From Thermosinus carboxydivorans Nor1 (GTDB taxonomy: Bacteria; Bacillota; Negativicutes; Sporomusales; Thermosinaceae): a DNA stretch of 43,440 nucleotides. The DNA lies in contig NZ_AAWL01000020.1 of NCBI RefSeq assembly GCF_000169155.1, positions 1 to 43,440 on the forward strand, in the 5' to 3' direction. The position numbers were made by a program, and so were the translations under genes. The notes beneath the pieces were generated by a model. The model saw only the letters and a program-made list of their open reading frames with translations. It was not told the origin of the DNA and ran no database searches. Shown here piece after piece: positions 1-43,440 of this stretch; positions within the stretch are counted from its first letter, which is position 1, and every line of letters starts with the position of its first letter.

Positions 1-608
1 AGGGCTCTCTTGGTTACCATCAAAAAATGATGCTATCCATGCAACTAAAACATATTGAAACGCTAGATGAAAGTATTAAAGAATTGGATAAAGAAATAGC
101 AGACCGTATGCGCCCTTTTGAAGAAGCCTTGGAGCTATTAGACACCATACCCGGTGTTAATCGGCGCAATGCAGAAGAAATCATTGCTGAGATTGGAGTA
201 GATATGAGTCGCTTCCCATCCGCGGAGCATCTTTCATCTTGGTCAGGAATGGCTCCAGGGCATAACGAAAGCGCTGATAAGCGAAAATCAGGAAAAACCC
301 GTAAAGGAAACCAACATCTGCGAACAACACTTGTACAATCAGCTCGCTCTGCCGCCCGCCAAAAAGATACTTATCTTGCGTCTCAATACCGTAGAATCTG
401 TTCCCGTCGTGGTTCTAACCGTGCTGCAGTAGCTGTAGGACATAGCATTTTAATAATTGCCTATCATATTCTCAAGAAAAAACAGCCGTACATTGAATTA
501 GGTGCCAACTACTTTGAACAGCGAAGTAAAGATGCTGCAATAAAAAGAGCACTTCAACTTTTACAAAACGCAGGAATTGAAATAAACCTTGAAAATATAG
601 TTGCTTAA
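1..608 (+). CDS. IS110-family transposase, C-terminal part (cut by window edge)
   Basis: The frame is open to the left edge, so the gene starts outside the window. About 200 residues are visible. They begin with a helical stretch rich in Leu, Glu and Lys. A helix-hairpin-helix-like segment follows (LLDTIPGVNRRNAEEIIAEIG, about residues 37-57 of the visible ATG-started part), then the FPSAEHLSSWSGMAPGHNES block and the KTRKGNQHLRTTLVQSA block. These are the hallmarks of the Transposase_20 domain at the C-terminus of IS110/IS1111 DEDD transposases. The catalytic N-terminal DEDD domain is not in view, so intactness cannot be judged. The codon use is A/T-rich compared with the GC-rich genes that follow, which fits a mobile gene. 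The first ATG in view (27) is internal to the gene. Confidence 0.9.
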   Translation, partial: GSLGYHQKMMLSMQLKHIETLDESIKELDKEIADRMRPFEEALELLDTIPGVNRRNAEEIIAEIGVDMSRFPSAEHLSSWSGMAPGHNESADKRKSGKTRKGNQHLRTTLVQSARSAARQKDTYLASQYRRICSRRGSNRAAVAVGHSILIIAYHILKKKQPYIELGANYFEQRSKDAAIKRALQLLQNAGIEINLENIVA

Positions 609-831
609 GATCAGTTTAAAAGTAAATCCTTCTTTACAAATGCCTACTATAAAAAACCTATAGAGTAGGCCTTGGGATCTCTTTGTCTCTATTCGAAGTA
701 GTTGACATAAATTTTTGAAGTGAGTTTTCGGAGTAGGGTGATAATTATTCGAGCCACCAAGCGCCCGCGCTTTCCCGGTTTAAACCTTTTATTGTCATAG
801 CGACAGGTGCGGTGAAGGCGCTGAAAATAAG
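609..831. mobile_element. Right flank of the IS110 element; hairpin, no gene
   Basis: This is non-coding sequence between the transposase stop and the HAD gene. It holds an inverted repeat GCCTACT (642-648) / AGTAGGC (664-670) with an A/T-rich loop, about 35 bp after the transposase stop. It could be a terminator-like or terminal structure of the element. I cannot define the right end of the element: IS110 members lack obvious terminal inverted repeats, and no second copy is in the window for comparison. Confidence 0.4.
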
Positions 832-1650
832 TCAATTTTTAAAATAAGTCAAGCCTGACCCCAGTATTTTCTCGATTGCTTCGGCCACGCCGTCTTCGTC
901 GTTGCCGCGGGTAACCGCCTGGGCCACGGCCTTGACGCGCTGGGATGCATTGCCCATGGCCACGCCGAACCCGGCATATTCGAGCATGTCGAGGTCGTTG
1001 TACGAGTCGCCAATGGCCATGACCTCGTCGCGGCTAATGCCCAGTTTTTCCGCCAGAAACGCCAACGCCGCTCCCTTGTTTACCGCCGGGTGAACCATTT
1101 CCAGATAATTGGGCTTGGACACCACTGCATACAGCCTATCGCCAAACCGAGCCTGCACTTCCTCCTGGATGCGCAGGATATCCGCCGGTTCAGCCATGAC
1201 CAGCAGCTTGGTCGGCGCACCCGGTAGGCTGTATAGCCTGTCCCCGATTGGCACGGCCTTAACCCCGGCGATTGTTTCATAATAAAGCGCCCGGTCATTC
1301 AGTTCAGTCACATACAATACGTCATCCAGGTAAACCTGGATGTACCAGCCCTGCTGGCGGGAAAGCGCCAACACGTCGCGGGCCACATCTTCCGCCAGCG
1401 GGCGGTGCAGCAGCACTTCGCCCGACAGGGCGGCCTTGATGAGCGCCCCGTTATAGGTAATAAGCGGCACATCGAGGCCAAGCTGGCGAGCATACGGCAA
1501 AGCCGAGCGGTACATGCGCCCGGTCGCCACCGTCACGGTGACGCCCCGCGCCACCGCCTGGGCGATCGCTTCCCGCGCCCGCGCCGATACGGCCAGTGAA
1601 TTGTCCAGCAACGTGTCGTCCAAATCAACGGCAATTAGTTTAATCGACAT
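832..1650 (-). CDS. Cof-type HAD-superfamily phosphatase
   Basis: A 272-residue cytoplasmic sugar-phosphate or nucleotide phosphatase of the HAD IIB (Cof/YidA) type. Motif I is DLDDT (D9 nucleophile, D11 acid/base). Motif II is the ATGR segment with T43. Motif III is K192 in VNKGAAL. Motif IV is GDSYND (D215, D219), followed by the typical MGNA and NDEDGVAEAIE block. The cap domain lies between about residues 80 and 185. Substrate cannot be read from sequence. The usual family end is near EAIEKIL; here eight further residues (GSGLTYFK-N) are encoded by an A/T-rich stretch with a duplicated 12-mer (824-835 and 841-852). The original stop has therefore probably been replaced by inserted DNA. 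Confidence 0.9.
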   Translation of the reverse strand: MSIKLIAVDLDDTLLDNSLAVSARAREAIAQAVARGVTVTVATGRMYRSALPYARQLGLDVPLITYNGALIKAALSGEVLLHRPLAEDVARDVLALSRQQGWYIQVYLDDVLYVTELNDRALYYETIAGVKAVPIGDRLYSLPGAPTKLLVMAEPADILRIQEEVQARFGDRLYAVVSKPNYLEMVHPAVNKGAALAFLAEKLGISRDEVMAIGDSYNDLDMLEYAGFGVAMGNASQRVKAVAQAVTRGNDEDGVAEAIEKILGSGLTYFKN

Positions 1651-1697
1651 AGCCTAAACTCCTCTGCCAAAAATTAACCTTCTATCCTGAATAACAA

Positions 1698-1902
1698 AAC
1701 CACAAAAGCCGCGAAGAACGCGAAGGGTCACGTCCGCGACGGTTGTCGCGCTTGAATTTATATAATGGAACCACAGAGGACACGGAGGGGGTATTTTTTA
1801 ACTTTAGCGCGATGAATATCGCGCTCTCTGCGTTCTCCGCGGTTGAATAACGGTTTTCATGCTTTGTGGTGCCAATTTATTGGCATGATTATCTTTGTGG
1901 TT
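1698..1902 (+). repeat. Interspersed palindromic repeat, copy 1 (full length)
   Basis: Full ~205-bp unit bounded by AACCAC and GTGGTT. In order it has a purine-rich left arm, hairpin M1 (CGCGAC-GGTT-GTCGCG), arm B (AACCACAGAGGACACGGAG), and hairpin M2 (GCGCGAT-GAAT-ATCGCGC). Arm B' follows (CTCTGCGTTCTCCGCGGTT, imperfect complement of B), then hairpin M3 (TGCCAAT-TT-ATTGGCA). It lies between the HAD and YvlD-like genes and contains no gene. This copy serves as the reference for the others. Confidence 0.9.
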
Positions 1903-1920
1903 CAATATAGCGAAATAGCA

Positions 1921-1949
1921 AAAAAGCACCCCGGCCGAGGTGCTTTTTG
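1921..1949 (-). terminator. Rho-independent terminator after the YvlD-like gene
   Basis: A 10-bp stem AAAAAGCACC / GGTGCTTTTT with a GC-rich loop. The A tract on one side and T tract on the other make it usable in both directions. It ends 12 bp beyond the minus-strand stop codon. Confidence 0.8.
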
Positions 1950-1960
1950 AGTGCACATTT

Positions 1961-2305
1961 TTAGCGGTCGTGAATCATTTTCGTCACCGTGTAACTACAC
2001 ACCGTCATGAGCAAAATCCCGGTCAGGGACGCCACCATGCTGGAGATTTGCACGCCGGGCAGTGTTTTCACCACCATTAGCGGCGCAAATATATTGGTGA
2101 TAAACGTCAGACTCCCCAGCGTGAGCGTATTAAACGGCAGCGATGCCAACGAAACCAACGGACGGATTGCCGCATTGGCAATCCCGACAATGGCCGCTCC
2201 CAGCAAGGTGCTGCCTAAGGTATCGATAAAAATACCCGGCAGCTCTACGGTCACGAAAAAGAGCATCACCGCGTTGATGATAATGCGCAGCAAAAAGCCC
2301 GACAC
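1961..2305 (-). CDS. YvlD-like small membrane protein (phage holin 4-2 family, PF04020)
   Basis: About 114 residues with four hydrophobic segments. The order GxxLRIIINAVMLFFV..., IANAAIRPLVSLASLPFNTLTLG and a C-terminal TM is that of the PF04020 family (B. subtilis YvlD type), whose role is not established. I place the start at GTG 2305, not at the ATG at 2338. A textbook Shine-Dalgarno AAGGAGG (minus strand, 2314-2320) sits 8 nt before this GTG, and the longer version would put that site inside the gene. The resulting length fits the family. It stands alone with its own terminator. Confidence 0.85.
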   Translation of the reverse strand: MSGFLLRIIINAVMLFFVTVELPGIFIDTLGSTLLGAAIVGIANAAIRPLVSLASLPFNTLTLGSLTFITNIFAPLMVVKTLPGVQISSMVASLTGILLMTVCSYTVTKMIHDR

Positions 2306-2448
2306 CGCGCACGCCTCCTTAGCCATTTCCAAGTCCATCTACTATTATATTCTTAACCCGTAGTTTTTGACAATATTTTTCTCCTAACCCATCCCCTTAC
2401 CGGGTTGCCACAATAACCGTCCCTCTGACAATGTCTGTTGGCGCCGCG

Positions 2449-2952
2449 CTACACTTCCTTCACTTGCTCAAGCAGCAGCAGCGCTTTTTTCATCTCCAGG
2501 CCGCCGCTAAAGCCGGTCAGGCTGCCGTCGGCGCCAATGACGCGATGACAGGGAATGATGATCGGTGTTCGGTTACGGCCCAACGCGCCACCTACCGCCC
2601 GCGCCGCCTTGGGCGCGCCAATGGCTTTGGCCACTTCACCATAAGTCCGCACCTCGCCGAAAGCAATGCCGGCCGTAAAACGCAACACCGCCGCCTGAAA
2701 GGGCGTGTAGCCCCGCCAGTCAACAGGCACGGCAAACGCCGCCGGATAGCCGCGGAAATACAGTTTGAGCTGACCAGCCAGTTCCGGCAGCAAAGGATGA
2801 GCCTCTCCTTCCGTGATATTGCCAGTGGCCAGATCGGCCAGGGCCGCCGCCGCGTCCGGCCGCGGAAAACTGAGCTCCCACAGGCCGCAATCGCTCCACA
2901 CGGCCGCCATATGGCCCCACTCCGTAATAAAGAGGTTATAAAACTTCGTCAT
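2449..2952 (-). CDS. ogt: Methylated-DNA--protein-cysteine methyltransferase
   Basis: A 167-residue suicide repair protein that transfers the alkyl group from O6-alkylguanine (and O4-alkylthymine) in DNA to its own cysteine. The active-site motif is IPCHRVIG near residues 135-142, preceded by the DNA-binding helix-turn-helix region FGEVRTYGEVAKAIGAPKAARAVGGAL and followed by GSLTGFSGG. The start is ATG 2952. The longer frame to 3063 would overlap the ABC ATPase gene. This start is 13 nt past the stop of that gene, so ogt is probably read from the same transcript, although it has no functional link to the importer. Confidence 0.93.
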   Translation of the reverse strand: MTKFYNLFITEWGHMAAVWSDCGLWELSFPRPDAAAALADLATGNITEGEAHPLLPELAGQLKLYFRGYPAAFAVPVDWRGYTPFQAAVLRFTAGIAFGEVRTYGEVAKAIGAPKAARAVGGALGRNRTPIIIPCHRVIGADGSLTGFSGGLEMKKALLLLEQVKEV

Positions 2953-2965
2953 AATCCGCCCCGCC

Positions 2966-3751
2966 TTACAGGTTGCTGTTGGCCGTCTTCCAGCTCTCTT
3001 CCCGGATAAGTTCGAGTACCTGGCGCTTAATCTCCAAGAACACCGGACTGAGTTTAACGTCAAACGTGCGCGGCCGTGGCAGCGGCACTTCGATGCGCTC
3101 TTTGATTTTGCCCGGCCGAGCCGTCATTACATAAATGGTATCGCCCAAAAAGACCGCCTCGTCCACGTCGTGGGTAACAAACAGGATGGTCTTGTGCGAC
3201 TCTTCCCACACGTCAACAAGCAGTTCTTGCATTACGGTGCGCGTTTGGGCGTCCAGCGCGCCAAACGGTTCGTCCATGAGCAGGACCTCGGGATCATTGG
3301 CCAATGCCCGGGCGATGGCCACCCGCTGCTTCATGCCGCCGGACAGATTTTGCGGATATGCATTTTCAAAACCTTTGAGACCGATTTTCTCCAGATAGTG
3401 GTGAGCAATATCGCGCCGCTCGGCCTTGGGCCGACCGGCCACTTCCAGGCCGAATTCAATGTTTTGCCTGACCGTCAGCCAGGGAAAGAGTGTATACGAC
3501 TGGAAAACCATGCCGCGGTCGGCGCCCGGCCCCTTAATTTCCCGGCCGTCTAAGAGTACTCGGCCGCTAGACGGTTCTTCCAGTCCGGCGATAATTTTGA
3601 GGATGGTTGACTTGCCGCAACCTGACGGGCCCAGGATAGTAATAAATTCGTTGGGACGGACGGCAAAACTGGTGTTGGACAGGGCCGTTACTTCGGTTTT
3701 GCCATCGCTAAACACTTTGGATACATCGTCAATTATCAGTTTCGCCGTCAT
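2966..3751 (-). CDS. ABC importer ATP-binding protein (SsuB/TauB/NrtD type)
   Basis: 261 residues. Walker A is GPSGCGKST (41-49), the Q-loop follows at VFQSYTLFPW, the signature is LSGGMKQR (136-143), Walker B is VLLMDEP (156-162) and the H-loop His is about 194. The combination with LFPWLTV and DEPFGALDAQT is typical of the nitrate/sulfonate/taurine/thiamine-precursor importer subfamily. Start is ATG 3751, with AAAGGAGG 9 nt upstream. The ATG overlaps the TAA of the permease (TAATG), a clear sign of translational coupling. It energises the permease encoded just upstream. The exact substrate cannot be assigned from sequence. Confidence 0.92.
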   Translation of the reverse strand: MTAKLIIDDVSKVFSDGKTEVTALSNTSFAVRPNEFITILGPSGCGKSTILKIIAGLEEPSSGRVLLDGREIKGPGADRGMVFQSYTLFPWLTVRQNIEFGLEVAGRPKAERRDIAHHYLEKIGLKGFENAYPQNLSGGMKQRVAIARALANDPEVLLMDEPFGALDAQTRTVMQELLVDVWEESHKTILFVTHDVDEAVFLGDTIYVMTARPGKIKERIEVPLPRPRTFDVKLSPVFLEIKRQVLELIREESWKTANSNL

Positions 3752-4566
3752 TAGGCGACACCTCCTTTGCGCAGCCAGGGGAACAGCCGGTTGTACAGCC
3801 ACTTAAACGCCAGGTCGATAATAATGCCGATGACACCGATAATGATGATGCCAACAATGATATGGGAAGTTTTCAGGAAGCGCTGGGACTGCATGATCAT
3901 ATGCCCTAACCCCGAGCTGGCGGCGACGATTTCCGCCACGACCAGGTACGTCCAGGCCCACCCGAAGGTAATCCGCAGAGTGTCGACAATACCCGGCATG
4001 CTGGCCGGCAAGATAACCCGCCAGAAAACGCCCCGTTTGGATACGCCCAGCGTGTACGCCGTGTCGATCAGCGCCTGCGACACGTTTTTCGTTACGTCCA
4101 TGACCATGAGGGTGAGCTGGAAGAAAGTACCGAAGAAAATGACCGCCACCTTTTCGCTTTCGCCGATACCGAGCCACAAGATAAAGAGGGGAATAAACGC
4201 CGAGGCCGGCATGTAGCGCAAGAAACCTAGCAGCGGCTCAACAAATGCCTCGAAGACCTTGAGGCTGCCCATGAGGATGCCAAGTGGCACACCAATAATG
4301 GCGGCCAGCAAAAAGCCGCCGGTTACCCGCGCCACGCTGGCCAGAATGTCCTTGGTCAGATCAAATTCGGTAAACAGCACCACCGCACTGGCAATAATCT
4401 GACCAGGGGTCGGCAAAAACAGGGGAGAAACAAAGCCGCCGTAAGTCAGGACCGACCAGGCGCCCAGCAGCAGGACGAACGAAAGAACTGTGAGCGAAAA
4501 GTAGACCGATGCCGGGATATCAGCTTTTGGAACAAAGAGTTTGAGCTTCTGCAACAAAATCACCAC
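3751..4566 (-). CDS. ABC importer permease (SsuC/TauC type)
   Basis: 271 residues, about six membrane segments, with the BPD_transp_1 fold. The EAA-like cytoplasmic loop is at WAWTYLVVAEIVAASSGLGHMI, and the segment GIPLGILMGSLKVFEAFVEPLLGFLRYMPASAFIPLFILWLGIGE is diagnostic of the sulfonate/nitrate importer permeases. The frame opens with two GTG codons at 4566. A TTG five codons in (about 4554) has better spacing from the GGGTGGTG stretch, so the start is uncertain by a few residues. It is the second gene of the SBP-permease-ATPase operon. Confidence 0.9.
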   Translation of the reverse strand: MVILLQKLKLFVPKADIPASVYFSLTVLSFVLLLGAWSVLTYGGFVSPLFLPTPGQIIASAVVLFTEFDLTKDILASVARVTGGFLLAAIIGVPLGILMGSLKVFEAFVEPLLGFLRYMPASAFIPLFILWLGIGESEKVAVIFFGTFFQLTLMVMDVTKNVSQALIDTAYTLGVSKRGVFWRVILPASMPGIVDTLRITFGWAWTYLVVAEIVAASSGLGHMIMQSQRFLKTSHIIVGIIIIGVIGIIIDLAFKWLYNRLFPWLRKGGVA

Positions 4567-4598
4567 CCAAAAATTACTTTCACTGCCGAAAACGCAAA

Positions 4599-4617
4599 CA
4601 GCCCGCCAAGCGGGCTG
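4599..4617 (-). terminator. Hairpin between substrate-binding protein and permease genes
   Basis: An 8-bp perfect stem CAGCCCGC / GCGGGCTG with a 3-nt loop. On the minus strand it is followed by a loosely T-rich tail (TTTGCGTTTT). It sits in the 65-bp gap after the substrate-binding protein gene. Such internal partial terminators or 3' stabilisers usually raise the binding protein above the membrane subunits. Confidence 0.6.
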
Positions 4618-4631
4618 CTGGCATACCTATC

Positions 4632-5642
4632 CTATTTTAACTTGCTCAGAAAACTTGCGTCAATCATATCCGCCGGGTTCGGCACCTTACTTATTTTCTT
4701 TTTGTCAAAGTAGAACTGACCGGCTTTTTTGGTTACGTCATAAATAGGACCGGGTTTGTCCGGGGTGCCGAAGAAGGCCAAGTTCTCCTGCAGCCCATAG
4801 AACTTGAGGGTCTGCATGTCGGCACTGATTTCCTCCGGCTTCATCTTGAAGCCGTTGGCGATAATTTTGTAGGCCTCGTCTTTATTGGTCATCATGAAAT
4901 CGGTCGCTTCCTTAAGCGCCGCTACAAACGCCTGGACTTGGTCCGGATGGGCTTTCACGAAGTCTTCGCGCAGAAAAACAACATCAACGATGACACCAGG
5001 CAGATCTTTCGTGCTTACCAGCACTTTGCCGTCCGCCTTGGCGCCTTTGGTCAACCAGGGCTCCCAGGTTACCGCGGCGTCGACTTTGCCAGCCACGAAG
5101 GCGGCGCCGGCTTCGCCGGCCGTCATATTGACGATTTTCACATCCTTGTCAGACATGCCTGCTTTATCCAGAACATTGAGCAGGAAGAAATGGCTGGTAG
5201 CCGCTTCCGGCAGGGCAATCTCCTTGCCTTTCAGGTCGGCGACGCTGTTAATGCCTTTATTGTTTTTCACCAAAATGCCGTCGGCGCCGTTGGAGGTGTC
5301 AAAGGCCCATAAGATTTTGACCGGCACACCGTCGCCCGCCATAGTAACAGAAACGTCAAGGGCGGTTGCCATACCTTGAATCTTATTGGCCATCAGCGCC
5401 TGTTTGCGTTCGCCCAGGCCGTCGATGACCTGGATCTCTACATCCAGTCCCTTGTTTTTGAAGAAGCCCTTTTCTTTGGCCACCAGCAGCGGACCGTAGC
5501 CGGTAAAGGTCGGCAGGGCGATTTTAATCGGCTCTTTCGCCGCCGGTTGCTGCGCAGCCGGTTTATTGCCAGAGCCGCAGCCGGCGACCAAAACCGCGAC
5601 CATCACCGCCGCGAGCACTAGCGCTACAATTTTTTTGCTCAT
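4632..5642 (-). CDS. ABC importer substrate-binding lipoprotein (NMT1/SsuA type)
   Basis: 336 residues. The N-terminus is a lipoprotein signal peptide with lipobox LVAGC (Cys22), followed by a Gln/Ala/Pro linker. The mature part has the NMT1/TauA/SsuA fold: IALPTFTGYGPLLVAKEKGFF, LGERKQALMANKIQGMATALDVSV, and AAVTWEPWLTKGAKADGKVL, the usual WEPW ligand-loop motif. AGGGAGGG precedes the ATG with good spacing. It captures a small organic ligand outside the membrane for the permease and ATPase downstream. Sulfonates, nitrate and pyrimidine precursors are all possible; the sequence does not decide. Confidence 0.9.
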   Translation of the reverse strand: MSKKIVALVLAAVMVAVLVAGCGSGNKPAAQQPAAKEPIKIALPTFTGYGPLLVAKEKGFFKNKGLDVEIQVIDGLGERKQALMANKIQGMATALDVSVTMAGDGVPVKILWAFDTSNGADGILVKNNKGINSVADLKGKEIALPEAATSHFFLLNVLDKAGMSDKDVKIVNMTAGEAGAAFVAGKVDAAVTWEPWLTKGAKADGKVLVSTKDLPGVIVDVVFLREDFVKAHPDQVQAFVAALKEATDFMMTNKDEAYKIIANGFKMKPEEISADMQTLKFYGLQENLAFFGTPDKPGPIYDVTKKAGQFYFDKKKISKVPNPADMIDASFLSKLK

Positions 5643-5666
5643 TTATAGTGTCCCTCCCTAATATTC

Positions 5667-5701
5667 TTACTGCATTAATATTCGTGATTACTGCATAATA
5701 T
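5667..5701 (-). promoter_or_regulatory. Pair of direct repeats upstream of the ABC operon (possible operator)
   Basis: On the plus strand, TTACTGCATTAATAT (5667-5681) recurs as TTACTGCATAATAT (5688-5701). The repeat starts are exactly 21 bp apart, about two helical turns. The pair begins 25 bp upstream of the substrate-binding protein ATG. This is the layout of a dimeric activator or repressor site; the regulator is unknown and no regulator gene lies next to the operon. Confidence 0.35.
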
Positions 5702-5750
5702 CCTGCTAAGCAGAAGCTTTTTAAAAAATATTTTCGGCTGCCGCTCCCTG

Positions 5751-6863
5751 TTACTGCCCGTTTAATTCCCGCAGCGCCGCCAAAAGTTTATCGTTTTGCT
5801 CAGGGCTGCCCACCGTGATGCGGACAAAACTCGGCAGCTGCCAGCCATGCCCCGGACGTATAATTATTCCTCGCCGAGCCAGCGCCAGACAAAAGGCCGC
5901 GCTGTCCTGCCCGGTATCGGCAAACAAGAAGTTGGTCTGAGAGGGACAAACCTGCCAGCCCCTTTCCGTAAAAGCTTCGGTCAGCCGCTGGCGCTGCTCG
6001 GCATTGCGGGCGGCCACTAGGCGGTGAAAGTCCGTATCAGCCAGCGCCGCCAACGCCGCCACGTGGGCCAGAAAGTTGACGTTAAAGGGATTGCGCACCC
6101 TATTTATCATGGCCACCAGCTCGGGCCGGGCGATGCCGTAACCGAGCCGGAGCGCCGCCATACCGTAAATCTTAGAAAAAGTGCGGACAGTAACAATATT
6201 GGCATGGTTCGGCATGAGAGCCATGCCCGACAGATAGGCCGGGTCGGTGACGAACTCAGCATAGGCCTCGTCAATAAGGACGATAATGTGCTGCGGCAAG
6301 CCGGCAACAAAGCGCCGCAGCTCGCTGCCGTCGATCATGATGCCGGTAGGATTATTGGGATTGCACAGGTAGACCAGTTTGGTCCGCGGCGTCACTGCCT
6401 GGGCCATTGCCGCCAAATCAATCGCCAGGTCTTGCCGTACCGGGACAAACACGGGCTGGGCCCCGACCAGACGGGTCGCAAAAGCGCAGGTGCCAAAGGT
6501 AAGCGCCGGGATTACCGCCTCGTCGCCGGGCGCAAGGTAGGCCTGGGCAATAAGGGTAATCGCCTCGTCGGCGCCGTTAGCAAGAAAAATATAGTCACTG
6601 CCGACACCGTAGTGAGCGGCTAATTTGTCTCTTAGCTCCCTGCCTTCCGGGTCGTAGTAAAAGTTGACATAACGAGCAGCCTGCTGCAGGGCCGCAACCA
6701 CCCGAGGGGAAGGCCCGTAAGGACTTTCGTTAAACGACAGCTTGATGACTTCGTCCAAGCCAAGCAACCGGCGCAATTCCCCCACCGTCCGGTCAGGCAG
6801 GTCAGGTGTAAAGGCCCGCAGCTGATGGACCACCGGCCGCGGCTGAATATGAATATCAGTCAT
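5751..6863 (-). CDS. hisC: Histidinol-phosphate/aromatic aminotransferase (PLP fold type I)
   Basis: 370 residues of the aminotransferase class I/II fold. Visible signposts are NESPYGPSP (45-53), the DPEGRELRDKLA segment, ANGADEAI, NPNNPTG (168-174), IDEAYAEF (D198 holds the pyridine N) and FSKIYGMAALRLGYG with Schiff-base K231. Start is ATG 6863 with GGAGG 8-9 nt upstream; the longer frame to 6887 would run into the preceding gene. It follows the FMN oxidase-like gene by 17 bp, so the two are probably co-transcribed. No other his gene is nearby, so a role with aromatic 2-oxo acids is as likely as histidine synthesis. Confidence 0.82.
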   Translation of the reverse strand: MTDIHIQPRPVVHQLRAFTPDLPDRTVGELRRLLGLDEVIKLSFNESPYGPSPRVVAALQQAARYVNFYYDPEGRELRDKLAAHYGVGSDYIFLANGADEAITLIAQAYLAPGDEAVIPALTFGTCAFATRLVGAQPVFVPVRQDLAIDLAAMAQAVTPRTKLVYLCNPNNPTGIMIDGSELRRFVAGLPQHIIVLIDEAYAEFVTDPAYLSGMALMPNHANIVTVRTFSKIYGMAALRLGYGIARPELVAMINRVRNPFNVNFLAHVAALAALADTDFHRLVAARNAEQRQRLTEAFTERGWQVCPSQTNFLFADTGQDSAAFCLALARRGIIIRPGHGWQLPSFVRITVGSPEQNDKLLAALRELNGQ

Positions 6864-6880
6864 GGCGTGACCTCCGTTTT

Positions 6881-7894
6881 TTACCATAAAATATCTTCCT
6901 TCACCGCCGCGACGTCCGCCGTCCCCGTGAGGACCATCGCCGCCCGCAGTTCGCCGGCGAATTTATTCAGGACAGTGGCCACGCCGTCCGCGCCGCCGCC
7001 CACGGCGCCAATGGCCAGCGGCCGGCCAATCAGCACGGCGTCAGCTCCCAGGGCCAGCATCTTGAGGATGTCGGCGCCACTGCGGATGCCGCCGTCCACC
7101 AGGATCGTGATTCTCCCTTTCACCGTTTCGGCGATATAGGGCAGCACCTGCGCCGTACCGGGCGTATGATCAAGGGCCCGGCCGCCGTGGTTGGAAACGA
7201 CGATGGCATCGACGCCGGCGGCGCAGCACGCCTCGGCCTCGTCGGGAGTCATGATTCCCTTCACAATAAACGGAATGGATGTATGCTGCTTAATATACGC
7301 TAGCTCGTCCTTGGTTTTCGGCCCCACTTTTTGTCCGGCGTTGGTCATATTAATCAAGGCCGCGGCGTCAATATCAATGCCAAACGCCGGCGCCCCGGCC
7401 GCCGCGGCCCGTTGAGCCAATTCCACGATTTTGTCCACGTCACGTGGCTTGATGATGGGAATAGCCGGTCCCAGCCCCGCGGCCATCGCCTTAAGACCGG
7501 CCTCAAAAACCTCAGGCTTCGGCCCGTCACCAGTCATGCCGATGGTCCCTGCCTGGCGACAACCGGCAACAATGGCGGCGGCATACTCTTCCTCCGTCAT
7601 GGCGCCGTTCATATTCATGGCGATACCGCCGATCGCCGCGGCAATGACTGGCAGCGACAGGTCAAGCCCCAGAATGCGGCAGGACAGCTTGGGCGTATGC
7701 ACATTGTGGATAGTGCGCAAATTAAGGCGGAAACCGGCCAGCGCCTCCACATTATTGCGGAAAGCGGCGCCTGAACCCAATCCGCCCATCCCCGGCACTT
7801 CGCCGGCGCAGGCTACTCCGTTGCAGATCGGGCAGACGCGGCAGGCGCCGCGGAATTTCTCCCGTGCTTGTGCTTTCAACGTATGCCAATCCAT
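6881..7894 (-). CDS. FMN-dependent alpha-hydroxy-acid oxidoreductase-like protein
   Basis: 337 residues of the FMN_dh TIM-barrel family (lactate/glycolate oxidase, LldD). FMN and substrate signatures are FIVKGIMTPDEA (K212), VSNHGGRALDHTPGT (H236 catalytic base, R239 substrate carboxylate) and VDGGIRSGADILKMLALGADAVLIGRP (267-292). The N-terminus carries a CxxCxxCxxxxC cluster (C18, C21, C24, C29), absent from classical lactate oxidases. I recall it from anaerobic Clostridia-type homologues; it could bind a metal or Fe-S centre. RBS TTGGAGG precedes the ATG. Likely oxidises a 2-hydroxy acid, plausibly the partner 2-oxo acid of the adjacent aminotransferase (inference). Confidence 0.85.
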   Translation of the reverse strand: MDWHTLKAQAREKFRGACRVCPICNGVACAGEVPGMGGLGSGAAFRNNVEALAGFRLNLRTIHNVHTPKLSCRILGLDLSLPVIAAAIGGIAMNMNGAMTEEEYAAAIVAGCRQAGTIGMTGDGPKPEVFEAGLKAMAAGLGPAIPIIKPRDVDKIVELAQRAAAAGAPAFGIDIDAAALINMTNAGQKVGPKTKDELAYIKQHTSIPFIVKGIMTPDEAEACCAAGVDAIVVSNHGGRALDHTPGTAQVLPYIAETVKGRITILVDGGIRSGADILKMLALGADAVLIGRPLAIGAVGGGADGVATVLNKFAGELRAAMVLTGTADVAAVKEDILW

Positions 7895-8055
7895 CGCGAA
7901 ACCTCCAATCCCAAAATAACCAGTAGCAAAGATTTTAGAAATTTCGCGGTCTGCCTGCCAAAGTCCTGCCGGATGTATGAAATTGATCCAAACTGCTCAT
8001 TCTAATGGCAGAAAAACAACAACAAACCTTACAATAAGGTAGGGGGACAAATGCT

Positions 8056-8592
8056 ATGACACTCATGGACAAAGTAAACTCCGTTACCCGGGCCACCACC
8101 CAGGTCATGTTTGACAAAGAGCCTGCCAACTACCTGGAAGCAGGCAGCATGTACGGCATCATCGCGCAGGGCCGGTATAATCTGGCCGTCCTCAGCGTAC
8201 TGTATAACCACGCCCAGGATCGGGAACTGAAAGAACTCATTAAAGAAGCGATGAGCGACCTGACCAAACTGACTATCGAACGCTGCGAAGCGCTTATGCA
8301 GGCAGGCGGCGCCGCTGTTCCCACCTTTGACTGGGCGGAGCGCCGGCTGCACGACCATATGGACATCCCGGCCGACGCCCGCTTAACCGACGCGGAGATC
8401 GCCGCCACGATCGGCACGCTGGCCAAAGGGGCTCAGATGGCCTGCTTGTTGGCCCTGCATCAATCCTACCAGTTGGAAATCGGCATTATGTTCCGCGAGC
8501 GCCTTGACGCCGGTCTGGACTGGAACTATCGGCTGCTGCAGCTCATGCTGAAACGCGGCTGGCTTCCCCATCTCGCCAAAATCACTCACTAA
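8056..8592 (+). CDS. DUF3231-like protein
   Basis: 178 residues, plus strand, divergent from the FMN oxidase-like gene. It is entirely helical in character, with two similar helical halves (roughly 20-85 and 100-165), no signal peptide and no membrane segment. The pattern resembles DUF3231, a ferritin-like four-helix family common in spore formers and related to spore-coat-type proteins. No function is established. AGGGGG lies 9-10 nt before the ATG. A strong terminator follows, so it is monocistronic. Confidence 0.6.
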   Translation: MTLMDKVNSVTRATTQVMFDKEPANYLEAGSMYGIIAQGRYNLAVLSVLYNHAQDRELKELIKEAMSDLTKLTIERCEALMQAGGAAVPTFDWAERRLHDHMDIPADARLTDAEIAATIGTLAKGAQMACLLALHQSYQLEIGIMFRERLDAGLDWNYRLLQLMLKRGWLPHLAKITH

Positions 8593-8622
8593 CCGCCAAC
8601 CACCCCAACACTCCTCTCACCG

Positions 8623-8648
8623 CCGGGACTCGTATCCCGGTCTTTTTT
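8623..8648 (+). terminator. Terminator of the DUF3231-like gene
   Basis: Stem CCGGGA (8623-8628) / TCCCGG (8635-8640), six-base loop, then a run of seven T after one C. Confidence 0.85.
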
Positions 8649-8659
8649 TGCGGCGCCAG

Positions 8660-8760
8660 ATCAAATAAGTAAGGCCCTAGTAATTTGCTAGGGCCTTAGC
8701 CATCTCACAGAACCGCACATACGGGCCTCGTATACGACTCCTGATAAACCTCACCATTGC
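8660..8760 (-). mobile_element. Group II intron remnant (about 100 bp)
   Basis: On the minus strand this reads AATGGTGAGG, then CAGGAGTCGTATACGAGGCC, then CGTATGTGCGGTTCTGTGAG. An 11-bp perfect hairpin follows (TAAGGCCCTAG / CTAGGGCCTTA, 8670-8698). The string GGAGxCGTATAC...GTATGTrCGGTTCTGTGAGA followed by a GC-rich hairpin is what I know from the RNA scaffold of bacterial group II introns just before or around their reverse-transcriptase ORF. No RT gene or 3' domain V is present, so this is a scrap. The hairpin could also act as a terminator now. Confidence 0.55.
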
Positions 8761-8911
8761 CGGCGAGCGTAGCCATCACAACCCCGGCAACAAACAACAC
8801 CATGTGGGTCTCATAGCGCTTGATGACAAAATAAATTACGGCGACGACAATAAGGGCTCCTACAGCTACCACTATATTTGTTCCTCTTGTCCTCTTGCTT
8901 TTAAGTTCCAT
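8705..8911 (-). pseudogene. Truncated DcuC-like C4-dicarboxylate/anion permease, N-terminal fragment
   Basis: A 68-codon frame. Residues about 12-50 (GTNIVVAVGALIVVAVIY, FVIKRYETHMVLFVAGVV) resemble the first two membrane segments of DcuC/YfcC-type permeases, which are normally over 400 residues. After LAGN the frame runs into the group II intron remnant and stops, so only the N-terminus is left. The ATG lies inside the last codons of the upstream amidohydrolase gene (11-bp overlap). That is typical of coupled translation and suggests the intact permease once served that enzyme. If the resemblance is wrong, it is an unrecognised 68-aa membrane peptide. Confidence 0.5.
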
Positions 8912-10310
8912 AAAAAGCGCTTTGCGCCAAGTCGACTACCAGGGACTGCAGCCCCTTTTCCTGGACATAGGCCGCACCGGCGGCAGTGGTAATAACCGTG
9001 CTGCCTTGCCCGCAAACATAGCCGTTCACCATAATAACCTTACCGTTTACGATGGCCATAAAGGCCTGCTGTCTAGTCAGGTCAAGCACGGTAATGTCGG
9101 CGTCGGCGCCAGGCCGGAAATGCCCTTTGTTCATGAGACCCAAAATACGGGCCGGGTTATAACTGGTTTTCTGGACAAACTCTTTCAGCGTCAGCGCCTT
9201 TAGTTTGACAAGGGACAAACCCATTTCCACAATAACATTGCGGGGAATGCCGCCGCCGTCGGTGCTGATGGCGTCGACAACAAAACGGCCGTCAGGGCGC
9301 TTAGCGGTGGCCAGCCGCAGCCGCGGCTCAGGCGGGTTGACATTAAAGCTGACGGTGGTGTCGGTCCCTTTTTGCCGCCAGTACGCTACCGCTTCAGATC
9401 CGGTAGCCAGCACCACTTCGCCGCCCGCTTCCATGTTGATTTGGGCCCAGCCGGACAATATAGCCTCCTCAAGTCCTTGTTCCGTCGGCGCAAAGCCACC
9501 GGCCTCAAGACATTTCCGGGTTTGCAGGCTTTCCGGCACTCCTTGCGAGCACTTGGCACTGGTACCGTTGAGCGGCGAAAGATACGACTCGCAGCGGATG
9601 GTGGGGTTAGCAATCAAGGCGGCAATCGCTTCTTCTGCTTCCTGCATCCAGGGCCGGATCACTCCCCGGGTGTAACTGTTAATATGGGCAATATGCAGCG
9701 CCTTGCCTTGCGCCAGTTCGATCGCTTCGTGAAACCCTTCAATATTGGAACCTTTATTCAAAGTACCGCAGTGGAAGGCAATATAAGCCTTATTTTGATT
9801 GGCTACTTCGATGGCCCGGGCAGTAGCTTCGGGCGTCAGCGGGTAGTGACCGCCGAGCAGTTTAAGGCCAATAGCGCCCTTTTTTAGTGACCTGTCCAGC
9901 AGGTCCTGCAGTTCAGCCGTGCTGGGATTGGTGTCCTTCACCGTGTACCCGGGCCGCACATATTCAATGGTGGCGACATTCAGACCCACCCCGTAGTCGC
10001 GGGCCAGCTCGAGGACACTGTCTACCGGTCCTGCCATATCCAAGGTGGTCGTAACCCCCGCCTTAGCCAGCATCTTGTGGCCAAATTTGCCGCCAATCCA
10101 GGCCGATATGTGAGTATGCAGGTCGATGATGCCGGGTACAACATGATAGCCACTTAATTCGATGACTTCCTGGGCCAAAGTAGGAGCAATATCCGGCGCA
10201 ATCTCCGCAATTTTACCGTCCTTGATGGCAACGTCCGCGACCCCTTCGCGGTCGGTGGCATAGTCAACAACTATACCGTTTTTTAAAAGTACGTCATAGC
10301 GATAAGCCAT
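8901..10310 (-). CDS. Metal-dependent amidohydrolase (dihydroorotase/hydantoinase-like)
   Basis: 469 residues, amidohydrolase superfamily. The metal ligands can be placed: HxH in IIDLHTHIS (H65, H67), K150 in GAIGLKLLGGH as candidate carboxylated bridging lysine, H180 in IAFHCGT, H209 in LHIAHIN and D351 in STDGGG. The C-terminal small domain has GADADITVLDL. AGGGGAAGG precedes the ATG. The specificity cannot be named; cyclic amides (hydantoins, dihydropyrimidines) or N-acyl-D-amino acids are typical family substrates. It sits between a broken permease gene and isoaspartyl dipeptidase, which points to amino-acid amide scavenging. A TATAAT at 10415-10420 (minus) may be its promoter. Confidence 0.8.
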   Translation of the reverse strand: MAYRYDVLLKNGIVVDYATDREGVADVAIKDGKIAEIAPDIAPTLAQEVIELSGYHVVPGIIDLHTHISAWIGGKFGHKMLAKAGVTTTLDMAGPVDSVLELARDYGVGLNVATIEYVRPGYTVKDTNPSTAELQDLLDRSLKKGAIGLKLLGGHYPLTPEATARAIEVANQNKAYIAFHCGTLNKGSNIEGFHEAIELAQGKALHIAHINSYTRGVIRPWMQEAEEAIAALIANPTIRCESYLSPLNGTSAKCSQGVPESLQTRKCLEAGGFAPTEQGLEEAILSGWAQINMEAGGEVVLATGSEAVAYWRQKGTDTTVSFNVNPPEPRLRLATAKRPDGRFVVDAISTDGGGIPRNVIVEMGLSLVKLKALTLKEFVQKTSYNPARILGLMNKGHFRPGADADITVLDLTRQQAFMAIVNGKVIMVNGYVCGQGSTVITTAAGAAYVQEKGLQSLVVDLAQSAFYGT

Positions 10311-10456
10311 TTCCTTCCCCTCCCGTGGCCTAAATGACCATTATTTGCCAATGATCCTGCAGGCTATCCGAACCAGCATTTCGACCAGCTGGCTGATAGT
10401 CTTGGTGAATTCCGATTATACAGGTCCCAGCCATAACAGTTCATCTGAATAATCCC

Positions 10457-11620
10457 TTATTTTTCAAAAGTCCCCTTTACTACCGCCTTATACTCACTAA
10501 CCATACAGCGTCCCTTAGCAAATACATGACGGATATATAAATCCTTGTCCAGTACTACTATATCGGCGTCGTATCCGGCTTGAATTTTTCCCTTGTTAGG
10601 CAATTTTAAGGATCTCGCTGGATTGACGGTAATAAACTTCAGCGCATCTTCCAAAGGCAATATGCCTGTTTTAACTATATTGCGAAGAGCTTCGTAAGTA
10701 CTACGGGGCGACGCGGCGATCAGACCTATTAACTCCCCTTTTTCATTAAACGCAGGCATACTGCCATTCCCATCCGAACTCATAGTAATCCTATCAAGGG
10801 GAACTCCAGCCTCGATACATAACTTGACCGCTTCCGGCGGTTGAACACGCTGCGGAGCTACTGCCGGACTACTGGTTGTTATATCCAGCATGCCTCCTGC
10901 TTTAGCAAACTTAATGCCTTCCATCAACAATTCTTTATTTTTATTGAGGTGAGTTGGCGTAAACTGAGTTATGGGGATCTCGGTTTGGGCAGCAATGTCA
11001 AAAAGCCAATCCAATTTGCGCTTTCCATCCCCTACGTGCAGATGAAGAACGCCTGCTTTGCCAGAAAGCATACCTCCCACCCTCGCCTCAGCCGCCAGAC
11101 GGGCAAGTTCCTGTAAAGTCGGCTGCGAGGAACGGTGGTCCACTATTGCAATTTTGCCGCCAATTACCTTGTCAATAAGAACTATGTCTGAACGAAGACT
11201 GCCGGTAAGGGTAGGATTGGGGATAGAATAAGCCCCCGAATAAATCCAGGAAGATATCCCTTCTTCTTCAAGCCCTCTCGCTTTGGCCAGTAACGCTTCC
11301 ATGTGCCGTGTCACATTATCTGTCCCCAACGTGCCAATAACAGTAGTAATCCCCGCGGTGGTCAGGTCAGTCAACATAATTTCAGGCGTTCTGGTAGCAA
11401 ACCCCCCTTCCCCTCCCCCGCCAATAAGGTGGACATGCTGGTCAATAAACCCTGGAACAACGTAACAGCCCTGGACATCATAAACTTCCGTCTCTCCATA
11501 GGCTGGACAAGGGTCAATCTTATCAGCGATGCGAACAACCGTTTTGCCAACGAATAGTACATCTTTAACACCCATATCGTGTGGTGCAAAAACGTGCCCG
11601 TTTTTTAAGATTCTAATCAT
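10457..11620 (-). CDS. iadA: Isoaspartyl dipeptidase (beta-aspartyl-peptidase)
   Basis: 387 residues, amidohydrolase superfamily, cytoplasmic binuclear zinc enzyme that cleaves isoAsp-X dipeptides formed by protein ageing. The family landmarks are all present: IDQHVHLIGGGGEGG (H62, H64), the carboxylated lysine K156 before IVDHRSSQP, H195 in LHLHVGDG, H224 in FTPTHLN and D283 in SSDGNGS. The length matches the E. coli enzyme (about 390). GAAAGGAGG precedes the ATG. It is followed after 146 bp by the amidohydrolase gene on the same strand and preceded by an Asp/Glu racemase gene. Confidence 0.92.
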   Translation of the reverse strand: MIRILKNGHVFAPHDMGVKDVLFVGKTVVRIADKIDPCPAYGETEVYDVQGCYVVPGFIDQHVHLIGGGGEGGFATRTPEIMLTDLTTAGITTVIGTLGTDNVTRHMEALLAKARGLEEEGISSWIYSGAYSIPNPTLTGSLRSDIVLIDKVIGGKIAIVDHRSSQPTLQELARLAAEARVGGMLSGKAGVLHLHVGDGKRKLDWLFDIAAQTEIPITQFTPTHLNKNKELLMEGIKFAKAGGMLDITTSSPAVAPQRVQPPEAVKLCIEAGVPLDRITMSSDGNGSMPAFNEKGELIGLIAASPRSTYEALRNIVKTGILPLEDALKFITVNPARSLKLPNKGKIQAGYDADIVVLDKDLYIRHVFAKGRCMVSEYKAVVKGTFEK

Positions 11621-11925
11621 GTTATCCTCCTTTCACAAAAAAAAGAAGCATACCCTGCCGCATTCATAAAATAACTTAAGGTGTAATACATTAGCTATTT
11701 ATTGACGACAGTCTTAGTGTCAAGCTCACAGCGCTAAGAATGGCCGCCCTTTTATCGCCCAGCCGCTAAAAGTCTGGTTCGACTCTCCCTCCGTTTTATG
11801 CTACCCTGAAGCACCGATAACATTAAAACTAGGAAATATTTGGTTAAATATCCATTTTCATTTTTTGTGGTGCCGCTTCATTGGCATGATTATCTTTATG
11901 TTGCCCATTTATTATCGTAAGCATC
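11621..11925. other. 305-bp gap without a gene
   Basis: It contains only a remnant of the interspersed repeat (11855-11905) and otherwise unremarkable sequence. No ORF with a ribosome binding site is visible. A TTCGACTC string at about 11779-11786 recalls a tRNA T-loop, but its flanks do not pair. Confidence 0.6.
11855..11905 (+). repeat. Interspersed palindromic repeat, copy 2 (remnant, M3 end only)
   Basis: Only the right end is present: TTTTTGTGGTGCCGCTTCAT then TGGCATGATTATCTTTATG. The M3 stem is degraded (TGCCGCT..ATTGGCA) and the terminal GTGGTT is lost. It is the most decayed copy in the window. Confidence 0.7.
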
Positions 11926-12636
11926 TTAGGCGTGTTCACTTGAGAGGGCGCGACGCACAACTTCTTGGGCAAGTAGCAGCGTAGGATCAATTTTGTCAAA
12001 GTTGCCGGCAATATGGGCAAACAGCAGTGGTATTTCCGTGCAACCGGCAATGAAGGCAATGACGCCGTTTTGGCTATAGTCTGTCATGAACTGTCGGAGA
12101 GCGTCTAAATAGGGATTTTCGTTAATTGTACCAGCCTTTACAGCATCGATGGCCTGGGAAATGATTTGCTGCTCTTGGGCGGTGGGCACCAAAATCTCCA
12201 TACCCCTTGCAGCAAAACGCTGCTGGTAAAGCCCGACCTTCACCGTAGCTGCCGTGGCTAGCAGCATGATCGGGGAAACGGCTGCGTGGGGATATTTGTC
12301 GGCAATATAATCGACCGTAAGGTCAATCATATTGATAAGGGGAATGTTGATTGCTTGCTGGATGTCGTTATACCAGTAATGCGCTGTGTTACACGGCATA
12401 GCGATAAAATCCGCGCCGGCCTGTTCCAAAAAAACTGCGGAACGGATCAATTCCGAGCGAGGGCTTTCGGCATGTTGTAAAATAGCGTCAATACGAGAGG
12501 GAATCTGGGGATTGTTATAGATAATTATGGGAATATGTTCCTGATCACTACGGGCTGGAGTGTTCTGAATGATCTTGATAAATAAGTCAGCTGTCGCCAT
12601 CGGGCCCATGCCCCCAAGTATACCTACGGTACGCAT
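11926..12636 (-). CDS. Aspartate/glutamate racemase family protein
   Basis: 236 residues, Asp/Glu racemase fold of the RacX/YgeA type. The N-terminal phosphate/carboxylate loop is GILGGMGPMAT. The two catalytic cysteines are C82 in AMPCNTAHYW and C199 in AGCTEIPLL, so both proton-transfer residues are kept and the enzyme is probably active. Start chosen at ATG 12636, with GAGGTG 9 nt upstream; an ATG four codons earlier overlaps that ribosome site. Together with isoaspartyl dipeptidase next door this suggests recovery of L-Asp from damaged (iso- or D-Asp) peptides, or D-amino acid supply. Confidence 0.88.
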   Translation of the reverse strand: MRTVGILGGMGPMATADLFIKIIQNTPARSDQEHIPIIIYNNPQIPSRIDAILQHAESPRSELIRSAVFLEQAGADFIAMPCNTAHYWYNDIQQAINIPLINMIDLTVDYIADKYPHAAVSPIMLLATAATVKVGLYQQRFAARGMEILVPTAQEQQIISQAIDAVKAGTINENPYLDALRQFMTDYSQNGVIAFIAGCTEIPLLFAHIAGNFDKIDPTLLLAQEVVRRALSSEHA

Positions 12637-12800
12637 TGATATCATCACCTCGTGCTTTTTACTTTTATTTTTATCTTATCGAAAAAAAGCCACGAAAGGA
12701 AGTCAAATTATTTGAGGAATTTTCATAATTCCAAACGAAGTTATCAACAGCCACAATATATAGTCAGCCCACTGGCTCAATAGCTTGCCGGGCGAACGTA

Positions 12801-12832
12801 AAAAAAAAAAGCGCCACGCAGGCGCTTTTTTT
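12801..12832. terminator. Bidirectional terminator after rubredoxin
   Basis: A10-GCGCC-ACGCA-GGCGC-T7: a short GC stem flanked by a long A run and a T run, 12 bp beyond the rubredoxin stop. Confidence 0.85.
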
Positions 12833-12843
12833 ACGCTAAATAA

Positions 12844-13002
12844 CTATTTTTTCTCGAACATATCCTTGCCGACACCGCAGGTGGGACACACCCAATCGTC
12901 GGGGATGTCCTCGAATTTTGTGCCGGGGGCGATGCCATGGTCGGGGTCGCCGGCCGCCTCATCGTATACATAGCCGCACACCGTGCATTCCCATTTGTTC
13001 AT
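12844..13002 (-). CDS. Rubredoxin
   Basis: A 52-residue one-iron electron carrier of the cytoplasm. It has both Cys pairs, CTVCGY (C6, C9) and CPTCGVGK (C39, C42), with the aromatic core (W4, Y11, Y13, F30, W37) and the family block [24 protein letters not shown] lies upstream of ATG 13002. It is a single gene with its own promoter and terminator. In anaerobes rubredoxin usually feeds electrons to oxygen- or peroxide-reducing enzymes; no such partner is adjacent here. Confidence 0.97.
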
Positions 13003-13035
13003 ACTAATCACTCCTCAACAAATATTTATAGGTAT

Positions 13036-13064
13036 ATTCTACCGTTATTAGCCATTTTAGGCAA
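13036..13064 (-). promoter_or_regulatory. Sigma-A-type promoter of rubredoxin
   Basis: Minus strand -35 TTGCCT (13059-13064) and -10 TAGAAT (13036-13041), separated by exactly 17 bp, about 34 bp before the start codon. Confidence 0.65.
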
Positions 13065-13234
13065 TAAAAATTAAAATAATTATTAAGAAATAATTCAATT
13101 TTAATTAATCTTTTTGTCGCCGGCGTCCCATCCCGGCAATCGGCAAATGCGAATATTCCAAGAAAACGCGGCGCCGACGGGTATAGTATAAAATGCGAAA
13201 ATAGTAAAAAACTAACTTCACGGAGGTGAGCTGC

Positions 13235-13354
13235 ATGAGCTTCAAAGACTTGTCCTCAGCTGAGAAGAAGAGCAAAGAAAAACAGTGTTCAACTGAGTTT
13301 TCCAAAGAACTATCGCCGAAAGAATGCGAAAAAAGCTCCAGTTCTTCCAAGTAA
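13235..13354 (+). CDS. Small 39-aa charged protein, unrecognised
   Basis: Plus strand, 39 codons plus TAA. The Shine-Dalgarno GGAGGTGA (13222-13229) is one of the strongest in the window, 5 nt from the ATG. The peptide is very hydrophilic: nine Lys, seven Glu and thirteen Ser, two cysteines 13 residues apart (C18, C31), a single short hydrophobic patch near the start (SFKDL) and a SSSSSK end. A 14-bp-stem terminator begins 9 bp past the stop. TATAGT and TATAAA (13182-13192) are possible -10 boxes without a clear -35. It lies between rubredoxin (divergent) and the TPM gene (convergent). I do not recognise the family. Confidence 0.6.
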   Translation: MSFKDLSSAEKKSKEKQCSTEFSKELSPKECEKSSSSSK

Positions 13355-13362
13355 CGACAAAA

Positions 13363-13400
13363 ACACCCTGGACCCGTTCACCGGGTCCAGGGTGTTTCTT
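13363..13400. terminator. Bidirectional terminator shared by the small gene and the TPM gene
   Basis: A 14-bp perfect stem ACACCCTGGACCCG / CGGGTCCAGGGTGT (13363-13376 and 13382-13395), A-rich on the left and T-rich on the right. It separates two convergent genes. Confidence 0.9.
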
Positions 13401-13402
13401 TG

Positions 13403-14161
13403 CTACCAGCGCCGGCTGGAGCCGCCGCCTCCGCCGGAACCGCCGCCGAAGCCTCCACCGCCTCCGCCGCCTCCGCCGCGGCGGAAGAGCAAGGCCAAAA
13501 TGAGATAAGTAATCTGGCCGCCGAAAAAGAGCCAATCAATAACAAAGAGCAGCAGCATCCCAGCAGCAAACAGGACTTTTACCCACCACGGCAGCGTATC
13601 CCACCAGGAGCTGGCGCTGGCGCGCTGCTTAGGCGCCGGCTTGGCCTCGGTCTTAAGTTCCAGGTTATATTCTTTCGCCACCTCGCCGACCAAGGCCAGG
13701 TAGCCGTTTAAAATGCCTTTATCATAGTCGCCCCGCTGAAAATAAGGAATCATGTATTCGTCCTGGATGCGCCCCGTTTTCGCGTCAGGCAGCGCGCCCT
13801 CCAGGCCGTAGCCCACTTCGATGCGCGACTGCCGGTCGCCGATCGCCACCAGCACGACAACGCCGTTATTCAGCGTTTTATCGCCAACGCCCCACCGCCG
13901 CAGAATTTCGAGGGCATAGTCTTCAATCGACGCGCCCTGCAGCGATTTGACGGTAACGACGACGACCTGAGCCTTTGTCTTGGCCGCCAACTGGCTGCCA
14001 AGACTGTTGATGCGCGCCTTGGTTTCGGCAGACACGACACCGGCGTAATCCTGGATATAGATGCTCGATGTCGGAGCGGGCGGGATTTGCGGCTGGGCCC
14101 AGGCTACGGCAGCAATCAGAAGGTAAATGCCCAGTACCAGCCAGGCCAGCCTTTTGGTCAT
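13403..14161 (-). CDS. TPM-domain membrane protein (YgcG type)
   Basis: 252 residues. Signal peptide about 1-22 (AVAWAQ), then the TPM domain about 33-165 with YIQDYAGVVSAETKARI, AQVVVVTVKSLQGASIEDYA and RQSRIEVGYGLEGALPDAKTGRI. A transmembrane helix lies at about 195-222, then a Gly-rich tail (about 228-248) ending SSRRW. The Gly-rich C-terminus behind the membrane helix is typical of the family. TPM proteins nearly always pair with LemA, as here (42 bp apart). The role is not settled: photosystem repair in plants, and envelope-associated in bacteria. Confidence 0.88.
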   Translation of the reverse strand: MTKRLAWLVLGIYLLIAAVAWAQPQIPPAPTSSIYIQDYAGVVSAETKARINSLGSQLAAKTKAQVVVVTVKSLQGASIEDYALEILRRWGVGDKTLNNGVVVLVAIGDRQSRIEVGYGLEGALPDAKTGRIQDEYMIPYFQRGDYDKGILNGYLALVGEVAKEYNLELKTEAKPAPKQRASASSWWDTLPWWVKVLFAAGMLLLFVIDWLFFGGQITYLILALLFRRGGGGGGGGGFGGGSGGGGGSSRRW

Positions 14162-14203
14162 TTTTCTATCCCTCGCTTTTCACCTTCCGCTTCCCGTGCA
14201 GGT

Positions 14204-14758
14204 CTAAAACTGTACTTTCGGAACTTGTTTGGCGCCCTCTTCGGCCTTGAAATATTCCTTAGGCCCGAAGCCCAGCATGCCGGCAAAGATGCTGGTGGGG
14301 AAAGAACGGATCTTGGTATTGTACGCCTGCACGGCGTCGTTGTAGTCTTTTCGGGCCACAGCGATGCGGTTTTCCGTGCCGGACAGTTCATCCATCAGCG
14401 CCCGGAAATTTTTATCCGCTTTCAGATTGGGGTAGTTTTCCGCGATGACCAGCAGCCGGCTCAGCGCATTGTTCAGCTCGGCGTTGGCCTGGGCTTTGGC
14501 CGCCGGCCCCTGGGCGCCGGCCAGTTTCGCCCGCGCGTCCGCGACAGCCGCAATGGCCTGTTGCTCATGCGCCGCGTAACCCTTGACCGTGTTAACCAGA
14601 TTTGGTATCAGATCGGCCCGGCGCTGCAGCTGGTTTTCAATCTGGCTCCATTTGCCGTTAACGGTTTCATTTAAGCTGACCAGTCCGTTGTAACTGGAAA
14701 TGCCCATAATCGCCAGTATTACCACCAGAGCAATGACAATCAACGCCGTTTTGTTCAT
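14204..14758 (-). CDS. lemA: LemA family protein
   Basis: 184 residues. The N-terminal membrane anchor spans about residues 5-25. A long antiparallel helical bundle follows with the family signature YNGLVSLNETVNGKWSQIEN, QLQRRADLIPNLVNTVKGYA and AENYPNLKADKNFRALMDEL. It ends near FPTSIFAGMLGFGPKEYFKAEEGA. GGAGG is placed properly before the ATG. First gene of a LemA-TPM operon; molecular role unknown in bacteria. Confidence 0.93.
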   Translation of the reverse strand: MNKTALIVIALVVILAIMGISSYNGLVSLNETVNGKWSQIENQLQRRADLIPNLVNTVKGYAAHEQQAIAAVADARAKLAGAQGPAAKAQANAELNNALSRLLVIAENYPNLKADKNFRALMDELSGTENRIAVARKDYNDAVQAYNTKIRSFPTSIFAGMLGFGPKEYFKAEEGAKQVPKVQF

Positions 14759-14810
14759 GTTAAGTTACCTCCTCCTTTGTGTGCAGTATTGTTTTATGGT
14801 ATCCACTATT

Positions 14811-14840
14811 ATTTTACTACTAACCTGAACCTTTTGCCAA
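14811..14840 (-). promoter_or_regulatory. Possible sigma-A promoter of lemA
   Basis: Minus strand -35 TTGGCA (14835-14840) and -10 TAAAAT (14811-14816), spacing 18 bp, about 52 bp before the lemA ATG. Confidence 0.45.
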
Positions 14841-14851
14841 TATAACGAAGA

Positions 14852-14877
14852 GAGACGGTCGCCCGACCGTCCCTACA
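14852..14877. repeat. Perfect GC-rich palindrome GACGGTCG-CC-CGACCGTC type
   Basis: An 8-bp inverted repeat GACGGTCG / CGACCGTC with a two-base centre, followed by CCCTACA. I recall similar GTAGGGACGGTCGGGCGACC strings dispersed in other Firmicute genomes. It sits between lemA and the decayed array, has no T tract and is unlikely to be a plain terminator. Confidence 0.4.
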
Positions 14878-15330
14878 AAAAAATGGGCAAGAGCCCGCAA
14901 TGATCTACGCTACAGCCAATGCCGATCATTACATACCTATACGCAATCTTTCGACTACGCACAAGCATTACACAACCGACACTGACCTTTGCTCGACTAC
15001 CAGGGATACCTGCCGAACCTACTGCAATCTCCCGACTGCAATAGACCCATCTTAACGGTCTTCCGGATAGACCCTCCGGAACCCCTGACAGTCTTAGCTC
15101 GACCGCCACACATCCCTTTTGACCATACGACAACAGTTGGGCTGCCGCACAGCCTTACAAGACATATGGCGATCTGCCCGCCGACTAATGCCGAGCCTTG
15201 CGACCCGACACCAATCTTTGGCCGACCAATGCCGAACCCCACTTGAGATCCGACACCGGTCTTGGCTCGACCATTACGAACCCTTGCAGTCATATTATTA
15301 CCCGGATTACAACCGTCATTCATGGTAATT
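14878..15330. repeat. Decayed tandem array of ~40-47-bp units, no gene
   Basis: About 450 bp with no credible gene on either strand. The minus strand is G-rich and carries related blocks at roughly 40-47-bp steps: GTCGAGCCAAGACCGGTGTC, GTCGGCCAAAGATTGGTGTC, GTCGAGCAAAGGTCAGTGTC, and GTCGAAAGATTGCGTATAGG, with GGCATT or AATG joints. Two adjacent units give peptide-like echoes with a 15-codon step (GRAKTGVGSQ, GRPKIGVGSQ) in a frame that has no ribosome site. The units are too diverged for a CRISPR and have no constant repeat. It looks like the ghost of a minisatellite or of a repetitive gene. Confidence 0.55.
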
Positions 15331-15373
15331 TATACCATTAATTGGTCCTAGAAAATGGCAATCGGAAAGCAGA

Positions 15374-15580
15374 AACCGCGGAGATAATCATGCCATAAAT
15401 TGGCACCGCAAAGCATGAAAACTGTTATTCAACCACGGAGAATGCAGAGGTGCGATATTCATCGTGCGAAGAATTGAATAAAAAATTTTCTCCGCGTCCT
15501 CTGCGGTTCTATAAAATATCATCTTCCGCGACAACTGTCGCGCACGTTGCCCTTTGCGTGCTTGGTGTCCTTAGCGGTTT
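15374..15580 (-). repeat. Interspersed palindromic repeat, copy 3 (full, inverted)
   Basis: Inverted relative to copy 1, with all modules present: M3 TGCCA-TAAAT-TGGCA, arm B', M2 (GTGCGAT-ATTC-ATCGTGC, held by wobble pairs), arm B, M1 CGCGAC-AACT-GTCGCG and the purine arm. Its outer end GCGGTTT meets the stop codon of mobA. Confidence 0.9.
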
Positions 15581-16155
15581 TATTGCCTTAATTTTGCGAG
15601 GTCTTCCGGGGTATTGATATTGTCAAGCGTTTTCAGCTGCGGGTCAAACCGGCGCAGTTCAGCGGCGCTGATCTGCCGCAATCTGACCTTGGCGTAAAAG
15701 TTGAGCACGCGGTAATTTCCGTCGTGCAGCAGCTGCTCGATGAAGCTGAGGCAGTTTTGATGGTAGACGGCATGGAGCGGATGATAATAGCCGTCGATAA
15801 ACGGCACAGCCGCGTCAAACCCTTGCGCCGCCGCGGCCATATACGCCACGGCCTCAGTTGAGAGAAAGGGCATGTCGCAGGCGACAACAAAATTGTAGGC
15901 GGTAGCCGACGCCTTCAGCCCGGCGTGCATGCCGGCCAGCGGCCCGCACTGCGGGTACTGGTCCGGCACGACAGTCACGTCCGGCACAAGAATTTCCCGC
16001 CGAATATTGCTGACGACGATTAAATGGTCACACACCGGCGCCAGCCTCGCCAGCACGGTATGCAAAAGGTCGCTGCCGCTAAACGGCAGGGTGGCCTTGT
16101 CCCGGCCCATGCGGGTACTAAGCCCGCCGGCCAACACGATACCAGTAAGTTTCAT
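15580..16155 (-). CDS. mobA: Molybdenum cofactor guanylyltransferase
   Basis: 191 residues, nucleotidyltransferase (GT-A-like) fold. The N-terminal GTP-binding signature is GIVLAGGLSTRMGRDKATLPF (about 5-25). The QYPQCGPLAGMHAGL and VVACDMPFLS (Mg-binding Asp) motifs follow. It attaches GMP to molybdopterin, or is the closely related MobA-like enzyme for other cofactors. GGGGAG precedes two possible ATGs (16161 and 16155). I prefer 16155 for spacing (8 nt); the earlier one overlaps the uvrC stop as TAATG, so the two genes are translationally linked. No molybdoenzyme gene is in the window. Confidence 0.85.
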   Translation of the reverse strand: MKLTGIVLAGGLSTRMGRDKATLPFSGSDLLHTVLARLAPVCDHLIVVSNIRREILVPDVTVVPDQYPQCGPLAGMHAGLKASATAYNFVVACDMPFLSTEAVAYMAAAAQGFDAAVPFIDGYYHPLHAVYHQNCLSFIEQLLHDGNYRVLNFYAKVRLRQISAAELRRFDPQLKTLDNINTPEDLAKLRQ

Positions 16156-16160
16156 TGGCA

Positions 16161-17997
16161 TTACTCCCCGGGTTTTCTGCGAAAAAATTGATACACGGCC
16201 TCGGCGGCCGGGCGGGTCATGCCCGGTACGGCGGCCAGCTCTTCCACTTCGGCGGCCTTGATTTTGGCCAGGCTGCCGAAGTGATCCCAAAGAGCTTTGC
16301 GCCGCTTGGCGCCAATGCCGGGAATATGGTCCAGCACCGACACCATATTGCGCTTCGACCTTAGTTTTCGGTGATAGGTAATGGCGAAACGGTGCGCTTC
16401 GTCGCGGATGCGCTGCACCAAATATAAAGCCTGGGAATGGCGCGGCAGAATAACCGGGTCGCTCTCGCCTTCCCGGAAAATGTGCTCGAATTCCTTGGCC
16501 AGACCGACAACCGGGATGTCATGCAGCCCCAGGCCGCGGATGACCTCCAGGGCGGCACTCAGCTGTCCCTTGCCGCCGTCGATAATGATCAGGTCAGGCA
16601 GCGGTCCTTGGGCAGCGTCGCGGTACCGACGGCCCACCACTTCCTGCATGGATTTAAAGTCATCGGGCTTGCCTTCCACCGTCCGCAGCTTGTAGCGGCG
16701 GTAGTCGTCCTTTTTCGGGCGCCCCCCTTCGAACACCACCATGGAAGCCACCGTTTCCGCTCCCTGAATGTGAGAAATGTCAAAACACTCGATGCGCTCC
16801 GGCGGCGACGCCAGGTCGAGGTACTCGCCCAATTCCAGCACGGCGCCAGCGGTGGCGTCGGCGCTGGCCTGGATTTTGGCCGCCTGCTCCTCCAGCACGG
16901 TGGCAGCATTGTCGGCGGCCATCGTAACCAAGTCTTTCTTGGTACCCCGCTGCGGAGTCGCCACTTCCACTCGGCTCCCTTTTATACTAGTTAACCAGTC
17001 AGCCAGTAAATCCTGCTCGGCCAGCGCCAGGGGCAGTAAAATTTCCCGGGGAATAAAGGTGGCCTGGCTATAATACTGCTTCATAAATGCCGCGAGCACC
17101 TCGGCGTCGTCTTCGTCGTCGCTGCCGGTGAGCAGGAAAGTGGTCACGGCCGACCATCTTGCCGCTGCGGATGAAAAAGACCTGCACGCAGGTGCCGACC
17201 GCCGACCGGGCGAGGCCAATGACGTCCTGGTCGCCGCTACCGGTAACGATGTTCTGTTTTTCCCTTACCTTTTCCACCGCCGCCAATTGGTCGCGCAGCT
17301 GGGCCGCCTGTTCAAACTCCAGATTTTCCGCCGCTTCCTCCATCCGGCGCCTTAGCTCTTTGACCACGTCATCGCTGCGCCCTTCGAGAAACAGGCACAC
17401 GGCCTTAATCATGGACCGGTACTGGTCTTCATCCACCCGGCCGCTGCAAGGCGCCAGGCAGCGCTTGATGTGGTGCTGCAGACAGGGCCGACGCTCATCC
17501 AGCCGGCGGCAGCTACGCAAGGGAAACAGCTTGCGCAGCAGGGCCAGCGTCTCGTGGACGGCGCCCGCGCTGGTATAGGGGCCGAAGTAACGGGCCCCGT
17601 CCTTCTGCACCTTGCGGGTGGCGTACACCCGCGGATAGGCCTCGTTGACGGTCACTTTGATATAGGGATAGCTCTTGTCGTCTTTCAGGCTGATGTTGTA
17701 TTTGGGACGATGCTTTTTGATCAGGTTGCACTCTAAAATAAGGGCCTCGATCTCCGAGGCGGTGACGATATATTCAAGGTCGGCAATGCGAGCCACCATG
17801 GCCCGCACCTTCGGCGAATGGTTGCGGCTGGCCTGAAAATACGAGCGGACCCGGTTTTTCAGGTTGACCGCCTTGCCGACATAAATAATGCGTTTGTTGG
17901 CGTCCTTCATCAGGTAAACGCCCGGTTTGTCAGGCAGGTGGGCCAGCTTCTGCTCCAGGTCGGACGCTCCGTCACATGGCTGATGAGATTCCGTCAT
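16161..17997 (-). pseudogene. uvrC: Excinuclease ABC subunit C, interrupted by a one-base frameshift
   Basis: The N-terminal half (17068-17997) has the GIY-YIG nuclease (KPGVYLMKDANKRIIYVGKA), the Cys-rich CRRLDERRPCLQHHIKRCLAPCSG region and the UVR motif (RRRMEEAAENLEFEQAAQLR). The C-terminal half (16161 to about 17170) has the RNase H-like endonuclease (ERIECFDISHIQGAETVASMVVFEG, IIIDGGKGQLSAAL) and the HhH pair (IPGIGAKRRKALWDHFGS, VPGMT). Together they make one normal ~610-residue UvrC. The frame breaks at 17135-17139: HF is followed by a surplus base in CACTTTCCTG before LLTGSDDE. Start is ATG 17997, 8-9 nt after GAGGG. Either a sequencing error or a real lesion. It lies 13 bp after uvrA. 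Confidence 0.88.
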
Positions 17998-18010
17998 ATC
18001 AATCATCCCT

Positions 18011-20842
<2,832 letters not shown>

Positions 20843-20862
20843 TTCTCCTCCAGCAAAAGTTA

Positions 20863-21066
20863 AACCGCTAAGATAATCATGCCAATAAATCGGCACCACA
20901 AAGCATAAAAACCGATGTTTAACCACGGAGGACACAGAGGCGCGATATCCATCGCGCTAGATTAAAAAATATCCCCTCCGCGTCCTCTGCGGTTCTATAA
21001 AATATCACCTTCCGCGACAACTGTCGCGCGCGTAGCCCTTTGCATTCTTTGCGCCCTTCGCGGTTT
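20863..21066 (-). repeat. Interspersed palindromic repeat, copy 4 (full, inverted)
   Basis: All modules are present, inverted: M3 TGCCAAT-AA-ATCGGCA, M2 GCGCGAT-ATCC-ATCGCGC and M1 CGCGAC-AACT-GTCGCG. It fills the uvrB-uvrA gap and is open in the uvrA frame, where it mimics an N-terminal extension. Confidence 0.92.
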
Positions 21067-21077
21067 TACGCTTTTCA

Positions 21078-21133
21078 GGCGCGATATTTATCGCGCGCTT
21101 TCGCGGTTATTTTCTCCGCGTCCTCCGCAGCTG
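21078..21133 (-). repeat. Partial repeat unit fused to the uvrB 3' end
   Basis: A second M2 hairpin (GCGCGAT-ATTT-ATCGCGC) and an arm B-like stretch directly beside copy 4. The arm B bases run across the uvrB stop codon and encode its last residues. Confidence 0.75.
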
Positions 21134-23200
21134 TCCCATTTTCCCTTTTTCCTTTTCCTCTTTCCCCTTTTTACTTTCTCCTTCAGCCAGGCGCTGTTTG
21201 AGTTCGATGAGCATGTCGCGCAGCTCGGCCGCCCGCTCGAACTCGAGGTTTTTCGCCGCCTGCCGCATCTGTTTCTCGAGGTTGGCGGCGAGGTCCAACA
21301 TCTCGGTCCGAGTCATGCCAGCCAGGCGGTCGGCTTTATATTCTGCCGGCGTTTCGGCGACTTTCGTCGTTTCAATGAGTTCCTTGACCCGTTTGCGCAC
21401 CGTCTGGGGCGTGATGCCGTGCGCCTCGTTATACGCCTGTTGGATGGCGCGGCGGCGGTTGGTCTCGTCAATGGCCCGCCGCATCGAATCGGTAATGGTA
21501 TCGGCATACATGATGACCTTACCGTGGACATTGCGCGCCGCCCGGCCGATAGTCTGGATCAGCGAGGTCTCGGAGCGCAGAAAGCCCTCCTTGTCCGCGT
21601 CGAGGATGGCGACCAGCGACACCTCAGGCAGGTCGAGCCCTTCCCGCAGCAAATTGATGCCGACCAGCACGTCAAACGCGCCGGCCCGCAGGTCGCGAAT
21701 AATATCGGCCCGCTCAATGGTGGCGATTTCCGAATGCAAATAGCGCACCCGCACCCCCATCTCGCGCAAAAACTCGGTTAAGTCCTCGGCCATCTTCTTG
21801 GTCAGCGTCGTCACCAGCACCCGTTCGTTGGCGGCGGCGCGGGCCTTGATCTCGCCCAGCAAATCGTCCATCTGCCCCTTGATCGGCCGCACCTCAACTT
21901 CCGGGTCGACCAGGCCGGTCGGCCGGATGATCTGCTGCACCACCCGCGTACTTGTCTTTAGTTCGTACGGGCCGGGCGTGGCCGACACATAAATAACCTG
22001 ATTAATCCGCTGCACGAACTCGTCAAAGGTCAGCGGTCGGTTGTCATACGCCGACGGCAGGCGAAAACCATGCTCGACCAGCATATCCTTGCGCGATTTA
22101 TCGCCATTATACATGGCCCGCACCTGCGGCAGCGTCACATGCGATTCGTCAATCACCAGCAGGAAATCGTCGGGAAAATAGTCAAGCAGCGTATAGGGCG
22201 CCTCGCCCGGCTTGCGGCCGGTAATATGGCGCGAATAGTTCTCAATACCCGAGCAGTACCCCATCTCCAGCATCATTTCCATATCGTAGCGGGTACGCTG
22301 CTCCAGCCGCTGGGCCTCGAGCAGCTTGCCGGCGGCGCGCAGCTCGGCCAGCCGCTCTTCCAGTTCCTTCTCAATATCGGCGATGGCCCGCAGCATGTTC
22401 TCCCGGGTGGTGACATAGTGGGACGCCGGATAGATGGCAATATGCTTGCGCTCGGCCAAAATCTCGCCGGTCAGGGTATCAATTTCCAGAATGCGCTCCA
22501 CTTCGTCGCCAAACAGTTCGACCCGCACGGCCTGCTCGCCGTAGGCGGCCGGAAAAATCTCGATAACATCGCCGCGGACGCGGAATTTGCCCCGGGTAAA
22601 GTTGACATCGTTGCGCTCGTACTGAATCTCTACCAGTTTGCGCAGGATTTCGTCGCGGTCGCGGACTTGGCCCTGCCGCAGCGACAGCACCAAGCCGCGG
22701 TATTCGTCCGGCGAACCTAAGCCGTAAATGCACGATACACTGGCGACAATGATAACGTCGCGCCGTTCGAACAGGGCGCTGGTCGCCGAGTGGCGCAGTT
22801 TATCGATTTCGTCGTTAATCGACGCGTCTTTTTCAATGTAAGTATCGGTTTGGGGAATGTACGCCTCCGGCTGGTAGTAGTCGTAGTAGCTAACAAAATA
22901 TTCGACGGCGTTATGGGGAAAAAACTCTTTAAACTCGCTGGCCAGCTGGGCGGCCAGCGTTTTGTTGTGGGCGATGACCAGCGTCGGTTTCTGCACCTTT
23001 TCGATGGTTTTGGCAATCGTGAACGTTTTGCCGGTACCGGTGGCACCCAGCAGAACCTGAGCCCGTTCGCCCCGGAAAATGCCTTCGGCCAGTGCTTCGA
23101 TGGCCTGGGGCTGGTCACCGGTTGGCACAAACGGCGCCACGACCTGAAAGGGGATGCCCCCTTCCTGATAAGTTGTTCGCAGTTTCGGCACAATTGCCAT
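21107..23200 (-). CDS. uvrB: Excinuclease ABC subunit B
   Basis: 697 residues. Helicase-like damage verifier with Walker A GATGTGKT (about 52-59), beta-hairpin [10 protein letters not shown] (105-114), the DEAD-like VIDESH, motif VI-like [10 protein letters not shown] and the C-terminal UVR domain ([26 protein letters not shown]) that binds UvrC. Start chosen at ATG 23200 with GGATGTGAT just before it; a TTG at 23221 is less likely. The final residues (GQLRRTRRK) lie in interspersed-repeat DNA and follow a Lys/Glu-rich tail ([12 protein letters not shown]). This C-terminus is thus acquired and probably dispensable. No LexA-type box is seen upstream. Confidence 0.96.
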
Positions 23201-23243
23201 GCTATCACATCCAAAAATCAATAATAATTATCCACTAGAAACA

Positions 23244-23272
23244 ATTATAGCATAACCGCGCAAAAATTTACA
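23244..23272 (-). promoter_or_regulatory. Promoter of uvrB with extended -10
   Basis: Minus strand -10 TATAAT (23244-23249) preceded by TGC, giving an extended -10. A weak -35 TGTAAA (23267-23272) lies 17 bp away. Confidence 0.6.
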
Positions 23273-23281
23273 GGCGGTCAA

Positions 23282-24523
23282 TTACCGACCCACCTTGCGT
23301 TTCAGCCAGTCCCACAGGCCGTAACGGTCGGTGGTCATGACCACATACTGCTGTTCATAGCCCTCGGGAACGAGGATGACGCCCAGGCGGCGCTCGCCGG
23401 GGAAAAAGCGGGCCAGGCGCCGCATCGTCCGGCCGTCGCGGTAAAACTCCAGCTCAAATTCAGGGGGCGCAGCATTAATCGCATAGGCCAGCTCATAGCC
23501 GCTGTTTACCGGCAGGCCGGCCAGGGAAAGGAGTATATCGCCGGGCCGCAGCCCGATTTTGCGGGCTGGCGTGTCCAAGACAGTATCGAGCACCATTACG
23601 CCATACTCGGGCGGCACATAGCGCGGCCGGCCGCTCAGTTCGCGGCGGTTGTCAAGCTGAATTAAGAGCTCGTGGCCGGCCGGCGAGGCAATAGCGGCAA
23701 CCGGTTGGAGCCAGGCAAACTTGGCCGACAAGAGCGCCAGTCCCAGCAAGCCGACGCTGTATAGCGCAAGGTGAAAGGCCGACAAACGGCGCCGCCTGGC
23801 CGGCGGATTGGATACGGCCACGTCGGCGTAGCCGAGGGCCGCCACCACTGGCATCATCGCGTAAACCCAGCGGTGCCCTTCCGGCGGCTCCACGCCGAGG
23901 GGAAGCAGCGGCCACCAGTCCGGCATCTTAATAACCCCTCCTGGCAGGTCGCCGCCGGGTACGGCGACCGCGGCCAGCAGCACCAGCGGCAGCGGCCAGA
24001 AATTCTGCAGGTTGAACGCCCCTACCAGCCGCCCGTCGTCGCGGCGAATAATAAGGGGAACGGCGCTATAGCGGCTGCTGATAAAAATAAGGACGCTTTC
24101 GGTAATATGCAAAACGGCCACCAGGGCCAGCACCTGCGGTACATTGACCTGGGGCCAGCCAAAAAGCACGTTAGCCAGCGCCACCAGGCCGCCGGCATAG
24201 GCGAAGCACAAAAAGCGCATGTTGATCATCGCCAGCGCAATGGCCAGCGGCCAAATATAATTCAGCCCCAACTGGTTGAGCGTCACCCCGACAAGGGTAA
24301 GCAAAAAACTGCCCAACACCCCGCCGACGGCGCCGTACACGGCCGCCAGCACAATCTGTTGCCGCAGCGAATAGCCGTAGACGCCGAACAGCCGCAGCTG
24401 AGTGCGCTGCAACTGCCAGTATTGGAAGCCGACCATCGCTAAAATCAGCCAAAACATGGGTTCAAACAAAACACTGATCGCCCCGCGCACGATCAGGAGC
24501 ATAATGTCCTGCCACGGAAACAC
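23282..24523 (-). CDS. MinJ-like polytopic membrane protein with C-terminal PDZ domain
   Basis: 413 residues. The first two-thirds hold about seven to eight membrane segments. A PDZ domain follows at about residues 300-385 (DTPARKIGLRPGDILLSLAGLPVNSG). Architecture and location (after ftsEX and ctp, before uvrBA) match B. subtilis MinJ, the adaptor between DivIVA and MinCD, so a division-site scaffold role is likely but not proven. Start chosen at GTG 24523, 7 nt after AAAGGGGG; a GTG at 24541 overlaps that ribosome site. A TATAAT at 24556-24561 may give it its own promoter, since a terminator follows ctpA. Confidence 0.75.
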   Translation of the reverse strand: MFPWQDIMLLIVRGAISVLFEPMFWLILAMVGFQYWQLQRTQLRLFGVYGYSLRQQIVLAAVYGAVGGVLGSFLLTLVGVTLNQLGLNYIWPLAIALAMINMRFLCFAYAGGLVALANVLFGWPQVNVPQVLALVAVLHITESVLIFISSRYSAVPLIIRRDDGRLVGAFNLQNFWPLPLVLLAAVAVPGGDLPGGVIKMPDWWPLLPLGVEPPEGHRWVYAMMPVVAALGYADVAVSNPPARRRRLSAFHLALYSVGLLGLALLSAKFAWLQPVAAIASPAGHELLIQLDNRRELSGRPRYVPPEYGVMVLDTVLDTPARKIGLRPGDILLSLAGLPVNSGYELAYAINAAPPEFELEFYRDGRTMRRLARFFPGERRLGVILVPEGYEQQYVVMTTDRYGLWDWLKRKVGR

Positions 24524-24604
24524 GACCAAGCCCCCTTTCACTTTACACTACCTTTATTATAGAACACAAGCGCCGGGAATGATACTGACCGGCACAAACA
24601 ATAG

Positions 24605-24634
24605 CAAAAAGCGGCGGAGCCAATACCCGCCGCT
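24605..24634 (-). terminator. Terminator after ctpA
   Basis: Stem AGCGGCGG / CCGCCGCT with a 9-nt loop, followed on the minus strand by TTTTTG, six bases past the ctpA stop. Confidence 0.8.
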
Positions 24635-24640
24635 GCCCGT

Positions 24641-25807
24641 CTACAGCTTGCTCTTCAAAATCTCAATCGCTTTCTCCAATTGAATGTCCTTTTGGCCCGG
24701 CTGCCGCGGCTCCGGCACTTCCACCTTCACGTCCGGTTCAATGCCCACGCCGTTGATCGACCGCCCGTTGGGCGTCAGATATTTGGCGATGGTCAGCTTG
24801 ATGGCGGTGCCGTTATCCAGCCGCATAATGGTCTGCACCGAGCCTTTGCCGTAGGTTTTCGTGCCGACCAGGATACCGGCCCCGGTGTCCTGAATGGCGC
24901 CGGCCACGATTTCGGAAGCACTGGCACTGCCACCGTTAACCAGGACGACGACCGGATACTTCACGGCCTCGAGGTTGGACGAATGGGTTTCCCGCCGTCC
25001 GTCGCGCGTCACCACCGATACCACCGGCCCCTTCGGTACAAATTTATTGGCGACCTTGACGCTTTCTTCCAATAATCCGCCCGGGTTATCGCGCAGGTCC
25101 AAAATAACGGCCTTCATACCTTCCTTTTCCAGTTCCTGGTACTTGCGGTTTAAATCGGCGCCGGTGCTTTCATTGAACATGGAAATCCGGATGTAGCCAA
25201 TCTTATCGGGCAGCATCTTGCCCTCCACGGTGCGGATTTGAATATTCGAGCGGGTCAGGGTGTAGTCTTTCACTTCCTGGGTGGACGGCCGGCGGATGGT
25301 CAGGGTCACTTGACTGCCTTCCGGGCCGCGGATTTTATTGACCGCTTCGTCGAGTGCCAGATCCTTGGTATCCTGGCCGTCAATCTTGAGGATTTGGTCA
25401 CCGCTCTTAATACCGGCCTTCTCGCCCGGCGTGCCCTCAATCGGCGACACCACCGTCAGCACCTTGTCCTTCACCCCGATAACAATGCCGACGCCGCCGA
25501 AAGACCCTTCGGTCTCAATCATAAACTCCTTGTACATCTTAGCGTCCAGGTAGACGGAATGGGGGTCGCCCAGCGCATTAACCATGCCCTTGATGGCTCC
25601 GGTCATGAGGGTTTCCATCGGCACGTCTTCAATATAGCGCGCTTTGACGATTTGCAAGGCCCGGAAAAAATTCAGGGTACTGACCACGTCGGCTGAGCCG
25701 GCGTTGAGCAGGTAAAGAAAGCCGCCTGCGGTTAAAACAAAGGTGGCCACCACGAGCAGGATGGCCCCAATAAATAGCTTGCGCCGATTCGGCAAAACAC
25801 ACACCAC
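24641..25807 (-). CDS. S41-family C-terminal processing peptidase (CtpA/CtpB type)
   Basis: 388 residues. N-terminal membrane anchor about 11-33, PDZ domain about 95-175 (GSFGGVGIVIG...PGEKAGIKSGDQILKIDG), then the protease core. The Ser-Lys dyad is S296 in GGSASASEI and K321 in TYGKGSVQ; their 25-residue separation equals that of E. coli Prc. The LDLRDNPGGLL block is intact. The enzyme is exported and tethered to the membrane. In B. subtilis CtpB trims a sporulation signal. Here it stands between the EnvC-like gene and the MinJ-like gene. The start is given as GTG 25807; a TTG four codons in has better ribosome-site spacing. Confidence 0.92.
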   Translation of the reverse strand: MVCVLPNRRKLFIGAILLVVATFVLTAGGFLYLLNAGSADVVSTLNFFRALQIVKARYIEDVPMETLMTGAIKGMVNALGDPHSVYLDAKMYKEFMIETEGSFGGVGIVIGVKDKVLTVVSPIEGTPGEKAGIKSGDQILKIDGQDTKDLALDEAVNKIRGPEGSQVTLTIRRPSTQEVKDYTLTRSNIQIRTVEGKMLPDKIGYIRISMFNESTGADLNRKYQELEKEGMKAVILDLRDNPGGLLEESVKVANKFVPKGPVVSVVTRDGRRETHSSNLEAVKYPVVVLVNGGSASASEIVAGAIQDTGAGILVGTKTYGKGSVQTIMRLDNGTAIKLTIAKYLTPNGRSINGVGIEPDVKVEVPEPRQPGQKDIQLEKAIEILKSKL

Positions 25808-25884
25808 CTATTCGATTGCTCACAAACCCAATTACCTTTAACTATATGCAGTCACAAGGCAAGATATGCAATAGTGAGTATTGG

Positions 25885-26037
25885 AACCACAAAAGCCGCG
25901 AAATGGAACCACAGAGGACGCGGAGGATATTTTTTACTTTAGCGCGATGAATATCGCACTCTCTGCGTTCTCCGCGGTTGAATAACTGTTTTCATGCTTT
26001 GTGGTGCCGATTTATTGGCATGATTATCTCCGTGGTT
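25885..26037 (+). repeat. Interspersed palindromic repeat, copy 5 (M1 deleted)
   Basis: Same order as copy 1, but the left arm is cut after AACCACAAAAGCCGCGAAA and hairpin M1 is missing. Arm B, M2 (GCGCGAT-GAAT-ATCGCAC), arm B' and M3 (TGCCGAT-TT-ATTGGCA, with a G-T pair) remain. It ends 14 bp from the stop of the M23 gene. Confidence 0.9.
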
Positions 26038-26051
26038 AGACTTCAATGCTT

Positions 26052-27173
26052 TTACGGCAAATAGCCCAGCGGATTGACCGGCGAACCGTTTTGGCGCACT
26101 TCAAAATGCAGGTGCGGTCCGGTCGAGTAACCGGTCGAACCGACGCGAGCGATTGGTTGTCCCTTGCGCACCCGCTGGCCCTCGCTGACTAATAGTTCCG
26201 AATTGTGCGCATACAGAGTAGAAATACCGCCGCCATGATCGATGATGACCGTTTTGCCATACCCGCCCATCCAGTCAGCATAGACGACAACGCCGCCGTC
26301 GGCCGCCGCTACCGGATCGCCGTAATCGGCGCCGATGTCGATGCCACTGTGGAACCGCGCGGTGCCGAAAATCGGGTGGGTACGCCAACCAAACGGCGAA
26401 GTGATCGGCCCGGACGCCGGCCAGAGCATCGCGCCCGTGCTCTCGGCGGCGCGGCCGCCGGTCTGCTTGCTGCGCAGCATTTCTTCAATGCGTTTCGACG
26501 TTGCCAAAAGTTCCTGATAAGCCCGTTCCGCCGTATCGCGTTCATTGACCGCGGCGCTTAGCACCGCCTCCCGTTCGGCCTTACGGGCTTCAATCGCCTG
26601 CTTTTTGGCGGCCGCCGCTTTTTTCAGTTCCAAAATCGCCGCCCTATCGCGTTCCAGCTCGGCTTTTTTCTGCAGTACCAGTTCCCGCTCGGCCTTGACT
26701 TGGGCAATGAGGGCCACGTCCTGGCTGATTACCCGTTTAAGGAGGTCCATACGGGTGGCAAAGTCCGCAAAATCATTGGCACCCAAGAGTACGTCCAGGT
26801 AACTTATCTGGCCGTTTTTATAAATGTCGCGGATCCGTTTGTTAAGGATCTGGCTGCGCTCGGCCAAATTCTTTTCCGCCTTGGCCAAAATGGCCTGGTT
26901 GAGTTCAATCTGCTGCTCGGTCGCGGCCAGTTGGGCCTGAATGGCGTTATACTCGCCCTGAACCGTATCCAGTTCACCCTGAATAAGCCGGAGCTGCTCG
27001 GATATGCTGTCCACCTGGCGTTGGGCCCGGGCGGCTTTGTTCTGCTGCACCTGCATCTGCCGCTGCACGTCCTGCAGCTCGAGCTCCATTTCATTGGCCA
27101 GCGCCGGCCCGACCGCAGCCAGCAACATAACGACCGCCACGACAACGGCCAGGCCGCGTCTGATTTTGTCCAT
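26052..27173 (-). CDS. EnvC-like murein hydrolase activator / M23 peptidase-domain protein
   Basis: 373 residues. Signal peptide about 1-27 (GPALANE), long coiled coil about 28-235 (heptad-rich, many Gln/Glu/Ala), then a LytM/M23 domain at about 250-373. The zinc motifs are complete: HSGIDIG (HxxxD) and HLHFEVR (HxH), with the extra His in LYAHNSE, so it may be an active endopeptidase and not only an activator. AGGGAG precedes ATG 27173. Directly downstream of ftsX (38 bp), the expected place for the coiled-coil partner that FtsEX controls at the septum. Confidence 0.9.
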   Translation of the reverse strand: MDKIRRGLAVVVAVVMLLAAVGPALANEMELELQDVQRQMQVQQNKAARAQRQVDSISEQLRLIQGELDTVQGEYNAIQAQLAATEQQIELNQAILAKAEKNLAERSQILNKRIRDIYKNGQISYLDVLLGANDFADFATRMDLLKRVISQDVALIAQVKAERELVLQKKAELERDRAAILELKKAAAAKKQAIEARKAEREAVLSAAVNERDTAERAYQELLATSKRIEEMLRSKQTGGRAAESTGAMLWPASGPITSPFGWRTHPIFGTARFHSGIDIGADYGDPVAAADGGVVVYADWMGGYGKTVIIDHGGGISTLYAHNSELLVSEGQRVRKGQPIARVGSTGYSTGPHLHFEVRQNGSPVNPLGYLP

Positions 27174-27210
27174 TGTTCTCCCTCCCGAAACCATACAACG
27201 TCGCGTTCGC

Positions 27211-28098
27211 TTAGACCTTCATGAACCGCTTGAGCGAGATGGTGCTGCCCAGCGCCCCGATCGTCGTCCCTAACACCAGCAGGACAATACTGAGATTGGT
27301 CAGAAACGGCTGTTTGGGAATCAGGGGTAGAAAGGCTAGCGACTCATACACCTGCTGGGTAAGCACGGCATAGGTCTCATTGAGCAACACCACGGCGATG
27401 AGCGCCCCGCTGAAGCCCAAAATCATGCCTTCGATAAGAAAGGGCCAGCGGATAAACCAATCAGTGGCGCCCACATATTTCATAATCCCGATTTCCTTGC
27501 GCCGGGCAAAGACGGTGATGCGAATGGTGTTGGCAATGATAAACAGCGCCGCCAACGCCAGGAAAATAATAATTACCACCCCAAAAATCCGCACCATGCG
27601 GGTCAGGTGAAAGAGGCGGTCCACCACCTCCTGGCCAAAGCGGGCGTTTTCCACGCCTTTTATCTTTTCGACCGCTTGGGCCACTGGCTTGACGTTTTCG
27701 GGTTTGTCCACCTTGATTTCATACGAATTGGGCAGCGGGTTGGTATCGCCCAGGGCGCTCAGCAGCCCTTGCTGCTCGCCCAGCCGCTGCTTAAAGCGGG
27801 CCAGGGCTTCGTCCTTGCTGACAAAGGTAACCTGGGTCACGCCCGGCAGCTTGGTAATCTGCTCGCCGATCGCCCGCATTTGCTGGGCGGTAAGATTGTC
27901 TTGCAGGTATACCGAAATCTGCACCTGCGACTCCAAGGCCGATGCCATATGGTTAAGGTTAAGCACCATCACCAGGAACAGCCCGAGGATTAATAGCGAC
28001 AACGCCACCGTGCTGACCGAGGCGATGCTCATGAGGCTGTTATGGCGGAGGGAGGAGATGGCTTCGCGGATAAAATACTCGAACGTCCTAATCTTCAT
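27211..28098 (-). CDS. ftsX: Cell division protein FtsX
   Basis: 295 residues. One N-terminal membrane segment (about 25-47), the extracellular domain about 50-170 (SQVQISVYLQDNLT...), then three segments in the C-terminal half with the FtsX/MacB core (ITVFARRKEIGIMKYVGATDWFIRWPFLIEG). Start at ATG 28098 after GGGGGGTTTA; the gene overlaps the ftsE end by 11 bp, so translation is coupled. It conveys FtsE ATP hydrolysis across the membrane to peptidoglycan hydrolases such as the coiled-coil M23 protein encoded next. Confidence 0.94.
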   Translation of the reverse strand: MKIRTFEYFIREAISSLRHNSLMSIASVSTVALSLLILGLFLVMVLNLNHMASALESQVQISVYLQDNLTAQQMRAIGEQITKLPGVTQVTFVSKDEALARFKQRLGEQQGLLSALGDTNPLPNSYEIKVDKPENVKPVAQAVEKIKGVENARFGQEVVDRLFHLTRMVRIFGVVIIIFLALAALFIIANTIRITVFARRKEIGIMKYVGATDWFIRWPFLIEGMILGFSGALIAVVLLNETYAVLTQQVYESLAFLPLIPKQPFLTNLSIVLLVLGTTIGALGSTISLKRFMKV

Positions 28099-28774
28099 AG
28101 CCGTAAACCCCCCTTGCCTGGTCCCGGACGATACGGCCTTTTTCGATGGCGATAACCCGTTTGCGCATAGCGTCCACCATAGGCTGGTCATGGGTGACCA
28201 TGACGATGGTCGTACCGTCTTTATTGATGCGGTCAAAAATCTTCATGATTTCCCACGACGTGTCCGGGTCGAGGTTGCCGGTCGGCTCGTCGGCAATGAC
28301 CACCAACGGTTTATTGACAATAGCGCGGGCGATGGCTACGCGCTGCTGCTCGCCGCCGCTCAAGTGGGCGGGATAGGCCCTGGCTTTGCTCCGCAGGCCG
28401 ACGAGGTCGAGCACGGTATGTACTCGTTTTTGAATTTCCCGGCGCGGCGCCTCGATGACCTCCATAGCAAACGCTACGTTTTCATAGACCGTCTTATTAG
28501 GCAGCAGGCGAAAATCCTGAAAAACGATACCCAGGCTACGCCGCAGGTACGGCACCTCGGACGGCCGCATTTGGCCCACGTTCCAGCCGTTGACCACCAG
28601 GTGGCCGCTGGTCGGCAGTTCTTCGCGGAAGAGCAGTTTTATTAATGTAGATTTGCCGGCGCCGCTCGGCCCGACGATAAACACGAACTCACCTTTGTCA
28701 ATATGCACGGAAATGTTGGAGAGGGCGACAGAACCGTTGCTGTAGATCTTGGAAACGTCGGTCATTTGGATCAT
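28088..28774 (-). CDS. ftsE: Cell division ATP-binding protein FtsE
   Basis: 228 residues, ABC ATPase. Walker A GPSGAGKST (35-43), signature LSGGEQQRVA (138-147), Walker B VVIADEPTGNLD (158-169), H-loop VMVTHDQ. The sequence FREELPTSG and DFRLLPNKTVYENVAFAMEV is typical of FtsE. AGGGGAG precedes the ATG at 28774. It is the first gene of ftsE-ftsX-M23(-ctp). Confidence 0.95.
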   Translation of the reverse strand: MIQMTDVSKIYSNGSVALSNISVHIDKGEFVFIVGPSGAGKSTLIKLLFREELPTSGHLVVNGWNVGQMRPSEVPYLRRSLGIVFQDFRLLPNKTVYENVAFAMEVIEAPRREIQKRVHTVLDLVGLRSKARAYPAHLSGGEQQRVAIARAIVNKPLVVIADEPTGNLDPDTSWEIMKIFDRINKDGTTIVMVTHDQPMVDAMRKRVIAIEKGRIVRDQARGVYGYED

Positions 28775-28809
28775 ATGTAACCACTCCCCTCTTATCAGTT
28801 AAAGACAAC

Positions 28810-28845
28810 CTCATACCTCATACCTCATACCACTTTCCACTTTCC
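28810..28845. repeat. Short tandem repeat CTCATAC x3 plus ACTTTCC x2
   Basis: Three exact 7-bp units (28810-28830), then two ACTTTCC units after a CC. It lies in the 167-bp gap upstream of ftsE. No gene is here and no clear promoter is visible. Confidence 0.7.
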
Positions 28846-28941
28846 GCGATAAAACCCTAAAACTTGCCACAGTAGATTGCAGTTCGACGTTTTCTCAAAA
28901 AAACCTTCTTATTTTGCCTTTTGTAAACATTGGCAGCGCAT

Positions 28942-29664
28942 TTAGCGCAGCGCGGCAACCAGCTGCCAGGTCATAAGCCCCAGGACGGTAAGCAGGCCAA
29001 AATACCACCACGCCACCGTCAGCCGCTGCCGCACGGTCATGGCATAATACTCCGGCCCGGTGTCATCTTCGGCGCCCAGCCACAGCCGGGCAAGCGAAAA
29101 CAAAAAAACGACAAAGATAAAAAAATTGCTGGTTACGATCGCCAGCGCCCCGAGGGTAGCGCTTCCCGCCCACCATAAGTGCGGCGAGATGGCGGCGGCG
29201 ATGCGCCCACCGTCCAGCGGTGCACAGGGGATGAGGTTAAACAGGTTGAGCAGGCTGGCCGTGTAGGCCAAGGCCAGCATCAGGGTGCTGTCGGTCCACA
29301 GATAAAGGATCAAGCACACGAGAGCGCTCAGCGTCCCCAGCGCCGGCCCGCCGATGGCGATATTGGCTTCCATCTTGGCGCTCTGCGGCGGTTTGTGCAG
29401 ACTTATCACCGCGCCGACGAACGGCACGAACATGGGGCCGCCGGTTCGCAGCCCCACCACCCGCGAGGCAATGATATGGCCTAACTCATGGACAAGCAGC
29501 AAAATAATAAACCCCACCGCAAATTTCAGGCCGAAAACATAGGCGTACACGGCCAGCGACATCAATATGGAAACGGCCATGGCCGCGGCCGGCCCCAGAC
29601 TCGTCATGGCCACCAGGCCGGCCGCACACACACAGAACCTTCGGATAACTTTGCTACCTAGCAT
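28942..29664 (-). CDS. Site-2-protease-type membrane metalloprotease (M50)
   Basis: 240 residues, about six membrane segments. The zinc site is VHELGH (H59, E60, H63), with the third ligand D151 in APLDGGR after NLFNLIP, the S2P/SpoIVFB arrangement. It cleaves membrane-embedded substrates; the target is unknown. The start is taken as ATG 29664, where the recognisable protein begins. The strong AAGGAGG lies about 25 nt upstream, so a non-standard start between them cannot be excluded. The longer open frame to 29805 is translated interspersed repeat and should not be annotated. Confidence 0.87.
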   Translation of the reverse strand: MLGSKVIRRFCVCAAGLVAMTSLGPAAAMAVSILMSLAVYAYVFGLKFAVGFIILLLVHELGHIIASRVVGLRTGGPMFVPFVGAVISLHKPPQSAKMEANIAIGGPALGTLSALVCLILYLWTDSTLMLALAYTASLLNLFNLIPCAPLDGGRIAAAISPHLWWAGSATLGALAIVTSNFFIFVVFLFSLARLWLGAEDDTGPEYYAMTVRQRLTVAWWYFGLLTVLGLMTWQLVAALR

Positions 29665-29723
29665 AATGACGGGCCATAATTTTATGTCAACCCCCTCCTT
29701 CCCAACTGAAGCCTTTTTAACAG

Positions 29724-29864
29724 AACCGCAAAGGCCGCTAAGATATTCATGCCGATTAATCGGCACCACAAATAATGAAAAACTATTTTTAACCGCAGAG
29801 GACACAGAGACGCGCTTTCATCGCGTTAGGTAAAAAAATATCAGCCTCCGTGTCCTCCGTGGTT
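29724..29864 (-). repeat. Interspersed palindromic repeat, copy 6 (inverted, M1 missing)
   Basis: Inverted copy with M3 as a perfect stem (TGCCGAT-TA-ATCGGCA), a damaged M2 (ACGCG..CGCGT) and both B arms. The M1 end is absent. It gives the M50 gene a false N-terminal extension. Confidence 0.88.
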
Positions 29865-29884
29865 CCTAATATTCTGGCTTTCCT

Positions 29885-29930
29885 CAAAACAAAAAACGAC
29901 TCACTACATGTGTATGCATGCAGGAGTCGC
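29885..29930 (-). terminator. Terminator of the transketolase operon
   Basis: On the minus strand CGACTC-CTGCATG...CATGTAG-GAGTCG followed by TTTTTTG. The long stem has one bulge and one mismatch and ends 20 bp past the stop codon. Confidence 0.8.
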
Positions 29931-29949
29931 CAATTTCCACTTTCCCTGT

Positions 29950-30888
29950 CTATTTGCGTTTGCGGCTGACAACCCGCTTGGCCGCCTGCACAATGTCGGC
30001 CACCGTCAGGTTGTACTTGGCCAGCAGCGCATCCGGCGTACCGGATTCGCCGAAAACGTCGAGCAGCCCTACCCGTTCCATGGGCACAGGACAAGTCTCA
30101 ACCACCACTTCGGCCACGGCGCTGCCCAAACCGCCGATGATGCTATGTTCCTCGCACGTCACAATGGCCCCGGTCTCTTCGGCCGCCTGGATGATAGCCT
30201 CGCGGTCGATGGGCTTCACCGTCGCCATATTGAGCACCCGAGCGCTTAAACCTACCTGGGTGAGTTCGTCCGCCGCCCGCCGCGCCGGGCCGACCATGAC
30301 GCCGTTGGCAATGATCGTACAGTCGGCGCCTTCGGCTAGTAAACTCGCCTTGCCGTGACGGAACTCGTAGCCTTCGCCGAACACGTCCGGAACCGGCGCC
30401 CGGCCCAAGCGCAGGTATACCGGCCCCTTGTAACTCGCGGCAAACAGCACCGCCTGGTGGGTTTCGGTAGCGTCGGCCGGCACAATAACCGTCATATTCG
30501 GCAGGGCCCGCATGAGGGCGATGTCCTCATTGGCCTGATGGGTGGCGCCGTCCTCGCCCACCGTGATCCCAGCATGGGTGGCGGCAATCTTGACATTCAG
30601 CCGCGGATAGCAGATGGACGTACGCACCTGCTCAAAGGCCCGCCCGGTGGCAAACACGGCAAAGGTGGAGACAAAAGGGATTTTCCCGGCCGCCGCCAGG
30701 CCCGCCGCCACGCCCATCATGTTCTGTTCCGCGATGCCACAGTTGAAAAACCGCTCCGGATAGGCCTTGGCGAATAGGTTGGTCTTGGTGGACTTGGACA
30801 AATCGGCGTCGAGAACGACAATATCCTGATAGCGACCGCCCAGTTCCCTGAGCGCCTCGCCGTATGCATCGCGCGTTGCTTTTGCCAT
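29950..30888 (-). CDS. Transketolase, C-terminal subunit
   Basis: 312 residues: the pyrimidine-binding (VVLDADLSKSTKT, FNCGIAEQNMMGVAAGLAA) and C-terminal (SARVLNMATVKPIDREAII) domains of a split transketolase. The glutamate in GIAEQNM activates thiamine diphosphate. Start chosen at ATG 30888 (GAGAGG 8 nt upstream); a GTG three codons earlier overlaps the ribosome site. It works with the N-terminal subunit, whose stop is 14 bp upstream, to move two-carbon units in the pentose phosphate pathway. Ends in a run of basic residues (KRVVSRKRK). Confidence 0.93.
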   Translation of the reverse strand: MAKATRDAYGEALRELGGRYQDIVVLDADLSKSTKTNLFAKAYPERFFNCGIAEQNMMGVAAGLAAAGKIPFVSTFAVFATGRAFEQVRTSICYPRLNVKIAATHAGITVGEDGATHQANEDIALMRALPNMTVIVPADATETHQAVLFAASYKGPVYLRLGRAPVPDVFGEGYEFRHGKASLLAEGADCTIIANGVMVGPARRAADELTQVGLSARVLNMATVKPIDREAIIQAAEETGAIVTCEEHSIIGGLGSAVAEVVVETCPVPMERVGLLDVFGESGTPDALLAKYNLTVADIVQAAKRVVSRKRK

Positions 30889-30902
30889 GGCACACACCTC
30901 TC

Positions 30903-31736
30903 CTATTTTTCCAGCTCAGCAAGAAAAGCGTCGCATTCTTGGCGCGACGGCGCCTTGCCGTGCCAGTCAACCACATTCTCCATACTGCCCACGCCCTTGC
31001 CCTTGACGGTATGGGCCACGATCACCGTCGGCCGACCCTTGACCGTTTTCGCCGTCTGGATGGCGTCATAAATGGCATGGTAGTCGTGGCCGTCAATCTC
31101 CAGTACATTCCAGCCAAAGGCGCGCCACTTGTCGGGAATGGGCAGGGGCGACATAACTTCCCGCACCGGCCCGTCAATCTGCAAGCCGTTATAATCAACA
31201 AAAGCAGTAAGATTATCCAACTTGTGATGGGCGGCAAACATCGCCGCCTCCCACACCTGGCCTTCTTCCAGTTCACCGTCGCCCAACAGGACATAGACGC
31301 GGTACGGGCGGCCATCCAGGCGGCCGGCCAACGCCATGCCGCAGGCAGCACTAATGCCCTGGCCAAGTGATCCGGTCGTCATGTCCACCCCGGGCGTCAT
31401 TTTCATGTCCGGATGGCCTTGCAGGCGACTGTCGATCTGGCGCAGGGTGCACAGCTCCTGTTGGGAGAAAAAGCCCCGCTCGGCCAGTGTTGCATACAGC
31501 ACCGGCGCCGCATGGCCCTTGCTGAGGACAAAGCGGTCGCGCTCCGGGTCGTCCGGCCGGTGCGGATCCACCTTCATCTCTGCGAAATACAACGTTGCCA
31601 GAATATCGGCGGCCGACAGCGAACCGCCCGGATGGCCCGATTTCGCCGCCGTAACCATGGTAAGAATATGGCGCCGAATGGCTTTCGCCCGGCGGGCCAA
31701 TTCCGCCGCCTGCTCGGCCGTCAAAGTAGCTGCCAT
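30903..31736 (-). CDS. Transketolase, N-terminal subunit
   Basis: 277 residues: the thiamine-diphosphate-binding domain. GHPGGSLS (34-41), GHAAPVLYATL, GSLGQGIS and the Mg/ThDP motif GDGELEEGQVWEA to DYNGLQIDG (152-189) are present. The split into two genes is usual in Firmicutes and archaea. GAGGAGGG precedes the ATG at 31736. The YitT gene ends 16 bp upstream, so csaB, yitT and the two transketolase genes likely share a transcript. Confidence 0.94.
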   Translation of the reverse strand: MAATLTAEQAAELARRAKAIRRHILTMVTAAKSGHPGGSLSAADILATLYFAEMKVDPHRPDDPERDRFVLSKGHAAPVLYATLAERGFFSQQELCTLRQIDSRLQGHPDMKMTPGVDMTTGSLGQGISAACGMALAGRLDGRPYRVYVLLGDGELEEGQVWEAAMFAAHHKLDNLTAFVDYNGLQIDGPVREVMSPLPIPDKWRAFGWNVLEIDGHDYHAIYDAIQTAKTVKGRPTVIVAHTVKGKGVGSMENVVDWHGKAPSRQECDAFLAELEK

Positions 31737-31752
31737 GGAGAACCCTCCTCAA

Positions 31753-32598
31753 TCAAAATTTGCCGCGCGTGAAACCTTCGCCCAGCACCTCATGGGCGTC
31801 CACGAGAATGACAAAGGCGCGCGGATCAATACCATAAACAAGTTCCTTAATCCGGGTTACTTCACTGGTATGGACAACGCACAGCAGCACTTCCCGGCAG
31901 GTGCCACTGTAGGCTCCTCGGCCCTGCACAAAAGTAACGCCCCGCCCGACATCCTCCATGATGGTCTTGGCCACCACTGCGGGTCTGGCGGTGATAATAA
32001 TAAACGCTTTTGCCGAGCTTGGGCCTTCCTGAATAAGGTCAATAATCTTACTGGTAACATAGAGGGAAATCAGCGCATATAACGATAGTTCGGCGCTGGC
32101 AAAGGCGACGCCGGCCGAAGCAATGACGAAGAAATCAATCGCTAAGAGCGACTGACCGATGCTGACGCCCAGCAGTTTATTGACGATGGCCGCCGCCAGA
32201 TCGGTGCCGGCCGTCGTACCCTTAAACCGAAAGACAATGCCCATGCCGATGCCGGACAACACGCCGCCGTACAGTGCGCTGAGCAAGAGGTCGTGGGTCA
32301 GCACCGGCGTATAAGGAGCGAGGACATCGATGGCGACCGACAAGGCCGCCGCGCCAAACAGCGTGTTGATGCCGAAATGGGCCCCCAGAACCTTGACACT
32401 GGCCACAAACAACGGAATGTTCAGCGCCAACATGGTCATGCCCACCGGCAGGCCGAAGAGGTAGTGGAGGACGGTGGCCAGGCCGCTGACACCGCCGGCG
32501 GCCACTTTGTTAGGGATTAAAAACATATTAAGCGCCAAGGCGGTTAGCACTGCCCCGAGCGTAATCCCCAGATAGTTCCTGAGCCACTTTAGCCGCAT
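31753..32598 (-). CDS. YitT family membrane protein
   Basis: 281 residues. Five membrane segments in the N-terminal 180 residues (LGITLGAVLTALALNMFLIPNKVAAGGVSG is the family signature). A soluble C-terminal DUF2179 domain follows (AFIIITARPAVVAKTIMEDVGRGVTFVQGRGAYSG, then VVHTSEVTRIKELV and FVILVDAHEVLGEGF). The family has no settled function. It starts 3 bp after the csaB stop. Confidence 0.92.
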   Translation of the reverse strand: MRLKWLRNYLGITLGAVLTALALNMFLIPNKVAAGGVSGLATVLHYLFGLPVGMTMLALNIPLFVASVKVLGAHFGINTLFGAAALSVAIDVLAPYTPVLTHDLLLSALYGGVLSGIGMGIVFRFKGTTAGTDLAAAIVNKLLGVSIGQSLLAIDFFVIASAGVAFASAELSLYALISLYVTSKIIDLIQEGPSSAKAFIIITARPAVVAKTIMEDVGRGVTFVQGRGAYSGTCREVLLCVVHTSEVTRIKELVYGIDPRAFVILVDAHEVLGEGFTRGKF

Positions 32599-32601
32599 CG
32601 G

Positions 32602-33705
32602 CTATTCACCCCGTTTGCGCGCAATGAGTTCCAGGGCCAATTCCGCGTTCCAGAATGCCTTGCGGCGCAAGGCATTGATGCGGTCGCGCCGCATCTCGCC
32701 GGACCGGCCGGCGTCCGGCCACAAGGCCCGCACTTTCGCCAGCAGGCTCTCGACCGTGACATTTTGCAGCGTGCCGGCATGGCGTTCGCCCAATGTTTCC
32801 AGAAAGCGGTCAATCTTTGGATCATAAGAGACGCCGACCATGGGCACTTCCATTACGGCGGCAAAAATGAGCGCATGCAGCCTGATGCCTATAAGTATAT
32901 CCAAATTGCCCACCAATGATAACAGTTCCCCGGTCGTATACTCCTCGTCCAGCAGTGTCGCCGGACGGCGCATGCGGGCGACGATTTTCCCGGCCGCAGC
33001 CACATCGTCTGGCCACTGCATGGGGATAAACACCAACCGGGCCCCAAACTCATCGGCCATATAGTCAGCAGCCTGGGCAATCACCTGCTTATAGTAGCAC
33101 CAGTCCTTCCACTCCCGCACGGAAAAACCGATAAGCGGCGCCGCCCCCTCCAGGCCGTGGCGACGCAAGATAACCCGGCCGATCTCTTTGTCCACCTGGT
33201 GCATGGCCAGCACCGGATCGGCTGTCACAAAAATTGGCGGCCTGGTCACCGCCAGGCGCTGCAACTCTTCCCGGGAACCCTGATCCCTGACGGTGATAAG
33301 GTCCACCATATTGCCAATATAGCGCATGGCACCCCGGGCGAGCGCGCCCCGCACCGGCCCGATGCCCTGGGCGTACAGCATGACCGGCTTGCCTAGTTTC
33401 TTGGCCAACATCATGATACTGAGATAATAGTATAAACTGCGGTCGCTGGTCACATCCTGGAGCAGACTCCCGCCGCCGCTTATCAATAGGTCGCTCCGCT
33501 GTAGGGCGCGGATGATTTCAGGATAATTAAGGCGGTAAACGGCGTTCACGCCGTGGCGCCGCCGGGTATCGACAGGATTGCCGGAAATAACCGTAATCTT
33601 GACCGTTGGCTCCAGGTCGGTCAAAGCCTCGATCATGGCTGCCAGCATGGCCTCGTCGCCGGCGTTGGCGAAGCCGTAGTAGCCGGAAATAACTATTTCA
33701 CTCAT
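32602..33705 (-). CDS. csaB: Polysaccharide pyruvyl transferase CsaB
   Basis: 367 residues, PS_pyruv_trans family with a GT-B-like fold: GYYGFANAGDEAMLAAMI (8-25), SGGGSLLQDVTS, LYAQGIGPV and GIRLHALIFAAVMEVPMVGVSYDPKI. It adds a pyruvate ketal to cell-wall polysaccharide, the ligand that SLH-domain surface proteins recognise. AAGGAGA precedes the ATG, and the ATG overlaps the TGA of the DUF5693 gene (ATGA). In diderm Firmicutes SLH proteins tie the outer membrane to the wall, so this gene may serve envelope tethering (inference). Confidence 0.93.
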   Translation of the reverse strand: MSEIVISGYYGFANAGDEAMLAAMIEALTDLEPTVKITVISGNPVDTRRRHGVNAVYRLNYPEIIRALQRSDLLISGGGSLLQDVTSDRSLYYYLSIMMLAKKLGKPVMLYAQGIGPVRGALARGAMRYIGNMVDLITVRDQGSREELQRLAVTRPPIFVTADPVLAMHQVDKEIGRVILRRHGLEGAAPLIGFSVREWKDWCYYKQVIAQAADYMADEFGARLVFIPMQWPDDVAAAGKIVARMRRPATLLDEEYTTGELLSLVGNLDILIGIRLHALIFAAVMEVPMVGVSYDPKIDRFLETLGERHAGTLQNVTVESLLAKVRALWPDAGRSGEMRRDRINALRRKAFWNAELALELIARKRGE

Positions 33706-35744
33706 TTGGCAACCGGTCTCCTTGCCAGCGCGCTAAGCAGGCAGCGAAGAAGATAAATGCCTGCCACGGCCAGGACGCCGAACACAATGCCGACGGCCAG
33801 GCCGTCAAGGCCGCGCACTAGCGACATGAACACCGGCGTGCGCAGATGGGCGAACGTCTCGACCAGCGAACCCTGGGCGATGGTCGCCGCCACGACCAGG
33901 ACATAGTGCAGCACCCGTGGCCAGTTGTGGTAAAGAGCCATGACGGCCAGGAAAAAGGCGGGGTGGCCAATCATAAATTCTTTCTCCCGTGGCCGCGCAT
34001 ACATGACTTGTTCCAGGAAGGTGCGCAGCTTGATTTCAATGGCCGGCACCGGCACACCGGCCGTATGGCCTGACCGGCCGACAAACACCCACAATACTAC
34101 GGCCGCTATGCCGAAGACCAACAAGGTTTTAATCTTCACCGGGCAATTCAGTAGCAGCGTCACTTGCCGCCACAGATCGCGCAATCCCCGCACCTCGCTG
34201 CCGCCAAACAGGTCGTAGCGGGTAAGGTAAACAACAGTGATAAGGACAAGAGGAGCCACAAAGGTGAGCTTGACGCCGCGGTAAATCTCCATTTCCAGCA
34301 AAAAGCGCACATCGCCCAGCAGGGCGCCGACATAAAACCCGCCGGTCAGAGCCAAGAGCACCGTCAGCGTCAGGCTGGCCGCGCCGTCGCCGATAATGCG
34401 TCCGAGCGACGCGGGAAGCGTGGGCGGCCGGCGGCGCCACCGGTCAAGCTGCCAGGTCATGGCCAGCACGGGCATAAGGATGGCGCTGGCCAAAGCCGCC
34501 GCCTGGCGCGTGAGCGTACCGCCGCCCTTGAGCAGGGGAACGACCAGCACGGCAGCAATAAACGCCAACAATATGTATTGATAGCGGGGGGCAAAAGGAT
34601 AAACAAGGGTCAAAAACAATACCCCGGCCGCTGTGGCGCCGATCACAACAAGGGCCAGCAGCCAGGCAGCGGGAAAATAAGGCGCAAACGTGCCGGCCGG
34701 CCCGATGGTAAAGCCCTTGGCCACCAGGCCCTGTTTCACGGCGGCGACATAGGCCAAGTTGGTTTCGATGACCGTCTGGCCAGGCTCGGCTTTATCATAT
34801 TTACGCAGCAGGTTGATGCGGATATTGCGTTCCTGGTCGGTAACCACCCAGCGGTGCGCCGCCTCAAGCACCTTGAGCTTGGGCTGCTCGTCCTTAGGGA
34901 TAACGTAGACGCGCGCCGCCTGGTAATTAAGGAGCGTGGCCAGCGGCAGCAGCCCCTCCTGGCGGACAAACCCCAGCTGCAGGGGGTGTTCAATCATGGC
35001 CAGCGTAAGACCCTGCTCCTTCATGCGCTGGGCCGTGAGCGCTAGCAGGTCAGGATAGCCCAGCACTTCTTCCCCGACAAACATAATACCGGTCACATTG
35101 GGAATGCCCTGCAGGCGGGCAAAGACGGCCTCTACGTCCTCCGGCCGCACCTTGGTATAGTTGGTGGGCCGAGCGATGACGTTGAAGCCGTAGCCGCTGG
35201 CCGCCTTGAGCTCATGGGTCGGCAGGCCGAGGTTCCATTTCATAACCTTCTCCGGGTTGGCCAGCACTTCCAGCACCTTGCGCCGGGGTGTAGCGTCCTT
35301 CAGAATCACCCGCTCCGGCCCCAGCCGGCGGATCAAATCAGACCACGTCTCTTCAAAAACCGGCCCGTCGCCAAGCACATACAGCGCCTCTGTATTAATA
35401 TTGCTGCCGCCAAGCACGGAGTCGACAGCATAACCGGCCCGCTGCGCGTCGGCCAGCTGCGCACCGGATAAAGCGGTCAGGCGGCCGCTCTTGGCAAGTT
35501 TCTCCAGCGTCGTTTCATAGACGGCCAGCGTAGTAACGCCGGCCTCCTTAAACTGCCGCATGAGAACGTCCAGCGGCACCCCTTCCGTCTGGGAAAGCTC
35601 CACGATATCTTCATAATCCATGACCATCTCGACGCGACTGTTGGCCTGTTCTACGCCGTGGCGCTGCCAGTTCACGATGAGCGCCGCAGCCAGGCCAATG
35701 ACAATCAGAACCAGCAAGACTGGATTGTAGCGATATGTTGCCAA
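33702..35744 (-). CDS. DUF5693 family membrane protein
   Basis: 680 residues. N-terminal signal anchor about 9-26, a large extracellular domain about 30-360 with a TIM-barrel-like feel (RRLGPERVILKDATPR, NVTGIMFVGEEVLGYPDLLALTAQRMKEQG). Eight or so membrane segments follow from about 370 to the end. The pairing with csaB by a 4-bp overlap is one I recall from Negativicutes and Clostridia, which ties it to surface polysaccharide assembly. No catalytic motif can be pointed to. Confidence 0.8.
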   Translation of the reverse strand: MATYRYNPVLLVLIVIGLAAALIVNWQRHGVEQANSRVEMVMDYEDIVELSQTEGVPLDVLMRQFKEAGVTTLAVYETTLEKLAKSGRLTALSGAQLADAQRAGYAVDSVLGGSNINTEALYVLGDGPVFEETWSDLIRRLGPERVILKDATPRRKVLEVLANPEKVMKWNLGLPTHELKAASGYGFNVIARPTNYTKVRPEDVEAVFARLQGIPNVTGIMFVGEEVLGYPDLLALTAQRMKEQGLTLAMIEHPLQLGFVRQEGLLPLATLLNYQAARVYVIPKDEQPKLKVLEAAHRWVVTDQERNIRINLLRKYDKAEPGQTVIETNLAYVAAVKQGLVAKGFTIGPAGTFAPYFPAAWLLALVVIGATAAGVLFLTLVYPFAPRYQYILLAFIAAVLVVPLLKGGGTLTRQAAALASAILMPVLAMTWQLDRWRRRPPTLPASLGRIIGDGAASLTLTVLLALTGGFYVGALLGDVRFLLEMEIYRGVKLTFVAPLVLITVVYLTRYDLFGGSEVRGLRDLWRQVTLLLNCPVKIKTLLVFGIAAVVLWVFVGRSGHTAGVPVPAIEIKLRTFLEQVMYARPREKEFMIGHPAFFLAVMALYHNWPRVLHYVLVVAATIAQGSLVETFAHLRTPVFMSLVRGLDGLAVGIVFGVLAVAGIYLLRCLLSALARRPVAK

Positions 35745-35784
35745 AACTCTCTCTCCACCTTACATAATGGCATTGTCGCAGGCG

Positions 35785-36474
35785 CTACCGCGGCCGGTTG
35801 TCGGCGCTGATGGTCACTTGTCCGTTTTCCATCACAATGTCGCGCACGATTACGCCAAAGGGCAATTTTTTCAAATCAAGGAGCGGGATTTCGGCCAGCA
35901 CCGACCCGCTGGTCCCGCCAACCGGCATATTGTTGAGGAAAAACCGCTCGGTGACAAACTTAATACGCTGGCCGTCAGACGCCACCTTCCCCTCCAGCGC
36001 AATAACCATACTGGCCAAACCGCCCAGCGAGTAAGTGGTAGTGACCTGCATTTTCCCCGGCGTGATTACTACGGCCGCATTACGCACGCCTTTGACCGTC
36101 TGATTTAAATAGCGGGCCAACTCATCCTGGGTTATCGTACCTGTCAGCTCCACATCACGCACGCGCTCAATGGCGGCCTGGCGAGCCCACAGTTTGTCCC
36201 GGTCCAGCTGCACGTCAGTCAGCATGGCCCGCAGTTCCCGAAAGGTTAATTTGTCAATTTTGGCATCCAAGGCGGTGACCGTGATTTTGTCAAACGCGCC
36301 GCCCAGCATCAAGAGGGCCGGCCGTTTCTGCACCGCGGCCGTCACCTGATTGCTGCCAGTAGCCGCGCGCATTCCCTGGGCTACCGCATCGCCGACCAAA
36401 CGGGGCAGAACCGTCTCGGCGGCGGCAAAGACCACCACCAGCAGCAGAAACAAAATGGATAACAGGCGTTTCAT
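35785..36474 (-). CDS. DUF2993 (LmeA-like) exported protein
   Basis: 229 residues. Signal peptide or anchor about 1-20 (LLLVVVFAAAETVLP), then a beta-rich domain with the DUF2993 pattern: FDKITVTALDAKIDKLTFRELRAMLTDVQLD, ITQDELARYLNQTV and FVTERFFLNNMPVGG. The family binds lipid in the mycobacterial member LmeA and may act in envelope lipid handling. GGGGAGG precedes the ATG. It lies 40 bp upstream of DUF5693 and 26 bp after prfB. Confidence 0.78.
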   Translation of the reverse strand: MKRLLSILFLLLVVVFAAAETVLPRLVGDAVAQGMRAATGSNQVTAAVQKRPALLMLGGAFDKITVTALDAKIDKLTFRELRAMLTDVQLDRDKLWARQAAIERVRDVELTGTITQDELARYLNQTVKGVRNAAVVITPGKMQVTTTYSLGGLASMVIALEGKVASDGQRIKFVTERFFLNNMPVGGTSGSVLAEIPLLDLKKLPFGVIVRDIVMENGQVTISADNRPR

Positions 36475-36500
36475 AGGTCTACGCCTCCCCAGGCTATAAA

Positions 36501-37606
36501 CTACTCCTTCTTGCCGCCGCGCAGGTAGGCTTCGATAAAGAGGTCGATTTCGCCGTCCATCACGGCCTGCACATTACCCGTTTCGGCATTAGTCCGGTGG
36601 TCTTTGACCAGGTTATAGGGGTGGAAAACATAGGAACGGATTTGGCTGCCCCATTCGATGGCCTGATAGTCGCCGGCCAGCTCGGACTTTTTCTGTTCCC
36701 GCTTTTGCCGTTCCAGCTCAAACAGCTTGGCCCGTAAGAGCCGCATGGCCTGTTCGCGGTTTTGGATCTGCGACCGCTCACTCTGGCACTGGACGACAAT
36801 GCCAGTGGGCAAGTGGGTGATCCGCACCGCCGATTCGGTCTTGTTGACATGCTGGCCGCCGGCGCCGCCGGAACGGAAGGTATCGATCTTAAGATCGGCG
36901 GGATTAATTACGATTTCCGTATTGTCATCGATTTCCGGCATGACATCGACCGCCGCGAAGGACGTATGGCGGCGGCCGGAAGCGTCGAACGGCGAAATGC
37001 GGACCAAGCGGTGAACACCTTTTTCCGCCTTGAGATAACCGTAAGCGTTGCGGCCGGCGACGGTGATGGTGGCGCTTTTGATGCCCGCCTCCTCACCGGC
37101 CAGCGCATCCAAGAGTTCCACCTTGTAGCCGCGCTTTTCCGCCCAGCGCATATACATCCTGAGCAGCATCTGGGCCCAGTCCTGGGCTTCCGTGCCCCCG
37201 GCCCCAGCATGGAGGGTAAGGATGGCATTATTAGCATCATACTCGCCGGTCAGGAGAACGGTAAGCTCCAGCTGCTCCAGGTCTTTCGCCAGCGCGCGCA
37301 GTTCGGCGGCCACCTCGTCATAAACGCTGTCGTCCCCTTCATCCATGCCAAGCTGCCACAAGGCGGCCACATCGCTGTGGCGGCTGCGCAGCTGTTGGTA
37401 TTGGCTGATGCTGTCCTTGAGGGCTGTCACTTCCTGCGCGATTTTTTGCGCCTCCGCCGGATCATCCCAGAAGTCGGGAGCGCTCATTTTATGTTCCAAA
37501 AGGGCAATTCTCTCCTCTTTGCCAGCGACGTCAAAAGAGAAACCCTCACTTCGTCCAATTTTTGCCCTAAGAATTCGATTTCTTTCTCCAGTTCTTCCAG
37601 TAACAA
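36501..37606 (-). CDS. prfB: Peptide chain release factor 2 (frameshift gene)
   Basis: About 367 residues after recoding. RF2 releases peptides at UGA and UAA: SPF anticodon-like motif in RISPFDASGRR, GGQ in RSGGAGGQHVNKTESAVR. The first ~22 codons start at TTG 37606, 7 nt after AGAGGAG, and read LLEELEKEIEFLGQKLDEVRVS. The rest continues in another frame as DVAGKEERIALLEHKMSAPDFWDD. At the switch the canonical RF2 site CTTTGAC, preceded by an AGGG Shine-Dalgarno, is present but with four T instead of three, so a +1 shift alone does not join the frames. It follows secA by 24 bp, as in B. subtilis. Confidence 0.9.
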
Positions 37607-37630
37607 AACAATACTCCTCTCACTCTTTAT

Positions 37631-40138
37631 TTACCTGCCCCCGCAGCACTTCTTATATTTCTTGCCTGACCCGCAGGGGCAAGGGTCATTGCGGCCGATA
37701 TGGTTTTTGTTGACCACCGGGGTATGGCTGGCCGCCTGCTCGTCCTCGCCGTGGCTGGTGTGGGCGTGCTGGAGGTGGTCTTCAGGCTGGCTGACAATAT
37801 TGACGTGGTAAATAAACTTGACGATGTCCTGCTGGATGTTGTCAATCATCTGCTGGAACATGTCGTAGGCCTCAATCTTGTATTCGATGAGCGGGTTCTT
37901 CTGGCCGTAGGCGCGCAGACCAATGCCCTCGCGCAGCATATCCATGGCATCAAGGTGGTCCATCCACTTGGCGTCGACCACCTTGAGCATAACCACCTTT
38001 TCCAGCTCTCGCATCGTTTCGGCGCCAAAGAGCCGTTCGCGCGCATCATAGGCCTCGGTCGCCACCTTAACGAGCTCTTCCCGCAGCTCGTCGCGGCTCA
38101 GCCTGGCCAGCTCTTCTTTGGTCAGCCGACCGGCCGGCGCAAAATACCCTTCACAGTATTCGATGAGAGCATCGTAATCCCATTCTTCGGGGTAGACTTT
38201 TTCGTTGGCGTACAGCTCCATGCCGCGGTCGATGATTTTTTCGATCATGGGGAAGATATGCTCCCGCAAGTTCTCGCCCATCAAAATCTTGCGCCGCTGG
38301 CTGTAGATGACTTCCCGCTGCTGGTTCATAACATCGTCGTACTCGAGGACATACTTGCGGATTTCGAAGTTGCGGGCCTCCACCTTCTTCTGGGCCTGCT
38401 CGATCGAGCGGGTGATGAGAGGATGTTCAATGGGCTCATCTTCCTCCATGCCCAGTTTATCCATGATCGTGGCGATGTTGTCCGACCCGAACAGACGCAT
38501 AAGATCGTCCTCCAGCGACAGATAGAACCGCGATGAACCAGGGTCGCCCTGCCGGCCGGCCCGGCCGCGCAGCTGGTTGTCGATGCGGCGGCTCTCATGC
38601 CGCTCAGTACCGATGATATGCAGGCCGCCGAGCTCGGCCACGCCTTCGCCCAACACTATGTCGGTACCGCGGCCGGCCATGTTGGTGGCGATGGTGACAG
38701 CGCCGCGCTGACCGGCTTGGGCCACGATCTGGGCTTCCAGCTCATGGTATTTGGCATTGAGAACGTTATGCGGGATACCTTCCCGTTTCAGCATGGCGCT
38801 CAGTTCTTCTGACTGGGCGATCGAGGTGGTGCCGACCAGGACAGGCTGGCCCTTGCGGTGCCGCTCGATAATCTCCCGGACTACGGCCTTGTACTTGGCC
38901 CGCTTGGTCTTATAGATGACGTCCGGGAGGTCCTCACGGATAACCGGCTTATTCGTCGGGATGACGACAACGTCCAGGCCGTAGATCTTGCGGAACTCTT
39001 CCTCCTCCGTCTTCGCCGTGCCGGTCATGCCGGCCAGCTTGCGATACATCCGGAAATAATTCTGGAAGGTGATGGACGCCAGCGTCTGGCTTTCCCGCTC
39101 GATCTTCACGCCTTCCTTGGCCTCAATGGCCTGATGGAGACCGTCGGAGTAGCGGCGGCCAAACATCAGCCGGCCGGTGAACTCGTCGACAATGATGACC
39201 TGGCCGTCTTTCACCACATAGTCGCGGTCGCGCTTCATCAGAGCATGAGCCCGCAGAGCCTGGTTGAAATGATGGGAGAGCTGCATATTGTCGCTCTCAT
39301 AGAGGTTTTTCACGCCCAGCGCTTTTTCCACTTTGGCAATGCCACTCTCAGTCGGGGCCACGGTACGGGCCTTTTCATCCACCGTATAGTCTTCGCCTTC
39401 TTTGAGCTTGGGCACGATCCGGGCCAAGACATAATACAAGTCGGTGGACTTTTCCCCCGGCCCGGAAATAATCAGCGGCGTCCGCGCCTCGTCAATGAGG
39501 ATGCTGTCCACCTCGTCGACGATGGCGTAGTTAAGCTCCCGCTGCACCATCTGCTCGGGATAAATGACCATGTTGTCCCGCAGGTAATCGAAGCCAAACT
39601 CGTTGTTGGTGCCATAGGTCACATCGGCGCTATAGGCCAGCTTGCGGTCGGCGTAGTCCAGCCCGTGGACAATAAGCCCCACGGACAGGCCCAGGAAACG
39701 ATACACTTTGCCCATCCACTCGCTGTCCCGCCGGGCCAGATAATCGTTGACAGTAACAACATGGACGCCCTTGCCGGTAAGAGCATTTAAATACACCGGC
39801 AGCGTCGCCACCAACGTCTTGCCTTCACCGGTGCGCATTTCGGCGATTTTCCCCTCGTGCAGGGCAATGCCGCCGAGGAGCTGCACGTCAAAGTGCCGCA
39901 TGCCGAGCACCCGGCGCGACGCTTCCCGCACCACGGCAAACGCCTCGGGCAGCAGGTCCTCCAGCGTCGCGCCCTTTTCCAGCCGCCGCTTAAATTCCCC
40001 GGTTTTGGCAGTCAGGGAGGCGTCGCTCATATTGATAAAGTCCTGTTCCAGCGCGTTGATTTTATCCACATATTTCATCATACGCTTGAGTTCGCGTTCA
40101 TTGTCGTCGCCAAACAGTTTCTTGAGAAACCCTAGCAC
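37631..40138 (-). CDS. secA: Preprotein translocase ATPase SecA
   Basis: 835 residues. Walker A MRTGEGKT (101-108), DEVD box (208-211), the [12 protein letters not shown] helicase motif VI region, preprotein cross-linking domain between, and a C-terminal SEC-C zinc motif [13 protein letters not shown] (C820, C822, C831, C832) that binds SecB or ribosomes. It starts at GTG 40138, with GGGAGTGAT before it. It drives secreted proteins through SecYEG, including the many exported products of this window. First gene of secA-prfB. Confidence 0.97.
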
Positions 40139-40164
40139 GCTATCACTCCCTAGAATTAATGCCT

Positions 40165-40192
40165 ATTATAAAATTTTACCAGAAGGAGGCAA
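40165..40192 (-). promoter_or_regulatory. Sigma-A promoter of secA
   Basis: Minus strand -35 TTGCCT (40187-40192) and consensus -10 TATAAT (40165-40170), spacing 16 bp, 26 bp before the GTG start. Confidence 0.65.
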
Positions 40193-40204
40193 ATAAGTCA
40201 AAAA

Positions 40205-40221
40205 TTCGGCGCAGAGCCGAA
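40205..40221 (-). terminator. Small hairpin upstream of the secA promoter
   Basis: Stem TTCGGC / GCCGAA with a 5-nt loop and a T5 tract on the minus strand. It could end read-through from the adjoining repeat copy before the secA promoter. Confidence 0.4.
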
Positions 40222-40278
40222 AAACCCTTTTCCCGTGTAGTATTTACCAACCGGGGAGTTTATATTGAACATGTAAAG

Positions 40279-40413
40279 AACCACAGAGAGCGCGGAGAAA
40301 AAATTTTTGTTATTTGTTAGCGCGATGAATATCGCGCCTCTGTGTTCTCCGTGGTTAAAAATAATTTTTTATTATTTGTGGCGCCATTTATTGGCATGAT
40401 TATCTCCGCGGTT
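40279..40413 (+). repeat. Interspersed palindromic repeat, copy 7 (from arm B on)
   Basis: It starts directly at arm B (AACCACAGAGAGCGCGGAG) without the left arm and M1. M2 is GCGCGAT-GAAT-ATCGCGC, then arm B', then M3 with one arm shortened (GCGCCATTTATTGGCA), and it ends CGCGGTT. Confidence 0.88.
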
Positions 40414-40483
40414 AAAATAATGTTTAAATTTTTTATTGGCGGGAAAGAATATAGGTGAATGTACTTTTTCCGGAGGAACCAGC

Positions 40484-40678
40484 ATGAACACCATCGACAT
40501 CGTCGGGCAGATTGCCGACATGAAAACCGTCGATTACCGCAATACCCTGGCCATCTCGGTTCTCATCGAGCTCTTGGTGGAAAAAGGCCTGTTCACCCGC
40601 CAGGAATTCGCGGCCAAGGCCGCCGAGCTGGAACAAGCCTCGCTGGCCGAAATTATCCTTAAGCGGCGCCTGCGCTAA
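40484..40678 (+). CDS. Small 64-aa helical protein, unrecognised
   Basis: Plus strand. CCGGAGGA is placed 6 nt before ATG 40484; the open frame reaches further up to 40436 but without a ribosome site. The peptide begins MNTIDIVGQIADMKTVDYRN and then has two predicted helices (ISVLIELLVEKGLFTRQEF, and AAKAAELEQASLAEIILKRR). It has no Cys, no signal peptide and no membrane segment. The ELLVEKGLFTRQEF pattern resembles a small winged or dimerisation helix pair, but I do not recognise the family. It is convergent with hpf and ends in a 16-bp-stem terminator. Confidence 0.7.
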   Translation: MNTIDIVGQIADMKTVDYRNTLAISVLIELLVEKGLFTRQEFAAKAAELEQASLAEIILKRRLR

Positions 40679-40681
40679 GGC

Positions 40682-40717
40682 AAAAATCCCGGTGAGCAAG
40701 AGCTCACCGGGATTTTT
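40682..40717. terminator. Bidirectional terminator between the 64-aa gene and hpf
   Basis: A 16-bp perfect stem AAAAATCCCGGTGAGC / GCTCACCGGGATTTTT with AAGA loop, serving both convergent genes. Confidence 0.95.
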
Positions 40718-40722
40718 GCGTG

Positions 40723-41247
40723 TTAAAACTCAGGCTCAATCAAGCCATAGTTGCCATCTTTGCGACGATAGATGACATTGACCTGTTCCGTTTCGGCGTT
40801 CATAAACACATAGAAGTCGTGGTTGATGAGGTTCATCTGCATGATGGCCTCTTCCACATCCATCGGCTTGACCGGGAACCGCTTGGTTTTGACCACCCGG
40901 AAATCTTCGCTTTCCCCGCCATTACCGGCGACAAGGTCGGTCTTGAAGGTTCCGGCCCGCAGTTTACGAGCAATTTTGGTCTTATATTTTTCTATCTGTT
41001 TTTCCAGCTTTTCGATTACCAGGTCGATTGAGGCGTACATATCGGTGGTGGCTTCCTCGCCCCGCAACAGCATGCCGTTGACCGGCACCGTCACCTCCAC
41101 GATATGGCGGCCTTTTTCCACGGTGAGGATTACAGTAATTTCGCCGAGAGCATCAAAATACTTCGTGATTTTGCCAACCCGCTTCGCCACATAGTCTTTG
41201 AGCGCCGGTGTAACGTCGATATTCTTGCCTCGAACGATAATTGCCAT
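40723..41247 (-). CDS. hpf: Ribosome hibernation promoting factor, long form
   Basis: 174 residues. N-terminal HPF/RaiA domain 1-100 (IIVRGKNIDVTPALKDYVAKRVGKI..., MYASIDLVIEKLEKQIEKYKTK), a linker, and the C-terminal dimerisation domain about 118-174 (VVKTKRFPVKPMDVEEAIMQMNLINHDFYVFMNAETEQVNVIYRRKDGNYGLIEP). The long form links two 70S ribosomes into an inactive 100S dimer in starvation. GGGGATGGGG precedes the ATG. A sigma-H-type promoter lies upstream, matching the stationary-phase control known for the B. subtilis homologue. Confidence 0.96.
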   Translation of the reverse strand: MAIIVRGKNIDVTPALKDYVAKRVGKITKYFDALGEITVILTVEKGRHIVEVTVPVNGMLLRGEEATTDMYASIDLVIEKLEKQIEKYKTKIARKLRAGTFKTDLVAGNGGESEDFRVVKTKRFPVKPMDVEEAIMQMNLINHDFYVFMNAETEQVNVIYRRKDGNYGLIEPEF

Positions 41248-41284
41248 ATTACCCCATCCCCTTTCGAGAGTTCTATTTAGTATT

Positions 41285-41311
41285 ATTCCCCATGAAATTA
41301 AAAATTCCTGT
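41285..41311 (-). promoter_or_regulatory. Sigma-H-type promoter of hpf
   Basis: Minus strand ACAGGAATT (41303-41311) and GGGGAAT (41285-41291), separated by 11 bp. This fits every position of the sigma-H consensus RnAGGAwWW-N11/12-RnnGAAT as I know it from B. subtilis. A TTGACA (41309-41314) overlaps it but has no -10 at proper spacing. Confidence 0.6.
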
Positions 41312-41365
41312 CAAAAAATTCATTTAAAATTGTAAATAGTTGTCGAATTTTGCGCTTTTTAATAA

Positions 41366-41555
41366 AACCGCCAAAGACGCAAAGAACGCAAAGGGCTACG
41401 CGCGCGACAGTAGTCGCGCATGAATTATATTATAGAACCACAGAGGACGCGGAGGGTATTTTTACTTTAGCGCAATGAAATCGCGCTCTCCGCGGTTGAA
41501 TAACTATTTTCATGCTTTGTGGTGCCGATTTATCGGCATGATCATCTCTATGGTT
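41366..41555 (+). repeat. Interspersed palindromic repeat, copy 8 (near full)
   Basis: Full order. M1 CGCGAC-AGTA-GTCGCG, arm B, M2 with a small deletion (AGCGCAATGAAATCGCGCT), a shortened arm B' and M3 as a perfect stem (TGCCGAT-TT-ATCGGCA). It ends ATGGTT. Confidence 0.92.
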
Positions 41556-41575
41556 AAAATAGTTTACCCTAAACA

Positions 41576-41601
41576 TAAAAACCCGGCAGTTACGCCGGGT
41601 T
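41576..41601 (-). terminator. Terminator of the cold-shock gene
   Basis: Minus strand AACCCGGC-GTAACT-GCCGGGTT followed by TTT, two bases past the stop codon. Confidence 0.85.
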
Positions 41602-41603
41602 GG

Positions 41604-41810
41604 TTAACTTTTTACTAGTTTTACTACGTTAGCAGCCTGCGGTCCACGCGTGCCTTCCACGATGTCGAACTCCACCGTTTGCCCTTCAGTCAGCGATTTG
41701 AAGCCCTGCTCCTGAATGGCCGAGAAGTGAACGAAAACGTCGCCGCCGTCTTCCCGCTCGATGAAACCATAGCCTTTCTCCGCGTTGAACCATTTTACTT
41801 TACCGATCAT
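41604..41810 (-). CDS. Cold-shock domain protein (CspA family)
   Basis: 68 residues, OB fold, single-stranded RNA/DNA chaperone. RNP1 KGYGFIE and RNP2 DVFVHFSAI are intact, after [19 protein letters not shown] precedes ATG 41810; the longer frame to 41852 has no ribosome site. It is monocistronic with its own strong promoter and terminator. Confidence 0.97.
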
Positions 41811-41865
41811 GAAAATTCCTCCTAAAAACATGTTGCTACAGGCCACTAACAATGACCACTATCCC

Positions 41866-41894
41866 ACTATACCACACCTGGAAAGACATGTCAA
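41866..41894 (-). promoter_or_regulatory. Strong sigma-A promoter of the cold-shock gene
   Basis: Minus strand consensus -35 TTGACA (41889-41894), 17-bp spacer, -10 TATAGT (41866-41871) with extended TGG in front. It leaves a leader of about 50 nt before the ATG. Confidence 0.8.
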
Positions 41895-41904
41895 CGCACA
41901 AAGG

Positions 41905-42624
41905 TTACAGAATCTTGGAAAGGAAGCTGCGGGTCCGTTCCTCTTTGGCATTGGTAAAAAGCTCTTCCGGGGTGCCTTCCTCGATAATACGGCCTTCGTC
42001 CATGAAAATAACCCGGTCGCCCACCTCGCGGGCAAAGCCCATCTCATGGGTCACCACCACCATAGTCATCCCTTCGTTGGCCAGCGTCTTCATAACATCC
42101 AGCACCTCTTTAATCATTTCCGGGTCGAGGGCAGACGTCGGCTCGTCGAACAACATGACCTTGGGCCGCATCGCCAGGGCGCGGGCAATAGCCACCCGCT
42201 GCTGCTGACCGCCGGACAGCTGCTCGGGATAGGCGTGGGCCTTGTCCGACAGCCCGACTTTGGCCAAGAGATCCATGGCGATTTTTTCCGCCTCTGCCCT
42301 CGGCATTTTCCGCACGACGGTGGGAGCGAGCGTGATGTTGTCCAGCACCGTCATATGGGGGAACAGATTGAAACGCTGGAACACCATCCCCACTTCTTCC
42401 CGCACCTTGTTGATATTAACCTCGCTGTTAAGAGGAATGCCGTCGACGATAATTTCGCCTTCGGTGGGCTGTTCGAGATAGTTGATGCAACGCAGCAACG
42501 TGCTCTTGCCTGAGCCGCTGGGGCCGATGATTACGACCACTTCTTGCTCGTTCACATGGGCGTTGACTCCTTTGAGCACATGGAGGTTGCCGAACTTCTT
42601 ATGAACATTTTTAATGCTTATCAT
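41905..42624 (-). CDS. Polar amino acid ABC transporter ATP-binding protein (GlnQ type)
   Basis: 239 residues. Walker [10 protein letters not shown] (34-42), signature [10 protein letters not shown] (136-145), Walker [16 protein letters not shown] (156-170), H-loop VVVTHEM. The [20 protein letters not shown] start and [13 protein letters not shown] segment are typical of GlnQ/ArtP. GGAGG precedes the ATG. It overlaps the permease gene by 14 bp. The amino acid cannot be named. Confidence 0.93.
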
Positions 42625-43276
42625 CGATCTTGTACCTCCGCTCCAGATAATCTACCAGGCGAGAAATGGTCAGCGTCATGACGAGGTAGATGAAAGCGAC
42701 GGTCAGCCAAATTTCAAACGAGCCGTACGTCCGGGCAATGATTAACTGGCCGCGGCGGGTAAGTTCCTCAAAGCCAATGACCGATACCAGCGACGAGTCC
42801 TTGAGCATAGCAATAAACTCATTGCCGAGCGGGGGAATGATGCGTTTAAACGCCTGGGGCAAAATTATGTAGCGCATGGTCTGGGCCCAGCTCATGCCCA
42901 GCGAGCGCCCTGCTTCCATTTGCCCTTTGTCGATCGACTGGATGCCCGCCCGGAAAATCTCGGCCACATAAGCGCCGCTATTGATGCCGCAAGCGGTGAT
43001 GGCGGCGATAAACGGGTCAATCCGCTGGCCGATGACAATGGGAATGGCAAAATAAATGATAAAGATCTGCACCAAAAGCGGCGTACCGCGCAAAAAATCC
43101 ACATAGACGGTGGCGGCCGCCCGCAACAGCCAGATGTTCGAAAGGCGGGCCATACCGACAAACATGCCGATCAACAAGCCGATGCCGACGCTGATGGCCG
43201 TAATCTGGACGGTAATGCCGGCACCCGCCAAAAGCAGCGGGAACGAGCGGACAACTAAATCAAAATCAAAATTCAT
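42611..43276 (-). CDS. Polar amino acid ABC transporter permease (HEQRo/GlnP type)
   Basis: 221 residues with about five membrane segments. Family signatures are [50 protein letters not shown] (EAA loop) and [43 protein letters not shown] precedes ATG 43276. The substrate-binding protein gene, expected in such operons, would lie beyond the right edge. Confidence 0.94.
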
Positions 43277-43399
43277 TTTCCCTCACCTTTATCTCAACCA
43301 GACTATTTATGCATATGAATGTATATTCTTGCACATAAAGATTATATGCCCCACCCCTTATGCTGTCAAATGAATTTTTCTGCTTAAAAAAACGTAAAA

Positions 43400-43440
43400 A
43401 ACCACAAAGTACGCTAAGGCCGCAAACGGTTACGGTATTA
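43400..43440 (+). repeat. Interspersed palindromic repeat, copy 9 (cut by window edge)
   Basis: Left arm only: AACCACAAAGTACGCTAAGG followed by CCGCAAACGG. It matches the start of copies 1 and 8; the rest lies outside the window. Confidence 0.7.

Follow-up and report, generated by a model that had tools for sequence, protein, structure and literature searches.

Positions 14878-15330 of the window, by which we mean the whole 43,440-nucleotide stretch of Thermosinus carboxydivorans Nor1 DNA that was analysed, are flanked by two minus-strand genes, mobA and lemA. An earlier note, made from the letters alone, had named these neighbours and had described the region between them as a gene-free, strand-asymmetric, decayed tandem array that resembles neither rRNA nor tRNA. 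Pfam searches of the window, which identified lemA, TPM and mobA, agree on the neighbours (LemA and a MobA-like protein). The minus strand is indeed G-rich (G 35%, C 19%, U 26%, A 20% in the 408-nt window copy), and the recurrence of related blocks is real: Tandem Repeats Finder gives 2.0 copies with a period of 45 and 79% matches at 15197-15283, a 32-nt repeat family has three copies at 14968, 15197 and 15242, and the self-alignment score of 34 lies above those of 60 mononucleotide shuffles (26 at most). The four longest of seven overlapping open reading frames of at least 40 aa are without Pfam match. Rfam 15 gives no match in the window at the gathering threshold, and two chance-level matches at E<=10 over 14700-15700, neither of them over the RNA described below; in three further sets of 15, 20 and 20 loci the element is likewise unmatched. 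Since no Rfam match covers the element, rRNA, tRNA and other Rfam families were rejected. By the tests made, the region is thus non-coding, strand-asymmetric and internally repetitive, as the earlier note had it, whereas its decay and its nature as a simple array were not borne out.

There is hardly any doubt that the minus strand from about 15286 to 14878 is a structured RNA gene. The features are listed here from the promoter-like site to the 3' end of the RNA.

15316 to 15325, minus strand: -35-like block CCATGAATGA of a candidate sigma F/G-type promoter, position-conserved upstream of copies
15291 to 15300, minus strand: -10-like block TAATAATATG, aligned with CATACTA/CATAATA of other copies
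14878 to 15286, minus strand: structured RNA gene of about 400 nt, conserved core in 59 copies (A1 window 15292-14885), putative ends
15269 to 15285, minus strand: P1 5' strand, closing helix of 17 pairs, 99.4% of cells paired, 9 pairs with two-sided change
15224 to 15261, minus strand: P2 hairpin, 17 pairs, 12 with two-sided change
15180 to 15222, minus strand: P3 hairpin with GCC/GGC base and AAA bulge, 14+3 pairs, 9 two-sided
15101 to 15174, minus strand: P4 long hairpin (P4a 16 pairs, P4b 13 pairs), 15 pairs two-sided
14991 to 15098, minus strand: P5 with variable arm, and P6 GNRA-type hairpin, 18+9 pairs, 14 two-sided
14914 to 14987, minus strand: P7 long hairpin (P7a 16 pairs, P7b 15 pairs, GAAA loop), 17 pairs two-sided
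14889 to 14905, minus strand: P1 3' strand, pairing with 15285-15269
14877 to 14884, minus strand: U-run after P1, terminator-like by its sequence

The ends were placed from the promoter-like site (5' end, about 15286) and from the U-run (3' end), and their exact positions are approximate. At least six T in the 10 nt just past P1 are found in 92 of 130 copies, compared with 25 of 130 at 60 nt downstream. In the window copy a local hairpin, GGGC-UCUU-GCCC at 14886-14897, is a possible competitor of the P1 strand. A palindrome of 10 pairs (window 14851-14874), scored terminator-like, lies directly past the RNA 3' end. Upstream of the RNA is an imperfect inverted repeat of 20 nt with 96 nt between its arms (window 15369-15504), and the genus relative has a sequence resembling it within 120 nt upstream of its own copy. 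Phage or plasmid DNA was rejected as a candidate, a phage collection giving no match and the sole match of a plasmid collection falling in lemA.

Fold, covariation and hairpin modules

The 427 nt of the minus strand that were folded have a minimum free energy of -222.6 kcal/mol (z = -14.8), the plus strand one of -96.1 kcal/mol (z -2.9), and the fold of 20 copies gives a median z of -13.8 in sense as against -1.1 in antisense. The shuffles of our scripts are mononucleotide ones, and fold z-scores and pair counts had shuffles of their own. G.U pairs make up 32% of all paired cells, and 18 pairs are G.U in at least 90% of the 59 copies. This abundance accounts for the strand asymmetry, and the opposite strand folds poorly because a G.U pair works solely on the transcribed strand.

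Alignment A1 comprises 59 copies (49 from a pattern search and 10 positioned from hit coordinates, with truncated ones excluded) with a mean identity of 77% and an RNAalifold consensus of 141 pairs, of which 140 were counted. Standard pairs occupy 98.8% of the 8258 cells over these 140 pairs, and 76 pairs show two-sided change as against 37.8 in shuffles; when the partner is slid, 33-46% are paired. Two-sided changes of a conserved structured RNA, beyond both shuffled and slid controls, are therefore present in A1, and the window copy retains all 140 pairs. The distant alignment holds 52 copies, namely all distant-side copies within length limits, with sides assigned by record title or finding search; at a mean identity of 53% (minimum 34%) it is 96.6% paired over 151 pairs, 114 of which change on both sides; shuffled and slid controls were run for A1. 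Both consensus structures were predicted from the very alignments used for the pair counts. A further alignment, A2, retains 52 of 71 non-redundant 3' ends after degenerate and near-duplicate ones had been removed by hand. Selection maintains the paired structure at mean identities of both 77% (A1) and 53% (distant alignment). Near-invariant residues in the distant alignment are mainly in junction motifs and loops, and the helices vary freely.

The repeated blocks that had suggested a simple tandem array are the hairpins of one folded RNA, modules that share the junction motif GUCG(A)GC(C/U)AAAGAY. The motif GUCG(A)GC(C/U)AAAG stands at 15271, 15226, 15103 and 14997 and, in a looser form, at 15186, 15037 and 14956, and the 5' strands of P2, P3 and P7 together with the junction motif constitute the three-copy 32-nt repeat. 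A covariance model built from P7, R1, finds a second, weaker match about 165-305 nt upstream in several copies, and this match falls on P4 where it was placed (L043, L056).

Distribution and genomic setting

The 453-base region was searched in 60 genomes, the strain's own included. Matches were found in 43 genomes at E<=1 and in 31 at E<=1e-9 (in G009 only in part), with up to 11 per genome and one copy in the strain's own genome. The best matches, which typically span about positions 12-408, are 73-98% identical, several of them in other families of the class, and the copy of a genus relative (G001) is 98% identical. These homologues, together with the covariation, rule out a decayed tandem array: a decayed repeat would show relaxed constraint and lack conserved relatives, and here the pairs are maintained.

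Scanning named genomes with a pattern yielded 67 stretches, every one of them matched by the A1 profile, in Sporomusa, Pelosinus, Anaerospora, Propionispora and Lucifera, and beyond these in Acetivibrio mesophilus, Ruminiclostridium and several clostridial metagenome assemblies. Pelosinus belongs to the Negativicutes. R1, which like the scan pattern covers solely the 3' hairpin and has rough E-values, has hits in 38 of 300 genomes from the Negativicutes, the window's class (up to 13 hits in one genome), in 31 of 391 genomes of the A. mesophilus class, 10 of these 31 being already known via loci, and in 99 of 299 genomes of the A. mesophilus phylum. Twenty of the 21 new carriers of the A. mesophilus class were examined (G496 was left out), and all 20 loci match the A1 profile, two in part (L172, L179). 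Of the carriers in the phylum 20 were examined: 18 have a nearly full-length copy, one has a 3' part and one (L209) is unconfirmed by the profile; the sole one of the other 79 with a locus seen otherwise is G300 (L117). Copies in a Pelosinus metagenome assembly (L113, L122, L134) match the profile in two or three separate pieces, and two of them (L122, L134) look as if about 100 bp had been inserted. A viral contig collection holds three stretches with the conserved hairpin motif (L238, L239, L240).

Beyond a few syntenic groups the copies have no common neighbour gene, 180 of 241 neighbour clusters being singletons in a count that includes truncated copies and some places twice; such unrelated neighbours fit a trans-acting RNA. 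The RNA lies between uvrC and lemA-TPM in six genomes of four families (G000, G001, G004, G009, G035, G052), and mobA accompanies uvrC in three of them; the uvrC neighbour is named from its sequence, and we take it to be that gene. The copy of G009 is much diverged, and its predicted fold keeps the same closing helix. The shared place and this closing helix support vertical inheritance of the window copy.

Promoter-like site and co-occurrence with sporulation genes

In most copies GTATN-like and CATACTA/CATAATA-like blocks stand at near-fixed spacing upstream of the 5' end. Upstream sequences were scored with a matrix trained on those 13 of 30 SASP upstreams of relatives that fit the motif regular expression. 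The median of 87 RNA upstreams is 5.3, compared with -3.8 in controls and -3.0 in shuffles; 41 of them exceed the 99th percentile (6.8) of control and shuffled scores, and 46 fall below that threshold. Within the 41, the -10 block lies 7-10 nt before the profile start in 39, and the spacer measures 16 in 31 and 17 in 10. Adding later loci (n=119) brings the median to 3.5; the 71 upstreams on the window-class side have a median of 7.1, and the 48 on the distant side one of 1.3. At least six of seven letters of CATAATA are matched in 54 of 71 upstreams on the former side and 31 of 48 on the latter, as against 2 and 3 in shuffles; this heptamer and its interval were picked after inspection of the copies, and related upstreams are non-independent. 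As a control we scored spoIVA, which we take to be a sigma-E gene, at 25 of 27 loci (the other two, whose flanks are short, were excluded), with the best of two windows each: the median is 0.4 and the maximum 12.7, and since one control reaches so high, sigma E is separated only in part. A sigma F/G-type promoter, of the kind that serves CsfG and Bvs196, is thus seen for the family as a whole; the window copy scores weakly (0.6) and that of the genus relative (L002) 5.3. The double name is used because the consensus sequences of sigma F and sigma G overlap in C. difficile, where SASP genes are among their targets, according to the portion of PMC7438776 available.

SpoIVA or SASP is present in 44 of the 60 genomes, and the RNA occurs in 31 of these 44 as against none of the other 16 (Fisher p 4.5e-7). 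SpoIVA is likewise found in 30 of 31 carriers versus 250 of 360 other genomes in the A. mesophilus class (p 6e-4) and in 95 of 99 carriers versus 155 of 200 others in the phylum sample (p 2e-5), so that 1 of 31 and 4 of 99 carriers, respectively, are without a SpoIVA match; all three tests ignore shared ancestry. Fourteen SpoIVA-bearing relatives were searched again, namely 13 without the RNA in the first search and G009 with its divergent copy. The 13, which include nearly complete genomes assembled in one or two contigs, gave no copy even at E<=1, and the RNA is therefore not required for sporulation as such.

On this evidence the RNA is quite probably expressed in the forespore, both transcription and timing being read from sequence. 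A different account would keep the structured RNA gene and have it expressed under general stress or in stationary phase, with promoter likeness and co-occurrence both stemming from phylogeny. Sporulation genes are ancestral in these groups and the co-occurrence is therefore confounded, and more than half of the 87 upstreams do fall below the matrix threshold. We nevertheless consider this account unlikely, as the -10-like block keeps its near-fixed distance and its CATAATA matches on both sides, and as the 16 relatives lacking both SpoIVA and SASP lack the RNA too.

Known RNAs, proposed role and rival explanations

Searches of open-licence literature, supplements excepted, turned up no description of this RNA, although an anonymous candidate in a supplementary list is possible; the sections available of PMC11109978, PMC8632094, PMC8040213 and PMC3789829 contain nothing that matches it. 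Because the literature searched was of this kind, absence from print is provisional; we regard the family as new, structured bacterial RNA as a kind being already known. Closest in promoter type and in co-occurrence with sporulation are CsfG and Bvs196/S547, independently transcribed forespore-specific sRNAs of Bacillus under sigma F and sigma G (PMC9147052, as far as available). Bvs196 has 294 nt and a reported -82.3 kcal/mol (same portion of PMC9147052), whereas the RNA described here has about 400-500 nt and -222.6 kcal/mol over the 427 nt folded. By description they are set apart by the internal hairpin modules and the other host range of the present RNA. In size and complexity it is comparable to OLE, ROOL and GOLLD, large intricate bacterial RNAs whose function is unknown or unclear in the part of PMC12286853 available; their Rfam models have no match over the element. 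The same part of PMC12286853 gives ROOL and GOLLD as phage- or prophage-encoded, whereas our copies come mostly from bacterial genomes, the stretches in the viral collection being three. As far as the tests reach, the RNA belongs neither with CsfG and Bvs196 nor with these large RNAs. The raiA motif RNA (ModT) also is structured, widespread in Bacillota and linked with sporulation (PMC11706538, available portion), features that the present RNA shares. No Rfam match over the element points to it, though. Its shape is, we believe, a different one.

The explanation that we favour, with a probability of roughly 0.78, is that of a standalone, forespore-expressed large structured RNA that acts in trans, probably as a scaffold. 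Forespore RNA polymerase with sigma F or G would transcribe the gene during sporulation. P1, with its 17 bp, would close the RNA round a multi-helix junction of hairpin modules, and together with the U-run it probably doubles as the gene's own terminator. Made in the forespore, the RNA may be retained in the spore. Its action would be in trans, and the likeliest role is that of a scaffold presenting a partner with several equivalent junction sites, a proposal made because near-invariant residues repeat at the junctions while the helices vary freely. Taken on its own, the trans-acting scaffold is a tentative suggestion, and role and partner are speculative. More doubtful again is a wider reading in which the RNA represents an ancient and widespread class of large RNAs of the endospore programme in the Firmicutes, on the side of Clostridia and Negativicutes, forming a spore-carried particle alone or with a repeated protein partner; in that reading the RNA would be made in the forespore and fold into a multi-helix body that has a number of equivalent junction sites.

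The scaffold step alone competes with a role as base-pairing sRNA of the Bvs196 type acting on spore mRNAs. Conserved residues are mainly in helices, junctions and loops, and because little single strand is conserved such an antisense role is less likely; helix sequences are also free to vary in distant copies, which disfavours a fixed antisense region. We regard it as improbable.

A selfish or mobile DNA repeat of MITE, REP or integron-like type, with the hairpins as by-products, would account for a multi-copy, hairpin-rich, intergenic element. Up to 11 matches per genome in the region search and 13 with R1 are in keeping with it, as are seven near-identical full copies in G031 (mean identity 97.7%), truncated copies among toxin cassettes and the three stretches of viral contigs that carry the motif. 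REP and MITE elements differ from the present gene in several respects, namely its pairing on one strand with nearly a third of paired cells G.U and an antisense median z of -1.1, its compensatory evolution, and the promoter-like site and U-run that flank most copies. The orthologous uvrC/lemA-TPM place in six genomes of four families also speaks against mobility of the window copy, and this account is left with a very low probability. A disguised protein gene, the 108-aa minus-strand frame at 14997-15323, can practically be dismissed: the longest frames of the copies are slightly longer than in mononucleotide shuffles (median 56 versus 44 aa), but they range from 19 to 122 aa among 102 copies, the frame has no Pfam match even at E<=1, and sequence changes follow base pairing.

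A structured RNA family whose 3'-hairpin model matches about one third of a phylum sample and which is absent from Rfam 15 represents a major omission from the bacterial RNA catalogue. Promoter type and host range both point to spore biology as the field to examine first, and because copies stand in records that bear the names Sporomusa ovata, Pelosinus fermentans and Acetivibrio mesophilus, the spore link can be tested directly. Should a spore RNA be true, the question would arise what role a large stable RNA has in a dormant cell.

The seven full copies of G031 are dispersed, and their near-identity, set against the A1 mean of 77%, suggests recent spread or concerted evolution. The same genome also carries the 3' part alone in seven truncated copies, spaced at 1-3 kb, at 2900-13050 of locus L061 (contig 1, about 2.455-2.465 Mb). 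They alternate with open reading frames that by eye resemble CdiA/FHA-type toxin C-terminal fragments and with small neighbour genes, as if the RNA gene had served as a recombination edge during cassette addition. Similar truncated copies are found in a second Pelosinus-like genome, G049 (L065, L066).
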